The position numbers were made by a program, and so were the translations under genes. A stretch of DNA of 64,000 bases from Vibrio cholerae (GTDB lineage: Bacteria > Actinomycetota > Actinomycetes > Actinomycetales > Micrococcaceae), in the NCBI GenBank assembly GCA_009728235.1, contig WNZI01000016.1, positions 1 to 64,000 of the forward strand. The letters are read 5' to 3'. The notes under the pieces are model-generated. The model ran no database searches, had not been told where the DNA came from, and saw only the letters and a program-made list of their open reading frames with translations. This document shows positions 1-64,000 of the stretch, one piece after another (within the stretch, counting starts at the first letter, position 1; each line of letters starts with the position of its first letter).

Positions 1-2020
1 GTCGCGGACCCGGCGGTGCACCCAACAGCCCCAGCGGAGCCCCCGCCGGCGGCGGTTTCGGCAAGGGCGCCGCGGACGCGGCGGCACGGCCGGTGCTTTC
101 GGCAAGGGCGGAGCCGGTCGCGGCAAGCAGCGCAAGTCGAAGCGCGCGAAGCGGCAGGAACTCGAGCAGATGTCGGCTCCTTCGCTGGGTGGCGTGAGCG
201 TACCCCGCGGAGACGGCAACACCGTCGTCACCATGCGCCGTGGCTCGTCCATCACGGACTTCGCCGACAAGATCGAGGCGAACCCGGCAGCACTCGTGAC
301 GGTGCTCTTCCACCTCGGCGAGATGGCCACGGCCACCCAGTCGCTGGACGAGGACACGTTCGAGGTGCTCGGCACCGAGCTCGGCTACAAGATCCAGGTG
401 GTCTCGCCCGAGGACGAGGAGCGCGAACTCCTCAGCAGCTTCGACATCGACTTCGATGCCGAGCTGGAAGCCGAAGGTGACGACGACCTCGAGGCCCGTC
501 CTCCGGTCGTCACCGTCATGGGCCACGTCGACCACGGTAAGACGCGTCTCCTGGATGCCGTCCGGAACACCAAGGTCGTCGAGGGCGAGCACGGCGGCAT
601 CACCCAGCACATCGGTGCCTACCAGATCCAGCACGTCCACGAGGACACCACGCGCGCCATCACCTTCATCGACACCCCCGGTCACGAGGCGTTCACCGCC
701 ATGCGTGCCCGTGGTGCGAAGGTCACGGACATCGCCGTGCTCGTGGTCGCTGCCGATGACGGCGTGATGCCGCAGACCGTCGAGGCGCTGAACCACGCCC
801 AGGCGGCCAACGTGCCGATCGTCGTCGCCGTCAACAAGATGGACAAGGAAGGCGCCAACCCGGACAAGGTCAAGGGCCAGCTCACCGAGTACGGCCTGGT
901 ACCCGAGGAATACGGTGGCGACACCATGTTCGTCCACGTGTCGGCGCTCAGGGGCGAAGGCATCGACGAGCTTCTCGAGGCCGTCCTGCTCACGGCGGAC
1001 GCCGCGCTGGACATGCGGGCCAACCCGAACAAGGACGCGCGCGGTATCGCGATCGAAGCGAACCTCGACAAGGGACGCGGAGCTGTCGCGACGGTCCTGG
1101 TGCAGTCGGGAACGCTGAAGGTCGGCGACACCATCGTGGCAGGTACGGCCCACGGCCGTGTCCGAGCCATGTTCGACGAGAACGGCGACGTCATCACCGA
1201 GGCCGGGCCGTCGCGACCGGTCCAGGTACTGGGTCTGTCGAACGTCCCGCGCGCCGGTGACACGTTCTTCGTGACGGAGGACGAGCGCACCGGCCGCCAG
1301 ATCGCCGGAAAGCGCGAAGCAGCGGATCGCAATGCGGCCCTGGCCAAGCGCCGCAAGCGCATCAGCCTCGAGGACTTCGATCAGGCTGTCGCGGACGGCA
1401 AGGTCGACACCCTCAACCTCATCCTCAAGGGTGACGTGTCCGGTGCCGTCGAGGCACTCGAGGACTCGCTGCTCAAGATCGATGTCGGTGAAGGCGTGCA
1501 GCTGCGCGTCATCCACCGCGGTGTGGGTGCGATCACGCAGAACGACGTCAACCTGGCCACGGTCGACAACGCGATCATCATCGGGTTCAACGTCAAGCCG
1601 GCCGAACGCGTTGCCGACCTCGCCGAGCGCGAAGGCGTCGACATGCGCTTCTACTCCGTCATCTACGGGGCCATCGATGACATCGAGCTCGCCCTCAAGG
1701 GCATGCTCAAGCCGGAGTACGAGGAGGTGCAGCTCGGAACCGCAGAGGTCCGCGAGGTGTTCCGTTCCTCGAAGTTCGGCAACATCGCGGGTTCGATCGT
1801 CCGGACGGGCGTCATCCGACGCAACACGAGGGCACGCGTCCTGCGCGACGGCAAGGTCATCGGGGACAACCTCTCCGTGGACTCGCTCAAGCGCTTCAAG
1901 GACGACGCAACCGAGGTCCGCACGGACTTCGAGTGCGGTATCGGCCTCGGCTCGTTCAATGACGTCAAGGAAGGCGACACCATCGAGACCTTCGAGATGC
2001 GGGAGAAGCCCCGCGTCTAG
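1..2020 (+). CDS. infB: translation initiation factor IF-2 (5' truncated, one apparent frameshift)
   Basis: IF-2 is the GTPase that places initiator fMet-tRNA on the 30S subunit. The start lies upstream of the window. The visible part begins in a Gly/Arg/Lys-rich linker. The IF2_N domain follows ([17 protein letters not shown]), then the G domain with GHVDHGKT (G1), DTPGHE (G3) and NKMD (G4), then the IF-2 beta-barrel and C-terminal domains up to the stop at 2018-2020. The Gly-rich linker reads in frame 3 up to about base 68 and in frame 2 from about base 71. Adding one base near 69 restores a continuous FGKG-RRGRGG linker, so I read this as a single lost base. It is followed by a strong hairpin and rbfA, the usual actinobacterial order. 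Confidence 0.95.
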
Positions 2021-2031
2021 CAGGTAGGTCA

Positions 2032-2067
2032 GCCACAGGCGCTCCGGGTTCCCGGAGCGCCTGTGGC
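2032..2067 (+). terminator. long perfect hairpin after infB
   Basis: Bases 2032-2048 and 2051-2067 are exact reverse complements (17 bases per arm, 2-4 base loop). No T-run follows, so it may act as a weak or Rho-assisted terminator or as an mRNA-stabilising stem between infB and rbfA rather than as a classical intrinsic terminator. Confidence 0.65.
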
Positions 2068-2129
2068 CGTCGCACCCCGGAGCCTCCTGACAGGGGTTCC
2101 CCACATCCGCTTCAGTAGGAGTATCAGCA

Positions 2130-2567
2130 ATGGCAGATCCGGCACGCGCCGCGCGGCTCGCGCAGCGCATCAAAGTCATCGTCGCCGAGGCGCTCCGGCG
2201 TCGTGTGAAGGACCCCCGGCTCGAAGCCGTGACCATCACGGACGCCCGCGTCACCAACGACCTCCAGCACGCAACGCTGTGCTACACGGTGCTGGGTGAC
2301 CCCGAGGAGCAGCAGGCCACCCGGATGGCCCTCGAATCCGCACGTGGAGTGCTGCGTTCCGAGGTGGGCAAGAACATCACCGCCCGGCTGACCCCGACGC
2401 TCGAGTTCGTGCCCGACGAGGTGCCGGTCAACGCGAGCCACCTCGAGGAGTTGCTCCAGAAGGCCCGCGAGCGCGACGCCGAAGTTGCAGCGATCGCACA
2501 GGGAGCCGCTTTCGCAGGCGACGCGGATCCGTACCGCACCTCGGACGACGACGAGGCCGGACGCTAG
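2130..2567 (+). CDS. rbfA: 30S ribosome-binding factor A
   Basis: RbfA is a small KH-like protein that binds free 30S subunits and helps 16S rRNA 5' end maturation. The 145-residue product starts MADPARAARLAQRIKVIVAE, with the family's typical helix 1. It contains VTITDARVTNDLQHA and ends in an acidic tail (TSDDDEAGR) common in actinobacteria. An AGGAG ribosome-binding site lies about eight bases before the ATG. It stands 109 bases behind infB and is closed by a hairpin shared with the convergent aminotransferase gene. Confidence 0.93.
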   Translation: MADPARAARLAQRIKVIVAEALRRRVKDPRLEAVTITDARVTNDLQHATLCYTVLGDPEEQQATRMALESARGVLRSEVGKNITARLTPTLEFVPDEVPVNASHLEELLQKARERDAEVAAIAQGAAFAGDADPYRTSDDDEAGR

Positions 2568-2591
2568 TCCTCCCCGTACCCGTACCGCTTC

Positions 2592-2626
2592 GGAAAGGCA
2601 GCCGATCACCAGGTCGGCTGCCTTCC
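2592..2626. terminator. bidirectional hairpin between rbfA and the aminotransferase gene
   Basis: An inverted repeat (AAGGCAGCCGA at 2595-2605 with TCGGCTGCCTT at 2614-2624, outer bases partly paired) is followed by GTGTTCT. It sits between two convergent genes and could serve both. Confidence 0.7.
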
Positions 2627-2694
2627 GTGTTCTCCGGATCGACCGCTCAGCGGCAGGCGTCAGGGTGCCTCGGTGCCGCCGTCGTCAGTCCCGG

Positions 2695-3873
2695 TCAGGG
2701 TCGCTGCGGTGCGGGAAGCCGGGAGAGACCTTCGACGAGCTCGTCGGTCCTCCCACAGAGCGCGATCCGCACCCAGCCCTCGCCCATTGCTCCGAAAGCG
2801 GTGCCGGGAGCGAGGGCTACACCCCGCTCGGCGAGGAAGCGGCGCGACCACGACCGTACGTCCCCGTCCGTGGCGTGGGAGAGGTCGGCCCACAGGTAGA
2901 ACGCTCCACTGGCGTCGAGGTAGTCGATGCCCAGTCCGTCGAGGACAGCGGTCGCCGCGTCCCGGTTCGAGCGGTAGTGCGTCAGCGCCGTCGTGACGTA
3001 GTCCTGCGGGCCGGTCAGCGCGGCGAGTCCCGCATACTGCGAGGGCGCGGAGACGCACGACACCGTGGCCTCCATGACGTTGCTGAGGAGTGCCTCCATG
3101 CCCGGCGGCGTGATGAGCGCACCGATCCGAAGTCCGGTCAGGCCGTACGTCTTGGACAGCGTCAGGGACGTGATGACGCGAGCTTCCCCCGCTTCGACGA
3201 CAGCCTCGGGTCCGCCGGCGTCGAAGCGCGCCGGGCTGACGTGCGGCACGTCGTAGGTGAAGGCTTCGTAGCATTCGTCGGACACGATCCAGAGGTCGTG
3301 CTCGTGCGCGAACCGGACGAGGTCGCGCGTGAGGCCGTGATCGAACACCGATCCCAGGGGATTCGACGGTGAGTTGAGCATCAACACCTTCGTCCGTCCG
3401 GTCAGCAGCCGCTCCAGGTCATCGAGGCGTGGCTGAAAACCGTGAGCGGGTACCAGGGGATACGGCACCGGCACCGCGCCCAGCAGACCGACCGTCATCG
3501 CGAAGGTGGGGTACCCCGGGTCCGGGACCAGGACCTCGTCGCCTGCGCCGAGCAGCGTGCTGAGCGCCAGATGGAGGCCCTGCTGCGCCCCCGCGACGAC
3601 GAAGACGCGCGAGGCGTCGTCGCCGACGCCGGAGAGTCGCGCGAAGCGCTCGGAGAAGGCGGCCCTCAGCGGGGCGATCCCCGCATTCGGCGTGTAGTTC
3701 GTGTCGTCCCTGTCGAGCGCCGCCATCGAGGCCTCGAGCACGTGGCGCGCGACGGGGAAGGCCGGTTCGCCGATGCTCAGGACGATGGAATCCGGGGTGG
3801 CCCACGCCGCCTGGGTGATCTCGCGGATCTGGTTGACCGGCACGTTGACCACATGGGCTGGGGCAGAGGGCAT
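2695..3873 (-). CDS. class I/II PLP-dependent aminotransferase
   Basis: A fold-type I aminotransferase of the aspartate-aminotransferase family, 392 residues. Family features are visible: an N-terminal SIGEPAFPV segment, YTPNAGIAPLR, the NSPSNPLG loop with the conserved Asn, SDECYE with the PLP-ring Asp, the Schiff-base Lys in SLTLSKTYGLTGLRIG, and a C-terminal Arg in GWVRIALCG. The substrate cannot be fixed from sequence. Succinyl-DAP, aspartate or alanine are possible, and the DAP genes lie 17 kb away. The chosen ATG (3871-3873) is preceded by TACCAT and a 7-base spacer, so the mRNA may be leaderless. It is divergent from truB across only 63 bases. Confidence 0.88.
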   Translation of the reverse strand: MPSAPAHVVNVPVNQIREITQAAWATPDSIVLSIGEPAFPVARHVLEASMAALDRDDTNYTPNAGIAPLRAAFSERFARLSGVGDDASRVFVVAGAQQGLHLALSTLLGAGDEVLVPDPGYPTFAMTVGLLGAVPVPYPLVPAHGFQPRLDDLERLLTGRTKVLMLNSPSNPLGSVFDHGLTRDLVRFAHEHDLWIVSDECYEAFTYDVPHVSPARFDAGGPEAVVEAGEARVITSLTLSKTYGLTGLRIGALITPPGMEALLSNVMEATVSCVSAPSQYAGLAALTGPQDYVTTALTHYRSNRDAATAVLDGLGIDYLDASGAFYLWADLSHATDGDVRSWSRRFLAERGVALAPGTAFGAMGEGWVRIALCGRTDELVEGLSRLPAPQRP

Positions 3874-3880
3874 ACGGAGG

Positions 3881-3886
3881 ATGGTA
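3881..3886 (-). promoter_or_regulatory. -10 of a leaderless promoter for the aminotransferase
   Basis: On the minus strand this reads TACCAT, followed by 7 bases and the ATG at 3873-3871. The spacing puts the expected transcription start at the start codon. Confidence 0.5.
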
Positions 3887-3923
3887 TCGCGGGCAGGGCG
3901 GAAGGACGGAGAGCCGCGGCCCA

Positions 3924-3929
3924 TATACT
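3924..3929 (+). promoter_or_regulatory. -10 of a leaderless promoter for truB
   Basis: TATACT is followed by 7 bases and the GTG at 3937. Its match to the -10 consensus is among the best in the window, and there is no convincing -35. The GGAGG at 3931-3935 is too close to the GTG to be a normal ribosome-binding site. Confidence 0.55.
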
Positions 3930-3936
3930 GGGAGGC

Positions 3937-4839
3937 GTGAATTCCGGGCAGGTCCACTCAGGGCTGATCATCGTGGACAAGCCTCAGGGCTGGACGAGTC
4001 ATGACGTCGTGGGCCGGCTGCGCCGCCTTGCCGGCACGCGGAAGGTCGGTCATGCAGGCACCCTCGACCCGATGGCCACCGGGGTGCTCGTCGTGGGCAT
4101 CAACCGGGCGACGCGGTTGCTGACCTTCATCGTCGGCACGTCGAAGACCTACACCGCCACCATCAGGCTCGGGCAGTCCACCCTGACCGACGACGCCGAG
4201 GGTGAGGTCACCGGCGGCAGTATCGCCGCAGCGGTCACCGAGGACGACATCCGCAGCGCTGTCGCCGTGCTGACCGGGAACATCCAGCAGGTACCCAGCA
4301 GCGTCAGCGCCATCAAGGTCAAGGGCGAGCGATCCTACGCGCGGGTACGCTCCGGCGAGGACGTGACCCTTCCCGCCCGACCCGTCACCGTCCATCGGTT
4401 CGATGTCCACGCCATCCGCCGCGTGAGCAACGGAAGGCTCCAGGACGTCGACGTCACGGTCTCCTGCAGTTCCGGAACGTACATCCGGGCGCTTGCGCGA
4501 GACCTCGGAGCTGCACTCGGGGTCGGCGGGCACCTCACAGCGCTGCGCCGGACCCAGGTCGGTCCGTACTCCATCGACCAGGCGCGCACTCTGGAGGAAC
4601 TAGCGGAGGACCTGGATGTCCTCTCCCTCGACGACGCCGGGAGGGCACTGTTCCCGGTGAGGGAGCTCAGCGTGACAGAGACCGCGGATGTCTCGCACGG
4701 CCGCAGGATCGAGCCGAGCGACGGGCCGGACGAACCCGTGGCGGCCTTCGCGCCCGACGGCACCCTCGTGGCCCTGCTCGAGAACCGTGGCGGCGCAGCA
4801 CGAACCGTCCTGGTCTTCGCGCCCGGGGGGAAGGAGTAG
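3937..4839 (+). CDS. truB: tRNA pseudouridine(55) synthase
   Basis: TruB makes pseudouridine 55 in the T-loop of tRNAs. The 300-residue protein starts at GTG (VNSGQVHSGLIIVDKP). It has the KPxGxTSHD motif I, the catalytic Asp in GHAGTLDPMATG, YTATIRLG, and the VPSSVSAIKVKGERSYARVR segment, with a C-terminal PUA-like region. The open frame continues far upstream (from 3442), but that part lies antisense to the aminotransferase and resembles nothing in TruB, so the GTG is preferred. The next gene starts 3 bases after the stop. Confidence 0.94.
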   Translation: MNSGQVHSGLIIVDKPQGWTSHDVVGRLRRLAGTRKVGHAGTLDPMATGVLVVGINRATRLLTFIVGTSKTYTATIRLGQSTLTDDAEGEVTGGSIAAAVTEDDIRSAVAVLTGNIQQVPSSVSAIKVKGERSYARVRSGEDVTLPARPVTVHRFDVHAIRRVSNGRLQDVDVTVSCSSGTYIRALARDLGAALGVGGHLTALRRTQVGPYSIDQARTLEELAEDLDVLSLDDAGRALFPVRELSVTETADVSHGRRIEPSDGPDEPVAAFAPDGTLVALLENRGGAARTVLVFAPGGKE

Positions 4840-4841
4840 CA

Positions 4842-5210
4842 ATGGACCCGTTCTTCCTCGTCGGCACGCTCGTGTGTGCCGTGTCCGCCCTCCTCTGCAT
4901 CGGGGCCGCGCTGCTGCGCCAGCCACCCAACGACATCACCATCCTCTCCATCGCGGCCGTCGAGCTCTTCCTGCTGGCCTACGCCGTCGGTGCAGTGATC
5001 CGCCAGCTCGCAGGCGAACCGGTTCTCGGTGAGGCCTGGGAGTTCTGGGGCTACCTCCTCACGGCGCTGCTCGTCCCGGTCGGGGCATTCTGGTGGGCGA
5101 TCCTCGAGAAGACGCGCTGGAGCAACTTCGTGCTGGCCGCGGCGGGGCTGACGATCTTCGTCATGCTCTTTCGCATGGAGCAGATCTGGGACGGGGTGGC
5201 AGGGCTGTGA
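4842..5210 (+). CDS. small integral membrane protein
   Basis: A hydrophobic protein of 122 residues with about four predicted transmembrane segments (roughly residues 4-25, 33-56, 67-87 and 95-112). The loops are short and no catalytic motif is visible. A good AAGGAG ribosome-binding site overlaps the end of truB. The stop overlaps the GTG of the next gene by four bases, so truB and the two membrane proteins are probably cotranscribed. I do not recognise a function. The pairing of two small membrane proteins suggests they may act together. Confidence 0.75.
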   Translation: MDPFFLVGTLVCAVSALLCIGAALLRQPPNDITILSIAAVELFLLAYAVGAVIRQLAGEPVLGEAWEFWGYLLTALLVPVGAFWWAILEKTRWSNFVLAAAGLTIFVMLFRMEQIWDGVAGL

Positions 5211-5737
5211 CCGGCGTACGGGGCGAGGACGAAGCGAACGAGCGGCCGGCGGACCGATCGGACGACACAGGCGCGCGACGCGGTGCCCGAAATGGCTCGA
5301 GTCGCGGGTCCGGTGGGGGAGGGACGAGCCGGGCGACAGGCCCCGGCCGGCTGCTGATCGCGGTCTACGGGGTGTTCGCACTCGCCGCCACGGCGCGCGC
5401 AGGCTTCCAGATCGCCACCAAGTTCGGTGAGGCACCCATCGCCTACCTGCTCTCGGCCGTCGCGGCCGTGGTGTACATCGTGGCGACGGTGTCCCTCGCG
5501 CGACCGGGCGCCCGGGCCTACCGGGTGTCCCTGGTGGCGGTTATCACCGAACTCGTGGGAGTGGTCGCCGTGGGCTTCCTGAGCATCTTCGATGCCGAGG
5601 CCTTCCCGAGCGAGACCGTCTGGTCCGCATTCGGCCGAGGTTACGGGTTCGTCCCCCTTCTCCTGCCGATTCTCGGATTGCTCTGGCTGCGGAGGAACCG
5701 GCCGATCGGGGCTGCGGGCGACCGACCGGTCGCATAG
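5207..5737 (+). CDS. hypothetical membrane protein with polar N-terminus
   Basis: The GTG at 5207 overlaps the previous stop (GTGA), giving 176 residues. The first ~48 residues are charged and Gly/Ser/Arg-rich. About four hydrophobic helices follow (LLIAVYGVFALAATARAG onward). The protein ends in a short basic tail. The frame extends upstream of the GTG, but that part overlaps the preceding gene out of frame. No known family motif is seen. Translational coupling to the upstream membrane protein is the main clue to its role. Confidence 0.72.
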   Translation: MTGVRGEDEANERPADRSDDTGARRGARNGSSRGSGGGGTSRATGPGRLLIAVYGVFALAATARAGFQIATKFGEAPIAYLLSAVAAVVYIVATVSLARPGARAYRVSLVAVITELVGVVAVGFLSIFDAEAFPSETVWSAFGRGYGFVPLLLPILGLLWLRRNRPIGAAGDRPVA

Positions 5738-5852
5738 GCCCCGACGGGTCCGGATCCCGATGCTGCAGCGGTGCAGGGAAATCGGCCCCCGCGTGCCCCA
5801 CGCCCCGTGAGAGTATGGCGCTAGATCACCTATCCAGCGCCAGGAGCACCAC

Positions 5853-6554
5853 ATGACCAGCAACAGCCCCGAATCCGACAACTCGTTCCCGGCGCGGACC
5901 GGCCGGCCCTCGGGCTCCGATCCGACCCGCCCCGGCGCGGCTTCCGGAGTGGCAGGACCGGGAACCACGCCAGGGGTCTCCTCGCGTGACACGGGACAGG
6001 CGGCGTCGCAGCGCCCGGGAGGAACCACCGCGGGTGATTCCGCGTCCGGCGCAAGCAAGGGTGCTCCCGCCGTAGCCAAGGGCACGACCACCGGCAAGGC
6101 CAAGGGTAGGAAACCAGGCAAGTCCGCGACGCAGGGCGGGGACTGGAACGTGTTCCGCACCGTCGTGGTCCTGGTCGGTGTCGTCATCGCCGGGTTCGGC
6201 GCCTACTACCTCATCCTCGGAACGGCGGGATTGCCGGACACCGAGGCGAACCCGGTGAACCCGACGCTCGAGAGCCAGTTCCGGTTCTTCTCCGCGATGA
6301 TGGTGGGAGTCGGTGCTGCCTTCATCACCATCGCGATCAAGTTCCAATGGGCGAACATGCTCTGGCTGGTCTGCCTCATGGTCTTCGTCGGCGGTATCGG
6401 GCGAGTGCTCTCCTGGGCCTTCTCCGGAACGCCCAACTACATCATGATCATCCTCATGGTCATCGAGCTGGCCTTCCCCCCGGCTCTGCTCGTGTGGCAC
6501 AAGTACATCGCCAAGACGAGCGAGATGCGTCAGGAGTTCGCCCAGCGCGACTGA
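5853..6554 (+). CDS. DUF4345-like membrane protein with disordered N-terminus
   Basis: 233 residues. The first ~95 are low-complexity (Ser, Gly, Thr, Pro, Lys). They are followed by four transmembrane helices. The pattern FRFFSAMMVGVGAAFI and the GIGRVLSWAFSGTPN stretch resemble the DUF4345 family, whose function is unknown. An AGGAG site precedes the ATG. The 3' end overlaps the end of the convergent surface-protein gene by 25 bases (6530-6554). Family assignment is from memory of the pattern and moderate only. Confidence 0.7.
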   Translation: MTSNSPESDNSFPARTGRPSGSDPTRPGAASGVAGPGTTPGVSSRDTGQAASQRPGGTTAGDSASGASKGAPAVAKGTTTGKAKGRKPGKSATQGGDWNVFRTVVVLVGVVIAGFGAYYLILGTAGLPDTEANPVNPTLESQFRFFSAMMVGVGAAFITIAIKFQWANMLWLVCLMVFVGGIGRVLSWAFSGTPNYIMIILMVIELAFPPALLVWHKYIAKTSEMRQEFAQRD

Positions 6555-8500
6555 CGGTCGGTGGTTCGCCTCGCCGCGATCCTGAGCCCCAAGCCGAGAC
6601 CGACCGCGATCAGCGCGATACCTACCGTGGCGGCGGAGCCGGCCCCCGTCTCCGCGAGGTGCGGCCGCGTGCTGGAAGCATCCACAGGAGCAGGAGCAGG
6701 AGCAGGAGCAGCAGGTCGTGCATCGGCCGGTTCCGGTGTCGGAGCGGGTGCCGCTTCGACGCACACCGTCTCGTCGGGTATACCGAAGGGCGATGTGAAG
6801 GCGGCTTCGTCCCGGTTGCCGTCGAAGGAGGCTACGACGGTGTAGCACCCGGGCTCGTCCAGGCGGGCGAACTCTCCGGAGGTCACGGCGCCATTGGTGG
6901 CCGGGACGTCGACCTGCGAGTGCACCGGCGATCCGGCAGGGATGACGGGGGACTCGAGCGGGGCTTCGTCGAAAGGCCCGTACATCGTGAGCCGTACCAG
7001 GTCATTCTCTTCGGCGCCGTCGGGGCCCTCCTGCCTGAAGCCCTCGGCTGTCACCGTGTCCCTGACGGCCGCGCCGGGACGTACAGCAGTGTCCGAGAGC
7101 TTCGTCGACAGGGCGGGTTGCCAGGGCACCAGCGTCGTCTCGGAGGGCAGCCCGAACCTCCCGGCCCACGGTGCGATCCATGCAGAAGCCTCCGCTGGCC
7201 GTGCACTGGAGGGATCGATGCGCTCGGTCCAGACGTAGTAGCCGGCCGACGGTACCGCGAGGGCGGGTGTCTCGTAGCGGCCCGGACCCTCCACCGTGGT
7301 GGTCACGGTACCGACCGACGCAGTGCCATCGGGTACGGAGGCGGTGTCGGCGGGTGCCGAGAGCAGGGGCCCCCAGAGCGTGGACTCCACCTCCAGCGAG
7401 ACGGCGTGCCCGGTCGCGGGATCGGTCAGCCAGCGTCCAGGTGCGGCGACCGAGACGTCGAGCGCGTCATGGACGAGGGTGCCGGCGGCCGTCGTCGCGG
7501 CCGACGTGGTGGTCACGACCTGCGGTGCGAAGCCGGCCGACGCAGGAAGCTCCACCGTTGCCTTCGCCACGGCTGACACGGGTGCCACCACGAGTCTCTG
7601 GACGTCGGCCTCGCGGGGCGTGAGCCACTCGGCTTCGGCTGCAGGTACTTCCGGGGCCGTCAGGGTCAGCCGGCCCGGTCCGAACCCGGCCGGGCGCAGG
7701 GTGAGGGAGCGGGGCGCGGCCTCGCTCGTCCAGGCTGCGGTCGTCGCGCCGTCGGCGAACACGGCGCCTTGCGCAACTGCTTCGACCAGGAGACCCGGAC
7801 GAAGTGATCCCTCGGCCGATCTCACGGAGGCATCCACCCGCCCGCCGGCCTCGCCGTCGGTGCTGTAGGAGGCCTCGATCGTGTACGGTCCTGACTCCGC
7901 GTGCGCCTGGTCCACCATGGCGCGAGCCCGGCTAGCAAGGGCGGGAGCCACCTGCTGGGTGCGGATGAAATCCGCCATCGCACGGCTGTCCCAGTCCATC
8001 CCGACGGCGGTGAGGGACCAGACGGCGAGCTGGACCGACGCGGCCTCGGCGTTGTCGGAGGTGGTGCCCCATCGGGTGAGAAGAAGGGCCAGCGCGGCAT
8101 TCTGCGCGGCGGAGAGGGGGGTGCCGTCGCTTCGCACGAAGGAACCGGTGGTGCCGTCGTCGTAATCCGATGCGCGGTCCGGGGCCGAGCGTTCGATATC
8201 GGTGCAGTACGCGATCAGGCCCTCCGCCGAGCGGTGCTGCCCCACGAAGTAGTCCGTCCCGGTTATCCCCGCGCCGGTGTGCCACCCGTCGGTCCCGGGT
8301 CCGGCGGAAGCCGGTCCCGCACCGGCGATCCCTAGGAGGCCCAGCAGGAGGGCCAGGCCCAGGACGAGGGCGCCTCCTGCCCGCGCCCCGCGGCCCGGTC
8401 GGGGAGCCGGAGTCGGCGGGACAGACACCTGCCCGGGCGGAGCAGGGTAGAGGGCGGGGTGTCCCGTCGCCGCGTGTGCTGCGGGGTGCGTACGTCTCAT
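6530..8500 (-). CDS. cell-wall-anchored surface protein with thioester (TQXA-type) domain and LAETG sorting signal
   Basis: 656 residues from the ATG at 8500. A basic N-terminus and a hydrophobic segment (about 42-64) ending AGPASAG form a signal peptide. The mature start carries AYCTDIERSAP with Cys99 and, about 58 residues later, SVQLAVW with Gln157. This Cys/Gln pair matches TQXA domains, whose members form an internal Cys-Gln thioester used for covalent adhesion. A long Thr/Ala/Val-rich region with Ig-like repeats follows, then an Ala-Pro linker, LAETG (615-619), one transmembrane helix and a charged tail. LAXTG is the class E sortase signal typical of high-GC actinobacteria. No sortase gene is present in the window. 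The ATG was preferred over an earlier in-frame start because only it puts the basic region next to the signal helix. Confidence 0.82.
   Translation of the reverse strand: MRRTHPAAHAATGHPALYPAPPGQVSVPPTPAPRPGRGARAGGALVLGLALLLGLLGIAGAGPASAGPGTDGWHTGAGITGTDYFVGQHRSAEGLIAYCTDIERSAPDRASDYDDGTTGSFVRSDGTPLSAAQNAALALLLTRWGTTSDNAEAASVQLAVWSLTAVGMDWDSRAMADFIRTQQVAPALASRARAMVDQAHAESGPYTIEASYSTDGEAGGRVDASVRSAEGSLRPGLLVEAVAQGAVFADGATTAAWTSEAAPRSLTLRPAGFGPGRLTLTAPEVPAAEAEWLTPREADVQRLVVAPVSAVAKATVELPASAGFAPQVVTTTSAATTAAGTLVHDALDVSVAAPGRWLTDPATGHAVSLEVESTLWGPLLSAPADTASVPDGTASVGTVTTTVEGPGRYETPALAVPSAGYYVWTERIDPSSARPAEASAWIAPWAGRFGLPSETTLVPWQPALSTKLSDTAVRPGAAVRDTVTAEGFRQEGPDGAEENDLVRLTMYGPFDEAPLESPVIPAGSPVHSQVDVPATNGAVTSGEFARLDEPGCYTVVASFDGNRDEAAFTSPFGIPDETVCVEAAPAPTPEPADARPAAPAPAPAPVDASSTRPHLAETGAGSAATVGIALIAVGLGLGLRIAARRTTDRQSRWANS
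6686..6711. repeat. hexanucleotide repeat encoding the Ala-Pro linker
   Basis: About four copies of AGGAGC encode alternating Pro and Ala just before the sorting signal of the surface protein. Length variation here would change the wall-spanning linker without breaking the frame. Confidence 0.7.
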
Positions 8501-8768
8501 GGCTACCGTTCGGTCGCAGGGTGTCGGATCAATTCGATGGTGGTTGTACCGTCGCAGCTGCGGGAGGCGCGGGATGCCTATGTGGACAACAGGGGGGCCG
8601 GGCACCCGCGGCGCCCTGGATGTGGAGGGGCAGTGCAGGTGGCGGGAGCCGTGTCACCCATCCTGCCGATACCAGCGGGCGCCGGGCTTTCGGCCATAAT
8701 GGGAGCGGCGATCAGCCTGCCGGACGACTTCAGGGCTGCGGGGATCGACCGAATCGCGAAGGAGATGC
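8501..8768. other. divergent intergenic region, surface protein / ribF
   Basis: 268 bases without a gene. A weak -10 for the surface protein (TACAAC on the minus strand, 8543-8548) and a weak one for ribF (CATAAT, 8695-8700) can be pointed out, neither with a convincing -35. Several GC-rich short inverted repeats lie between them. No operator was recognised. Confidence 0.3.
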
Positions 8769-9764
8769 GTGTTCTACTGGAGAGACCTGGACGACGTGCC
8801 TGCGGATTTCGGGCCCTCCGTCCTGACCCTCGGTAACTTCGACGGCGTCCACCGGGGCCATCAGCGGGTCCTGCAGCAGGTCCTCGAAGCGGCCCGCGAG
8901 CGCTCCGCTGCCGCCGTCGTCGTGTCCTTCGACCCGCATCCCGCGCAGGTACACCGTCCCGACGCGGCGCCGGAGCTCATCATGGGGCTCGAAGACCGCG
9001 TGGAGACCCTTCTGGGCACCGGTATCGACGGGCTCCTGATGATGCACTACACGCTGGACCTCGCTGCCAATTCGCCCGAGGAGTTCGTCGAACGGGTCTT
9101 CGTGCGGGCACTCGGTGCGAAGGCCGTGGTGATCGGCCACGATGTCCGCTTCGGCAGCGGCAACAGCGGTGACATCGACACCATGCGTGAGCTCGGCCGG
9201 AAACTCGGCTTCGAGGTCATCGCCATCGACGACTTCGGAGCGAGCTACCCGAAGGACGCGACGGACGCCGACGGTGACCGCCGGTGCTCCTCCACATGGG
9301 TCCGGGAAGCGCTCGAAGCAGGCGACGTCGGCACTGCCGCGCGCGTGCTCGGCCGTCACCACCGTATGCGCGGGCAGGTGGTGCACGGCGCGGCACGCGG
9401 TCGCGAGCTCGGCTATCCGACGGCGAACCTCGCGGCGTCGTCGCAGGGCTTCATCCCGGCGGACGGCATCTACGCCGGTTGGCTCGTCGACCAGGCCGGG
9501 ACGCGGTGGCCGGCGGCGATCTCCGTGGGCTCGAACCCCACCTTCGACGGCGTCGACCGGCAGGTGGAGGCGCACGTGATCAACCGTCCGCCCGAGCGAG
9601 TGCAGGACTTCGACCTGTACGGACAGGCCGTGGTCGTCGAGTTCGTCGAGCGGCTGCGCGGACAGGTCGCGTACAGGGGGCCGGAGGCGCTCATCGAGCA
9701 GATGAAGGTCGACGTCGAGCAGGCGCGCGGACTGCTTTCGACAGAACAACCGCCCAGACGCTAA
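8769..9764 (+). CDS. ribF: bifunctional riboflavin kinase / FAD synthetase
   Basis: RibF phosphorylates riboflavin to FMN and adenylylates FMN to FAD. The 331-residue protein has the N-terminal nucleotidyltransferase domain with GNFDGVHRGHQ and FDPHPAQV, and the C-terminal flavokinase domain with GRELGYPTANL and the GSNPTFDG segment. It starts at GTG (VFYWRDLDDVP), with GAAGGAG ending four bases before it. The truB-ribF-rpsO-pnp order is standard in actinobacteria and here is interrupted by four inserted genes. The stop TAA doubles as the first bases of a possible rpsO -10. Confidence 0.95.
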   Translation: MFYWRDLDDVPADFGPSVLTLGNFDGVHRGHQRVLQQVLEAARERSAAAVVVSFDPHPAQVHRPDAAPELIMGLEDRVETLLGTGIDGLLMMHYTLDLAANSPEEFVERVFVRALGAKAVVIGHDVRFGSGNSGDIDTMRELGRKLGFEVIAIDDFGASYPKDATDADGDRRCSSTWVREALEAGDVGTAARVLGRHHRMRGQVVHGAARGRELGYPTANLAASSQGFIPADGIYAGWLVDQAGTRWPAAISVGSNPTFDGVDRQVEAHVINRPPERVQDFDLYGQAVVVEFVERLRGQVAYRGPEALIEQMKVDVEQARGLLSTEQPPRR

Positions 9765-9767
9765 ACT
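9762..9767 (+). promoter_or_regulatory. possible rpsO promoter -10 overlapping the ribF stop
   Basis: TAAACT begins with the ribF stop codon. A weak TTCGAC (9737-9742) lies 19 bases upstream. Transcription from here would give a leader of about 90 bases before rpsO, long enough for an S15-binding structure, but none was confirmed. Confidence 0.35.
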
Positions 9768-9867
9768 CGGAGGAGATCCGGCTGCAGTCCGTGGTGGCTG
9801 GATTTTTCTGTGTCGTCGCGCAAGCGATGCTCAGCACTTGTTCACGGTACAACTCTAGGAGTTACTC

Positions 9868-10137
9868 GTGGCCCTTGACGCCGCCATCAAGCAGGAAATC
9901 ATCAAGGAATACGCTCTCGCCGAAGGTGACACCGGTTCACCCGAGGTGCAGATCGCGATGCTTTCCCGTCGTATCCTCGACCTGACCGAGCACCTGAAGA
10001 TGCACAAGCACGACCACCACACGCGTCGTGGCCTGCTTCTCCTGGTGGGTCGCCGCCGTCGCCTGCTGGACTACCTGCGGGACACCGACATCACGCGTTA
10101 CCGGTCGCTCATCGAGCGCCTGGGTCTGCGTCGATAG
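9868..10137 (+). CDS. rpsO: 30S ribosomal protein S15
   Basis: 89 residues, the normal S15 length. It has the conserved [11 protein letters not shown] helix, [29 protein letters not shown]-contact region, [21 protein letters not shown] end. It binds the 16S rRNA central domain and starts 30S platform assembly. The start is GTG or ATG-like GTG in CTCGTGGCC, with TAGGAG placed about eight bases before it. A hairpin terminator stands directly behind it. Confidence 0.96.
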
Positions 10138-10146
10138 ACAGCATCG

Positions 10147-10185
10147 GAAGGCGGCATCCACTCCACGGGAGGGGAAGCCGCCTTC
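10147..10185 (+). terminator. hairpin after rpsO
   Basis: GAAGGCGGC (10147-10155) pairs exactly with GCCGCCTTC (10177-10185), and TTGCT follows. It sits ten bases behind the rpsO stop. Confidence 0.7.
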
Positions 10186-10478
10186 TTGCTGAGGGCCCGA
10201 ACCAGCCCGACGCCGGAACAGCAACACGGCAAGACCAGCAACACGGCAAGACCAGCAACACCAGCAGGATCAGCACCGACTGACACCATAGAAGTACCCA
10301 TTGCAGAACAGGAGTCGACCGGTACCGCGCATTCGCGGTCCTCGGTAGTGATCTCCGGAGCACCCCACGGTGGCTCCGTGGATCTCGATCGAAGACCGGG
10401 TGCTGTGGACCGTCCATGAGGGACGGAACCACGACGGGTGCCGGTCGCCTCCGATACCAGGAAACGGAGGTGACTCTC
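10186..10478 (+). other. pnp upstream region
   Basis: Together with the rpsO terminator this makes 341 gene-free bases. It holds a 17-base tandem repeat (see separate entry). It also holds two short stem-loops, GGAGCACC with a GGTGGCTCC arm near 10354-10380 and CCGTCC-ATGA-GGGACGG near 10408-10425, and a GGAGG ribosome-binding site at 10466-10470. Structured pnp leaders are autoregulated in other bacteria, and the stem-loops here could play that part, but this is inference. Confidence 0.35.
10219..10260. repeat. 17-base tandem repeat, 2.5 copies
   Basis: CAGCAACACGGCAAGAC occurs at 10219-10235 and 10236-10252, and a third partial copy starts at 10253. It is not part of any recognised gene. 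Confidence 0.8.
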
Positions 10479-12745
10479 TTGGAGGGTCCCGAAATTCAGT
10501 TCGCCGAAGCAGTGATCGACAACGGTCGCTTCGGAACACGCACCGTCCGCTTCGAGACCGGGCGCGTCGCCCAGCAGGCCGCAGGGTCCGCGATGGTCTA
10601 CATCGACGAGGACACCGCACTGCTCTCGGCCACGACGGCCGGCAAGCACCCACGCGAAGGATTCGACTTCTTCCCGCTGACGGTCGACGTCGAGGAGCGC
10701 ATGTACGCCGCCGGCCGCATCCCGGGCTCGTTCTTCCGTCGCGAGGGCCGCCCCTCCACCGAGGCCATCCTGGCCTGCCGGCTGATGGACCGCCCGCTGC
10801 GACCGGCCTTCGTCAAGGGCCTGCGCAACGAGGTCCAGGTTGTCGTGACCATCCTTGCCATCAACCCGGACGTCCGCTACGACGTCGTGGCCATCAACGC
10901 CGCGTCGATGTCCACCCAGCTGTCCGGCCTGCCCTTCTCCGGTCCGATCGGCGGCGTCCGCGTCGCGCTCGTGTCCGACGGCAGCGGCAATGACCAGTGG
11001 ATCGCCTTCCCCAAGCACTCCGAGCTCGAGAACTCCGTGTTCGACATGGTGGTCGCAGGCAGGATCGCCGGTGACGACGTCGCCATCATGATGGTCGAGG
11101 CGGAAGCCACGGACAACTCGTGGACCCTCATCAAGGAGAACGGCGCGACCGCTCCCACCGAGGAGATCGTCGCGGACGGCCTCGAGGCGCGAAGCCCTTC
11201 ATCCGGGCGCTGTGCGAGGCCCAGGCGGATCTGGCCTCGCGTGCAGCGAAGCCCACCGTCGAGTTCCCCGTGTTCCTCGACTACCAGGACGACGTCTACT
11301 CCGCCGTCGAGTCCGCCGGTTCCGAGAAGCTCGCCCAGGTCTTCCAGATCGCGGACAAGCAGGAGCGCGAAAGTGCTTCCGACGCCCTGAAGGCCGAACT
11401 CCTGGAGGCCCTGACGGGGCAGTTCGAGGGTCGCGAGAAGGAGCTGTCCGCAGCGTTCCGCTCGCTCACCAAGGCTGTCGTCCGCCAGCGCATCCTCAAG
11501 GACCAGGTCCGCATCGACGGCCGTGGCCTGAGCGACATCCGCAAGCTCACCGCCGAGGTCGAGGTCCTGCCGCGCGTCCACGGCTCGGCCATCTTCGAGC
11601 GCGGGGAGACCCAGATCCTGGGTGTCACCACGCTCAACATGCTGAAGATGGAGCAGCAGATCGACTCGCTGTCGCCCGTCACGCGCAAGCGCTACATGCA
11701 CAACTACAACTTCCCGCCCTACTCCACCGGTGAGACCGGCCGCGTCGGTTCGCCGAAGCGCCGCGAGATCGGTCACGGAGCACTGGCGGAGCGTGCACTC
11801 GTGCCCGTGCTGCCCACCCGCGAGGAGTTCCCCTACGCGATCCGCCAGGTGTCGGAAGCCCTGAGCTCCAACGGCTCGACGTCGATGGGCTCGGTCTGCG
11901 CCTCGACGCTGTCGCTGCTCAACGCAGGTGTCCCCCTGCGCGCACCGGTCGCCGGTATCGCCATGGGCCTCGTGTCCGACGTCGTCGACGGCCAGACGCG
12001 CTACGCGGCGCTGACCGACATCCTCGGCGCCGAGGACGCCTTCGGCGACATGGACTTCAAGGTCGCCGGTACGGCCGAGTTCGTCACGGCGATCCAGCTC
12101 GACACCAAGCTCGACGGCATCCCCGCCTCGGTCCTGGCCGCCGCGCTGAAGCAGGCTCGCGAAGCCCGCCTGCACATCCTGGGCGTGCTGCAGGCAGCGA
12201 TCGACACCCCGGACGAGCTCTCGGAGTTCGCTCCGCGGATCATCTCGGTCAAGATCCCCGTGGACAAGATCGGCGAGGTCATCGGCCCGAAGGGCAAGAT
12301 GATCAACCAGATCCAGGAGGACACCGGAGCCGACATCTCGATCGAGGACGACGGCACGGTGCTGATCGGCGCGACGAACGGCGAGTCGGCGGAAGCCGCC
12401 CGCGCCGCGGTGAACGCCATCGCCAACCCGCAGGTCCCCGAGATCGGTGAGCGCTACCTGGGAACGGTCGTCAAGACCACGACCTTCGGCGCCTTCGTCT
12501 CGCTCACCCCGGGCAAGGACGGACTCCTGCACATCTCCGAGCTGCGCAAGCTGGCCGGAGGCAAGCGCGTCGACAATGTCGACGAGGTCGTGTCCGTGGG
12601 CCAGAAGGTCCAGGTCGAGATCACGAAGATCGACGACCGCGGAAAGCTGTCCCTGTCGCCGGTCGTCGCCGACGAGCAGTCGGACGGCGCGTCCGAGGAC
12701 GCCGGCATCGAGCTGCCCGAGGTTCCCGAGGGCGACGACGCATAA
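10479..12745 (+). CDS. pnp: polyribonucleotide nucleotidyltransferase (one apparent frameshift)
   Basis: PNPase degrades RNA 3' to 5' by phosphorolysis. The order is RNase PH domain 1, helical linker, RNase PH domain 2, KH domain ([17 protein letters not shown]) and S1 domain ([15 protein letters not shown]). The start is TTG at 10479 ([12 protein letters not shown]), eight bases behind GGAGG. The in-frame GTG at 10470 overlaps that site and is less likely. The frame breaks near 11188: DGLEA continues as [12 protein letters not shown] only if one base is added. The restored protein is about 755 residues, normal for the family. The gene is essential or near-essential in related bacteria, which argues for a sequence error. 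Confidence 0.94.
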
Positions 12746-12774
12746 GCTGTCGCCCCGCTCGTCCTGAGCACCTG

Positions 12775-12817
12775 CGGCCCCGGCGCGTACCGATCGAATC
12801 GGTCGGCGCCGGGGCCG
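12775..12817 (+). terminator. hairpin after pnp
   Basis: CGGCCCCGGCGC (12775-12786) pairs exactly with 12806-12817, with a second nested stem (ACCGAT/ATCGGT) in the loop. TCTGCCTTTCC follows. Confidence 0.75.
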
Positions 12818-12849
12818 TCTGCCTTTCCCGAACCACCAGAAAGACCAGG

Positions 12850-14219
12850 ATGCCCCTGTCCTCCGTAGTCTCCCTGCCCCTGCTGCCGACGCCCGTTCCC
12901 GGCAGTGACGGTTCCGACCCGACCTTCGTGGCGGGCGATCCCGGCGGCAACGTCGTGCGGCGCAGCGTCCTGCCCGGGGGAGTCCGTGTGCTCACCGAGG
13001 CGATGCCCGGGCAGCGGTCGGCGACGATCGGCTTCTGGGTCGGTGTCGGGTCACGCGACGAGGCCGAGGGACAGCATGGCTCCACGCACTTCCTCGAACA
13101 CCTGCTGTTCAAGGGCACGGAGCGCCGCAGCGCGATGGACATCGCCTCGGCGTTCGACGAGGTGGGCGGCGAGTCCAACGCGGCGACCGCCAAGGAGAAC
13201 ACGTGCTACTACGCGCGGGTCCTCGACTCGGACCTGCCGATGGCGATCGACGTCATCGCCGACATGGTGACCTCCGCGGTCCTGGACCCCGAGGAGCTCG
13301 AGCAGGAGCGCGATGTGATCCTCGAGGAGATCGCCATGGACAGCGATGATCCGGCCGACGTCGCGCATGAGAGGTTCGTCGAGCTGGTCCTGGGGGACCA
13401 CCCGCTCGGTCGGCCCATCGGTGGCACTCCCGAGGCGATCCGTGCGGTGCCGCGGGAGTCCGTGCTGGCGCACTACCGCCGGTACTACACGCCCGGGGAG
13501 CTCGTGGTCACGGCCGCGGGCGGGTTGAAGCACGACGTCGTCTGTCGGCTCGTGCAGGAAGCCCTCGAATCCGCCGGCTGGGAGCTCGAGGACGGTGCCC
13601 TTCCGGTGCCGCGGCGGTCGGCCACCCTGGCTCCGGTGCAGGGGAAGGCGGGAGTCCATGTGATCCGCCGTGCCGTCGAGCAGTCGAACATCCTCATCGG
13701 CTGCCGTCCCTCACCGCGACGGACGAGCGCAGGTTCGCCATGAGCGTCCTGAACGCCGTGCTGGGTGGTGGCATGTCCTCGCGGCTGTTCCAGGAGATCC
13801 GGGAGAAGCGGGGACTGGTCTACTCGACCTACTCGTTCTCCGCGGCCTACGCCGATGCGGGGTACTTCGGGATGTACGCGGGATGCTCACCCGCCAAGAC
13901 CGGTCAGGTCATCGAGCTGCTGGGCGCGGAGCTGGACAGGCTGGCCGCTGACGGCATCGACGCCGAGGAGCTGCGCAAGGCTGTCGGCCAGTTGTCGGGC
14001 GGCCTGGTGATGGCGCTCGAGGACAGCAGTTCCCGCATGTCCCGGCTCGGACGCTCGGAACTCGTCTCGGGGGAGTTCGTCGACATGGACACGTCCCTGG
14101 AACGGATCCGGTCGGTCACGGCGCAGGACGTCCAGTCCCTGGCGCAGGAACTCGCTGCCGCGCCGCGGACGACGGTCGTCGTCGGACCGTTCGACACGGA
14201 AGCGGACGTCGCCCGCTAG
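12850..14219 (+). CDS. M16 family zinc metallopeptidase (one apparent frameshift)
   Basis: A pitrilysin-type peptidase. The inverted zinc motif HFLEH (HxxEH) lies in GSTHFLEHLLFKG, with the downstream Glu in the EVGGESNAATAKENT region. The C-terminal half has GGGMSSRLFQEIREKRGLVYS, the substrate-binding Arg/Tyr motif of the family. The frame breaks near 13702: QSNILIG joins PSLTATDERRFAMSVLNAV after adding one base. The repaired product is about 456 residues, typical of actinobacterial M16 proteins encoded directly after pnp. Short processing peptides or signal peptides are the usual substrates, unknown here. Confidence 0.9.
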
Positions 14220-14238
14220 GGGCGCGTGCCCCGACGGG

Positions 14239-14508
14239 TCATCCGCCGGCGAAGGGCGGGAGGATGTCGAGGACGTCGTCGTCGCCCAGGACGGTCGCCG
14301 GGTCCCTCAGCGAGACCTCGTTCAGCAGGAAGCTGCTGCGGTCGAGGACCTTAGCCAGCGTCGGCGCACCCGGCGTCGAAGGACGGGTGCGCAGCTCGTC
14401 GAGGACGGCGGCGAGCGGACGCCCCGCCGCGACGCGTTCCTCGTCGACGCCCGAGGCGGCCTTGGCAGCCCCGAAGAACCTCACCAGCACGTCAGCCACC
14501 GATGGCAC
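14239..14508 (-). CDS. moaD: molybdopterin synthase sulfur carrier subunit
   Basis: MoaD carries sulfur as a C-terminal thiocarboxylate to MoaE. The 89-residue ubiquitin-like protein begins near ADVLVRFFGAAKAASG and ends in PPFAGG, with the essential terminal Gly-Gly. The start may be the ATG at 14508 or the GTG at 14499. Both overlap the end of moaA, so the two genes are coupled. It converges with the M16 peptidase gene. Confidence 0.9.
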   Translation of the reverse strand: MPSVADVLVRFFGAAKAASGVDEERVAAGRPLAAVLDELRTRPSTPGAPTLAKVLDRSSFLLNEVSLRDPATVLGDDDVLDILPPFAGG

Positions 14509-15562
14509 TCATCGATCGGTCCGGCTGCACGAACCCGTCGGCGCCAAGGCCCGTGCGGTCCATGCCGTGTGCCTTCGGCTTCAGCCACATGGCCTGGCGC
14601 CAGCGCTCCGCCACCGAGTCGTCGTCCGCCTCGGACCGCAGGAGGTCGCGCAGGTCCGTCTCCTCGCGGGAGAAGAGACAACTCATGACCTTGCCCTCGG
14701 CGGTGACCCGGGTGCGCCGGCAGTCGGCGCAGAACGGCTCGGTGACGGAGGCGATGATGCCCACGGTGCCGAGGACGACGTCGGGAGCGTCCTTGGCACG
14801 TACTTCCCACCGTTCAGCGGGGGCACCGTCGCGGGTGCGGGGATCGGGGGTGAGGACGAAACGGGTCTCGACCAGGGCTCGCATCTCCGCGGCCGTGACC
14901 ATGCCCTCCTTCGTCCAGCCGTGATCGGCATCCAGGGGCATCTGCTCGATGAACCGCAGCTCGAACCCGCGGGCCACCGCCCATTCCACGAGATCGGGTG
15001 CCTCGTGGTCGTTGATGCCACGCATCAGCACGGCGTTGATCTTCACGAGCCCGAGCCCGGCGTCCGCCGCGGCCTCGATGCCCCTGAGGACCCGGTCCAG
15101 GAACGGCCGTCTCGTGAGCTGCGCGAAGGTGTCGGGATGGAGCGAGTCCATCGAGACGTTGATACGGGTCAGGCCGGCATCCTTCAGCTGGACGGCCCGG
15201 CGGTCGAGTCCCAGCGCATTGGTCGTCATCGAGATCGGCAGGTCGGCATGGTTCGCGCGGATGTCCCTGATGATCTCGAGCAGATCCGCCCGCACCAGCG
15301 GTTCACCGCCCGTGAGACGGAGTTCACGGACCCCGAGCAGGTCGACGCCGATACGGACCAGGCGCACGATCTCCTCGCGGGAGAGCACCTGGTCCTTCTG
15401 CAGCCAGTTGAGTCCCTCCGCGGGCATGCAGTAGGTGCAGCGCAGATTGCACTTGTCCGTCAGTGACAGACGCATGTCGGTGGCCTGCCGGCCATGGGTG
15501 TCCAGGAGACCCAAGGCCGCGGCCTGGCGGGCGGAGCCCGGCATTCCCAGTTGGATTCCCAT
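14492..15562 (-). CDS. moaA: GTP 3',8-cyclase, molybdenum cofactor biosynthesis
   Basis: MoaA is the radical SAM enzyme that turns GTP into the cyclic precursor path with MoaC. The 356-residue protein has the SAM-cluster motif CNLRCTYC in LSLTDKCNLRCTYCMPAEG, the GGEPLVR segment, and the second cluster CADCRRTR with a further Cys in VMSCLF. It ends in SAIGG, the C-terminal Gly-Gly tail that is functional in MoaA. The ATG at 15562 is preceded by TACCCT and 6 bases on the minus strand, a leaderless layout. It is divergent from the molybdopterin oxidoreductase gene. Confidence 0.95.
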   Translation of the reverse strand: MGIQLGMPGSARQAAALGLLDTHGRQATDMRLSLTDKCNLRCTYCMPAEGLNWLQKDQVLSREEIVRLVRIGVDLLGVRELRLTGGEPLVRADLLEIIRDIRANHADLPISMTTNALGLDRRAVQLKDAGLTRINVSMDSLHPDTFAQLTRRPFLDRVLRGIEAAADAGLGLVKINAVLMRGINDHEAPDLVEWAVARGFELRFIEQMPLDADHGWTKEGMVTAAEMRALVETRFVLTPDPRTRDGAPAERWEVRAKDAPDVVLGTVGIIASVTEPFCADCRRTRVTAEGKVMSCLFSREETDLRDLLRSEADDDSVAERWRQAMWLKPKAHGMDRTGLGADGFVQPDRSMSAIGG

Positions 15563-15568
15563 GGAACG

Positions 15569-15574
15569 AGGGTA
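15569..15574 (-). promoter_or_regulatory. -10 of a leaderless promoter for moaA
   Basis: TACCCT on the minus strand, then six bases and the moaA ATG at 15562-15560. Confidence 0.5.
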
Positions 15575-15760
15575 CGCCCTCAGCGACCGCCGCCTGAACC
15601 CGGACGAGGTGACGGCACCCCTTCCGTACACCGCTCGGGTCGGGTAGGAGGGCGACGCATCAGGATCGGTGCGCGCGGGGAACCAGCGCCCTCGCGCGGT
15701 CGTGTAACCGATGTCCCACCCGGCAGTGCCCGGGCGTCGGGGACCCGACGGAAGGCTGGA

Positions 15761-17315
15761 ATGATGACACGGCGCACGTGGGCGGCGGTCTGCGGTGTCC
15801 TCGCGGTGGGGCTCGGCGTCATCGGGGGAGAACTGACGGCTGCCGCCCTGAATCCGTCCGTCACACCCGTCAGTGCTGTCGGGTCATCGGTGATCGACCT
15901 CCTGCCACCCGGCGTCAAGGACTGGGCCATCGCCGTCTTCGGCACCGCCGACAAGGCCGTGTTCCTGGGAACGATGGCGTCCTCATCGCCCTCATCGCTT
16001 GTGCGGCCGGTGTCCTCGAGTACCGGCGTGCGTTCACCGGGCGCGTGATCGTGGCCGGATTCGGCGTCGTCGGTGCCGTCGCTGTCGCTTCGCGTCCGCA
16101 GTCGTCCCTCGTCTCGTTCGTCGCCCCCGCCATCGCCGCGCTGGTGGCGATCCTCGTGCTCGACGCGCTCGTGCGAGCCCTCCGCACCTGGGGCGGCAGC
16201 GATCCCGGCGCTCTGCCCGCGGCGTCCCCTGCCCGCCGTCGCTTCCTGCAGGGCGCGGGAGGGGCTGCCGTCGTCGCAGTCGCAACGGGGGCGGCGGCAA
16301 CGGGTGTGCGGTCGTCCCAGTCCGCCGTCAGCCGGCAGCGTTCGGCGATCGTGCTTCCCGCAGCCGCCGAACCCTCCGCGCCGCCCCCACCGCAGGGCTC
16401 CTTCATCCCCGAGGGTGCGGACCTAGGTGTCGAGGGCCTCAGCGATCTCGTCACGGCGTCCGACGACTTCTACCGGATCGACACCGCGCTCGTGGTGCCC
16501 GTCGTCGACGCCTCCCGGTGGTCGCTGAGGATCACCGGACTCGTCGACCGTGAGATCGAGATCACCTTCGACGAACTCCTGGCGTCGCCCCTCATCGAGC
16601 GGTACGTCACGCTGGCCTGCGTATCGAACACCGTCGGCGGAGACCTCACGGGTAACGCCCGCTGGCTCGGACTCCCCGTCCGGGAGCTCCTCGCCCGTGC
16701 AGGCGTGCAGGCCGGCGCGGACATGGTCCTCTCGCGCAGCGTGGACGGGTTCACCGCTGGAACACCGCTCGAAGCACTCACGGACGGGCGGGACGCGCTG
16801 CTCGCCGTCGGGATGAACGGCGACCCGCTGCCCGTCGAGCACGGGTTCCCCGTACGCCTGGTCGTGCCCGGGCTGTACGGCTTCGTGTCGGCGACGAAAT
16901 GGGTCACCGAACTGAAGGTGACGCGGTTCGCCGACGACACGGCGTACTGGTCCACACGGGGCTGGTCCGAGCGCGGCCCCGTCAAGACGTCGTCGCGGGT
17001 GGACGTGCCGCGCACCAACGAACGGGTCCCCGCGGGCGACGTCGTCGTCGCCGGTGTCGCCTGGGCGCAGCACCGGGGCGTGGCGTCGGTCGAGGTCAGG
17101 GTCGACGGTGGTGCTTGGCGGACGACGGACCTCGCCCGGCCCATCTCGGCCGACACGTGGTGCCAGTACAGCGCCACCCTGCCGTTGGACGCCGGCACCC
17201 ACACGCTCCAGGCGCGCGCGACCGACGCGACGGGAACGTGCAGTCCGATACCTTCGCCGCCCCGGCGCCTGACGGCGCCGAGGGCCTCCACACGGTAACG
17301 TTCACGGTGACCTAG
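15761..17315 (+). CDS. membrane molybdopterin-dependent oxidoreductase, sulfite-oxidase fold (two apparent frameshifts)
   Basis: The N-terminal ~170 residues contain several transmembrane helices. An ARRRFLQGAGGAAVVAV segment resembling a Tat-type motif follows, then the sulfite-oxidase molybdopterin domain with the probable Mo-ligand Cys in YVTLACVSNTVGG, and a C-terminal Mo-co dimerisation-like domain. Two breaks are seen. Near 15976, VFLGTM continues as GVLIALIACAAG. Near 17237, DATGT continues as VQSDTFAAPAPDG and ends HTVTFTVT. One added base at each site gives about 518 residues. This is the likely consumer of the cofactor made by the surrounding moa/moe genes. The physiological substrate is unknown. 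Confidence 0.86.
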
Positions 17316-17440
17316 ACCGGCCCGCCGTCGTGTCCCGCGCACGGTGATCCCGGGCGCCGGCCGACACCGCTCGGTCGGCGCGGTCTCACAGTGCACGGTT
17401 CGGGACGCGGAGCACATCGGCAGAGACGTGGGAGGCAGTC

Positions 17441-18756
17441 ATGAGAAGAACCGTCGCCGAGCACCAGGCAGCCGTCGCGGGGCTCCTGCGCTGGAGCAGC
17501 GGCTATGACAGCACACAGGCGGAGGACCTCGGGCTCGCCGAGCGTCCGGCCGAACACTCGCGGACGACGTCCGCGCGCCGGTCAGCCTTCCACCGTTCGA
17601 CAACTCGCAGATGGACGGCTACGCCGTCCATGCCGAGGACCTCGACGCCACCGGCGCTCTCGTCGTCGTCGACGCGATTCCTGCCGGATCCGTGCCTCCC
17701 CTCCTCGAGGCAGGGACCGCCGCACCGATCATGACCGGAGCGATGCTGCCCCCGGGTGCCGCCGCCGTCGTACCCATCGAACGCGCGGACCCGCCCCAGT
17801 TCCACTCCGCCGCAGACAGGGCACGCGGCACCGTCACCGTCCGGTTGCCGGGCGGGACAGGGACCGGGCAGTTCGTCCGCCGTTCCGGCAGTGACATCGA
17901 GGCAGGCACGGTGGCGCTGCGCGCGGGCACGGTGCTCGGTCCGGCGCAGTTGGGGCTGCTCGCGGCCTGCGGTGTCGGGAGGGTCGGTGTGCGCCCGCGC
18001 TTCCGCGTGCTGCTGCTCTCCACGGGCGACGAGGTCGCCGAGCCGGGCGCGCCGCTCGCTCCGGGCACCATCTACGACGCCAACACGACCCTGCTCGAGG
18101 CAGCGTTGCGCGATGCGGGGGCCGAGGTCTCCCGGCGTCGCCTCCTCGGTGACGATCCCGCGGTGCTCAGGGAGGCCTTCGGTGCCGTCAGGGCGGGCAG
18201 CACCAACCTCGTGCTGAGCACCGGCGGCATCAGCCAGGGCGCCTACGAGGTGGTGAAGCAGGCCCTGGCCGGAAGCAGCGTCGAGTTCTCGTCCGTCGCG
18301 ATGCAGCCGGGCGGCCCGCAGGCCCACGGCACCATCTCCGGCGTGCCCTTCCTGGGGTTCCCGGGCAATCCGGTCAGCGCGTTCGTCTCCTTCGAGATGT
18401 TCCTTCGTCCGGCCCTCCACCAGGTGACCGGCGCGCCGGCCCCGCGCCTCGTGGTCCGTGCAGCCCTCGTCGAGGACGTCCGCAGCCCCGACGCGAAGCA
18501 CCAGGTACGGCGCGGGCTGTACAGCAACGGCGCAGTGTCCCTCGTGGGAGGCCCGGATTCCCATCTCCTGCATGCCCTGGCGGCGTCGAACTGCCTCGTC
18601 CACCTGCCCGAAGGCGTCTCGGTCCTGCCGGCGGGACGTGACGTCGACGTCACGATCCTCGGGCCGGTTCCCACGGATCCCTTCGCCGTCGAGGATGTCC
18701 TCGTGACCGAGGACATCGCCGCTCCGTCCGTTCCAGCAGAGAGGAAGCCATCATGA
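17441..18756 (+). CDS. moeA: molybdopterin molybdenumtransferase (one apparent frameshift)
   Basis: MoeA inserts molybdate into adenylylated molybdopterin. Start ATG at 17441 ([16 protein letters not shown]) with GGAGG six bases upstream. Recognisable parts are [14 protein letters not shown], the [16 protein letters not shown] segment, the STGDEV and [11 protein letters not shown] substrate-binding loops, and the [16 protein letters not shown] motif. The frame breaks near 17542: EDLGLAE continues as [13 protein letters not shown] after adding one base. The repaired length is about 438 residues. The stop overlaps the moaC start (ATGA), so it heads a moeA-moaC-mog-moaE operon. Confidence 0.92.
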
Positions 18757-19241
18757 CTTCGCACCCACCATCCGCCGACGGACTGTCACACGTCCGCGCG
18801 GACGGCACGGCCCACATGGTCGATGTGTCCGGTAAGCAGACGACGACGCGGGAAGCCGTCGCCGAGGCGACCCTGGAGACGACATCCGAGGTCGTCGCGC
18901 TCATCGCCGAGGGGGACCTGCCGAAGGGCGACGCGTTCGCCGTCGCCCGGATCGCCGGGATCATGGCCGCGAAACAGACCTCCACCCTGATTCCGCTGTG
19001 CCACCCCCTGCCGCTGTCGAAGGTCACCATCGACCTCGAACCCGACGGCGGGCGCGTGCGCATCGTCGCCCTCGTGAGGACCACCGCCCTCACCGGCGTC
19101 GAGATGGAGGCGCTGACGGCCGCATCGGTCGCCGCCCTGACGCTGTACGACATGATCAAGGCCGTGGACAAGCGCGCGACGATCACGGGAATACGCGTGC
19201 TATCGAAATCCGGCGGCAAGAGTGGAGACTGGACCCTATGA
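18753..19241 (+). CDS. moaC: cyclic pyranopterin monophosphate synthase
   Basis: MoaC completes the pyranopterin ring with MoaA. 162 residues, starting in the family's [19 protein letters not shown] region. It carries [27 protein letters not shown] with the active-site Lys and His, [23 protein letters not shown], and ends [12 protein letters not shown]. It overlaps moeA by four bases and mog by four bases. Confidence 0.95.
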
Positions 19242-19723
19242 CATCCCTACGCACCGCAGCAGTGGTCATAGCCTCGACCCGCGCGGCAGCCGGCACCTAC
19301 GAGGACGAGTGCGGCCCCGCCGTCGCCGACTGGCTCTACCGGCACGGCTTCGCCGTGGCGGACGCGGTCGTGGTTCCCGACGGGGAAGCCGTGGGCTCGG
19401 CGATCGGCGTCGCGCTCGAAGCCCGTCCTGCCGTCCTCATCACCAGCGGGGGCACAGGACTCAGCCCGGACGATGCGACCCCCGAGCAGACCGCCCCCTA
19501 CCTCACGCGCAGCCTGCCCGGCGTCATGGAGGCTCTGCGCAGGGCCGGTTCGGATGCGGTTCCGACGGCCGTCCTCAGCCGCGGACTCGCGGGGACGGCG
19601 GGATCGACCTTCGTGATCAATCTGCCGGGATCGCCCGGTGGCGTCCGTGACGGGCTGGCCGTCCTGTCTCCGCTGATCGACCACATCTGCTCCCAGTTGG
19701 AAGGCCGCAATGACCACCGGTGA
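19238..19723 (+). CDS. mog: MogA/MoaB family molybdopterin adenylyltransferase
   Basis: This family adenylylates molybdopterin before metal insertion by MoeA. The ATG at 19238 overlaps the moaC stop. The 161-residue protein shows the motif [18 protein letters not shown] that binds the pterin pyrophosphate, then [27 protein letters not shown], the second conserved region. Mog and MoaB cannot be told apart safely by sequence. The operon position fits either name. Its 3' end overlaps moaE by 14 bases. Confidence 0.9.
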
Positions 19724-20147
19724 TGTCGTCCATGCTGCCGTAGCCGACCGTCCCATCACACCCGAGGAGGCGCACGCGGGTGTCGACTCACCGTACTGCG
19801 GAGCCATCGTGGGATTCAGCGGAGTGGTGCGGGACCACGACGGCGGACGCGACGTCACGTCGCTGACCTACTCGGCCCATCCGAGCGCCGAGCGCATCAT
19901 CCGCGAGGTCGCCGAGGAGATCGCGGCCCGGCACGACGGCATCCGCATCTGGGTCGCCCACCGCATCGGGCCACTCGCCATCGGCGACCAGGCACTCGTC
20001 GCGGCCGTCGGGGCCGCGCACCGCGGGGAGGCGTTCAGGGCCTGCTCCGACCTCGTGGACCTGGTCAAGGAACGCGTACCCATCTGGAAGGAGCAGTTTT
20101 TCACCGACGGCTCCGTCGAATGGGTCGGCTCAGGGACGGAACAGTAG
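19710..20147 (+). CDS. moaE: molybdopterin synthase catalytic subunit
   Basis: MoaE, with two MoaD subunits, transfers sulfur to precursor Z. 145 residues with GAIVGFSGVVRDHDGGR, the LTYSAHPSAERI segment, RIWVAHRIGPLAIGD, HRGEAFRAC and the conserved Lys region VKERVPIWKEQFFTDG. It overlaps the mog 3' end. Its TAG stop also forms the start of the dapB -10 hexamer. Confidence 0.94.
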   Translation: MTTGDVVHAAVADRPITPEEAHAGVDSPYCGAIVGFSGVVRDHDGGRDVTSLTYSAHPSAERIIREVAEEIAARHDGIRIWVAHRIGPLAIGDQALVAAVGAAHRGEAFRACSDLVDLVKERVPIWKEQFFTDGSVEWVGSGTEQ

Positions 20148-20150
20148 GCT
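20145..20150 (+). promoter_or_regulatory. -10 of a leaderless promoter for dapB
   Basis: TAGGCT, of which TAG is the moaE stop, is followed by 7 bases and the dapB ATG at 20158. Confidence 0.5.
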
Positions 20151-20157
20151 TGGCCGC

Positions 20158-20928
20158 ATGAGTGAACTCCTGCCCGTTGCCGTGCTGGGTGCCCGCGGAC
20201 GGATGGGTGCCGAAGCAGTCCGGGCCATCGAGGCGGCAGCGGATCTCGACCTCGTCGCAGCCTGCGGCAGGACGGACCCGCTGGAGTCGTTGGTCTCCGC
20301 CGGTGCCCGCGTGGTCGTCGACCTGACCGTTCCCGATGCGACCGTCGACAACGTGACCTTCGCCGTCGAGCACGGCATGCACGCCGTCGTCGGGACGACC
20401 GGCTGGTCGGCCGACCGGCTCGACCGCCTGAACGACCTGCTGTCCCGACATCCGGGGACCGGTGTGCTGATCGCACCGAACTTCGCGCTCGGCTCGGTCC
20501 TCGCGACGGCGTTCGCCGCTTCCGCGGCACGCTACTTCGAATCCGTGGAGATCATCGAACTGCACCACCCCGACAAGGTCGACGCCCCCTCGGGCACGGC
20601 GGTCCGGACGGCGCAGCTGGTCGCGGCGGCACGCGCTGCCGCCGGTGTCGCGCGGGCTCCTGATGCGACGGTGGACCAGCTCGACGGCGCGCGAGGCGCG
20701 GACGTCGACGGCGTACCCGTCCACTCCGTCCGCCTGCGGGGGCTCACGGCGCACCAGGAAGTCCTGCTCGGCAGCCCGGGGGAGCAACTGACCATCCGCC
20801 ATGACTCCTTCGATCGGGCCTCCTTCATGCCGGGTGTCCTGCTCGGCATCAGGTCCGTGGCGCAGCACCCGGGACTGACCGTCGGTCTCGACGGCTATCT
20901 CGACCTGCAGGCCGGCGGGCGTCGCTGA
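20158..20928 (+). CDS. dapB: 4-hydroxy-tetrahydrodipicolinate reductase
   Basis: DapB reduces hydroxytetrahydrodipicolinate with NAD(P)H in the lysine/DAP pathway. 256 residues. It has an N-terminal GARGRMG dinucleotide loop, VDLTVPDATVDNV, VVGTTGWS, APNFALGSVL and the catalytic ELHHPDKVDAPSGTA segment, then HSVRLRGLTAHQEVLLGSPGE near the end. The hexamer TAGGCT lies seven bases before the ATG, so the mRNA may be leaderless. In related genomes dapB usually follows the M16 peptidase directly. Here the molybdenum-cofactor genes lie between. Confidence 0.95.
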   Translation: MSELLPVAVLGARGRMGAEAVRAIEAAADLDLVAACGRTDPLESLVSAGARVVVDLTVPDATVDNVTFAVEHGMHAVVGTTGWSADRLDRLNDLLSRHPGTGVLIAPNFALGSVLATAFAASAARYFESVEIIELHHPDKVDAPSGTAVRTAQLVAAARAAAGVARAPDATVDQLDGARGADVDGVPVHSVRLRGLTAHQEVLLGSPGEQLTIRHDSFDRASFMPGVLLGIRSVAQHPGLTVGLDGYLDLQAGGRR

Positions 20929-21407
20929 TGATCGGCTTCTACCGCGAGCACAGGGTCAAGATCGGTGTCCTGCTCGTGACAGCGCTTCTGGTCTTCTGGC
21001 TCGTCGTGGCTTTCCAGCGCAGCTTCCTGCTCCTCGGCGACCCGGAACCCGTCGCGAAGGCGATCGGCGCCGGGTATCTCCTGCTGCCCTGCATCGGTGC
21101 GTGGGCGCTGCTCCGGGAACTGCTCTTCGGTGCGCAGACGCAGCGGATGGCACGTGAGCTCGATGCCGAGGGCGGGCTGCCGGTCGACGACCTCCCGCGG
21201 ACTCCCGCCGGACGCATCGTCCGATCGGCGGCCGACGAGGCCTTCTCCTCCTACCAGGCCGAGGTGGAGGCCGACCCCGGGAACTGGCGGAGCTGGTTCA
21301 GGCTCTCGTGCGCCTACGATGCCGCCGGGGACCGGAAACGTGCGCGCAAGGCCATGCGGGACGCGGCGAAGCTCCATCGCCAGGCCGGGGCAGGGACCTC
21401 GCGCTAG
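20928..21407 (+). CDS. hypothetical membrane protein with TPR-like C-terminus
   Basis: 159 residues, with the ATG overlapping the dapB stop by one base. Two transmembrane helices (about 12-30 and 45-63) are followed by a cytoplasmic stretch with WRSWFRLSCAYDAAGDRKRARKAMRDAAKLH, which has the spacing of a single tetratricopeptide-like helix pair. It is not an enzyme as far as can be seen. The tight coupling to dapB suggests cotranscription. Function unknown. Confidence 0.72.
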   Translation: MIGFYREHRVKIGVLLVTALLVFWLVVAFQRSFLLLGDPEPVAKAIGAGYLLLPCIGAWALLRELLFGAQTQRMARELDAEGGLPVDDLPRTPAGRIVRSAADEAFSSYQAEVEADPGNWRSWFRLSCAYDAAGDRKRARKAMRDAAKLHRQAGAGTSR

Positions 21408-21413
21408 GAGTGC

Positions 21414-22594
21414 CTAGCGCCGTGCCTCGGATCTGCCCTCGCGGGCCGCGTTCGCCGCGCCGGAGGTGAGGAGCTCGAGCGGGCCGCGGGAGTGGATCCG
21501 CTGGAACAGGACGCCGATCACGACGGCGGCCAGCACCTGCAGCCAGAACAGCTGCATCGGTTCCGGGAGCGGATCCAGCTGGTCGGCCCAGCTCATGACG
21601 CAGATGTGCAGGCTGTAGAGCGTCAGCGTCATGGCGCCCGGCGCGGACAGGGGGAGCAGTGCCCCGGGGAACCGCCGCGTCAGGAGGAGGCAGGCGCCGA
21701 CGACGGCGGCCGCGGAACCGGCGACGTGCACCAGGTCGAAGGGAGTGCCCGAGTGGGGGGCGCTGACCGCCAGCCACCACCACGAGCCCGACTGGTCCAC
21801 GCCGGCCAGCCCGACGTCGAGCATCGCCTCCAGCGGGTAACGGCTTCCGTCGCAGTCGCGAGGAGCGCGGCGAGCCCTCCTCCCGGACCGAGCAGCTGCG
21901 CGCTGACGAGCTTTGCCGCGACGGCGGCGACGATACCCGCGCCGAGGAGATTCAGCTGCACGCCGAGCCGGGACAGGTCCAGCCGGCCGATCACCATGCC
22001 GACGAGGATGAACCCGAGCCACTGCACCACCGGGTAGTAGCCCGTCAGAAGGATGTCGGCGGCCAGGGTGCGCGGAACGAGGAAGTGTTCGAAGACGGGA
22101 TTGCCGCCGAGCGACGACGGCTCGACCGCGCCGGCCACCGCCGGGCGCAGGAGATACGCGGCAACCGGGGCCAGCAGCAGCCAGCCGGCCGCCCAGGCGG
22201 CGAGCGCCCGGAGGCGCAGCCCGACGAAAGGCAGCGCCACGAGGAACAGGACTCCGTAGTGGAACAGGATGATGGCGATATTCGTCTCGACCCCTCCGAG
22301 GACGAGGCCGATCAGGGCGATGATCACAGCCCGCACGGCGATCCCCCGGCGATCGGCCGACAGGGTACGGTCCCGGTGCGGCGCTCGACCCCCGGTCAGG
22401 AGTGCCAGGCCTATCCCTGCGACGACGGCGAACAGTCCCGACGCCCGACCGGAGAAGAGCAGTGCGGTCCCGGTGGCCTCGACGGTCCCCGGGAGGTACA
22501 GGGGGAGGACGTGCGTACTCATCATCCCGAAGAGGGCCACCCCGCGGGCCGCATCGATCCCGGTCAACCGCCGCGGGGCGGATTTGGTCTGCAT
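21414..22594 (-). CDS. polytopic membrane acyltransferase-like protein, HGSNAT/DUF418 type (one apparent frameshift)
   Basis: The N-terminus MQTKSAPRRLTGIDAARGVALFGMMSTHVLP matches the first helix of the heparan-glucosaminide acetyltransferase-like and DUF418 families, with the conserved Asp-Ala-Ala-Arg-Gly and a His in helix 1. About ten hydrophobic helices follow. The C-terminal part (LDVGLAGVDQSGSWWWLAVS onward) has the helix set expected after the break. The frame shifts near 21841; one added base joins ATEAV to YPLEAMLDVG, giving about 393 residues. It is convergent with the preceding gene and divergent from dapA. Acyl donor and acceptor are unknown. Confidence 0.78.
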
Positions 22595-22681
22595 CCAGCC
22601 ATGGTCCCACAGGGGCCGCCGCGCCTCCTGGAAGGTCCCGGTGCCCGCCGGTCGGTCCACCCGGGTCACCGCGTGAACGGG

Positions 22682-22687
22682 TAACGT
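22682..22687 (+). promoter_or_regulatory. -10 of a leaderless promoter for dapA
   Basis: TAACGT, then 7 bases, then the dapA ATG at 22695. Confidence 0.45.
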
Positions 22688-22694
22688 TTCCCCC

Positions 22695-23633
22695 ATGGCT
22701 GACACCCCCTCGCGTATCCTCCCCTTCGGTTCCCTCGTGACCGCCATGGTCACCCCCTTCACGGCCGACGGCGCCGTCGACTTCGATGCGACCGCCGCGC
22801 TCGCGACGAAGCTGGTCGACGACGGCTGCGACGGCCTTGTCGTGTCGGGGACCACGGGCGAGACGTCGACGCTGGAGGATTCCGAGAAGGAGGACCTCTA
22901 CCGGGTCGTCGCCGAGACGGTGGGGGACAGGGCACGCGTGATCGCGGGGACCGGGACGAACCACACCTCGCACTCCGTCGAGATGGCCCGACGGGCCGAG
23001 CGCGCAGGCGCCCACGCGCAGCTCGTCGTCACCCCGTATTACAACAAGCCCACCCAGTCCGGCGTACTGGCCCACTTCGATGCCGTCGCCGAGGCCAGCG
23101 ACCTGCCGATCATGATCTACGACATCCCCGGCCGCTCGGCGATCCCGATCACGACCGACACGATGTTCCGCCTCGCGGAGAATCCGAGGGTCGGCGCACT
23201 GAAGGACGCGAAAGCTGATTTCGCAGCAGTCACCCGGGTCCTCGCCGGTACCGACCTCGACGTCTACTCCGGTGATGACGGCCTGACCCTGCCATGGATG
23301 GCGGCGGGAGCCGTCGGCGTCGTGAGCGTCAGCGCCCATGTCGCGACCGCCCAGTTCCGCGCGCTGGTCGACGCAGCAACGGCGGGGGATTTCGTCGAGG
23401 CACGGCGCATCCACTTCGCGCTCGACCCCGTGATCCGGGCCGTCATGACCCACATCCCCGGAGCGGTCTCGGCGAAGCACATCCTGCACCTGCAGGGCGT
23501 CCTGGCCAACGCCGTCGTGCGCCTGCCGCTCGTCGAGGCCGACGAGCGGGAACTGGCTCCCGTCCTCGCCGACCTCGTCGAGGCGGGCTGGGACCTCGCC
23601 GCTTCCCGGAGCCCCCAGGTCACCTCCGCATGA
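22695..23633 (+). CDS. dapA: 4-hydroxy-tetrahydrodipicolinate synthase
   Basis: DapA condenses pyruvate with aspartate semialdehyde. The 312-residue TIM-barrel protein shows GSLVTAMVTPF, the Thr-Thr pair in VVSGTTGETSTL, the catalytic Tyr in VVTPYYNKPTQSGVLAHF, IMIYDIPGRS and the Schiff-base Lys in GALKDAKAD, followed by SGDDGLTLPWMAAGA. The start has no ribosome-binding site but has TAACGT seven bases upstream. The stop overlaps the RNase J start (ATGA), a pairing common in actinobacteria. Confidence 0.96.
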   Translation: MADTPSRILPFGSLVTAMVTPFTADGAVDFDATAALATKLVDDGCDGLVVSGTTGETSTLEDSEKEDLYRVVAETVGDRARVIAGTGTNHTSHSVEMARRAERAGAHAQLVVTPYYNKPTQSGVLAHFDAVAEASDLPIMIYDIPGRSAIPITTDTMFRLAENPRVGALKDAKADFAAVTRVLAGTDLDVYSGDDGLTLPWMAAGAVGVVSVSAHVATAQFRALVDAATAGDFVEARRIHFALDPVIRAVMTHIPGAVSAKHILHLQGVLANAVVRLPLVEADERELAPVLADLVEAGWDLAASRSPQVTSA

Positions 23634-25336
23634 GCGACGCGGCCGGCAGGGAAGCGGGCTCCACGGCCCCGGCCCGCCCGCCGGCACTCGAGCCCGGCAC
23701 CCTGCGGATCGTGCCGCTCGGCGGTCTCGGCGAGATCGGCCGCAACATGGCTGTGTTCGAACTGCGCGGCAAGCTCCTCATCGTGGACTGCGGGGTGCTG
23801 TTCCCCGAGGAGAACCAGCCGGGCGTCGACCTGATCCTGCCCGACTTCTCCTATCTCGAGGACAGGCTCGACGACGTCGTCGGGCTGGTCCTCACGCACG
23901 GACACGAGGACCACATCGGGGCCGTGCCGTACCTGCTGCGCCTCAAGGCGGACATCCCGGTCATCGGCTCCCAACTCACGCTCGCGCTGATCGAGGCGAA
24001 ACTGCAGGAACACCGTATCCGTCCCTACACCCTCACCGTGTCCGAGGGACAGATCGAACAGTTCGGCCCGTTCGAGTGCGAGTTCGTCGCGGTCAACCAC
24101 TCGATTCCCGACGCCCTGGCCGTCTTCCTCCGCACGGAGGCCGGGAACGTCCTGCACACCGGCGACTTCAAGATGGACCAGCTGCCGCTGGACGGCCGCA
24201 TCACCGATCTGCGCGCCTTCGCCCGCCTCGGCGAGGAGGGTGTGGACCTCTTCATGGTGGACTCGACCAATGCCGATGTGCCCGGCTTCACCACTGCTGA
24301 ACGCGAGATCGGGCCGGTCCTGGAGAACCTGTTCGGGCAGGCGCGCAAGCGGATCATCGTCGCGTCCTTCTCCTCCCACGTGCACCGCGTACAGCAGGTG
24401 CTGGACGCCGCGCACGCGCACGGGCGGTTCGTCTGCTTCGCCGGCCGGTCCATGGTGCGCAACATGGCCATCGCGGCGAAGCTCGGTTACCTCCATGTTC
24501 CCGACGGGATCCTGGTGGACATCAAGAACGTCGACGACCTGCCGGACGACCGCGTGGTCCTGATGTCCACCGGTTCCCAGGGTGAGCCCATGGCGGCGCT
24601 GTCCCGGATGGCCAACGGGGACCACCGGATCTCCGTGGGCACGGGTGACACCGTCATCCTCGCGTCCTCGCTGATCCCGGGTAACGAGAATGCGGTCTAC
24701 CGCGTCATCAACGGGCTGCTGAAGCTGGGCGCGGACGTCATCCACAAGGGCAACGCCACGGTGCACGTGTCCGGGCACGCCTCCGCCGGCGAACTCCTGT
24801 ACTGCTACAACATCCTCAGGCCGCGCAACGTGATGCCCGTGCACGGCGAGACGCGCCACCTCATCGCCAACGGCAAGCTCGCCCAGCAGACGGGCGTCCC
24901 GGCCTCGAACGTGCTGCTGACCGAGGACGGTTCGGTGGTCGACCTCGTGGGCGGCACCGCCCGCGTGGTGGGCGCCGTCGAGTGCGGCTACGTGTACGTC
25001 GACGGCTCCAGCGTCGGCGAGATCACGGACGCCGATCTGAAGGACCGGCGAACCCTCGGTGAGGAGGGCTTCATCTCGATCATCACCGTCGTCAACCGCA
25101 CCACCGGGAAGATCGTGTCCGGTCCGGACATCCACGCACGGGGATTCGCCGAGGACGACGCCGTCTTCGACGAGATCAGGCCCCGCATCAGCGAGGCGCT
25201 CGAGGCGGCGGTGAGGAACAGCACGGACCACACGAACCACCAGTTGCAGCAGGTGGTCCGCCGGGTCGTGGGCACGTGGGTGAACAGACGCCTGCGGCGT
25301 CGTCCCATGATCATCCCGGTGGTCCTCGAAGCCTGA
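23630..25336 (+). CDS. rnj: ribonuclease J
   Basis: RNase J is a metallo-beta-lactamase RNase with endo- and 5' exonuclease activity. The 568-residue protein starts at the ATG overlapping the dapA stop. It shows LGGLGEIGRNM, the zinc motif THGHEDHIG (His90 to His95), HTGDFKMDQ, the SSHVHRVQQ beta-CASP region, STGSQGEPMAAL and the VHGETRHL motif, then a C-terminal domain ending RRRPMIIPVVLEA. A longer upstream open frame exists but lies antiphase over dapA and is rejected. Confidence 0.95.
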   Translation: MSDAAGREAGSTAPARPPALEPGTLRIVPLGGLGEIGRNMAVFELRGKLLIVDCGVLFPEENQPGVDLILPDFSYLEDRLDDVVGLVLTHGHEDHIGAVPYLLRLKADIPVIGSQLTLALIEAKLQEHRIRPYTLTVSEGQIEQFGPFECEFVAVNHSIPDALAVFLRTEAGNVLHTGDFKMDQLPLDGRITDLRAFARLGEEGVDLFMVDSTNADVPGFTTAEREIGPVLENLFGQARKRIIVASFSSHVHRVQQVLDAAHAHGRFVCFAGRSMVRNMAIAAKLGYLHVPDGILVDIKNVDDLPDDRVVLMSTGSQGEPMAALSRMANGDHRISVGTGDTVILASSLIPGNENAVYRVINGLLKLGADVIHKGNATVHVSGHASAGELLYCYNILRPRNVMPVHGETRHLIANGKLAQQTGVPASNVLLTEDGSVVDLVGGTARVVGAVECGYVYVDGSSVGEITDADLKDRRTLGEEGFISIITVVNRTTGKIVSGPDIHARGFAEDDAVFDEIRPRISEALEAAVRNSTDHTNHQLQQVVRRVVGTWVNRRLRRRPMIIPVVLEA

Positions 25337-25431
25337 CGAAGGGCTTCCGGCGACCGGCCGAGGCGTCGTCGCTGCAGTCCCCTCGTGCCCGGCGGCATGC
25401 GTAGGTCCGACGATTCGGGGGGACCGTCCGG

Positions 25432-25437
25432 TACCGT
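25432..25437 (+). promoter_or_regulatory. -10 of a leaderless promoter for ftsK
   Basis: TACCGT followed by 7 bases and the ATG at 25445. Confidence 0.4.
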
Positions 25438-25444
25438 GAGGATC

Positions 25445-28312
25445 ATGGCCACTCGAACGTCCCCTGCCCCGCGGGGCCAGCAACAGACCCGCAGCAAGGG
25501 ATCGTCCGCGGCTGCGGGAGCCCCACGCGCCAAGGCGCAGGCGAAGGGGACCGGCCGCGAACCTGCGAAGACGCGACCGGTGCCCGTCCCGCCGGAGCCG
25601 CGGTCCGAGGACCACCTCGCCCTCCCGCTCCGGGCCGTCCGGGCCGTCTGGATGGGAACGGCGCGCGTCGTGGCCTCCGGCGTCCGCACGTTCGGGCACG
25701 ACGTCAACCCTGAGCGTGAGCTGCGACGTGACGGCTCCGGCTTCTTCCTGCTCCTGCTCGCCCTCGCGATCGCCGCCGTCGAGTGGTGGGCACTGACCGG
25801 CGCTGCCGCCGACGTCGTGCATGCCGCAGCAGGCGGTACCTTCGGCTGGATGGCGCTGCTGGTCCCCTTTCTGCTCGGCATCGGCGCGGTCCGCCTGTTC
25901 AGGTACCCGGAGCGCCACCGGGCCAACAACCGCATCGCCATCGGCCAGCTCGTCATCCTCTTCGCGGGCTCGGGCATCGCACATCTCGTGGGGGGCAGGC
26001 CGGGCCTGTCCGACGGCCTCGACGCGTTGTGGCGTGCGGGTGGGGTCACCGGCTTCCTCGTGGCGGGACCACTCAGTGCCGTGCTGAGCGCCTGGCCGGT
26101 CGGTGTCCTGCTCGCGCTCCTGGTCTTCCTCGGATTCCTGATCGTCACGGCGACGCCCTTCCGCCACATCCCCGGGCGCCTGCGTTCGCTGTACGAACAC
26201 CTGATGGGCCAGGACCCCGACGACCCGGGGCACCGCCGGGACGACGGCCACGACCAGAGCTACCTCTACGAGACGCACGGATCCTCCGCCCGGCAGGAAC
26301 CCAAGCGGCGCAGGCGACTGTTCGGTAAGGACAGGGACGACGCGTCGACCGACGGGCACGCGGCGGAGACGGACGGTTACGTCGGCGACGAAGCGTTCGA
26401 GCGGGCCGTCATCGAGGACGAGGAGCGTCGTGCCCGCGAGGCCGAGGCAGCCGTTCCGCCCGGGGTCCGTCGCCCCACGAAGCAGGAGCTCGCCGCCGAG
26501 GACCTCAAGCGCGCCCACGCATCCCGGGTTCCGGCCGCCGTCGAGGAGCAGGAGCGCGCCCCCGAGGGTGCCACCGAGGCGATCGACGTGGTCCCGGCCG
26601 CGAAGGCACTGATCGTCCCTTCCACGCCGGTGCAGCCGCAGGTCCCGCCGTCTCCCATCCCGCAGCGCACCGAGCAGCTGCAGCTTGCCGGCGACGTCAC
26701 CTACACCCTGCCACCCTCGGACTACCTGCCCGCCGGCACGCCGCCGAAGGAGCGTTCCGAGGCCAATGACTCCGTCGTCGCCGCCCTGACCCACACCATG
26801 GACCAGTTCAACGTGGACGCGAAAGTGACGGGATTCTCGCGCGGGCCCACGGTGACGCGCTACGAGATCGAGCTGGCCCCGGGTACGAAGGTGGAGCGGG
26901 TCACGGCCCTGTCGAAGAACATCTCCTACGCCGTCGCCAGCTCGGACGTCCGCATCCTCTCGCCGATTCCCGGCAAGTCCGCCATCGGCATCGAGATCCC
27001 CAACACCGACCGCGAGACGGTCTCCCTCGGTGACGTCCTGCGGTCCGGGAACGCTCGCAAGACCGATCATCCGATGGTGATGGGCGTCGGGAAGGACGTC
27101 GAGGGCGGATTCGTCGTCGCGAACCTCGCCAAGATGCCGCACCTCCTCGTCGCGGGAGCCACGGGTGCGGGCAAGTCCTCGTTCGTCAACTCCATGATCA
27201 CGTCCATCCTGATGCGTTCGACACCCGACGAGGTGCGCATGGTGATGGTCGATCCCAAGCGCGTGGAGCTCACCGCGTACGAGGGCGTCCCGCACCTGAT
27301 CACCCCGATCATCACCAACCCCAAGAAGGCCGCCGAGGCCCTCCAGTGGGTCGTCCGTGAGATGGACACGCGCTACGACGACCTCGCCAACTACGGCTAC
27401 AAGCACATCGACGACTTCAACAAGGCCGTCCGGAACGGCAAGATCATCCCGCCCGAGGGATCGAAGCGCGTGGTGCGCCCGTATCCGTACCTCCTGGTCA
27501 TCGTCGACGAGCTCGCGGACCTCATGATGGTCGCGCCCCGCGATGTCGAGGACTCGATCGTCAGGATCACGCAGCTCGCGCGCGCCGCCGGCATCCACCT
27601 CGTGCTGGCGACGCAGCGGCCGTCGGTCGACGTCGTCACCGGTCTGATCAAGGCCAACGTGCCGTCCCGCATGGCTTTCGCGACATCGTCCGTCACCGAC
27701 TCACGCGTGGTCCTCGACCAGCCGGGTGCCGAGAAGCTGATCGGCCAGGGTGATGCACTCTTCCTGCCGATGGGCGCCTCGAAGCCGATGCGCGTGCAGG
27801 GCGCGTGGGTCACCGAGTCGGAGATCCACCGCGTCGTCGAACACGTCAAGGGCCAGCTGGCGGCGGTCTACCGCGAGGACGTCGCCGTCGATGCGCCGAA
27901 GAAGCAGGTCGAGGACGACATCGGGGACGACCTCGATGTGCTGCTGCAGGCCACGGAGCTCGTCGTCACGACGCAGTTCGGGTCCACGTCGATGCTGCAG
28001 CGCAAGCTGCGCGTCGGTTTCGCGAAGGCCGGACGACTCATGGACCTCCTCGAGTCCCGCGGCGTCGTCGGGCCCTCGGAAGGATCGAAGGCGAGGGATG
28101 TTCTGGTCAAGCCGGACGATCTCGAGTCGGTGCTCGCCGCCATGCGCGGTGACGAGCCGCCCGCGGCTGCTCCCACGCGAGCCGCCCAGGTACCGATCGA
28201 CCTCGTCGCAGACGACCTCGCCGCGCGTGCACAGGCGGTCGACTACCACGACGGCTCCGACGGGCCGGACGACGAGGAGGGCACCGATGCCTGGAACCTC
28301 ACCGGCAGGTAG
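25445..28312 (+). CDS. ftsK: DNA translocase FtsK/SpoIIIE
   Basis: FtsK pumps chromosome termini across the division septum. 955 residues from the ATG at 25445. A basic Ala/Lys-rich head comes first, then about four transmembrane helices (roughly 95-240), a charged linker, the alpha domain (TVTRYEIELAPGTKVERV), the RecA-like beta domain with Walker A GATGAGKSS (Gly571 on) and Walker B LLVIVDELADLMM, ATQRPSVDVVTG, and a winged-helix gamma domain at the end (STSMLQRKLRVGFAKAGRLMDLLE) that reads polar KOPS sites in other bacteria. Its TAG stop forms the start of the pgsA -10. Confidence 0.95.
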   Translation: MATRTSPAPRGQQQTRSKGSSAAAGAPRAKAQAKGTGREPAKTRPVPVPPEPRSEDHLALPLRAVRAVWMGTARVVASGVRTFGHDVNPERELRRDGSGFFLLLLALAIAAVEWWALTGAAADVVHAAAGGTFGWMALLVPFLLGIGAVRLFRYPERHRANNRIAIGQLVILFAGSGIAHLVGGRPGLSDGLDALWRAGGVTGFLVAGPLSAVLSAWPVGVLLALLVFLGFLIVTATPFRHIPGRLRSLYEHLMGQDPDDPGHRRDDGHDQSYLYETHGSSARQEPKRRRRLFGKDRDDASTDGHAAETDGYVGDEAFERAVIEDEERRAREAEAAVPPGVRRPTKQELAAEDLKRAHASRVPAAVEEQERAPEGATEAIDVVPAAKALIVPSTPVQPQVPPSPIPQRTEQLQLAGDVTYTLPPSDYLPAGTPPKERSEANDSVVAALTHTMDQFNVDAKVTGFSRGPTVTRYEIELAPGTKVERVTALSKNISYAVASSDVRILSPIPGKSAIGIEIPNTDRETVSLGDVLRSGNARKTDHPMVMGVGKDVEGGFVVANLAKMPHLLVAGATGAGKSSFVNSMITSILMRSTPDEVRMVMVDPKRVELTAYEGVPHLITPIITNPKKAAEALQWVVREMDTRYDDLANYGYKHIDDFNKAVRNGKIIPPEGSKRVVRPYPYLLVIVDELADLMMVAPRDVEDSIVRITQLARAAGIHLVLATQRPSVDVVTGLIKANVPSRMAFATSSVTDSRVVLDQPGAEKLIGQGDALFLPMGASKPMRVQGAWVTESEIHRVVEHVKGQLAAVYREDVAVDAPKKQVEDDIGDDLDVLLQATELVVTTQFGSTSMLQRKLRVGFAKAGRLMDLLESRGVVGPSEGSKARDVLVKPDDLESVLAAMRGDEPPAAAPTRAAQVPIDLVADDLAARAQAVDYHDGSDGPDDEEGTDAWNLTGR

Positions 28313-28315
28313 CCT
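28310..28315 (+). promoter_or_regulatory. -10 of a leaderless promoter for pgsA
   Basis: TAGCCT, whose TAG is the ftsK stop, is followed by six bases and the GTG at 28322. Confidence 0.5.
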
Positions 28316-28321
28316 GACAAC

Positions 28322-28909
28322 GTGAGTACCTCTCCCAGCCCGGCAGTGCCGATCCTGAACATAGCCAACGTCCTGACCGTCGTGCGCATCCTGCTGGTCC
28401 CGTTCTTCATCTGGTTCCTCCTGCTCGACGACGGCCGTGGCGGCCTGTTCCGCTGGCTCGCGGTCCTCACCTTCGTCGTGGCGATCTACACCGACAAGCT
28501 CGACGGCGACCTGGCACGCAGCCGGGGGCTCATCACGGATTTCGGCAAGATCGCCGATCCCATCGCGGACAAGCTGCTCATCGGTTCGGCACTGGTGGTG
28601 CTGTCCGTCCTCGGCGAGCTGTGGTGGTGGGTCACCATCGTCATCCTCGTGCGCGAGATCGGCATCACGCTGCTGCGCTTCGCCGTCATCCGCTACGGCG
28701 TCATGCCCGCTTCGCGCGGCGGAAAGCTGAAGACCGTCGTGCAGACGGCGGCGATCCTGCTGTTCCTCATCCCGCTCCAGGCACTGCTCGGGGACTGGGC
28801 ATGGTGGCCCGCGGCCGCCGTGATGGCGGCAGCGGTCCTGATCACCGTGGTGACCGGCGTCGACTACATCGTCCAGGCCATCCGCCTCAGGGCGGGTGCC
28901 CGCACGTGA
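28322..28909 (+). CDS. pgsA: CDP-diacylglycerol-glycerol-3-phosphate 3-phosphatidyltransferase
   Basis: PgsA makes phosphatidylglycerol phosphate in the membrane. 195 residues, starting at GTG, with five to six transmembrane helices. The CDP-alcohol transferase signature is clear: DKLDGDLARS, then GKIADPIADK, carrying the metal-binding Asp residues. Early residues LNIANVLTVVRILLVPFF match the family. Its stop overlaps the cinA start (GTGA). The ftsK-pgsA-cinA-clgR-recA order is typical of actinobacteria. Confidence 0.93.
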   Translation: MSTSPSPAVPILNIANVLTVVRILLVPFFIWFLLLDDGRGGLFRWLAVLTFVVAIYTDKLDGDLARSRGLITDFGKIADPIADKLLIGSALVVLSVLGELWWWVTIVILVREIGITLLRFAVIRYGVMPASRGGKLKTVVQTAAILLFLIPLQALLGDWAWWPAAAVMAAAVLITVVTGVDYIVQAIRLRAGART

Positions 28910-29403
28910 GCCCCACCCGAACCGCGTCCGACGTCGTCGCCCTCGCGTCCGAACTGGGGCTCACGGTCGCGACCGGCGAGTCGCTGACGGCGGGGATGGT
29001 GGCCTCCGCCCTGGCGGAGGTAGCAGGGGCATCGGCCGTCCTGCAGGGGGGCATAGTCGCTTATCAGATCGCGGTCAAGCACGAACTCCTGGGAGTGGAC
29101 GCCGAACTGCTGGCGAAGGCAGGCGCCGTCGACGCGCGAGTGGCCGAGGCCATGGCGGTCGGTGCGCGGACCGCACTGTCCGCCGACATCGGTGTCGCGA
29201 CCACCGGCGTAGCCGGTCCCGCTCCACACGAGGGGAAGCCCGTGGGAACGGTCTTCACGGCGGTCTCCACCCGGTCCGGTACCCGGGCGTTCGAACACCA
29301 CTTCGACGGCGACCGCGATTCCATCAGAACCGCCTCCCGGGACGCGGTTCTCACCGAGCTGCTCGACGTGCTGTCCAGGGGAACAAACAGTGCCCGAGGG
29401 TAG
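28906..29403 (+). CDS. cinA: CinA-family nicotinamide-nucleotide amidase (C-terminal domain form)
   Basis: 165 residues matching only the amidohydrolase (PncC) domain of CinA. It has ATGESLTAGMVASALAEVAGAS, GGIVAYQIAVKHELLGV, ARTALSADIGVATTGVAGP and GTVFTAVST. It deamidates NMN to NaMN in pyridine nucleotide salvage. The N-terminal MoCF-like domain of full CinA is absent, as is usual in actinobacteria. The GTG overlaps the pgsA stop by four bases, so pgsA and cinA are coupled. Confidence 0.92.
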   Translation: MSPTRTASDVVALASELGLTVATGESLTAGMVASALAEVAGASAVLQGGIVAYQIAVKHELLGVDAELLAKAGAVDARVAEAMAVGARTALSADIGVATTGVAGPAPHEGKPVGTVFTAVSTRSGTRAFEHHFDGDRDSIRTASRDAVLTELLDVLSRGTNSARG

Positions 29404-29621
29404 TTATAAACACTGCCGGCCGTTGATAGGGTTGGCGACTTAGGCTCAAGCAGAACGGGCAGGTCATCATCACGGGGTACAGCCCGACCAGGGCGAAGCC
29501 GCAATCATGAGGGAGCAAGGCGATACAGATGGTAAAGCAGCCCGTATCCGTAAACGGCGTCGTCCGTTGGCGCGATGTGGGGTTGGCAGAGGATGCACAG
29601 CGCAAGCCGAAGGAGCGCAAG

Positions 29622-29969
29622 ATGGTAGTTCTTCGCCATGAGATCGGCGACGTCCTGCGTGACGTGCGCCAGCGCCAAGGCCGTACCCTGCGTGAGGTGT
29701 CGCACAGTGCGAGGGTTTCCCTCGGATACCTCAGCGAGGTCGAGCGTGGACAGAAGGAAGCATCCTCCGAACTCCTCTCATCAATCTGCAGTGCACTCGA
29801 GGTGCCGCTCTCCTCGATGCTGCGGGAAGTCAGCGACCGCCTGGCAGAAGCAGAAGGCGTGTCCATCCCGGACACCATCCCCCAGGAATTCTCCCGGGAG
29901 TTCGGGGCAGGCCTGACCGACGACCTGAACGACGACTTCCGTCGGGGACTCGCGGCCACGAACCGCTAG
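29622..29969 (+). CDS. clgR: XRE-family regulator, ClgR-like
   Basis: A 115-residue helix-turn-helix protein beginning [20 protein letters not shown], with the recognition helix in [27 protein letters not shown]. This closely matches ClgR, the activator of clp protease and stress genes in actinobacteria, which is also encoded between cinA and recA. The start at 29622 has AAGGAG six bases upstream. An in-frame ATG at 29529 would add 31 residues not expected in the family. The 218 bases upstream hold no other gene. A perfect terminator closes it. Confidence 0.9.
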
Positions 29970-29982
29970 TCACCCCACGACA

Positions 29983-30015
29983 AGAAAGGCCCGCCCCGAA
30001 GGGGCGGGCCTTTCT
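29983..30015. terminator. perfect bidirectional terminator between clgR and marR-like gene
   Basis: AGAAAGGCCCGCCCC (29983-29997) pairs exactly with 30001-30015 around a GAA loop. The stem carries T-rich ends on both strands, so it can stop transcription from both convergent genes. Confidence 0.88.
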
Positions 30016-30023
30016 GCCGTTCG

Positions 30024-30533
30024 CTACCAGTTGTCCTTGGTATAGGTGTTGTTCAGCTGCGCGATCAGAGTGCCCAGGCGGGTCAGGTCCTCGACCTCCC
30101 AATCCTCCATGAGCTGGTGGAACGCCTGCTTGCGGGCAGTCTGGGCGGCGACCAGTTGACGCGTCCCGGCATCCGTCAGGGAGATGGCCTGCGCCCGGCC
30201 GTCCAGCGGATCGGCTTCCTTCTGGACGAGCCCGAGTTGCTCGAGCATGGCGATCTGCCGGCTGACCGACGGTTTGCCGACGCCCACGCTGGCCGCGATG
30301 TCCGTGAGACGCATCGAGCCCTCGCGCTGCAGGATCACCAGCAGTCCGTAGGCGGCCGGCTCCATATCGGGGTGGACGCGGCGAGCGACCTTGTAGGAGT
30401 TCGATCTGGCGCGACGCCATAGCATGCTCAGCTGCTGCTCGAGGGCCTCGATGGCGGCGTCCGTGTCGGCATCTTCACCGGGGTAGGCTGCAAGGCCCGG
30501 GCCGGGGTCTGTGGTGCTCGGCTTCGCGTTCAT
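30024..30533 (-). CDS. MarR-family transcriptional regulator
   Basis: 169 residues. After a ~30-residue polar head, the winged-helix core reads QLSMLWRRARSNSYKVARRVHPDMEPAAYGLLVILQ, then the helix-turn-helix GSMRLTDIAASVGVGKPSVSRQIAMLEQLGLV and the wing DPLDGRAQAISLTDAG, with a C-terminal dimerisation helix. MarR proteins usually repress efflux or oxidative-stress genes and respond to aromatic ligands or thiol oxidation. The target is not evident here. The ATG is preceded by TACAAT and six bases, a strong leaderless promoter. Confidence 0.9.
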   Translation of the reverse strand: MNAKPSTTDPGPGLAAYPGEDADTDAAIEALEQQLSMLWRRARSNSYKVARRVHPDMEPAAYGLLVILQREGSMRLTDIAASVGVGKPSVSRQIAMLEQLGLVQKEADPLDGRAQAISLTDAGTRQLVAAQTARKQAFHQLMEDWEVEDLTRLGTLIAQLNNTYTKDNW

Positions 30534-30539
30534 GGGGCA

Positions 30540-30545
30540 ATTGTA
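30540..30545 (-). promoter_or_regulatory. -10 of a leaderless promoter for the MarR gene
   Basis: Minus strand TACAAT, then six bases and the ATG at 30533-30531. It is the closest match to the -10 consensus in the leaderless set. Confidence 0.55.
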
Positions 30546-30634
30546 GGGTTCAGCGGTGTGGAGGACAGCATGCAACACAACGCCGGTCCCGCAGGAGCGG
30601 GAACGTCGAGGACGAAGAGAGCAGGGGAGAGCAC

Positions 30635-30853
30635 GTGCGACTGAGCGACTTCTGGCGATTGATGGACGACGAGTTCGGAGAGCGGTACTCCCGCACGCTC
30701 GCCCGTGACCTGGTCGTCGATCAGCTGGGCGACCGGACGGCAGCGGAGGCGCTCGGCGCCGGCGCCGATCCGAAGGCCGTCTGGGAGGCGGTGTGCCGTG
30801 CACAGGACGTACCGCGCGAGCGATGGCTCGGCCGTGACGTCAAGCCCCGCTGA
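30635..30853 (+). CDS. DUF3046 protein
   Basis: 72 residues starting at GTG (VRLSDFWRLMDDEFGERYSRTLARDLV), with GDRTAAEALGAGADPKAVWEAVCRAQDVPRERW. This is the actinobacterial DUF3046 family, regularly encoded just before recA. Its function is unknown. A GGGGA site lies before the start. The position next to a SOS box suggests a link with DNA repair, but no direct evidence is visible. Confidence 0.88.
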   Translation: MRLSDFWRLMDDEFGERYSRTLARDLVVDQLGDRTAAEALGAGADPKAVWEAVCRAQDVPRERWLGRDVKPR

Positions 30854-30899
30854 GGTACCGGAGCAGGAACGATCGAACACGCTGAGGATCAGGGAATAT

Positions 30900-30915
30900 T
30901 CGAATACCTGTTCGG
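30900..30915. promoter_or_regulatory. LexA (SOS) box upstream of recA
   Basis: TCGAATACCTGTTCGG fits the actinobacterial SOS consensus TCGAAC-N4-GTTCGA with two differences. It lies just upstream of a TAGAAT hexamer and about 140 bases before recA. Confidence 0.75.
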
Positions 30916-30923
30916 ACGAGGGG

Positions 30924-30929
30924 TAGAAT
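30924..30929 (+). promoter_or_regulatory. recA promoter -10
   Basis: TAGAAT, with the SOS box covering the -35 position. Transcription from here gives a leader of roughly 115 bases before the recA ATG. Confidence 0.55.
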
Positions 30930-31053
30930 GACTCCAGCGGTGGCGCTCTCTTTTGCACATAGCGATGGCCCACCTCAAACTGTCGGCGCAGGCCAATACA
31001 GTCGAACCGAACACGTAAACAGGCCAGTTGGCCATGAACAACCGAGGTGAAGA

Positions 31054-32097
31054 ATGGCCGCTCCAGACCGCGAGAAAGCCCTAGAAGCTGCTCTCGCCCA
31101 GATCGACAAGCAGTACGGTAAGGGATCCGTCATGCGTCTCGGTGACGAGACCCGCGCGCCGATCGAAACCATCTCGACGAGTTCGATCGCCCTGGATGCG
31201 GCGCTCGGCATCGGAGGGCTTCCGCGGGGACGCGTCGTGGAGATCTACGGTCCGGAGTCCTCCGGTAAGACGACGGTCGCCCTGCACGCCGTGGCGAGCG
31301 CCCAGCGGAACGGAGGCATCGCCGCCTTCATCGACGCCGAGCACGCCCTCGATCCCGAGTACGCCAAGAGGCTGGGCGTGGACACGGACGCCCTCCTGGT
31401 CTCACAGCCCGACACCGGTGAGCAGGCGCTCGAGATCATGGACATGCTGATCGGTTCAGGGTCCATTGACATCGTCGTCATCGACTCGGTCGCCGCGCTC
31501 GTGCCCCGCGCCGAGATCGAGGGCGAGATGGGTGACAGCCACGTCGGCCTCCAGGCCCGGCTGATGAGCCAGGCGCTGCGGAAGATCACCGGTCGGTTGA
31601 GCCAGACCAAGACCACCGCCATCTTCATCAACCAGCTGCGCGAGAAGATCGGTGTCTTCTTCGGAAGCCCGGAGACCACCACGGGTGGTAAGGCACTGAA
31701 GTTCTACGCCTCGGTCAGGATCGACGTGCGCCGCATCGAGACCCTGAAGGAGGGCGTGAACCCGGTGGGCAACCGCACCCGCGCGAAGATCGTGAAGAAC
31801 AAGATGGCTCCGCCTTTCAAGCAGGCCGAGTTCGACATCCTGTACGGCTACGGAATCTCCCGTGAGGGCGGCCTCATCGATGTCGGGGTGGAGAACGGAC
31901 TGGTGAAGAAGTCCGGAGCGTGGTTCACCTACGACGGCGACCAGTTGGGACAGGGCAAGGAGAACGCCCGGAAGTTCCTGATCGATAATCCTGGTCTGGC
32001 CGATGAGCTCGAGCAGAAGATCAGGGTGAAGCTGGGCATCGGTGTCCAGGTCGAGGAGCCCGAAGCTCCGAAGCTCAAGGCCGTCAGCGGCGAGTAG
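31054..32097 (+). CDS. recA: recombinase RecA
   Basis: RecA drives homologous recombination and triggers LexA self-cleavage. 347 residues with Walker A GPESSGKT (66-73), the [12 protein letters not shown] segment, Walker [13 protein letters not shown], the L2 loop around [22 protein letters not shown], and a C-terminal domain ending in an acidic tail. GAGGTGAAG precedes the ATG. A SOS box and -10 lie upstream. recX begins five bases after the stop, and the stop codon itself begins a TAGGCT hexamer. Confidence 0.98.
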
Positions 32098-32102
32098 GCT
32101 CC

Positions 32103-32858
32103 GTGTCGTCGGAGGATGAGTCCGAGCCGACCGAGTGGGGTGTCTCGGCCGGTCGGTTCGGCTCGGACGCTTCCGCGGAAGCTGGAACGTCCGGCTCCCG
32201 CGACCGCTCGAGGCCGAAGCGGAAGGGATCGTCGCGGTCCGCCTCGTTCGGTTCCCGGAGGTCCGGAGCGGTCTCGGGTGAACGCGGCGGTGGGTGGTCC
32301 CAGCCGAAACGGAGTCAGGCGACCCGAGGCTCGGAGGAAGCAGCTGCGGTGGCCGAGCCCCGCAGCGAGGCGGAATGGGAATCCCTGGCGCGGTCCGTTC
32401 TGCTGCGCCAACTCGCGCTCGGTCCCCGCAGCAGGTACCAGCTTGAGAAGAAGCTGGCCGAGCGGGATGTGCCTGCTCCCGTGGTCGTCGCCCTGCTGGA
32501 CCGGTTCGAGGAAGTACAGCTGATCGACGACGCCGAGTTCGCCCGGATGATGGTGCGCACCCGCACGGCAGCCAAGTCCCTCTCCCGGGCATCCCTGCGG
32601 CGTGAACTGGCCGACAAGGGTATCGACGCCGAGCTGACCGAAGACGCTCTGCTGCAGATCACCGACGAGGACGAGCACGCGCAGGCCCAGGACGTGGTGC
32701 GCCGCAAGCTGCGGAGCAGCGCGGACCTGTCGGATCGCTCCGTTCGGGAGAAGGAGGTGCGCCGTCTCGTGGGAGTCCTCGCCCGTAAGGGCTACAACCC
32801 CGGCGCCGCGTTCTCCATCGTGAAGCAGGTCCTGGTGGAGGCCGGAACGCAGGAGTGA
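32103..32858 (+). CDS. recX: recombination regulatory protein RecX
   Basis: RecX caps RecA filaments and blocks their activity. The 251-residue product starts at GTG five bases after recA. The first ~85 residues are a Ser/Arg/Gly-rich, probably disordered extension. The RecX helical repeats follow: ARSVLLRQLALGPRSRYQLEKKLAERDVP, IDDAEFARMMVRTRTAAKSLSRASLRRELADKGI and VRRLVGVLARKGYNPGAAFSIVKQVL. Such long basic heads are seen in related actinobacteria. The tight recA-recX spacing implies joint SOS control. Confidence 0.92.
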   Translation: MSSEDESEPTEWGVSAGRFGSDASAEAGTSGSRDRSRPKRKGSSRSASFGSRRSGAVSGERGGGWSQPKRSQATRGSEEAAAVAEPRSEAEWESLARSVLLRQLALGPRSRYQLEKKLAERDVPAPVVVALLDRFEEVQLIDDAEFARMMVRTRTAAKSLSRASLRRELADKGIDAELTEDALLQITDEDEHAQAQDVVRRKLRSSADLSDRSVREKEVRRLVGVLARKGYNPGAAFSIVKQVLVEAGTQE

Positions 32859-32905
32859 GAGTTCCGCACCGCCTCGGCGATTGTGGGCCTCCGCGGTGCC
32901 GGCCG

Positions 32906-32911
32906 TAGGCT
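32906..32911 (+). promoter_or_regulatory. -10 of a leaderless promoter for miaB
   Basis: TAGGCT, seven bases, then the GTG at 32919. Confidence 0.5.
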
Positions 32912-32918
32912 TGACGCT

Positions 32919-34475
32919 GTGAGCATGACACTTCCCGTCTCCCTGGACGAGTCCAGCAGCAGCGCCCTCGAGCACGACTCCGCGAGCCCGCGAACCTACG
33001 AGGTTCGTACATTCGGCTGCCAGATGAACGTCCACGATTCGGAGCGCATCTCCGGTCTGCTGGAAGGCGCGGGGTTGAGTCGCGCAGCCGAAGGTCCCGC
33101 GGATGTCGTGGTCTTCAACACCTGCGCCGTGCGCGAGAATGCCGACAACAAGCTTTACGGCAACCTGGGCATCCTCAAGGCCGTCAAGGAGGCCAGGCCG
33201 GGCATGCAGATCGCCGTCGGCGGTTGCCTGGCGCAGAAGGACCGGGAGACCATCCTCCGGAAGGCGCCGTGGGTGGATGCCGTGTTCGGGACGCACAACA
33301 TCGGTGCTCTGCCGGCGCTGCTGCAGCGGGCCCGGCACAACCAGGAGGCGCAGCTCGAGATCCTCGAGTCCCTCGACGTCTTCCCATCCACGCTTCCCAC
33401 ACGCCGGGAGTCGGTGTACGCAGGCTGGGTGTCCATCTCGGTCGGCTGCAACAACACCTGCACCTTCTGCATCGTGCCGTCCCTCCGTGGGAAGGAACGG
33501 GACCGCAGGCCGGGGGAGATCCTGGCCGAGATCGAAGCCCTGGTGGCCGACGGAGCGGTCGAGGTCACCCTGCTGGGTCAGAATGTGAACTCCTACGGCG
33601 TCGAGTTCGGGGATCGTGGGGCTTTCGCGAAGCTGCTGCGGGCGTGCGGTTCCATCGAAGGGCTCGAGCGGGTGCGTTTCACCAGCCCGCACCCGGCAGC
33701 GTTCACGGACGACGTCATCGAAGCGATGGCGGAGACCCCGAACGTCATGCCACAGCTGCACATGCCCTTGCAATCAGGGTCCGACCGCGTCCTGAAGGAG
33801 ATGCGCCGTTCCTACCGCTCCACCCGCTTCCTCGGCATCCTGGATCGGGTCCGCGAGCGGATGCCCCATGCCGCCATCTCGACGGACATCATCGTGGGCT
33901 TCCCCGGCGAGACGGAGGAGGACTTCCAGGCAACGCTGGACGTCGTCGAGCAGTCGCGGTTCGCAACGGCTTTCACCTTCCAGTACTCCCGACGTCCCGG
34001 GACGCCCGCCGCCGATCTGCCCGACCAATTGCCGAAGGCGGTGGTGCAGGAACGGTTCGAACGGCTGACCGCCCTGCAGGACCGGATCGCCCGGGAGGAG
34101 AACGCACGACAGGTCGGAGCGCTCGTCGAGGTCCTGGTGACGGATCAGCAGGGTCGCAAGGGAGGCGAGACCCATCGGCTGACCGGCCGTGCACGTGACC
34201 AGCGCCTGGTGCACTTCTCGGTGCCGGCGGGCGCCGAATCACCACGGCCGGGGGACTTCGTGACGCTACCGATCACCGAGGCCGCATCCTTCCACCTGCT
34301 GTCGGATCCGGCCGTCGCCCAGTACTCCCTGCGGCGATCCCGAGCCGGTGACGCCTGGGACAGGAGCCAGGCCGAGTCGTGCGCCGCGCCTGCCCCGTCG
34401 AGCAGCGCGGGCGGCATGCAGCGCTCCGTCTCGCTGGGGATGCCGTCCCTGCCGCTCCGGGAGGGTGCTCGTTGA
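32919..34475 (+). CDS. miaB: tRNA-2-methylthio-N6-dimethylallyladenosine synthase
   Basis: MiaB adds the 2-methylthio group to i6A37 of tRNA. 518 residues from GTG ([13 protein letters not shown]). Its N-terminal cluster domain has Cys residues in [26 protein letters not shown] and VGGCLAQKD. The radical SAM motif is CNNTCTFC, and a TRAM domain follows ([32 protein letters not shown]). The last ~60 residues are an unconserved Ser/Arg-rich tail. The end overlaps the miaA TTG start, so the two i6A-pathway enzymes are coupled. Confidence 0.95.
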
Positions 34476-35383
34476 CCCTGCCTGTCATCGCCGTCGTGGG
34501 TCCGACGGGATCGGGCAAGTCCGATCTCGCCGTAGCCCTCGCGCAGCGGCTGGACGGGGAGGTCGTCAACGCCGACGCCCTGCAGTTCTACCGCGGGATG
34601 GACATCGGGACGGCCAAACTGCGGCCGGAGCACCGGAAGGGCATAGAGCACCATCTGCTGGACGTCCTCGAGGTGACCGAGGAGGCCAGCGTCGCCACGT
34701 ACCAGGAGGACGCACGCCGGGTTCTCGATCAGATCCGGCGTCGCGGGCGCGTGCCGGTCCTGGTCGGCGGATCGGGCCTCTATGTGCGGGCGGCGGTCGA
34801 CGTCCTGGAGTTCCCACCCACCGATTCCACGGTCCGTGCCAGGCTCGAGGACGAGCTCGTGTCGGTGGGCAGCGCCCGCCTCCGTGAACGCCTCCGCGCC
34901 GTCGATCCCGCGTCCGCCGAGCGGATCGAGGACGACCGCAGGCTCGTCCGTGCCCTCGAGGTGTACGAGGTCAGCGGGCGACCCTTCAGCGCGTTCATGC
35001 CGCGCCGTGACTACCACCAGCCGACCGTCCAGATCGGTCTCGACGCCGATCGCACGATCCTGCGCGAACGGCTCGCAGCGCGTGTCCACGCGATGGTCGC
35101 CGAAGGACTGCAGCAGGAGGTCGAGGTCCTGGTCCGAGCTGGGCTTCGACAGGGGCGCACAGCGTCGCGCGCCCTCGGGTACGCACAGTTCCTCCGCGTG
35201 CTCGACGGGGACCTGACGGAGTCGGAAGCCGTGGAGGACACGATCGCGGCGACGCGCCGGTTCGCCCGCCGCCAGTTCACCTGGTTCCGCGGCGATCCGC
35301 GGGTCGCCTGGCTCGGCGGCCCGCAGGACGAGCTCGTCGATCGTGCCGTCGAGGTAGCCCGCCGGTCCGGGGACCTATCCTAG
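34472..35383 (+). CDS. miaA: tRNA dimethylallyltransferase
   Basis: MiaA isopentenylates A37, the substrate step before MiaB. 303 residues starting at TTG, which overlaps the miaB stop (TTGA), with GGGAGGG upstream. It has the P-loop [16 protein letters not shown], the [17 protein letters not shown] motif, [12 protein letters not shown], the [16 protein letters not shown] segment and [17 protein letters not shown]. In-frame codons upstream lie inside miaB and are rejected. The stop overlaps the dapF -10 by one base. Confidence 0.94.
35376..35381 (+). promoter_or_regulatory. -10 of a leaderless promoter for dapF
   Basis: TATCCT, six bases, then the GTG at 35388. Its last base is the first base of the miaA stop. 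Confidence 0.5.
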
Positions 35384-35387
35384 AAGC

Positions 35388-36362
35388 GTGACCGATCATG
35401 CCAGCCGTAGCGCCCTCCCGGAGTCCCCGCAGCCCACGGGCCTGCCCTTCACCAAGGGCCACGGAACGGGGAACGATTTCGTCCTGACCCTCGACCCCGA
35501 GGCCCAGGGACCGGCGGACGCCGCCTTCGTCGCTGCCGTATGTGACCGGCACCGGGGGATCGGCGCCGATGGGTTCATCCGCGCCGTCCGCTCGTCCGCC
35601 CTTCCCGAGGGCCGGGCGCTCCTGCAGACCGAGCCCGAGGCCGAATGGTTCATGGACTATCGCAACGGCGACGGATCCGTGTCCGAGATGTGCGGCAACG
35701 GGGTCCGGGTGTTCGCCCACTTCCTCCTCGCGAAGAAGGTCGCCGAGCTGCCCGACGGCGGAGAACTGGCCATCGGCACGCGGGCGGGCGTCAAGCGGGT
35801 GAGCAGGTCCGGCGACGGATACGCGGTGGACATGGGACCGTGGCAGTTCATCTTCCCCGAGGCAGCGGTGGCGCGCGGCATGGACTCCCTCGTCGGCGTC
35901 GGGGGCCTCGACGTCGACCGCCCCGCGCTGTCGATCAGCATGGGCAATCCGCACACCGTCGTGGCGCTTGCAGAGCAGGCCGAACTCGACGTGACCGATC
36001 TGCATTCCGCCCCGACCGTTCAGCCGGTCCCGCCCGAGGGGACCAACGTGGAGCTCGTGGTCCCGGCAGATCCGCTGGTGGGAGGAGACGGCGTCGGACG
36101 CCTGACGATGCGCGTGCACGAGCGCGGGGTCGGAGAGACGCAGTCCTGCGGGACGGGCGCATGCGCAGCCGCGGCAGCAACACGGTACTGGGCGGGGGAC
36201 GGAGCGCCGTCCCAGTGGCTCGTGAACGTGCCGGGCGGTGTGGTCGGCGTGAGTTTCTTCGACGGCCCCGAGGGTCGTGAGCACGTGCAGCTCAGCGGAC
36301 CGGCGGTCCTGGTCGCCGAGGGCGTGCTCCTGGGTGCGGCGACGAGCGGTCCGTCGACCTGA
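35388..36362 (+). CDS. dapF: diaminopimelate epimerase
   Basis: DapF interconverts LL- and meso-diaminopimelate for cell wall and lysine. 324 residues from GTG. Both catalytic cysteines are present, in [13 protein letters not shown] and [15 protein letters not shown]. The [15 protein letters not shown] start and SMGNPHTVV segment also match. With dapB and dapA it is the third DAP-pathway gene in the window. The miaB-miaA-dapF-hflX order is standard for actinobacteria. It converges on the methyltransferase gene. Confidence 0.95.
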
Positions 36363-36404
36363 CGGTCGGCCGCGTCGACGGCCGATACCCTCCAGCTGCG
36401 CTCC

Positions 36405-37011
36405 CTACGCGGACCGGTGCACCTCGATGACCCGGAAGGACTTCGAGGTGTCCGCCCGCCGTACCGCGAACCCGTCCGGCAGTTCCTCGCCGAGCCAGCG
36501 CTGCAGGGAGTCGGCGCCGAGGTTCTTCTGCACGACGAGCCAGGCCCGTCCGCCGGGAGCGAGGCGGGGGAGCCAGCGCAGCAACAGGGCATGCAGCTCC
36601 TGCTTGCCGATCCGGATCGGCGGATTGGACCAGATGGTGTCGAACTCGAGCTCCGGGTCGACGGCGTCGGGTGACGCGGCGACGACGTTGCCGAGCCCCA
36701 GGCGCCGCGCGTTCTCGCTGGTGAGGGCCAGGCACCGTTCGTTGACGTCGACCGCGTAGACCTCCGCGTCCGGCGACCGCAGGGCCATCGAGAGTGCGAT
36801 CGGCCCCCAGCCGCAGCCGATGTCCAGCAACCGTCGTCCGTCCGGGTCGCACGGCATCCAGGAGGATCGCCGTGCCCTTGTCGACGCCGTCCGGACTGAA
36901 GAGCCCCGACGAGGTCACCAGGTCCCGCCGCGTCCCGGCGAGGACCACCGAGAGCGGCCGCCTCTTCTCCGGGCCGGCAGGCTGGGCGCTGAAATAGTGC
37001 TGTGGCTCCAT
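36405..37011 (-). CDS. class I SAM-dependent methyltransferase, RsmC-like (frameshifted)
   Basis: The N-terminal part (MEPQHYFSAQPAGPEKRRPL, SSGLFSPDGVDKGTAILL) and the C-terminal part (RLLDIGCGWGPIALSMAL, the SAM-binding motif I, and NPPIRIGK, the NPPF-type amino-base methyltransferase motif) lie in different frames. They meet near 36850 at ILLDAV / DPDGRRLLDIG. Unlike the other breaks in the window, this one needs either one base removed or two added. The product would be about 201-202 residues. The NPPI motif points to an N2-guanine rRNA methyltransferase, but the target is unproven. The ATG has TAGGCT seven bases upstream. Confidence 0.84.
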
Positions 37012-37018
37012 GGAGGAA

Positions 37019-37024
37019 AGCCTA
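37019..37024 (-). promoter_or_regulatory. -10 of a leaderless promoter for the methyltransferase
   Basis: Minus strand TAGGCT, seven bases, then the ATG at 37011-37009. Confidence 0.5.
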
Positions 37025-37132
37025 ATGGCCCGCGCCGAGCTGCCGGGGACAGGGAGATTTCGCGCTGGGAGAATACGCTGGAACGCTCCGGTGGTGCAGC
37101 CGTAGAATTGACGGACATCACTGAAGGAGATT

Positions 37133-38716
37133 ATGACCGAGAATCACGGACATTCCACCGGCGCCGACATGGGCCCGGAGGAGATCCAAGCCGTTATCGA
37201 CCGGATCCTCGCCAGCGACGAAGCTGCCGTTGCGAAGGCCACGAACGGGCCACGGACGCCGGATGAGACCACGGCACCCATCGAGAAGACCTGGCGGTCG
37301 CGTGCCCTGGCGCTGTCGACCGACGACACCGCGTCGGACTCCGACGGGGACCAGCAGGACCTGGCCGAGCGCAGGGCCCTCCGCCGGGTAGCAGGGCTCT
37401 CGACCGAGCTCGAGGACGTCACCGAGGTCGAGTACCGGCAGCTGAGGCTGGAACGGGTCATCCTCGCCGGCCTGTGGAGCGAGGGGACGGCACAGGACGC
37501 CGAGAACTCCCTCCAGGAACTGGCAGCACTTGCCGAGACCGCAGGGTCAGAAGTGCTCGACGGCATCGTCCAGCGACGTCTGAAGCCGGACCCCGGCACG
37601 TTCCTCGGTTCGGGCAAGGCCCAGGAACTGAAGGAGATCGTCCAGGCGACCGGGGCCGACACCGTGATCGTCGACAGCGAGCTGTCCCCGTCGCAGCGGC
37701 GTGGTCTCGAGGACATCGTGAAGGTCAAGGTGATCGACCGGACCGCGTTGATCCTCGACATCTTCGCCCAGCATGCGAAGAGCCGCGAGGGCAAGGCGCA
37801 GGTCGAGCTCGCCCAGCTCGAGTACCTCCTCCCTCGCCTGCGCGGCTGGGGTGAGTCGATGTCACGCCAGGCCGGTGGCCAGGTCGGCAGTGCCAGCGCG
37901 GGTATGGGCTCGCGCGGTCCGGGTGAGACCAAGATCGAACTCGACCGACGCAAGATCCGTACACGCATGGCGAAACTGCGCCGGGAGATCGCCGGGATGA
38001 AGCCGGCGCGGGACACGAAGCGGTCCAACCGCCGTCGCAACCAGGTTCCGTCCGTCGCCATCGCGGGCTACACGAACGCCGGCAAGTCGTCGCTGCTGAA
38101 CAGGCTGACGGACGCCGGCGTGCTGGTGGAGAACGCGCTGTTCGCGACCCTCGACCCGACGATCCGCAGGGCCGAGACCCCCGACGGGATCGGCTACACG
38201 CTGGCGGACACGGTCGGTTTCGTCCGATCGCTTCCCACCCAGCTGGTCGAGGCATTCCGCTCGACGCTGGAGGAGGTCGCCGATGCAGATCTGATCCTGC
38301 ACGTCGTCGATGCCTCGCACCCGGATCCGGAGGGGCAGATCGCGGCCGTCCGAGCCGTGCTCACGGAGATCGACGCCCGGAAGGTCCCGGAGATCATCGT
38401 GCTCAACAAGGCCGACGCCGCCGATCCGTTCGTGATCGAGCGGTTGCGGCAGCGGGAACCCCGCTCCGTGGTCGTCTCGGCCCGCACGGGCGCGGGGATG
38501 ACCGAGATCCGCCAGCTGATCAGCACGAGCATCCCTCGCCCGGGTGTGAAGCTCGAGTTGCTGATCCCGTACGAACACGGCGAGGTCGTCAGCAGGCTGC
38601 ATGAGGAGGACGTCGAGATCCTCGGGATGCAGCATGTCGACGAGGGCACGCGCGTCGAGGTGATGGTCCGCGAGGGCCTGGCAGCCGAGTTGGAGCCGTA
38701 CATCCGGGATGAGTGA
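37133..38716 (+). CDS. hflX: ribosome-associated GTPase HflX
   Basis: HflX splits stalled or hibernating ribosomes. 527 residues. An actinobacterial polar head (~100 residues) precedes the HflX domain (ERVILAGLWSEGT, LETAGSEVLDGIVQRR-type region, FLGSGKAQELKEIV). A coiled linker GPGETKIELDRRKIRTRMAKLRREI follows, then the G domain with GYTNAGKSS (from Gly312), ATLDPTIR, DTVGFVRSLP and NKAD. AAGGAG precedes the ATG. Its end overlaps the dinG start by eight bases. Confidence 0.95.
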   Translation: MTENHGHSTGADMGPEEIQAVIDRILASDEAAVAKATNGPRTPDETTAPIEKTWRSRALALSTDDTASDSDGDQQDLAERRALRRVAGLSTELEDVTEVEYRQLRLERVILAGLWSEGTAQDAENSLQELAALAETAGSEVLDGIVQRRLKPDPGTFLGSGKAQELKEIVQATGADTVIVDSELSPSQRRGLEDIVKVKVIDRTALILDIFAQHAKSREGKAQVELAQLEYLLPRLRGWGESMSRQAGGQVGSASAGMGSRGPGETKIELDRRKIRTRMAKLRREIAGMKPARDTKRSNRRRNQVPSVAIAGYTNAGKSSLLNRLTDAGVLVENALFATLDPTIRRAETPDGIGYTLADTVGFVRSLPTQLVEAFRSTLEEVADADLILHVVDASHPDPEGQIAAVRAVLTEIDARKVPEIIVLNKADAADPFVIERLRQREPRSVVVSARTGAGMTEIRQLISTSIPRPGVKLELLIPYEHGEVVSRLHEEDVEILGMQHVDEGTRVEVMVREGLAAELEPYIRDE

Positions 38717-40789
38717 GAGCACGCAGTCGGGTGCCGCCGGCGCGGCGCCGACTCGGTTCGCCCCTCCGGACAGGCGCGGCAGGCGCTCGAGCTGCTCGAC
38801 ACCGCCGTCGGAGCCATGGGCGGGGAGATGCGCGCAGGGCAGCACGAGATGGTGCGGCAGGTCAGCGAGGCCATCCGGTCGGGTGACCATCTGCTCGTGC
38901 AGGCCGGTACGGGGACGGGTAAGTCGCTCGCCTACCTCGTTCCGCTGATCGCCCACGCGATGGAGAGTGAGCGTCCCTCCGTCGTGTCGACGGCGACGCT
39001 GGCCCTGCAGGCCCAGATCGTGGGCCGCGATCTTCCACGCCTCCTGGACGCCGTCCGGCCCGCACTGACCCGTCCTGTCGACGTCGCACTGCTCAAGGGC
39101 AGATCGAACTATGTGTGCAAGCACAAGACCGGCGGTGGCTTTCCCGAGGAGGACACCCGGGACACGCTCTTCAGTCTCGGCGAGGACGCGGCGCCCCATC
39201 CCTCGCCACCGGTCAACGCAGGCGCCCCGGCATCCGCTCTGGGACGGGACGTGGTGCGGCTGCGCGAGTGGGCCGAGGAGACGACGACGGGAGACCGCGA
39301 CGACCTCGTACCGGGCGTGAGTGACCGGGCCTGGCGCCAGGTGTCCGTGTCCAGCATGGAATGCCTCGGCGCCGCCCGCTGCCCTGTTGCCCAGGAGTGC
39401 TTCAGCGAGAAGGCACGCGCTGCCGCTGCTGATGCCGACATCATCATCACCAACCACGCGATGCTGGCGATCAGCGCCTTCGAAGGGCTGGCGGTCCTCC
39501 CGGAGTACGACGTCGTCGTCATCGACGAGGCCCACGAACTCCACGATCGGGTGACCGGCGCCGTGTCCGGGCAGCTCTCCTCGTCGATGGTCAGCGCGGC
39601 CTCCACTGCGCTCCGTCGCCATGCGTCCATCGCGACGGTCGCCCTCGATACAGCGGCCGACGCCCTCGAGGTCGCCTCCGAAGGTCTTCCCTCCGGCCTG
39701 TTACCCAACGGTCTGCCCGAGGATCTCGAGCAGGCGCTCGCCCAGGTGCGCGACGCGGCGCGAGCAGCCCTGTCCGACACCAAGACGGACGGGAAGTCCG
39801 AGGCCGACGCGGACGGCGGACGGCAGGTGGCGCGTTCGCGGGTCACGCTGGTCTTCGATCTGGCGGAACGCATCCTTGCGGCTGCAAGCCTCAACGAAGT
39901 GGTGTGGGCCTCCCGCCCCAGCACGTTCACGCCCGGGTCCGGTTACGCCCAGGCTGACGAGAGCGCACCTGCAACGGTGAACGTCGCCCCGCTGTCCGTG
40001 GCCGCCCGCCTGCGCGAGGGACTGTTCCAGGACCACACGGTCATCCTGACGTCGGCGACACTCGCCATCGGCTCGGAATTCGGACCGGTTGCCGGGTCCC
40101 TGGGCCTGAGCGGCCCCGGTGCTCCCAGCTGGACGGGGGTCGACGTCGGCAGTCCTTTCGACTACCCACGCCAGGGCGTGCTGTATGTCGCGAAGGACCT
40201 GCCCAAGCCCGAGCGCGGGACCTCGGACGCGCAGCTCGCTGAGCTGCTGGCCCTGCTCGAGGCCTCCCATGGAGGAGCGCTGGGCCTCTTCTCGTCCAAG
40301 CGGGCAGCCGAGGAGGCGGCAGAGGCACTCCGTCCGAAGGTCGACTTCGAGATCCTCTGCCAGGGGGAGTCCTCCCTCAGTGCGCTGGTGACGCAGTTCG
40401 CCGATGAACCGGACACCTGTCTGTTCGGCACCATGTCGCTGTGGCAGGGCGTCGACGTACCCGGCGCGTCCTGCCGCCTGGTGATCATCGACCGGATCCC
40501 GTTCCCCCGCCCGGACGACCCGCTGATGACGGCCAGGACACGGGCGGTGGCACGCAATGGCGGCAACGGATTCATGAGCGTGTCGGCGACGCACGCCGCC
40601 GTGCGGCTCGCTCAGGGTGCAGGCCGCCTCATCCGCGCGGCGGGCGACAGGGGTGTCGTGGCCGTGTTGGACAGCCGTCTCGCGACGGCCCGTTACGGCG
40701 GTTTCCTGAGGGCAGCGCTTCCGCCGTTCTGGGCCACGACGGACCGCGATGTCGTCACGGGCATCCTCCAACGGCTGTCCGGTCGCTGA
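38709..40789 (+). CDS. dinG: DinG-family ATP-dependent DNA helicase (one apparent frameshift)
   Basis: An XPD-like iron-sulfur helicase. The ATG at 38709 overlaps the hflX stop. The first residues (MSESTQSGAAGAAPTRFAPP) are in another frame from QALELLDTAVGAMGGEMRAGQHEM onward; one added base near 38770 joins them and gives about 693 residues. It has the Walker A QAGTGTGKSLAYLVP, cluster-ligand Cys residues in NYVCKHKTGGG and LGAARCPVAQECFSEK, the DEAH box VIDEAHELHD, TSATLA, and the C-terminal QGVDVPG and QGAGRLIR motifs. In E. coli dinG is LexA-controlled. No SOS box was found directly before this copy. Confidence 0.92.
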
Positions 40790-40870
40790 CGGCTTTCCTG
40801 CGGGGCGGCACCGAAGCTGCGGTGATCGCCGCCCAGGCGCGGTGGCGGACGAGGAGTGCCCGGACGGCTC

Positions 40871-41650
40871 CTAGAGGGCGCGCATCACGGAGACGACTTT
40901 CCCCATGATGCTGGCGTGGTCGCCGAGGATCGGCTCGTAGCGCGTGTTCTGGGGTAGGAGCCAGGTGTGGCCGTCGCGTTGCCGGAACGTCTTGACCGTG
41001 GCCTCGTCGTCGAGCAGGGCCGCGACGATGTCGCCGTTCTGGGCGCTCTGCTGTCGACGGACCACCACCCAGTCGCCGTCGCAGATCGCGGCGTCGACCA
41101 TGGAGTCCCCGGCGACCCTCAGCATGAAGAGGTCGCCGTGGCCGACGAGTTGTCTCGGGAGGGGCATGACGTCCTCGACCACCTGATCGGCGAGGATCGG
41201 GCCGCCGGCCGCGATGCGGCCGACGAGTGGTACAAGGGCGGTGTCGACGGCGACCTGGTGTTCGAAGGTCGCCTTCTGCTCGGCGGAGGACCCCGGCGCA
41301 TCCGGTGACGCGTCGGAGGTCAGCGTCAGCGGCAGCAGCACCTCCATCGCCCGGGGGCGTTTGGGGTCACGCCGCAGGTAACCGAGGCGCTCGAGCTGCG
41401 ACAGCTGGTGGGTCACGCTCGACAGGCTCGCAAGCCCCACCGTGTCGCCGATCTCCCGCATCGATGGCGGATACCCGTTGTCGGCGATCGAGCGTTGGAT
41501 GGTCTCGAGGATCGTCAGCTGTCGCGCGGTGAGGCCCTTCGACACGGAGCGCCCCCTGGGGCGCCCCCGTCCGGCGGGCATGCGCACGACATCAGCCGCG
41601 AGATCGGCGGTGTTCGATTCCTGCCGTGCTGCCGGTGTTGGTTCCGCCAC
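40871..41650 (-). CDS. lexA: LexA repressor
   Basis: LexA represses the SOS genes and cleaves itself when RecA filaments form. 259 residues from GTG ([10 protein letters not shown]), with a ~40-residue actinobacterial head. The winged helix follows ([49 protein letters not shown]). The cleavage site is Ala148-Gly149 in GRIAAGGP, the catalytic Ser183 lies in AGDSMVDAA and Lys220 in EATVKTF. Its promoter carries a SOS box, so it is autoregulated. It converges on dinG. Confidence 0.96.
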
Positions 41651-41810
41651 TGGTGCGCCTTTCGCCTGGGACCGCAGATCCCCTCGTGCCCGCCGCGCGC
41701 TCCCTGTGATCGGGAAGCGATTGTGTCAGTGGCGGGTGATTGTCTAGGACTCATCAGCGGCTTGCCTGCAGGTCAGCAGCAGTATCCACCGAAGATGTTC
41801 CGTCCTGCTC

Positions 41811-41839
41811 ACGCTAGGACAGTCGGAGGCACTTTTCAA
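41811..41839 (-). promoter_or_regulatory. lexA promoter (-35/-10)
   Basis: On the minus strand TTGAAA (41839-41834) and TAGCGT (41816-41811) are separated by exactly 17 bases. The -35 overlaps the first LexA box, as expected for repression. Confidence 0.65.
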
Positions 41840-41851
41840 ACATATGTTCGA
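41836..41851. promoter_or_regulatory. LexA (SOS) box, lexA side
   Basis: TCAAACATATGTTCGA differs from the consensus palindrome TCGAACATATGTTCGA at one position. It overlaps the lexA -35. Confidence 0.85.
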
Positions 41852-41903
41852 GCGAGTCTCGACAACCGTCGTCCGTAAGTGCTAGAAATAGGCAGAGAAG
41901 AAA

Positions 41904-41919
41904 TAGAACGTGTGTTCTA
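41904..41919. promoter_or_regulatory. LexA (SOS) box, LysM side
   Basis: TAGAACGTGTGTTCTA is a perfect palindrome in both 6-base arms, with the GAAC-N4-GTTC core. It lies 49-64 bases before the LysM gene start. Confidence 0.85.
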
Positions 41920-41967
41920 ACCGGCTTACGGCCGGCGGACAATAATCGAAGGGACCGAGGACACGTC

Positions 41968-42420
41968 ATGGTTGAAGCGCCCGTACTGCATCGCCCCACC
42001 GCAGCTCGTTCGTCCGTCGCCGCCCGTTCGGAGGCCCACCTCGAGCTGGTATCCGCGTCGCTGCCCGCCCAGGCGCCATCGACCGGTAGCACGGCGGAGG
42101 CACCGGGTGATCGTCCCCTGACGCTCACGCGCCGGGGGCGCCTGCTCCTGGTAGGCCTGCCGATTGCACTCTCCGTCGCGGTCCTGATCCTGTTCGGAGC
42201 ATTCCTGACCTCGCAGGCACAGGCGAGCGAGTCCGTGCCTGCGTCCTCGTCGACCGTGGAGATCAATGTCTCCGCCGGTGAGACGCTCTGGGACCTGGCC
42301 GTTCAGTACGCACCCGAGCGGGATCCCCGCGATGTGGTCGCGGAGATGGTGGAACTCAACGGTCTGCTGAGTTCGACGGTCCAGGCGGGCCAGAGCATAG
42401 CCGTGCCGTCCGAGAACTAG
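41968..42420 (+). CDS. SOS-controlled membrane LysM protein, probable division inhibitor
   Basis: 150 residues: a ~52-residue cytoplasmic head, one transmembrane helix (LLLVGLPIALSVAVLILFGA), a short extracellular linker and a LysM domain (INVSAGETLWDLAVQYAPERDP to VQAGQSIAVPS) that would bind peptidoglycan. The layout and place, divergent from lexA with shared SOS boxes, match YneA of Bacillus, ChiZ (Rv2719c) of Mycobacterium and DivS of Corynebacterium. These halt cell division during DNA damage. Function here is inferred from that synteny, as sequence identity outside LysM is not assessed. Confidence 0.82.
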   Translation: MVEAPVLHRPTAARSSVAARSEAHLELVSASLPAQAPSTGSTAEAPGDRPLTLTRRGRLLLVGLPIALSVAVLILFGAFLTSQAQASESVPASSSTVEINVSAGETLWDLAVQYAPERDPRDVVAEMVELNGLLSSTVQAGQSIAVPSEN

Positions 42421-42437
42421 CAGAGCCGCCGGCAGCT

Positions 42438-42519
42438 GGGTCGTCGAGCCTCCACGGGTGAGCCTCTCCTGATCGGAGAGATCGCGGTTCGACGACCCTC
42501 CGTCCTCCGCGGAGGGTCG
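42438..42519 (+). terminator. two mutually exclusive hairpins after the LysM gene
   Basis: GGGTCGTCGA (42438-42447) pairs exactly with 42489-42498, enclosing a second stem CTCTCC/GGAGAG. A different hairpin pairs 42493-42502 with 42510-42519. The two share bases 42493-42498 and cannot form together. No T-run follows, so this may be a terminator for the LysM gene or a switch-like structure ahead of hisC. Confidence 0.5.
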
Positions 42520-42526
42520 CATCGCT

Positions 42527-42532
42527 TAAACT
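42527..42532 (+). promoter_or_regulatory. -10 of a leaderless promoter for hisC
   Basis: TAAACT, six bases, then the GTG at 42539. The GGAG directly before the GTG is too close for normal use. Confidence 0.5.
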
Positions 42533-42538
42533 CTAGGA

Positions 42539-43641
42539 GTGCCTTCTTCCGTGGACGCCCTGGCGAACCTTCCCCTGCGCGACGACCTCGTGGGTCTGAG
42601 CCCTTATGGTGCTCCCCAGCTGGACGTCCCCATCCTGCTCAACGTCAACGAGAACACGCACGGAGTCCCGGCGGATGTCCATGCAGCGATCGTCGAAGCC
42701 GTGGCGAACGCCACCCGGGGCCTCAACCGCTATCCGGACCGCGAGTTCACGGAGCTGCGCAAGAATCTGGCCGACTACCTCGGGCACGGACTCACCGCCG
42801 ATCAGCTCTGGGCGGCCAACGGCTCCAACGAGGTACTCCAGCAGGTTCTCCAGGCGTTCGGGGGACCGGGCAGGACCGCGATCGGATTCCCTCCGACCTA
42901 CTCCATGTACCCCCTGCTCGCCAGTGGAACGGGGACGCGCTACGTCACAGGAGGCCGTGGCGCGGCCTTCGCGATGACACCCGAGGACACGGCACGCGCC
43001 ATCCGTGAGACCTCGGCCAACATCGTGTTCCTGTGCTCGCCCAACAACCCGACGGGCACCGCCCTCGGGCTGGACGTCATCGAGGCCGCCTACGACGCGG
43101 GCGAGGACGCTCGCGCGATCATCATCGTCGACGAGGCCTATGGAGAGTTCTCGCAGAAGGACACACCGAGCGCGCTCACCCTCCTCCCCGGACGCCCGCG
43201 CCTGCTCGTGTCGCGCACCATGAGCAAGGCCTTCGCCCTCGCCGGGGCCAGGATCGGCTATCTCGCTGCGGCCCCCGAGGTCACGGACGCGCTCCGCCTC
43301 GTTCGTCTGCCGTACCACCTGTCCGCCATCACCCAGGCCACGGCGAACGCGGCACTGACACATGCGGCGACGCTCCTCGCGAACGTCGAGGCGATCAAGG
43401 TGCAACGCGACCGGATCGTCCGGGAGCTCGAAGCCCTCGGGCTCTCGCCGGCTCCGTCCGACGCCAACTTCGTCCTCTTCTCGGGTCTCGAGGATCCGCG
43501 ACGCATCTGGCAGGGGCTGGTGGACGCCGGGGTGCTGATCCGTGACGTGGGAATCCCGGGGTCCTGCGTGTCACCGCGGGAACAGAAGAGGAAACCACGG
43601 TGTTCCTGACTGCACTGGGCGACCTGCTGCGGAACACCTGA
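42539..43641 (+). CDS. hisC: histidinol-phosphate aminotransferase (one apparent frameshift)
   Basis: HisC transaminates imidazole acetol phosphate. It starts at GTG (VPSSVDALANLPLRDDL). It has NENTHGVPADVHAAI, the LWAANGSNEVLQQVLQAFGGPGR PLP-phosphate region, CSPNNPTGTALG, DEAYGEFS, the Schiff-base Lys in SRTMSKAFALAGARIGY, and RLPYHLS. Near 43562 the frame breaks: RDVGIPG must continue as LRVTAGTEEETTVFLTALGDLLRNT, which needs one added base and gives about 367 residues. Without it the essential C-terminal Arg (LRVT) is lost. It heads hisC-hisB-hisH-priA. hisD is not adjacent. Confidence 0.93.
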
Positions 43642-43740
43642 GCGCCCGTCCTCCCGCCCTTTCCTCCTAGACTGGGTCGGTCCCGTCCATCGCCCCGCCT
43701 GCACCTCGCCCGCATGACGGGCACCCACAGAAGGAATGCA

Positions 43741-44358
43741 ATGACAGTTGATGCCGCCCGCGGCCGCACGGCCCGGATCGAGCGGGTCACGAGCGAGTCC
43801 CGTGTCCTCGTCGAGCTCGACCTCGACGGCACCGGTGTGTCCTCGATCGATACGACGGTGCCGTTCTACGATCACATGCTCACGGCACTGTCCAAGCACT
43901 CACTCATCGACCTGACCATCTCCTCCTCGGGCGACACCCACATCGACGTCCATCACACCGTGGAGGACACGGCCATAGCCATCGGCGAGGCGCTGCGGGT
44001 GGCGCTCGGCACGAAGGCCGGCATCCGTCGGTTCGGGGAAGCAACGGTGCCCCTCGACGAGGCTCTGGCGAACGCCGTCGTCGACATCTCGGGGCGGCCG
44101 TTCCTCGTCCACGGGGGAGAGCCCGTCGGGCAGGAGTATCACCTGATCGGCGGTCACTTCACCGGTTCGCTGACTCGCCACGTGCTGGAAGCCATCGCGT
44201 TGCACGCCCAGATCTGCCTGCACGTCACCGTTCGTGCCGGCCGCGATCCCCACCACATCGTCGAAGCCCAGTTCAAGGCGCTTGCGAGGGCGCTGCGGGC
44301 GGCGGTCGAGCACGACCCGAGGGTCGAAGGGATCCCCTCGACGAAGGGGGCGCTATGA
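43741..44358 (+). CDS. hisB: imidazoleglycerol-phosphate dehydratase
   Basis: 205 residues from the ATG with GAAGG upstream. An in-frame ATG nine codons earlier is less likely. Metal-binding motifs are present: [59 protein letters not shown] and [17 protein letters not shown]. It dehydrates imidazoleglycerol phosphate in histidine synthesis. It is the monofunctional actinobacterial form. The stop overlaps the hisH start. Confidence 0.95.
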
Positions 44359-44993
44359 GCACCCGCAGGGTCACCGTGCTCGATTACGGGTCGGGGAACG
44401 TCCGGTCCGTGGTGAGGGCGCTCGAACACGTCGGTGCCGAGGTCGTGCTCAGCGCTGAACCCGACGACGTCCTCAACGCCGACGGTCTGCTGGTGCCCGG
44501 CGTCGGAGCGTTCGCGGCCGTGATGAAAGGGTTGAAGGACGTCGACGCGCTGCGCATGATCGGTCGCCGGGTCGCCGGCGGTCGCCCTGTGCTCGGCATC
44601 TGCGTCGGCCTGCAGATCCTGTTCGACGAAGGGGTGGAGCACGGGGTGCGGACGCCGGGCATGGGGGAGTGGCCCGGGACCGTCGAGCGGTTGAAGGCCG
44701 ACGTCGTCCCCCACATGGGTTGGAACACCGTAGCTGCGCCCGCGGACACCGTCCTGTTCGACGGGATCGCCGACGAGCGTTTCTACTTCGTGCACTCCTA
44801 CGGCGTGCAGGACTGGACCTTCGATGTCACGCAGCCCGCGATGAAGCCACCGCAGGTCACCTGGTCCGACCACGGCGGCCGGTTCATCGCCGCCGTCGAG
44901 AACGGACCGCTCAGCGCCACCCAGTTCCACCCGGAGAAGTCCGGGGACGCCGGGGCGCAGCTCCTGAGGAACTGGACCGAGGGCCTCCGATGA
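44355..44993 (+). CDS. hisH: imidazole glycerol phosphate synthase, glutamine amidotransferase subunit
   Basis: HisH supplies ammonia from glutamine to HisF. 212 residues with [27 protein letters not shown], the nucleophile Cys in [28 protein letters not shown], and the His/Glu pair in [10 protein letters not shown]. It overlaps hisB by four bases. HisF is not in the window. Confidence 0.95.
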
Positions 44994-44997
44994 GCCC

Positions 44998-45156
44998 ATG
45001 CTGAGCCTGGTGCTCATGGGCGTCGCCGGCCTGCTGATCGGCGGCGCCTTCTCGCTGCGCGGCCAGGAGTTTCCCCGCTGGGTATGGATCGCCTTTCTGG
45101 TCCTGGCGGGCCTTTCCCTGGTGGCCGCCTACCTGTTCACCCTGCCCGGCGACTAG
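44998..45156 (+). CDS. small two-helix membrane protein in the his operon
   Basis: A 52-codon frame from ATG to TAG: a hydrophobic helix (LVLMGVAGLLIGGAFSL), a short loop RGQEFPRW, and a second helix (VWIAFLVLAGLSLVAAYLF). It begins four bases after hisH and ends before priA. Both helices lack charged residues and the loop is polar, as in real hairpin membrane proteins. No function is recognised. A ribosome-binding site is not clear, so translation would depend on coupling to hisH. Confidence 0.6.
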   Translation: MLSLVLMGVAGLLIGGAFSLRGQEFPRWVWIAFLVLAGLSLVAAYLFTLPGD

Positions 45157-45210
45157 CCGGGTCCCTCGCATCGCCCGATCCGGCCCCGGCCGCCTCCACG
45201 AAAGCAGACC

Positions 45211-45969
45211 ATGAGCCCCCTCACCGAATCCCCTCATCTCGAGCTCCTCCCAGCCGTCGACGTCGCGGACGGCCAGGCCGTCCGCCTCGTACAGGGCGAA
45301 GCCGGCAGTGAGACCAGTTACGGGGATCCCGTCGACGCCGCCCTCGCCTGGCAGGAGGACGGCGCAGAATGGGTGCACCTCGTCGACCTGGACGCCGCCT
45401 TCGGACGAGGGTCCAACAGGAAGCTGCTCGAGCGCGTCGTGCGGCAGCTCGACATCAAGGTCGAGCTCTCCGGCGGGATCCGGGACGACGCGTCACTCGA
45501 CGCCGCGCTCGAACTCGGCGCGACCCGCGTGAACCTGGGCACGGCAGCGCTCGAGAACCCCGAATGGACCGAGCGTGCGATCGCGCGCTACGGGGATGCC
45601 GTGGCGGTCGGGCTCGACGTCCGGGGAACAACCCTCGCTGCACGCGGCTGGACCGAGGAGGGCGGCGACCTGTGGGAGGTGCTGCAGCGACTCGAGGACG
45701 TCGGTTGTGCCCGCTACGTGGTGACGGACGTGACCAAGGACGGCACCCTGAAGGGCCCGAACCTCGCGCTCCTGAAGGACGTCCTCGCGAAGACCGCGCG
45801 CCCCGTGGTCGCTTCGGGCGGCATCTCGAGCCTCGACGACATCGCTGCCCTCAGGGACCTCGTCGCCTCCGGCCTCGAGGGAGCGATCGTGGGCAAGGCG
45901 CTCTACGCCGGAGCCTTCACGCTGCCGCAGGCCCTCGACGTCGCAGGGATGCCCGGCGCGGACGCGTGA
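45211..45969 (+). CDS. priA: bifunctional HisA/TrpF isomerase (PriA)
   Basis: 252-residue TIM barrel. The strand-1 segment [18 protein letters not shown] carries the catalytic Asp, and [38 protein letters not shown] with the second Asp, and [10 protein letters not shown] with two phosphate-binding loops follow. In actinobacteria that lack a separate trpF this enzyme serves both histidine and tryptophan synthesis. Whether trpF exists elsewhere cannot be told from this window. It overlaps the next gene by four bases. Confidence 0.93.
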
Positions 45970-46820
45970 CCGGCAGGCAACTCCCCGCGCACATCGCTGC
46001 CGCCCTCGCAGGCAATACCGCGGACTCCGCAGGGCAGCCGTGGGCGGGCCGTAACCTGTCCGGCCCGGACAACCCGCTGCACATCTTCGAGGACGATGAC
46101 GGCTCCGCCGACCTGCGGCTCGCGGCCGCCGTCGCCGCGCTGACGGGACCGGCGGGCCAACCGGGCCCCCGCGAGCGCGCCGTCTTCACCGCCCTGACGA
46201 CGGCCCGGGTCTTCATCCCGATCGTGGCGAGCCTCAGCCGGCCCGGCACGGGTGTCGAGGAGTTGCACGCCGACAAGGAAGCCGACATGGCGCTCGTCAC
46301 GCTGTCAGCACCCGACGGGAGGAAGGCACTGCCCGTCTTCTCGTCGACGCAGGCGCTGCGTCACTGGCACCCCGAGGCGCGGCCCGTCGCCGCATACGCC
46401 TCCCGTGCCGCACTCGCGGCCGCCGCCGAACAGGCCGAGCTGATGGTGCTCGACCCGGGGGCCGACGTCACTGTCGTCCTCCGTCGTCCTGCCGTCTGGT
46501 CCCTCGCGCAGCAGGTCCGATGGACGCCGTCGTACGAGGACCACGCCCTCGCTGCGCTGGTCGAGGGCGCAGCGGACGGGGAGGGGAACATCCTGTCCGT
46601 CGCCCTGCGGCCGGCTGCCGGCGTCCTGACCCGGAGCGCCGACGGTACCATTGCGTCGGGCGGAGGACCGGGGCCCGAACTGCGCATGGATCTGCAGCTC
46701 CGCCCCGGCTTGAGGCCGGACGAGGTGCGCGATACCGTCGCCTCCTTCCGGGCGAAGCTGCTGGGCCTCACGGACTTCGTGGACCGCGTCGACTCGCTCG
46801 ACATCAAACTCATGGGCTGA
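45966..46820 (+). CDS. SseB-family protein
   Basis: 284 residues from GTG overlapping the priA stop. It has [50 protein letters not shown] and LVLDPGAD, which match the SseB N-terminal domain found in actinobacterial proteins encoded next to his genes. A C-terminal helical part ends [16 protein letters not shown]. The molecular function is not established. Confidence 0.82.
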
Positions 46821-46847
46821 CGGAGCCGTCGGCCGGAAAGACTCATC

Positions 46848-48142
46848 GTGAACTTCGCTGTATACCGGGAACTGCTCCGCATTCGTTCCGTCCGCATGCT
46901 GCTGATCGTCGGCATGATCGCCCGGTTCCCGCACTCGGCTGCAGGGGTGCTCCTGACGCTGCACGTCGTGCAGACCCTCGACCGCGGCTACGCGGAAGCG
47001 GGTGCCGTAGCCGCCGTCGTCACGATCGGGATCGCCGTCGGTGCGCCGTGGCGCGGCCGGCGGATCGACACCGTCGGATTGCGCCGTGCGCTCGTCCCGT
47101 CCGTCCTGGCGGAAGCGGTCATCTGGTCGGTCGCACCGCATCTGCCCTATGCGTGGCTGCTCGTCGCCGCGCTGGTGGGCGGACTCTTCACCCTTCCCGC
47201 TTTCTCCGTCATCCGCCAGGCACTCGGCGTGCTGGTCGAGGGGGACCGGCGACGCACCGCTTTCACGCTCGACGCGATCTCCACCGAGGTCGTCTTCATG
47301 GCGGGACCCGCTGTCGGGGTGGTCCTGGCGACGCAGATCTCCACCGTACTCGGGCTGACACTCGTGGGACTGGCGACGGCGACCGCCGGGCTCTTCCTGA
47401 TGTGGTTCAACCCGCCCACCCGCTCGGAGCAGCTTCCGGACGCAGGAACCGTGCCGGCCGCGGCGCCGCCGGGGTCGGTGAAGCCGCAGCAGACCTCATC
47501 GGCTCCCATGATGCACCCCACCGCGGACGCGCCTCCCTGCTCCACCGCGGTGTGCGCCAGGCCTTCCCCTGGCTGACAGGTCCGCTCGTCGTGGTCATGA
47601 TCATCGCTGCAGGGGCCGGGCTGGTGCTGTCCGGCTCGGAGGTGGGGATCGTCGCGGCACTGGAACTCTCGGGGAACGAGGGACAGCTGGGGCTCGTCTT
47701 CGTGGCGTGGTGCGCGGCGTCCGTGGTCGGCGGACTGGTCTACGGAGCCCTCCGTCGTCCGATCGCGCCGTCCGTGCTCCTCATCGGCATGGCGTTGTTG
47801 ACCCTGCTGATGGGGTTCGCCGACAGCACCCTGTCCCTCGCCCTGCTCTCCATCCCGCCGGGACTGTTGTGCGCCCCGGTGTTGTCGGCCGCATCCGAGA
47901 AAGTGGCGGATCTCGTTGCCGAGGACCGCAGGGGGGAGGCGATGGGCTGGTACGGCTCTGCGCTGACGTCCGGTGTGGCGCTCGGGGCTCCGGTCGCGGG
48001 CCTGCTCATCGACCTGACGGGCCCCTGGGGCGGGTTCACGGCGGTCGGCGTCGTCTCGGCCGTGATCGGAGTGGTCGGGCTCGGGGCCCGGAACCTCGGC
48101 ACGAAGACCACGACGAGGGAATCCTCGCACGCGACCCGGTAG
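46848..48142 (+). CDS. major facilitator superfamily transporter (one apparent frameshift)
   Basis: About 431 residues and 11-12 transmembrane helices once one base is added near 47470. The first half (MNFAVYRELLRIRSVRML, GAPWRGRRIDTVGLRRALV, the loop-2-type motif) is in one frame and the second half (GVRQAFPWLTGPLVVVMII onward, ending TRESSHATR) in another. The start is GTG. The two halves meet in the cytoplasmic central loop (ADLIGSHDAPHRG). The substrate is unknown. A hairpin with a 10-G loop lies downstream. Confidence 0.85.
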
Positions 48143-48220
48143 CTCTCGGCAGGCGGGGATGCGTCCGCCCTCCGAGCGGCACGCCCTCCGGCATCCTCTG
48201 CGGTCGCACGGAAGACAGGG

Positions 48221-48253
48221 CCGGCCGGCACCCGGGGGGGGGGTGCCGGCCGG
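48221..48253 (+). terminator. hairpin with an all-G loop after the MFS gene
   Basis: CCGGCCGGCACCC (48221-48233) pairs exactly with 48241-48253 around seven Gs. Counting the stem, ten Gs occur in a row (48234-48243). Confidence 0.65.
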
Positions 48254-48294
48254 TGCAGGAGGCGGGGTGCCGGCCGGAGCAGGAGGCGGGGTGC
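48240..48294. repeat. 24-base tandem repeat, 2.3 copies
   Basis: Units at 48240-48263 and 48264-48287 differ at one base, and a third starts at 48288. The first unit contains the right arm of the terminator hairpin. Confidence 0.8.
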
Positions 48295-48330
48295 TAGGCC
48301 ACGTGTCAGCCGTAGCTTGACAGGGGTGCG

Positions 48331-48762
48331 TCAGTTGACGGGGCCCGTGTACTTCTCGCCCGGGCCCTTGCCGGGCGGATCGGGGATGATCGACGCCTCC
48401 CGGAACGCGAGCTGCAAGGACCGGAGCCCGTCGCGCAGGGGCCCGGCGTGCTGGGAGCCGATCTCGGGAGCCGCCGCCGTGACGAACCCGGCCAACGCCG
48501 TGATCAGCTTGCGAGCCTCGTCGAGATCCTTGAGTTGTTCTGCATTTTCCTCCTGAGCGAGGCCGCACTTCACCGCAGCGGCACTCATGAGATGCACCGC
48601 GGAGGTGACGATGACCTCGACGGCTGCCACCTCGGAGATGTCGCGCATCTGCTGGCGGACGTCCTGCTCGGCCGCGTCCTGCTCCTCGACGAAGCTGCGC
48701 CGGGAGGTGGGCGCCGTCGCGTCGTCGGGAGTCTGCTGCGGATTGTCGTGTGGCGTGTCCAT
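48331..48762 (-). CDS. DUF1844 protein
   Basis: 143 residues (MDTPHDNPQQTPDDATAP start). The C-terminal helical domain DISEVAAVEVIVTSAVHLMSAAAVKCGLA, DLDEARKLITALAGFVTAAAPEIGSQ and LRDGLRSLQLAFREA is the DUF1844 family, encoded next to infC in many actinobacteria. Function unknown. An in-frame ATG eight codons earlier gives no better context. It is divergent from infC, so the two share the 296-base region between them. Confidence 0.88.
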   Translation of the reverse strand: MDTPHDNPQQTPDDATAPTSRRSFVEEQDAAEQDVRQQMRDISEVAAVEVIVTSAVHLMSAAAVKCGLAQEENAEQLKDLDEARKLITALAGFVTAAAPEIGSQHAGPLRDGLRSLQLAFREASIIPDPPGKGPGEKYTGPVN

Positions 48763-48978
48763 ACTGGTAAGCTTGGCATAGACCAACCGGTCATCGTAAC
48801 TCGCTGTGCTCCGTCAGGAGCCTTCGGACGGCGGCCGGTATGCAAGCGGAGCCCTCTCCCACCCGCGTTTGCCTGGTGCGTTCCTTGGACGCATTGCAGG
48901 TAGCCGGGTCACCTGGTCGTCGTGATGACCGTAGTGCTGAAGCTCACGCTTCCGCCGGACATCCCCGACCGGTTGCCG

Positions 48979-49016
48979 AGGCCTCCGATTGCGCATGCAA
49001 TGGGAGGCCTTCTTTC
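48979..49016 (+). terminator. terminator-like attenuator in the infC leader
   Basis: AGGCCTCC (48979-48986) pairs with GGAGGCCT (49003-49010), and inside it ATTGC pairs with GCAAT around a GCAT loop. TCTTTCGTTT follows. This is an intrinsic terminator only about 40 bases before the infC start, with no gene between, which suggests transcription attenuation of the infC-rpmI-rplT operon. Confidence 0.65.
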
Positions 49017-49058
49017 GTTTGCACGCGGTGCCAGCTTGAGAATCCACAGGAGTGACAC

Positions 49059-50275
49059 ATTAGCGAGCCAAGAATCAATGATCGTATCCGCGTTCCAGAG
49101 GTGCGGTTGGTCGGACCTGCCGGCGAACAGGTAGGGATCGTCCGTATCGAGGACGCGCTCCGACTTGCAGCCGAGTCCGACCTGGATCTTGTCGAGGTGG
49201 CACCGCAGGCACGTCCTCCGGTCGCCAAGCTCATGGATTTTGGTAAGTACAAGTACGAAGCGGCCGTCAAGGCACGTGAGGCCCGGAAGAACCAGACCAA
49301 TACGGTCCTGAAGGAGATCCGGTTCCGGCTCAAGATCGATACGCACGACTACGAGACGAAGCGCGGTCACGCGATGCGCTTCCTCGGTGCCGGCGACAAG
49401 GTCAAGGCCATGATCCAGTTTCGTGGTCGTGAGCAGCAGCGGCCGGAGATGGGCATCCGCCTGCTCCAGAAGTTCGCCGACGACGTCGCCGAAGTCGGCG
49501 TGGTCGAATCGTCACCGCGCATCGACGGCCGGAACATGGTCATGGTGATCGGCCCGACGAAGAACAAGGCCGAGGCGAAGGCCGAAGCGCGGCGTGCAAC
49601 CCAGCGCGCCGATGCCAAGGCGGCCAACGAAGCGGCGAAGTCGGGCGAGGACACCGGTCGCATCGACACCTCCGGCGACAGCGGTGCCCCGCTGACGCAG
49701 TCGCTCGCGGACTCCTGCCGGAGGGCTACGTGATCACGACCGAGCCGGAGACGGACGTCCAGGAACGGCAGCCGAGGCTCCGGCCCAGGCCGCCGGTGCC
49801 GAGGACGCTCCCGCCGGGTCGGTCGACGCCGGAGCAGGCACGCGCGCCCGCCGCACAGCAGGCTCCGCAGACGGCACCGAGGTCTGCTCCGGTGCGGACA
49901 TCGGCGCCGCGGTCCACCTCGTCGGCTCCTCGGTCCACCTCGTCGGCTCCTCGGTCCACGTCGTCGGCCCCGCGGTCCGCGCCGCCACGTCCCGCGACCG
50001 AGCGGCCCGCTTCAGCGCGTCCGTCCACCGAGCGTCCTGCGACGGAACGCCCGGCAGCGTCGCGACCTGCGGCGAGTGCTCCGAGGCCGGCGAGCACGAC
50101 GACGCCGGCAGCATCCGATGCAGCGCCTGCGGCGGCACCGAAGCCCGCTGTCGTCGCCAAGCCATCGGCCATGCCGAAGCCCGGAGCGCCGAAGCCGTCG
50201 GCAACCCCCAAGCCTGCCGGCAGGGCGGCTCCCAAGAGTCCGACCAGCCGTCCCAAGCCCGGAAGCACGGACTAG
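49059..50275 (+). CDS. infC: translation initiation factor IF-3 with ATT start and long C-terminal tail (one apparent frameshift)
   Basis: IF-3 keeps subunits apart and proofreads initiator tRNA. The conserved beginning [19 protein letters not shown] requires an ATT start at 49059, with AGGAG six bases before it. Rare AUU starts are known for infC and let IF-3 control its own synthesis. The N-domain, linker ([25 protein letters not shown]) and C-domain ([18 protein letters not shown]) are complete. Near 49712 the frame breaks: LTQSLAD continues as [15 protein letters not shown] after adding one base. A tail of about 190 residues rich in Pro, Ala and Ser follows, about 405 residues in total. 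Such tails are known in Micrococcaceae IF-3. Confidence 0.9.
49918..49980. repeat. 21-base tandem repeat in the IF-3 tail
   Basis: About three copies of a 21-base unit encode SAPRSTS heptads. The frame is kept, so copy number can vary without breaking the protein. Confidence 0.8.
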
Positions 50276-50378
50276 GCTCCGGCCTCGTCCTGCCGGGTAC
50301 GTCCGACAACCAGCAGGCACCTTCGGGTGCCGACTCCCGGGTGCATCCGCCCCGGCTACATGAAGGAGATCGGTTTCC

Positions 50379-50573
50379 ATGCCGAAGATGAAGACCCACA
50401 GCGGCGTCAAGAAGCGCTTCAAGCTGACCGGTAGCGGCAAGCTCAAGCGCCAGCAGGCGAACCGCCGGCACTACCTCGAGCACAAGTCCTCGACCCTGAC
50501 CCGCCGTCTCGCGAGCGACAAGATCGTCTCGAAGGCGGACACCAAGGTCATCAAGAAGATGCTGGGCATCTAA
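50379..50573 (+). CDS. rpmI: 50S ribosomal protein L35
   Basis: 64 residues, highly basic, starting [24 protein letters not shown] and ending KVIKKMLGI, as in all L35 proteins. GAAGGAG lies eleven bases before the ATG. Standard infC-rpmI-rplT order. Confidence 0.96.
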
Positions 50574-50665
50574 CCACCCATCCACCCCCTCGGGAAAGCG
50601 CACGCACGGGACGTGGTGCGCTGCGGCTACGGCCGTGACCGAAGTCGAGCAAAAGGAGTACACAC

Positions 50666-51055
50666 GTGGCACGTGTGAAGCGGGCAGTCAATGCCCACAA
50701 GAAGCGTCGGGTCATCCTCGAGCGCGCCAAGGGCTACCGCGGGCAGCGCTCACGCCTGTACCGCAAGGCCAAGGAGCAGCTGCTCCACTCGTTCGTCTAC
50801 AGCTACGGTGACCGCCGCAAGCGCAAGGGCGATTTCCGTCGCCTGTGGATCCAGCGCATCAACGCTGCCTCCCGCGCCAACGGCCTGACGTACAACCGCC
50901 TGATCCAGGGTCTGAAGGCCGCCGAGATCCAGGTCGACCGTCGTATGCTCGCCGACCTTGCCGTCACGGACGGAGCCGCGTTCGCCGCGCTCGTCCAGCT
51001 CGCCAAGAACGCCCTGCCGGCCGATACGTCGGCTCCGGTCAAGGCCTCGGTCTAG
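50666..51055 (+). CDS. rplT: 50S ribosomal protein L20
   Basis: 129 residues: [26 protein letters not shown], the long rRNA-binding helix, then [30 protein letters not shown]. It starts at ATG-like GTG in CACGTGGCACG with AAAAGGAG upstream. L20 is an early 50S assembly protein and represses its own operon in several bacteria, which fits the attenuator before infC. Confidence 0.96.
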
Positions 51056-51069
51056 GCCCCATCGGCTGT

Positions 51070-51087
51070 CGCGGGCATCAGCCCGCG
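51070..51087 (+). terminator. short GC hairpin after rplT
   Basis: CGCGGGC (51070-51076) pairs with GCCCGCG (51081-51087) around ATCA. No T-run, so it could be only a partial terminator before the methyltransferase gene. Confidence 0.4.
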
Positions 51088-51099
51088 AACCGGTACATC

Positions 51100-52071
51100 A
51101 TGACTGCGAACGGACGCCCCCAGGCGCCACTGATGACCAACACCCAGGCAGATCGGGTGAAGGAGGTGGCGCGACTGGCCGGGCGTCCGTCGCGGTTAAG
51201 GCGCCGGGAGTTCCTCGCCGAAGGCCCCCAGGCGGTTCGGGAGGCGCTTCGCCTCCACCTCGAGAGGTACGACGCCGGCAGGGCAGGCGTGGTCGTCGAC
51301 GTCTATGCGACGCCGGAGGCCCTCGAGCGGCACCCGGACCTCGCCGATCTGCTCCGCCAGGACGGGGCCCCCGGTGTCAGGGAAGCGACCCTCGAGGTCC
51401 TGGCCGCGATGTCGTCGACCGTCACGCCGCAGGGGTTCGTGGCCGTCTGTGCCTTCGTCGACGTCCCGCTCGAGGACGTTCTGGCCGCGTCTCCCCGCCT
51501 GGTCGCGGTGCTCGTGGAGGTGCGCGACCCGGGAAACGCGGGCACCATCATCCGGGCAGCGGATTCCGCAGGAGCCGACGCCGTCATCCTGACCGGCGCG
51601 AGCGTGGACCCCTACAATCCGAAGACCGTGAGGTCCACCGCAGGGTCGCTGTTCCATGTGCCGCTGGTACTGGGCGCGGACTCCGAGAGCCTTCTCCACC
51701 GCCTCCGCGAATCCGGACTGACGGTGCTCGCAGCAGACGGCCACGGGACTACTGACCTCGATGAACTCCAGGACGCCGCTGCCGGCCGGAGGTTCAGTGC
51801 ACGGCAGGGCGCTGGTCCCGCTACACCCGAGCCCGACGAGGGCCCGAGCGGGCCGAAGACCGATTCGACGGCGGAGCCGCGTGCCGTGCGGCTCGAGGAC
51901 GGCGGCGCCTGGCTGTTCGGGAACGAGGCCCAGGGGCTCCCGGAGAGTGTCGGTACGGCCGCCGACGCTCGCGTCGCCGTCCCCATCTACGGGAACGCCG
52001 AATCGCTCAATGTCGGAACGGCAGCCACGGTGTGCCTCTACGCCTCAGCCCGCGCGCAACGGCTCCGCTGA
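51100..52071 (+). CDS. TrmH/SpoU-family RNA methyltransferase
   Basis: 2'-O-ribose methyltransferase with a SPOUT knot, 323 residues. An N-terminal substrate-binding domain (RVKEVARLAGRPSRLRRREFLAEGPQAVREAL) precedes motif 1 VRDPGNAGTIIRAADSAGADAVIL, motif 2 NPKTVRSTAGSLFHVPL and motif 3 VPIYGNAESLNVGTAATVCLYA. A disordered insert (about 215-260) interrupts the knot domain. ATG at 51100; another at 51133 is possible. rRNA is the likely substrate, the exact site unknown. It commonly lies between rplT and pheS. Its end overlaps the convergent MFS gene by 27 bases. Confidence 0.92.
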   Translation: MTANGRPQAPLMTNTQADRVKEVARLAGRPSRLRRREFLAEGPQAVREALRLHLERYDAGRAGVVVDVYATPEALERHPDLADLLRQDGAPGVREATLEVLAAMSSTVTPQGFVAVCAFVDVPLEDVLAASPRLVAVLVEVRDPGNAGTIIRAADSAGADAVILTGASVDPYNPKTVRSTAGSLFHVPLVLGADSESLLHRLRESGLTVLAADGHGTTDLDELQDAAAGRRFSARQGAGPATPEPDEGPSGPKTDSTAEPRAVRLEDGGAWLFGNEAQGLPESVGTAADARVAVPIYGNAESLNVGTAATVCLYASARAQRLR

Positions 52072-53304
52072 GTCGGGACGTCCCGCGGCAGTCCGATCGC
52101 CGGCCGGGACGCCGCGCTCCAGCCTCCCGCTGAGAACCGCGACCCCGAGCCCCAGCACCGCGAGGCCGGCGCCCACCAGGGCTGGAGCGGTGAAGCCCCA
52201 GCCCGCGGTGATCACCGCACCACCCAGCGCGGCGCCGAGGGCGTTCGCGGTGTTGAGCGAGGAATGATTCATCGAGGACGCGAGTGACGGCGCCCCGGGC
52301 GCGACGTCGAGCAGACGCGCCTGGAGGGGTGGAATCAGCGCCGACCCGCTCGTGCCGACCAGGAAGACGAACAGACAGGCGCTCCAGGGCGCAGTCGCGG
52401 CGAGAGGGAACAGCAGCAGGACCACCGTGATCGCTGCCATGACACCGTAGATGCTGCCCAGGATCGACCTGTCCGCGAGGCGCCCGCCGAGGATGTTGCC
52501 GGTCACCATGCCCACCCCGTAGAGCGCGACGACGACGGGGAGAAGCGACGCCTCCAGCCCGGCCACCTCGGTCATGATGGGCGAGATGTACGAGTAGACC
52601 GCGAAGAACCCACCGAAACCGACGATCCCGATGAGGAGGGTGAGCCAGAGCTGCGGCCGACGCAGTGCCCCAAGCTCCCGCCGGATGCTGGCCCCGGGAT
52701 TCACCGGAACATGCGGCACGAAGGTCCTGATCAGGATCAGGGTCACGGCACCGATCACGCCGACGAGCAGGAACATCGAGCGCCAGCCGAGCTGCTGCCC
52801 GAGCCAGGTGGCGAAGGGGACCCCCACCACATTGGCGATGCTGAGGCCGAGCATCACCATCGAGATGGCCCGTCCCCGCCGCGCGGGGTCCGCAAGGGAT
52901 GCGGCGATGACGGCGGACACGCCGAAGTATGCGCCGTGCGGAAGACCCGACAGGAAGCGCGAGGCAAGCATCCAGCCGAACCCCGACGCGAAGAAGGACG
53001 AGACGTTCGCCAGCGTGATCATCAGCATGAGGGCCAGCGCCACCGAGCGCTGGGGTTTCTTCGCGCCGAGGGTGGCCAGGACGGGGGCACCCACGACGAC
53101 GCCGAGGGCATAGGCGGAGATGACGTGCCCGCCCTGCGCGTAGCCCACGCCGAGGTCCGAACGCATCTCCTCGAGCAGGCCCATGATCGTGAATTCGGTC
53201 GTGCCGATCGCGAAGCCCCCGACGGCGAGGGCTCCGATGGCCAGGACGAGCCGACGGCCCGTGAGGCGCGGGGAGGTGATCGTCGGCCGTGCGGAGGCTG
53301 TCAT
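52045..53304 (-). CDS. MFS transporter, AraJ/drug-efflux type
   Basis: 419 residues, twelve predicted transmembrane helices. It has the FAIGTTEFTIMGLLEEMRSDLGV start typical of AraJ/YdhP-like sugar or drug exporters, the motif between helices 2 and 3 (LGAKKPQRSVAL), and SRFLSGLPHGAYFGVSAVIAA in helix 4. AAGGAAAC lies before the ATG. The substrate cannot be assigned. It lies in an accessory stretch inserted between the rplT-SpoU block and pheST. Confidence 0.88.
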   Translation of the reverse strand: MTASARPTITSPRLTGRRLVLAIGALAVGGFAIGTTEFTIMGLLEEMRSDLGVGYAQGGHVISAYALGVVVGAPVLATLGAKKPQRSVALALMLMITLANVSSFFASGFGWMLASRFLSGLPHGAYFGVSAVIAASLADPARRGRAISMVMLGLSIANVVGVPFATWLGQQLGWRSMFLLVGVIGAVTLILIRTFVPHVPVNPGASIRRELGALRRPQLWLTLLIGIVGFGGFFAVYSYISPIMTEVAGLEASLLPVVVALYGVGMVTGNILGGRLADRSILGSIYGVMAAITVVLLLFPLAATAPWSACLFVFLVGTSGSALIPPLQARLLDVAPGAPSLASSMNHSSLNTANALGAALGGAVITAGWGFTAPALVGAGLAVLGLGVAVLSGRLERGVPAGDRTAAGRPDSAEPLRAG

Positions 53305-53609
53305 GGGTTTCCTTGGTGCTCGAAGCGGAACGGGTGGGTCCGTCGCCGGTGGACCGCGCTGAGAGCCAGGGGTGTCGGGACGGCGATGCGGACGCCGTCG
53401 TCAGGTCAAGCCTAGGCGAAGACCGGGTGCTGCCCGGAAGTGCAACCTGAAATGAGGAGGGCCCCGGTTTGCGGCCGGGGGATCAGCGGATCTACGTTCG
53501 AGGAGGTACAAGCGCGCGCCCGGTCCATGAGCCCGGGTGGTAGCAGATCGGGACGGGGCCCGTCGGCCCGGTGCGTTCGAGATGGAACGACGAAGGAAAG
53601 GATCAGGCG
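53305..53609. other. gene-free stretch upstream of a small ORF
   Basis: 305 bases. It holds the 5' flank of the MFS gene and a short GC-rich inverted repeat (GGCCCCGG ... CCGGGGG near 53460-53482). TACGTT about 120 bases before the following ORF might be a -10. No gene is convincing here. Confidence 0.3.
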
Positions 53610-53867
53610 ATGGGTTGGACACCGCAGTCGTATCAGTTGCCGCAGAGCGAACACCTCCGGGAGGACATCAATCTCCCGGAGGAGCCGGAGCTGCCGGGGG
53701 AGGAGGGCGCGGCCCAGTTCTCCGAGGAGACCTACACCTCGACCGCGCTCAACGCGGGCCAGCAGGTTCCCGGCTTGAGCCCGCACGGTGAGTACCGCAG
53801 GAGCGACAATCCCGAACACCAGACGGCGGCCACGGGTGGGACCCTCGCGTCCCCCGAGGAGAGCTGA
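53610..53867 (+). CDS. small hydrophilic protein of unknown function
   Basis: 85 residues starting MGWTPQSYQLPQSEHLREDINLPEEPELPGEEG. Acidic, Pro/Glu-rich, without hydrophobic helices or cysteines, probably disordered. AAGG lies about nine bases before the ATG; an in-frame ATG 13 codons earlier has a poorer context. I do not recognise a family. It precedes the nudix gene by 45 bases. Confidence 0.5.
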   Translation: MGWTPQSYQLPQSEHLREDINLPEEPELPGEEGAAQFSEETYTSTALNAGQQVPGLSPHGEYRRSDNPEHQTAATGGTLASPEES

Positions 53868-53900
53868 CTACGGTTCCCGATGCAGGAGCAGGGGCATGAC

Positions 53901-53906
53901 TAGACT
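53901..53906 (+). promoter_or_regulatory. -10 of a leaderless promoter for the nudix gene
   Basis: TAGACT, six bases, then the GTG at 53913. Confidence 0.5.
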
Positions 53907-53912
53907 CGACGG

Positions 53913-54401
53913 GTGACGCTTTCCGAACCCCGCCGGCCCCTGCAGATCGTCGGGGCGGCAGTCGTCGACTCCCTCGCTCACCCCACGCGACTCCTCGTGG
54001 CACGGAGGACGGCCCCGCCGGCATTCGCAGGATTGTGGGAGTTCCCGGGCGGCAAGGTCGAACCTGGAGAGACATGTGAGGACGCGCTGCGGCGCGAGCT
54101 GAAGGAGGAGCTGGGGATACAGGCGATCCTCGGCGCCGAGATCCCCGGACCCGCTGCGACGGGATGGCCGCTGAACGAGCGGGCGGCGATGCGCGTCTGG
54201 TTCGCCGAGGTGTCGGCGGGAGAGGCGGAGCCCCTGCAGGACCACGATCAGCTCCTCTGGCTGCCGCTCCACCCCGGCGACGACGTGGATGCCCTGCCCT
54301 GGATCCCGGCGGACCGGCCGATCCTCACCGCACTGCGAGCAGCGCCGACCATGCGCTCGCGTGGACTCCGGGCAGGACGCCGGGACGGGCCGATCAACTA
54401 G
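53913..54401 (+). CDS. nudix hydrolase, MutT-like
   Basis: 162 residues from GTG. The nudix box reads [24 protein letters not shown] (Gx5Ex7REUXEEXGU), preceded by the MutT-like [23 protein letters not shown] segment. MutT proteins hydrolyse oxidised nucleotides such as 8-oxo-dGTP; other nucleotide substrates are possible. The gene converges on the radical SAM gene with 19 bases between them. Confidence 0.9.
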
Positions 54402-54420
54402 AACAGCGTGGGCTGGGCCG

Positions 54421-55455
54421 CTATCCGCTCCGGAGCCCTACCTGCGGGCGGCGATGCGGGATCGTGCTGCTCCGCGGGCGAGAGGTTCCGGAAGAACCCA
54501 GCCCCGCCGCGAGGCCATGCGTCTTCCGGGCGACCCTGATCCTGCCGGTGAGCCATTCCCGATACTCCTTCGACGCATAGCTCCCGCCCCGGTAGAGCCC
54601 TTCGTACTTCGGGACCAGATGCGGGTGGTGAGCTGCAAGCCACTGCATGAACCACTCCCGTGAGCCGGGCCGGAGGTGCAGTGGGCCCGCGGTCACCCCG
54701 GTTGCCCCCGCCGCTGCCAGTGCTCCGAACAACCGGTCGAGCGAGTCGTCGTCGTCCGTGAGCCAGGGCAGGATGGGCATCGCCATGACCCCGCAGGGCA
54801 GCCCCGCCTCGCGCAGACGGGTGATCAGGGCGAGCCGCGCTCTGGGCGCCGGCGTCCCTGGTTCGATCGCTTCAGCGAGCGCGGGATCGACGAGCGCGAG
54901 CGAGATTCCCATGCCGACGTTCACGGACTGCGCGGCCGCCTTCAGGACGGGGATGTCACGCGCGAGGAGCGTCCCCTTGGTGAGTATGGAGAAGGGCGTG
55001 CCGGAGTCCGCCAGCGCCGTGATGATCCCGGGCATCAGTGCATACCTGCCCTCGGCTCGCTGGTACGGGTCGGTGTTGGTACCGAGCGCAACGTGCTCGT
55101 GGCTCCAGGAGGGACGGGTGAGCTCTCGCCGCAGCACCTCCCCGGCGTTGATCTTGACCACCAGTTGAGCGTCGAAATCGAGCCCGGTGTCGAGGTTGAG
55201 GTAGCTGTGCGTCTTCCGGGCGAAGCAGTACACGCAGGCATGCGAGCAGCCACGGTAGGGGTTGATGGTCCAGGAGAAGGGCATCGACGAGGTCGGCGGG
55301 ACCTTGTTCAGCACGGACTTCGCGGTGACCTCGTGGAACGTGATCCCGGCGAACTCGGGCGTCGTGACGGTCCGCACCAGCCCGGCGAGGGGCAGGAGGG
55401 CGGGCTCGACGGCGCCCGGGTCACCGTCACTGATCTTCTGACCTTCCCATCGCAT
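54421..55455 (-). CDS. Rv2578c-family radical SAM protein
   Basis: 344 residues from the ATG at 55455 (MRWEGQKISDGD). It shows AGITFHEVTAKSVLNKVP, TINPYRGCSHACVYCFARKTH with the SAM-cluster motif CSHACVYC, LGTNTDPYQRAEGRYALM, SILTKGTLLARDI, IEPGTPAPRARL and LHLRPGSREWFMQWLA. This is the actinobacterial Rv2578c family, related to spore photoproduct lyase-like (SplB) enzymes. The substrate is not known to me. A near-perfect LexA box lies directly upstream, so it may belong to the DNA-damage response. An earlier in-frame ATG (55473) would put that box inside the coding region. Confidence 0.9.
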   Translation of the reverse strand: MRWEGQKISDGDPGAVEPALLPLAGLVRTVTTPEFAGITFHEVTAKSVLNKVPPTSSMPFSWTINPYRGCSHACVYCFARKTHSYLNLDTGLDFDAQLVVKINAGEVLRRELTRPSWSHEHVALGTNTDPYQRAEGRYALMPGIITALADSGTPFSILTKGTLLARDIPVLKAAAQSVNVGMGISLALVDPALAEAIEPGTPAPRARLALITRLREAGLPCGVMAMPILPWLTDDDDSLDRLFGALAAAGATGVTAGPLHLRPGSREWFMQWLAAHHPHLVPKYEGLYRGGSYASKEYREWLTGRIRVARKTHGLAAGLGSSGTSRPRSSTIPHRRPQVGLRSG

Positions 55456-55463
55456 ACCATTAT

Positions 55464-55479
55464 TAGAACACATCTTCTA
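55464..55479. promoter_or_regulatory. SOS-like box before the radical SAM gene
   Basis: TAGAACACATCTTCTA has the same arms as the LysM-side LexA box (TAGAAC-N4-GTTCTA) except for one base (C for G at 55474). It starts nine bases before the chosen start codon of the radical SAM gene and lies 34 bases from the pcp -10 on the other side. Confidence 0.55.
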
Positions 55480-55512
55480 ATATTCCCCGAGGATCGACGG
55501 CGGGGATGCGCC

Positions 55513-55518
55513 TAGGCT
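55513..55518 (+). promoter_or_regulatory. -10 of a leaderless promoter for pcp
   Basis: TAGGCT, six bases, then the ATG at 55525. Confidence 0.5.
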
Positions 55519-55524
55519 GGACGC

Positions 55525-56163
55525 ATGATCCTGCTGACCGGCTTCGAACCCTTCGCCGGGGAATCCACCAATCCTTCCTGGCATGCCGCGCAGCGCGCGG
55601 CGGAACGCCTCACCGATCAGGGCCACGCGGCTGTCGCCGTCGAACTGCCCTGTGCCTTCCACCGCAGTATCGACGTCCTGCGCGAAGCCCTCGAGGACTA
55701 TTCGCCCGTCCTCGTGCTCTGCGTGGGCCAGGCCGGCGGGCGGGAGCGGATCTCCATCGAGCGGGTCGCCATCAATGTCGATGATGCTCGCATCCCGGAC
55801 AACGACGGCCAGCGCCCGATCGACGAACCGGTGGTGGCGGGAGGCCCGTCGGCCTACTTCTCGACCCTGCCCATCAAGGCCTGTCGTGAGGCGGTGGCCC
55901 GGCTGGGCGTCCCCGTCGAGGTGTCACAGACCGCCGGCACATACGTGTGCAACCACGTCTTCTACGCGCTCATGCATCAGCTCGCGCGTCGGGATGACAT
56001 CCGGGGCGGCTTCGTCCACGTCCCGTACTCCTCCGAGCAGGGACAGGCCCATCGCGCACCGGGACTGGACGTGGACGCCATGGCATCGGCGCTGGTCACG
56101 ATCGCGACGACCGCAGTGGCCACCGTGTCCGATGCACGGATCGCTGCAGGGGCCGAGCACTGA
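55525..56163 (+). CDS. pcp: pyroglutamyl-peptidase I
   Basis: A cysteine peptidase (C15) that removes N-terminal pyroglutamate. 212 residues, starting MILLTGFEPFAGESTNPSW. The catalytic triad is visible: Glu in GGRERISIERVAIN, Cys in TAGTYVCNHVFY and His in GGFVHVPYSSEQ. The start lacks a ribosome-binding site but has a -10 at leaderless spacing. Confidence 0.94.
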   Translation: MILLTGFEPFAGESTNPSWHAAQRAAERLTDQGHAAVAVELPCAFHRSIDVLREALEDYSPVLVLCVGQAGGRERISIERVAINVDDARIPDNDGQRPIDEPVVAGGPSAYFSTLPIKACREAVARLGVPVEVSQTAGTYVCNHVFYALMHQLARRDDIRGGFVHVPYSSEQGQAHRAPGLDVDAMASALVTIATTAVATVSDARIAAGAEH

Positions 56164-56204
56164 CCAGGGGCGCGACCTGCTGACGCCATCCCGCCTTGCC
56201 ACTG

Positions 56205-56669
56205 CTACGGGCGGCGTCCGAGCCCGGTCGGGATCACGGCGCGGAGCGTCTGCGCTACGGACCGCAGCGGCTGCTCGCGATAGCCGCCGTCCGCCAGCCC
56301 GGCTCCGCGTTCGAAGACGTTGCGCGACGCCGGATCGCCGGTCCGCAGGAGGGAGTAGCCGCTTGCCACCAGATAGGCAGGGAGGAACGGCAGCCCGCAG
56401 CAGGCGGCATACTGCCGGGCGTGGCGCGCCTCGTGGTCGAGGAGGCGGGCGAATCCTGCGGGGGAGTCCCGCGGGACGGATCCACGCAACAGCACGACGC
56501 TTCCCACGGTGAACGCCCTGGCCCTCGGTAGGCGACGCCGGTAGCCCTCCGCCACCAGGATGCCGTGGGGCCCTGCCGACACGCGGCACCCGGACAGGGC
56601 GGCCACGGCGAGGCCGCAGGGCGTGGACAGGTTGATCCAGTTGAGGAACGGTACGAGCCGGGGACGCAT
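56205..56669 (-). CDS. hypothetical protein with HExxH motif
   Basis: 154 residues from the ATG at 56669 (MRPRLVPFLNWINLSTPCGLAV). The centre reads FARLLDHEARHARQYA, an HExxH zinc-peptidase-like motif, followed by a weakly hydrophobic stretch (FLPAYLVASGYSLL). I do not recognise the family. A third metal ligand is not certain, so activity is open. The ATG has TACGAT six bases upstream on the minus strand. It converges on pcp. Confidence 0.7.
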   Translation of the reverse strand: MRPRLVPFLNWINLSTPCGLAVAALSGCRVSAGPHGILVAEGYRRRLPRARAFTVGSVVLLRGSVPRDSPAGFARLLDHEARHARQYAACCGLPFLPAYLVASGYSLLRTGDPASRNVFERGAGLADGGYREQPLRSVAQTLRAVIPTGLGRRP

Positions 56670-56675
56670 GCGGAC

Positions 56676-56681
56676 ATCGTA
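56676..56681 (-). promoter_or_regulatory. -10 of a leaderless promoter for the HExxH gene
   Basis: Minus strand TACGAT, six bases, then the ATG at 56669-56667. Confidence 0.5.
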
Positions 56682-56753
56682 CGGCCAGGGGGTGGACGGC
56701 GACCGGTCCGGGCGCGGTCGGAGCGCGGATCGCCCCGTGCCCACGGGGCCGGG

Positions 56754-56784
56754 TTGTGGTGCCGCGGGAGCGGTCGCCTAGACT
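56754..56784 (+). promoter_or_regulatory. pheST promoter
   Basis: TTGTGG (56754-56759) and TAGACT (56779-56784) with a 19-base spacer. Transcription would begin near 56791, about 95 bases before pheS. Confidence 0.5.
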
Positions 56785-56788
56785 TGGC

Positions 56789-56820
56789 AACGCCGGTGCG
56801 CCCCGCTGCGACCCGGCGTT
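56789..56820 (+). other. stem-loop at the pheST transcript start
   Basis: AACGCCGG (56789-56796) pairs with CCGGCGTT (56813-56820), and TTCCTGT follows. It could be a 5' stabilising stem or part of an attenuator. No Phe-rich leader peptide was seen. Confidence 0.4.
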
Positions 56821-56885
56821 TTCCTGTCCACGGCGTGGTCTGTCAGCAGAGCACCCGCCGCACGAGTGCAAGGTAAGCCATCGCC

Positions 56886-57968
56886 ATGTCCGAACTCCCA
56901 GAGCAGGCAGGGCCAGGCAGCCCGCAGGCCCAGGTCCCCGATCCGCTGGATGCCTCGTCCGTCGCCGCCGCCGTCGACGCGGCGCTCGCCGATATCGCGG
57001 GTGCTACGGACCTCGACGGCCTGAAGACCGTGCGGATCGCGCACACCGGCGAGAAATCGCCCCTGAGCCTTGCGAACCGCGGCATCGGCGCCCTGCCCAA
57101 GGACCAGAAATCAGCCGCGGGCAAGAACATCGGCCCGGCCCGCGGACGGATCAATCAGGCGCTCGCCGCCAGGACCGCGGAGCTCGAGGCCGAGCGTGAC
57201 GCCCGGATCCTCGTCGAGGAGGCCGTCGACGTCACCGCGGCGCCCCGCCGTCGTCGTACCGGTGCCCGCCACCCGCTGTCGACGCTGCAGGAGCGGGTCA
57301 GCGACGTCTTCGTCGGCATGGGCTGGGAGATCGCGGAGGGGCCGGAGCTCGAGTCCGAGTGGTTCAACTTCGACGCGCTCAATTTCAAGCCCGACCACCC
57401 TGCGCGCGAGATGCAGGACACGTTCTTCGTCGAACCCCCCGAGGCGCATCTCGTCCTGCGGACCCACACGTCACCCGTCCAGGTCCGCTCCATGCTCGAA
57501 CGGGACCTGCCGATCTACGTGCTGTGCCCTGGCAAGGTGTTCCGCACCGATGAGCTCGACGCGACGCACACCCCGGTGTTCCACCAGTTCGAGGGCCTCG
57601 CGATCGACAGGGGCCTCACCATGGCGGACCTCGTCGGCACGCTCGAACACTTCACCCAGCAGCTCTTCGGTGACGATGCCAGGGTGCGCCTGCGGCCCAA
57701 CTTCTTCCCCTTCACGGAACCGAGTGCCGAACTCGACATCTGGCACCCCGGCGCCAAGGGTGGTCCACGGTGGATCGAGTGGGGCGGCTGCGGGATGGTC
57801 AACCCCAACGTCCTCAGGGCGACGGGAATCGACCCGGAGATCTACTCCGGGTTCGCCTTCGGCATGGGGATCGAGCGCGCCCTCATGTTCCGCAACGAGG
57901 TCGGCGACATGAGGGACATGATCGAGGGCGACGTACGTTTCAGTGAACACTTCGGGATGGAGATCTAG
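56886..57968 (+). CDS. pheS: phenylalanyl-tRNA synthetase, alpha subunit
   Basis: 360 residues. An N-terminal coiled coil of ~110 residues binds tRNA, then the class II core: motif 1 around HPLSTLQERVSDVFVGMGW, motif 2 VFRTDELDATHTPVFHQFEGLAID and motif 3 GFAFGMGIERALMFRNEVGDMR. RPNFFPFTEPSAELDIWHPG and WIEWGGCGMVNPNVL are also diagnostic. It pairs with pheT, which starts at the last base of its stop. Confidence 0.96.
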   Translation: MSELPEQAGPGSPQAQVPDPLDASSVAAAVDAALADIAGATDLDGLKTVRIAHTGEKSPLSLANRGIGALPKDQKSAAGKNIGPARGRINQALAARTAELEAERDARILVEEAVDVTAAPRRRRTGARHPLSTLQERVSDVFVGMGWEIAEGPELESEWFNFDALNFKPDHPAREMQDTFFVEPPEAHLVLRTHTSPVQVRSMLERDLPIYVLCPGKVFRTDELDATHTPVFHQFEGLAIDRGLTMADLVGTLEHFTQQLFGDDARVRLRPNFFPFTEPSAELDIWHPGAKGGPRWIEWGGCGMVNPNVLRATGIDPEIYSGFAFGMGIERALMFRNEVGDMRDMIEGDVRFSEHFGMEI

Positions 57969-60511
57969 TGAGAATCCCACTGTCCTGGCTGCGCGAGTAC
58001 GCAGCCGTACCCGCGGATGCGACCGCGGAAGACGTGATGGCCGAGCTCGTGAAGGTGGGCCTGGAGGAGGAGGACGTCCATCGTCCCACCGATGAGCTGA
58101 AAGGCCCGATCGTCGTCGGCCAGGTCCTCAGCGCCGTCAAGGAACCGCAGTCCAACGGCAAGACCATCAACTGGTGCGAGGTCCGCGTGGTGCCGGAAGG
58201 CGTCGAACAGACGCTCACCGGCGACGGTATCGACCCCTCGGGCGTGCAGGGGATCGTGTGCGGTGCGCACAATTTCGTCGAGGGCGACAAGGTGGTCGTC
58301 ACGCTGCCGGGCGCCGTGCTGCCCGGCGACTTCCGCATCAGCCCGCGGACGACCTATGGCCACGTATCCGCGGGCATGATCGCCTCGGTCCGAGAACTCG
58401 GTATCGGCGACGACCACGACGGCATCCTCGTGCTCTCCACCCTGGGGCTCGACCCCGAGGTCGGTACCGACGCCATGGAGCTTCTGGGCCTGTACGACGA
58501 GGCAGCCGAGATCAACGTGACACCGGACCGCGGCTACTGCTTCTCCATCCGGGGCGTCGCCCGCGAGTACGCCCACGCGACCGGAACGGCCTTCTCGGAC
58601 CCTGCCGCCGCCGTCGTCGTGCCCGAGCCGGCAGGGGCCGGGTACCCGGTCCGTCTCGAGGACTCCGCGCCCATCTACGGGAGGGCCGGCTGCGACCGCT
58701 TCGTGGCACGGACGGTCCGCGGGGTCGATCCGTCGCGGCCCACTCCGCCGTGGATGTCCGCGCGACTGCGCCTCGCCGGGATCCGCTCCATCTCCCTCGT
58801 GGTCGACATCTCGAACTACGTGATGCTCGAACTCGGGCAGCCGCTGCACTTCTACGACCTCGACACGCTCTCGGGGGACATCGTCGTCCGGCGCGCGGAG
58901 GAGGGCGAGACGCTGCGGACCCTCGACGACAGGGAACGCGCGCTCGACGCCGAGGACCTGCTGATCACGGATGCGTCCGGGCCGATCGGAATCGCCGGCG
59001 TCATGGGCGGCGCCTCCACCGAGGTCTCCGACGGGACGCGGAACGTCCTGATCGAGTCCGCCCACTTCGAGGAGGTCGGCATCGGCAGGTCGCGTCGCCG
59101 CCACCGGCTGCCCTCCGAGGCATCAAAGCGATTCGAGCGCGGCGTGGACTGGAGTGTCGCGGACGTCGCCGCCCAGCGCGCCGTCGACCTGCTGCTCGAC
59201 CTCGCCGGCGGAAGCGTCGACGGGACGGCGACGGACGTCGGCTCGATGCCTGAACCCCGGGTCATCGACCTGGCGAGGGATTTCCCCGCACGTCTGATCG
59301 GCAGGGATTTCACCGACGAGCAGATCACGGGTGCGCTGGTCGATCTCGGTGCCTCGGTCGCGGAGTCCGACGGCGGATACCTGGTAACGGCCCCGAGCTG
59401 GCGGACCGATCTCGAGACGCGCGAGGACCTGACAGAGGAGATCATCCGCCTCGTCGGGTACGACACGATCCCCTCGACGCTGCCGGTCGCGCCTCCCGGG
59501 CGGGGTCTGACCCGCGTCCAGCAGCAGCGCCGTCGGCTCCTGAACGCGCTCGCCGGGGCCGGCCTCACCGAGGTGCTGTCCTACCCGTTCGTGAGCGCAC
59601 GCGCCAACGCGGTCTTCGGTGCTCCTGAGGAGGGATCGGTTCCGGTCTCGGTGAAGCTCGCGAATCCCCTCAGTGCCGAACTCGGCTACCTCCGCCGGTC
59701 GATCCTTCCTGGCCTCGTCGAACTGGCGAAACGCAACCACTCCCGCGGGTTCCGGGACCTGGCCCTCTTCGAGTCCGGTGCGGTGTTCCTCCCGGACGGT
59801 GCCCTCGGCACGGGGTCCATTCCGCCGCTGGGCATCAAGCCGTCCGAGGAGGTCCTCGATGGTCTGTACGCCGGCATCCCGGAGCAGCCGCAGACCATCG
59901 CCGCCCTGTTCACCGGGCACGAGGTGAGCCCCTCGGTCGACGTGGCACCCCGCCCCTGGGACTGGGCGGACGCGGTCGACGTCGTGCGGCTCATGGCTCA
60001 GGTCACCGGCGTCGACGTCGTGCTGCGGCAGGGAAGCCACCAGGCGTTCCACCCCGGTCGGACGGCGGAGTTCACGCTGCGCAGCGGCGAGGTGCTCGGC
60101 CATGCCGGGGAGCTCCACCCCAAGCTGATCGCCGCCGAGGACCTGCCGGCACGCACGGTGGCCCTCGAGATCAACGTGGACCTCCTGTTCGAGGCCGCCG
60201 CGGACGTCATCGTCGCCAGGCCTCTGTCCACGTACCCGCCGGCCACGCAGGATGTCGCGCTCGTCGTCGATGCCTCGGTGGTCGCCGGTGATGTGCTCGA
60301 GACGCTCCGCGAGGGGGCAGGCGAACTCCTCGAGGACGTCAGCCTGTTCGATGTCTACACGGGACAGGGCATCGGCGAGGGGCGGAAGTCGCTGGCCTTC
60401 GCGCTGCGCTTCCGGGCCTCGGACCGGACCCTGACGGCCGACGAAGCCAGCGCCGCCCGCGACGCGGCCGTCGCGCTCGCGGGGGAGCGGTTCGGCGCCG
60501 TCCAGCGCTGA
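57968..60511 (+). CDS. pheT: phenylalanyl-tRNA synthetase, beta subunit
   Basis: 847 residues from GTG (VRIPLSWLREYAAVP). The N-terminal tRNA-binding OB fold spans about 40-155. The editing B3/B4 domains follow (RSISLVVDISNYVMLELGQPLHFYDLDTL and related), then B5, the catalytic-like domain (YPFVSARANAVFG onward), and the ferredoxin-fold anticodon-binding domain at the end (STYPPATQDVALVVDASV, VYTGQGIGEGRKSLAFALRFR). Normal length for the family. Confidence 0.96.
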   Translation: MRIPLSWLREYAAVPADATAEDVMAELVKVGLEEEDVHRPTDELKGPIVVGQVLSAVKEPQSNGKTINWCEVRVVPEGVEQTLTGDGIDPSGVQGIVCGAHNFVEGDKVVVTLPGAVLPGDFRISPRTTYGHVSAGMIASVRELGIGDDHDGILVLSTLGLDPEVGTDAMELLGLYDEAAEINVTPDRGYCFSIRGVAREYAHATGTAFSDPAAAVVVPEPAGAGYPVRLEDSAPIYGRAGCDRFVARTVRGVDPSRPTPPWMSARLRLAGIRSISLVVDISNYVMLELGQPLHFYDLDTLSGDIVVRRAEEGETLRTLDDRERALDAEDLLITDASGPIGIAGVMGGASTEVSDGTRNVLIESAHFEEVGIGRSRRRHRLPSEASKRFERGVDWSVADVAAQRAVDLLLDLAGGSVDGTATDVGSMPEPRVIDLARDFPARLIGRDFTDEQITGALVDLGASVAESDGGYLVTAPSWRTDLETREDLTEEIIRLVGYDTIPSTLPVAPPGRGLTRVQQQRRRLLNALAGAGLTEVLSYPFVSARANAVFGAPEEGSVPVSVKLANPLSAELGYLRRSILPGLVELAKRNHSRGFRDLALFESGAVFLPDGALGTGSIPPLGIKPSEEVLDGLYAGIPEQPQTIAALFTGHEVSPSVDVAPRPWDWADAVDVVRLMAQVTGVDVVLRQGSHQAFHPGRTAEFTLRSGEVLGHAGELHPKLIAAEDLPARTVALEINVDLLFEAAADVIVARPLSTYPPATQDVALVVDASVVAGDVLETLREGAGELLEDVSLFDVYTGQGIGEGRKSLAFALRFRASDRTLTADEASAARDAAVALAGERFGAVQR

Positions 60512-60526
60512 CCGAGCGCAGAACGA

Positions 60527-60567
60527 CCGAAGACCCGTCCACCGGTAGTCCGTGGACGGGTCTTCGG
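60527..60567. terminator. perfect bidirectional hairpin after pheT
   Basis: CCGAAGACCCGTCCAC (60527-60542) pairs exactly with 60552-60567 around a nine-base loop. It separates pheT from the convergent quinone oxidoreductase gene. Confidence 0.8.
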
Positions 60568-60584
60568 CTGTTCGGGCCTGGTGC

Positions 60585-61550
60585 TCAGGGGATCAGCAGT
60601 ACCTTGCCGGTCGTGCGCCGCGCCTGGAGGTCCTCGTGCGCCCTGGCAGCATCGGCGAGCGCGTACCGGGCGCCGATCCGGACGTCGAGCTGCCCGGCGA
60701 CGACGGCTCCGAAGAGCTCCTCCGCGCGCCAGCGCCGTTCCTCGGGTGTCAGCAGGTAGTGCACCAGGGTGGGGCGCGTGACGAAGAGGGAACCTCCGCT
60801 GTTGAGCCGCTGGAGTTCGAGTGGCGGCACCGCGCCCGAAGCCGCCCCGTAGAGCACGAGCGTGCCGCGGATGCGCAGGGATCGCAGCGACTCGTCGAAC
60901 GTGGACCTGCCCACGCCGTCGTACACCACGTCCACGCCGATACCGTCGGTCAGGGTCCGCACCGCGACGGCGAATCCCTCGTAGCGCAGTACCTCGTCGG
61001 CGCCCGCTGCGCGTGCCAGCTCCTCCTTCTCCGGCGTGGAGACCGTGGTGACGACCCGCGCACCCTTGGCCTTGAGCAGCTGGATGAGCAGCAGGCCGAC
61101 TCCGCCGGCACCCGCGTGGACGAGCACCGAATGGCCCGGCTGGACCGGGAAGGTCGAATTGACGAGGTAGTGCGCCGTCATGCCCTGCAGTGGGAGTGCG
61201 GCCGCCGTCTCGAGGTCGACGCCCTCCGGCACCGGCAGCGCCCTGTCGGCGTCGACGAGAGCGAACTCGGCGTAGGTGGATGCCCCCTCCGCGAACGCCA
61301 CCCGGTCGCCGGGGGCGAAGGCGGTGACTCCCTTCCCGACTGCCTCGACCGTCCCGGCGGCCTCGGCCCCAGGGGTGAAGGGGTGCTCGACGACGTAGGC
61401 TCCGCTGCGCTGGTACGTCTCGATGAAGTTCACGCCGGCGGCGGCGACCTTCACGAGGAGCTGGCCGGGTCCGGGCTCGGGACGCTCGACGGTCGCGAGG
61501 GTGAGCACCTCCGGTCCGCCGGATTCACGGACGACGATGGCTTCTGGCAT
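60585..61550 (-). CDS. NADPH:quinone oxidoreductase (zinc-free MDR family)
   Basis: 321 residues. N-terminal GroES-like domain (PEVLTLATVERPEPGPGQLLVKVAAAGVNFIETYQRSG), TPGAEAAGTVEAVG, GDRVAF, then the Rossmann motif HAGAGGVGLLLIQLLKAKGARV. It lacks the catalytic zinc Cys/His set of alcohol dehydrogenases, so it is quinone oxidoreductase-like (Qor). Electron acceptor unknown. AAGGAT lies before the ATG. It is divergent from argC. Confidence 0.9.
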   Translation of the reverse strand: MPEAIVVRESGGPEVLTLATVERPEPGPGQLLVKVAAAGVNFIETYQRSGAYVVEHPFTPGAEAAGTVEAVGKGVTAFAPGDRVAFAEGASTYAEFALVDADRALPVPEGVDLETAAALPLQGMTAHYLVNSTFPVQPGHSVLVHAGAGGVGLLLIQLLKAKGARVVTTVSTPEKEELARAAGADEVLRYEGFAVAVRTLTDGIGVDVVYDGVGRSTFDESLRSLRIRGTLVLYGAASGAVPPLELQRLNSGGSLFVTRPTLVHYLLTPEERRWRAEELFGAVVAGQLDVRIGARYALADAARAHEDLQARRTTGKVLLIP

Positions 61551-61608
61551 GGGGCAGATCCTTTCGATGGCGTGCCCTCATGCTATTCCGGTCTCCTCCA
61601 GCGACGGG

Positions 61609-61640
61609 GATGCATAATCTTGTGTTGCTCTGCATATTCC
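61609..61640. promoter_or_regulatory. candidate ArgR operator before argC
   Basis: TGCATAATCT (61611-61620) and TGCATATTCC (61631-61640) recur exactly 20 bases apart, two helix turns, just upstream of the argC -10. TGCAT-rich AT stretches in a GC-rich genome at this place fit tandem ARG boxes. The consensus for this genus was not checked. Confidence 0.5.
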
Positions 61641-61645
61641 TGCTG

Positions 61646-63855
<2,210 letters not shown>

Positions 63856-63864
63856 CGGGACGAC

Positions 63865-64000
63865 ATGGCTGACACGACGACCGGAACGACAACGCCTTCC
63901 GCCTCCACGTTGAAGGCCCAGGACAAGGCCGCCACCCTGATGGAGGCCCTGCCGTGGATCCAGCGGTTCGCGGGCACCACGATGGTCGTCAAGTACGGCG
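63865..64000 (+). CDS. argB: acetylglutamate kinase (3' truncated by the window end)
   Basis: 45 codons are visible: a Thr/Ser-rich head ([22 protein letters not shown]), then [22 protein letters not shown], the beginning of the kinase fold with the conserved Lys-Tyr-Gly. It lies nine bases after argJ, as in argCJB operons. The rest is outside the window. Confidence 0.9.

Follow-up and report, generated by a model that had tools for sequence, protein, structure and literature searches.

The window (the whole stretch of DNA that was analysed, 64,000 nucleotides) carries on its reverse strand a gene for a radical SAM protein, which is approached from one side by a convergent nudix hydrolase gene and bordered on the other by a divergent gene for pyroglutamyl-peptidase I (pcp). 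An inverted repeat containing a candidate LexA (SOS) box lies between the start of the radical SAM gene and that of pcp (Table 1). The protein matches the Rv2578c-family profile NF038135 at 518 bits against a cut-off of 430, residues 1–315 falling on positions 1–316 of a profile of 317, which bears out the assignment to the Rv2578c type that had been made from the sequence in the earlier note. The nearest other named family, an intein-bearing form aside, is the PA0069 family (NF033668), for which the score of 217 bits stays below the cut-off of 360 and places the protein outside. The open reading frame as listed starts at an ATG at 55473, within the box; relatives keep the ATG at 55455, which opens the sequence MRW and is found 10 bases from the core of the box, and MRW is invariant in the 40 rows of one of the two alignments used below (A2). 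The nudix gene does converge on the radical SAM gene, as had been described, and pcp is absent from the earlier note.

Table 1. Features at the radical SAM locus and at the lexA and recA boxes used as yardsticks (positions in the window; a point marks a feature without strand).
Feature	Position	Strand	Remark
LexA box of recA, TCGAATACCTGTTCGG	30900..30915	.	one mismatch from the core
recA match	31066-32025	+	gene downstream of the 30900..30915 box
lexA of this genome, proposed repressor	40877..41539	-	extent of the HMM match
LexA box in the lexA/LysM intergenic region, TCAAACATATGTTCGA	41836..41851	.	yardstick
Second LexA box, LysM side, TAGAACGTGTGTTCTA	41904..41919	.	yardstick
Nudix hydrolase gene, convergent	53913-54401	+	adjoins the radical SAM gene
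Rv2578c-family radical SAM protein (NF038135), 344 aa	54421..55455	-	CxxxCxxC at C70/C74/C77
Longer inverted repeat, TATTAGAA-N6-TTCTAATA	55461..55482	.	perfect 8-base arms; box inside
Probable -10 element, TCTAAT	55462..55467	-	overlaps the box; 6 bases to the start codon
Candidate LexA (SOS) box, 16 bases, TAGAACACATCTTCTA	55464..55479	.	read on the gene strand, TAGAAGATGTGTTCTA
Pyroglutamyl-peptidase I gene pcp, divergent	55525..56163	+	47 bases from the core

The sequence and coordinates of the candidate box agree with those first reported for it. Its core, GAAC-ACAT-CTTC at 55466-55477, departs by a single mismatch from the actinobacterial LexA-box core GAAC-N4-GTTC and belongs with it; on the gene strand one half is exactly GTTC and the other reads GAAG instead of GAAC. 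The 6-base arms differ by one base from those of the LysM-side box, as the earlier note had claimed, and the full 16 bases by two. The LysM-side box is also the sole other match to the 16-mer in the window at three mismatches or fewer, where 0.03 would be expected. A loose core with at most one mismatch, taken alone, is weak evidence for a site: it occurs 31 times in the 64 kb, against 21.4 expected, and 2 of 100 shuffles reach that number. A 16-base model, trained on boxes of recA and lexA from relatives in the genus with the window's own genome excluded, gave the site a score of 20.6, rank 2 among all window positions, the patterns that selected the training boxes having been composed after those boxes had been seen. 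This score falls below that of one lexA box (26.9) and exceeds those of the other (19.4) and of the recA box (19.5), and none of 60 Markov-1 sequences of 64 kb contained a site as high. Regarding the genome as a whole, the exact core is found at 90 sites per strand, many of which we take to be coding, and this count was set aside. A stricter pattern gave seven forward and seven reverse matches at 11 distinct places, which include the lexA/LysM box, one site upstream of ruvA and one upstream of a small DUF6504-like gene.

Departure from the core by one mismatch is nothing unusual among LexA boxes in this group, as the recA and lexA boxes of the genus show. The recA boxes (TCGAAT-N4-GTTCG) have one mismatch in all 30 genus loci read. 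Of 30 genus loci examined over the 600 bases that precede the lexA match, 15 contain an exact core, 14 a best core with one mismatch and one none. Five relatives have GAAG halves in their LysM-side boxes.

The earlier note had named conservation in relatives as the first check on its proposal, and the core is indeed kept before this gene in the genus, family, order, class and named sets, which are non-independent samples, the named loci overlapping the other sets. Within the genus (33 of 38 genomes over the family cut-off), 34 loci were read, one of them in pieces; the core is exact in 15, has one mismatch in 18 and two in one, so that 33 of 34 lie at one mismatch or fewer. The exception, in which the closest box is displaced as well as doubly mismatched, was scored as a miss. 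Other genera of the family provided 85 loci, 24 of them exact, 54 with one mismatch, five with two, one with three and one without a findable start. The core of the 78 at one mismatch or fewer lies 9–11 bases from the start in 76 and at 43 bases in two; the seven that break the one-mismatch rule include the startless locus. The order gave 27 exact cores, 12 with one mismatch and two with two among 41 loci, hence two misses; 38 of the 39 others have the core 9–11 bases from the start and one has it at 44. The start was placed by sequence pattern in nine family and two order loci, where the profile match begins later. Among these misses, the locus with three mismatches (G053) comes from a genome in which lexA is present. 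All 26 class loci read, among 80 genomes over the cut-off, hold a core with no more than one mismatch inside 80 bases (24 exact, two with one), one of the exact cores being 68 bases away from the start. Among the named loci, the closest of which to the window are from Arthrobacter, 74 of 80 were counted, six being excluded because the profile match does not begin at residue 1; 30 are exact, 41 have one mismatch and three have two (71 of 74 at one or fewer).

As background, 1399 random 60-base windows in the flanks of the named loci contained no exact core and 17 with one mismatch, and shuffled upstream stretches reached one mismatch in 1.3–4.3% of cases. A phylum sample (30 loci read among 72 genomes with a match) gave 26 exact cores, two with one mismatch and two loci with none, in 260 bases searched against 60 elsewhere. 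It is given little weight because of this longer stretch and because at least one exact core, which may be a chance occurrence, lies inside a reading frame (EQLFE) and another core is 125 bases off. Eight lower-scoring, more distant loci comprise three with a one-mismatch core upstream and five without. The rank of the site in the window together with its conservation in relatives bears out the identification of a LexA box.

The anatomy of the promoter was read from a column census of 151 loci out of the 155 from genus, family and order, chosen for two mismatches or fewer and a core 9–11 bases from the start, a choice that slightly favours the core columns. The aligned order is TTG[AC], then the palindrome T[CA]GAAC-N4-GTTC[GT]A running into AAT, and then the start codon, 9–11 bases past the core. 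The first base of TTG[AC] stands at -13 or -14 relative to the core in 86 of the 151 loci, and a 17-base spacer from -13 puts the -10 element at TC[GT]AAT, with about 6 bases left between its end and the start codon, because of which the transcript is probably leaderless. In the window the -35 place (55485-55490) reads TCGGGG and is poor, and the probable -10 element overlaps the box, as the earlier note had said of the promoter. The left arm has T at -2 in 96%, G, A and A at positions 0 to 2 in 99, 87 and 99%, and C at position 3 in 64%; the right arm has G, T, T and C in 91, 100, 99 and 99%. GTTC is exact in 136 loci and GAAC in 76, the right arm being better kept: only the right half is exact in 71, only the left in 11, both in 65 and neither in four. 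The innermost position of the left half is the most variable (GAAC 76, GAAT 27, GAAG 17, GAAA 10). A different arrangement is found in one genus with genomes of 6–10 Mb (g84, probably Streptomyces), where most palindromes lie 32–35 bases from the start and a GAGGAGG stretch intervenes.

The neighbours of the gene change while the box stays. A tblastn census at E 1e-8, covering about 1.5 kb on either side of the radical SAM gene, found pcp beside it in 27 of 30 genus loci and five of 25 loci from the rest of the family, and the nudix gene in 30 of 30 and 22 of 25. Within the same distance neither was found in the order (0 of 23), the phylum (0 of 28) or the class (0 of 26). The earlier suggestion that the nudix enzyme could clean damaged nucleotides in the same setting was not supported: no core with one mismatch or fewer lies upstream of the nudix gene (of the cores listed, those at 44396 and 54727 come closest), the pairing is restricted to the family among the loci read, and the box persists without it. 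On the missing core and the census, a nudix partnership was rejected as a general feature. Because the box accompanies the radical SAM gene at most of these loci while the neighbours change, it is read as the operator of that gene.

Other accounts of the conserved sequence were weighed against this one. The right arm doubles as the -10 element and is better kept than the left, and the need to preserve the promoter may account for some of the conservation. Taken to its end, this would make the sequence merely a core promoter, an extended -10 (TGTTC[GT]AAT) of a leaderless gene found at 9–11 bases from the start in most loci, whose LexA look is incidental. The left arm, however, lies in the spacer and is no promoter element, yet its G, A and A are strongly kept, at 99, 87 and 99%; lexA and recA carry the same motif; and the placement of the palindrome in g84 makes start-codon spacing alone an insufficient explanation. 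We consider such a coincidence very improbable. Slimmer still is the chance that another palindrome-binding repressor acts on TTAGAA-N6-TTCTAA. The perfect 8-base arms in the window do omit the innermost C/G of the LexA core, but relatives are most variable at that same position, the recA boxes (GAAT) and the LysM-side boxes of the five relatives (GAAG) vary there too, and a scan of four neighbouring proteins revealed no regulator. The box might instead serve pcp, or both genes, given that pcp starts on the other side of the core and accompanies it in nearly all genus loci. The box is nevertheless kept in three genus loci (L006, L007 and L025) and in most loci of the order, phylum and class sets where pcp was not found, and its distance to the radical SAM start is near-constant. 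On this ground pcp was rejected as the main target, and a role of the box in serving it is unlikely, while LexA at the shared region might affect it. Control of the radical SAM gene by LexA as part of the SOS response is, on the sequence evidence, very probable.

The likely chemistry of the product was approached through its fold. An AlphaFold2 model built from 40 sequences (mean pLDDT 82.1, pTM 0.80) retrieved spore photoproduct lyase (SPL) first in Foldseek (E 1.7e-8, TM 0.52), and VIA-align superposed it on SPL (4FHF) with Z 19.2 and 3.5 Å over 265 residues at 14% identity, the next fold family being lipoyl synthase with Z 15.6. SPL is thus the best solved fold (4FHC, 4FHE, 4FHF, 4FHG, 4K9R, 4RH0) over nearly the entire protein, and the two have in common the CxxxCxxC motif, whose cysteines C70, C74 and C77 are invariant and typical of radical SAM enzymes, and an EPGT stretch. 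Similarity at the level of sequence is weak: querying the solved structures with the protein alone returned nothing credible (two matches, E 0.37 and 0.39), and when an alignment served as the query a designed protein led at E 0.011, with SPL following at E 0.054 to 0.16.

Residues were counted in two alignments, A1 (24 rows) and A2 (40 rows), both of which contain the window sequence. Tyr96 of SPL corresponds to Tyr76, which is Tyr in 40 of 40 rows of A2 and 23 of 24 of A1. The radical relay of SPL consists of the hydrogen donor Cys140 and of Tyr98 (PMC3742179). The residue that follows the third cysteine of the cluster, Tyr98 of SPL in Gt numbering, is Phe78 in the window protein, and the family departs from SPL here, with Phe in 38 of 40 (A2) and 23 of 24 (A1) rows and Tyr in the remaining two and one. 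From the cluster motif to the EPGT stretch, the profile alignments to SPL disagree with each other and are unreliable, so the comparison for Cys140 relies on strand order. The place expected for it, residues 122–129 (VALGTNTD), where the SPL alignment is of this unreliable kind, has Cys in none of the 24 and none of the 40 rows, while its Gly and Thr are present in every row; a Cys anywhere in 112–140 occurs in three of 24 (A1) and one of 40 (A2). An additional cysteine, C221, is kept in most rows (37 of 40 in A2, 23 of 24 in A1). Since Tyr98 is replaced by Phe and no counterpart of Cys140 is apparent, SPL activity in the strict sense is unlikely for the window enzyme.

SOS-controlled radical SAM genes have been described before. 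In Streptomyces venezuelae, the radical SAM gene vnz_31145 shows LexA enrichment by ChIP and a 20-fold increase after mitomycin C, and its product is likened to enzymes that repair UV thymine cross-links (PMC9380542). The LexA box consensus printed there is tCGAAC-N4-GNNCGa; the SOS box printed for vnz_31145 itself, TCGACCGTTCGCTC at -61, differs in sequence and place from the Rv2578c-type box of the g84 genomes, for which reason vnz_31145 may be a paralogue. A computed core Gram-positive SOS regulon, based on seven species including Mycobacterium tuberculosis, Leifsonia xyli and Acidothermus cellulolyticus, contains a radical SAM protein (PMC7739468) that is possibly of the same family as the one described here; the passages on it leave gene and family unnamed and cover neither Arthrobacter nor promoter anatomy. 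The splB gene (COG1533) belongs to predicted SOS networks of alpha- and beta-Proteobacteria (PMC3323433) and also of Bacteroidetes (PMC8565304), where a SplB-like gene likewise stands under LexA, in other lineages and with unrelated LexA motifs. The addition of such an enzyme to the SOS response, put forward in the earlier note, is preceded by the S. venezuelae experiment and the Gram-positive computation, and the present case is well supported as a further instance of known SOS-controlled radical SAM genes that adds taxonomic and promoter detail. The remark in the earlier note that the Mycobacterium homologue has been discussed near DNA-damage genes was not confirmed, as the literature search found no paper joining Rv2578c and LexA by name. 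Rv2578c is reportedly present in the M. tuberculosis LexA lists of Davis 2002 and Smollett 2012.

A gene controlled by LexA need not encode a DNA repair enzyme, and the product could instead modify RNA or peptides, for instance, as a radical SAM enzyme recruited to the SOS set. The fold is common to many radical SAM enzymes, with lipoyl synthase, PFL activase and RlmN following SPL in the comparison, the Tyr98 of SPL is not kept, and the LexA targets of S. venezuelae, as that regulon is described, mostly have no known role in repair (PMC9380542). Against this, SPL stands clearly at the top of the fold comparison, the class is predicted in the SOS response under several unrelated LexA motifs (PMC3323433, PMC7739468, PMC8565304), and other bacteria have SplB-like genes together with ImuB-C repair genes (PMC3765255). 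A product with a task other than DNA repair is therefore possible, but we do not favour it.

The explanation that we prefer is that the site is the LexA operator of the radical SAM gene and that the product acts most likely on damaged DNA or nucleotides (probability about 0.85 for this reading as a whole). LexA on the box would cover the spacer and the -10 element of a predicted leaderless promoter and keep the gene off; RecA on damaged DNA would then lead to self-cleavage of LexA, and the gene would be derepressed together with recA, lexA and other SOS genes. The product would carry out 5'-deoxyadenosyl radical chemistry, most likely on damaged DNA (or nucleotides), a substrate proposed because of the SPL-like fold and the SOS control. 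That the substrate is a DNA lesion seems rather probable to us, and a DNA-repair role, which others have proposed for this enzyme class, is plausible. Given an SPL-like fold in which Tyr98 is missing and Cys140 not evident, the enzyme would be expected to process some lesion different from the spore photoproduct, or to use another hydrogen donor.

Tentatively, the Rv2578c family as a whole might represent a widespread SOS-induced repair of such a lesion, for example a cross-link or a bulky adduct in view of the mitomycin C induction of one radical SAM gene in Streptomyces, with the hydrogen returned by other means than the Cys140/Tyr98 pair. Accounts of SOS regulons in print, in the parts that deal with these genes, assign the lesion by likeness to SPL, and the residue comparison argues against a strict likeness. 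That the LexA box persists beside this gene in different genera, families and orders, whereas the genes around it vary, suggests that the enzyme has a lasting part in the response to DNA damage. If the reading of the family is true, bacteria would have, besides SPL, a second direct-reversal activity based on radical SAM chemistry, and this in actinobacteria without endospore formation.

Long insertions were found in 22 loci of the Rv2578c-family radical SAM gene (among them L066, L068, L072, L085, L107, L208, L216 and L218), in every case between Y76 and C77 of the protein, immediately ahead of the third cysteine of the CxxxCxxC cluster motif. Both junctions were observed in 21 of these loci, and a single one in L113. 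The insertions appear intein-like, as judged from NF038136 and from their ends, and formation of the Fe-S site in the proteins that bear them would require prior splicing of the putative intein. The copy in the window carries no insertion at this point.

A contig titled ‘Candidatus Melainabacteria’ (L294) contains a gene with 58% identity to the radical SAM gene of the window, preceded by an exact LexA box of the actinobacterial kind; it is perhaps a mis-binned actinobacterial contig. Archaeal virus records of Acidianus two-tailed virus/Bicaudavirus (H5 to H8) show ~26% identity to residues 62-230, and three of the four stretches are annotated as radical SAM.

Two of the exact LexA cores elsewhere in the window's genome are given in the table. 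The small gene behind the second matches DUF6504 weakly (E 0.00025, 21.7 bits, below the cut-off of 24.2), and its divergent neighbour is a PAS-ANTAR gene. Next to the radical SAM locus, the gene for the eCIS_core-like protein is present in 26 of 30 genus loci.

Neighbouring gene in the window and LexA cores elsewhere in its genome (G000)
Feature	Position	Strand	Remarks
179-aa protein, weak eCIS_core match	56205-56744	-	E 8.1e-5, 23.2 bits, cut-off 22
Exact LexA core TCGAACATACGTTCTA	G000:C60:16538-16553 (L381, L392)		~50 bases upstream of ruvA
Exact LexA core TCGAACATGTGTTCTA	G000:C2:36472-36487 (L372, L393)		~50 bases upstream of small DUF6504-like gene

Within the family set, a single locus, that of genome G053 (L184), has a best core with 3 mismatches before the radical SAM gene, despite the presence of lexA in this genome; the upstream stretch still holds the right-arm-like TTGTTCTATAATGTTCTAT. 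In three loci of the genus (L006, L007 and L025) the box is retained and pcp, the pyroglutamyl-peptidase I gene, was not found next to the radical SAM gene, which makes them a natural control for the role of this divergent neighbour.
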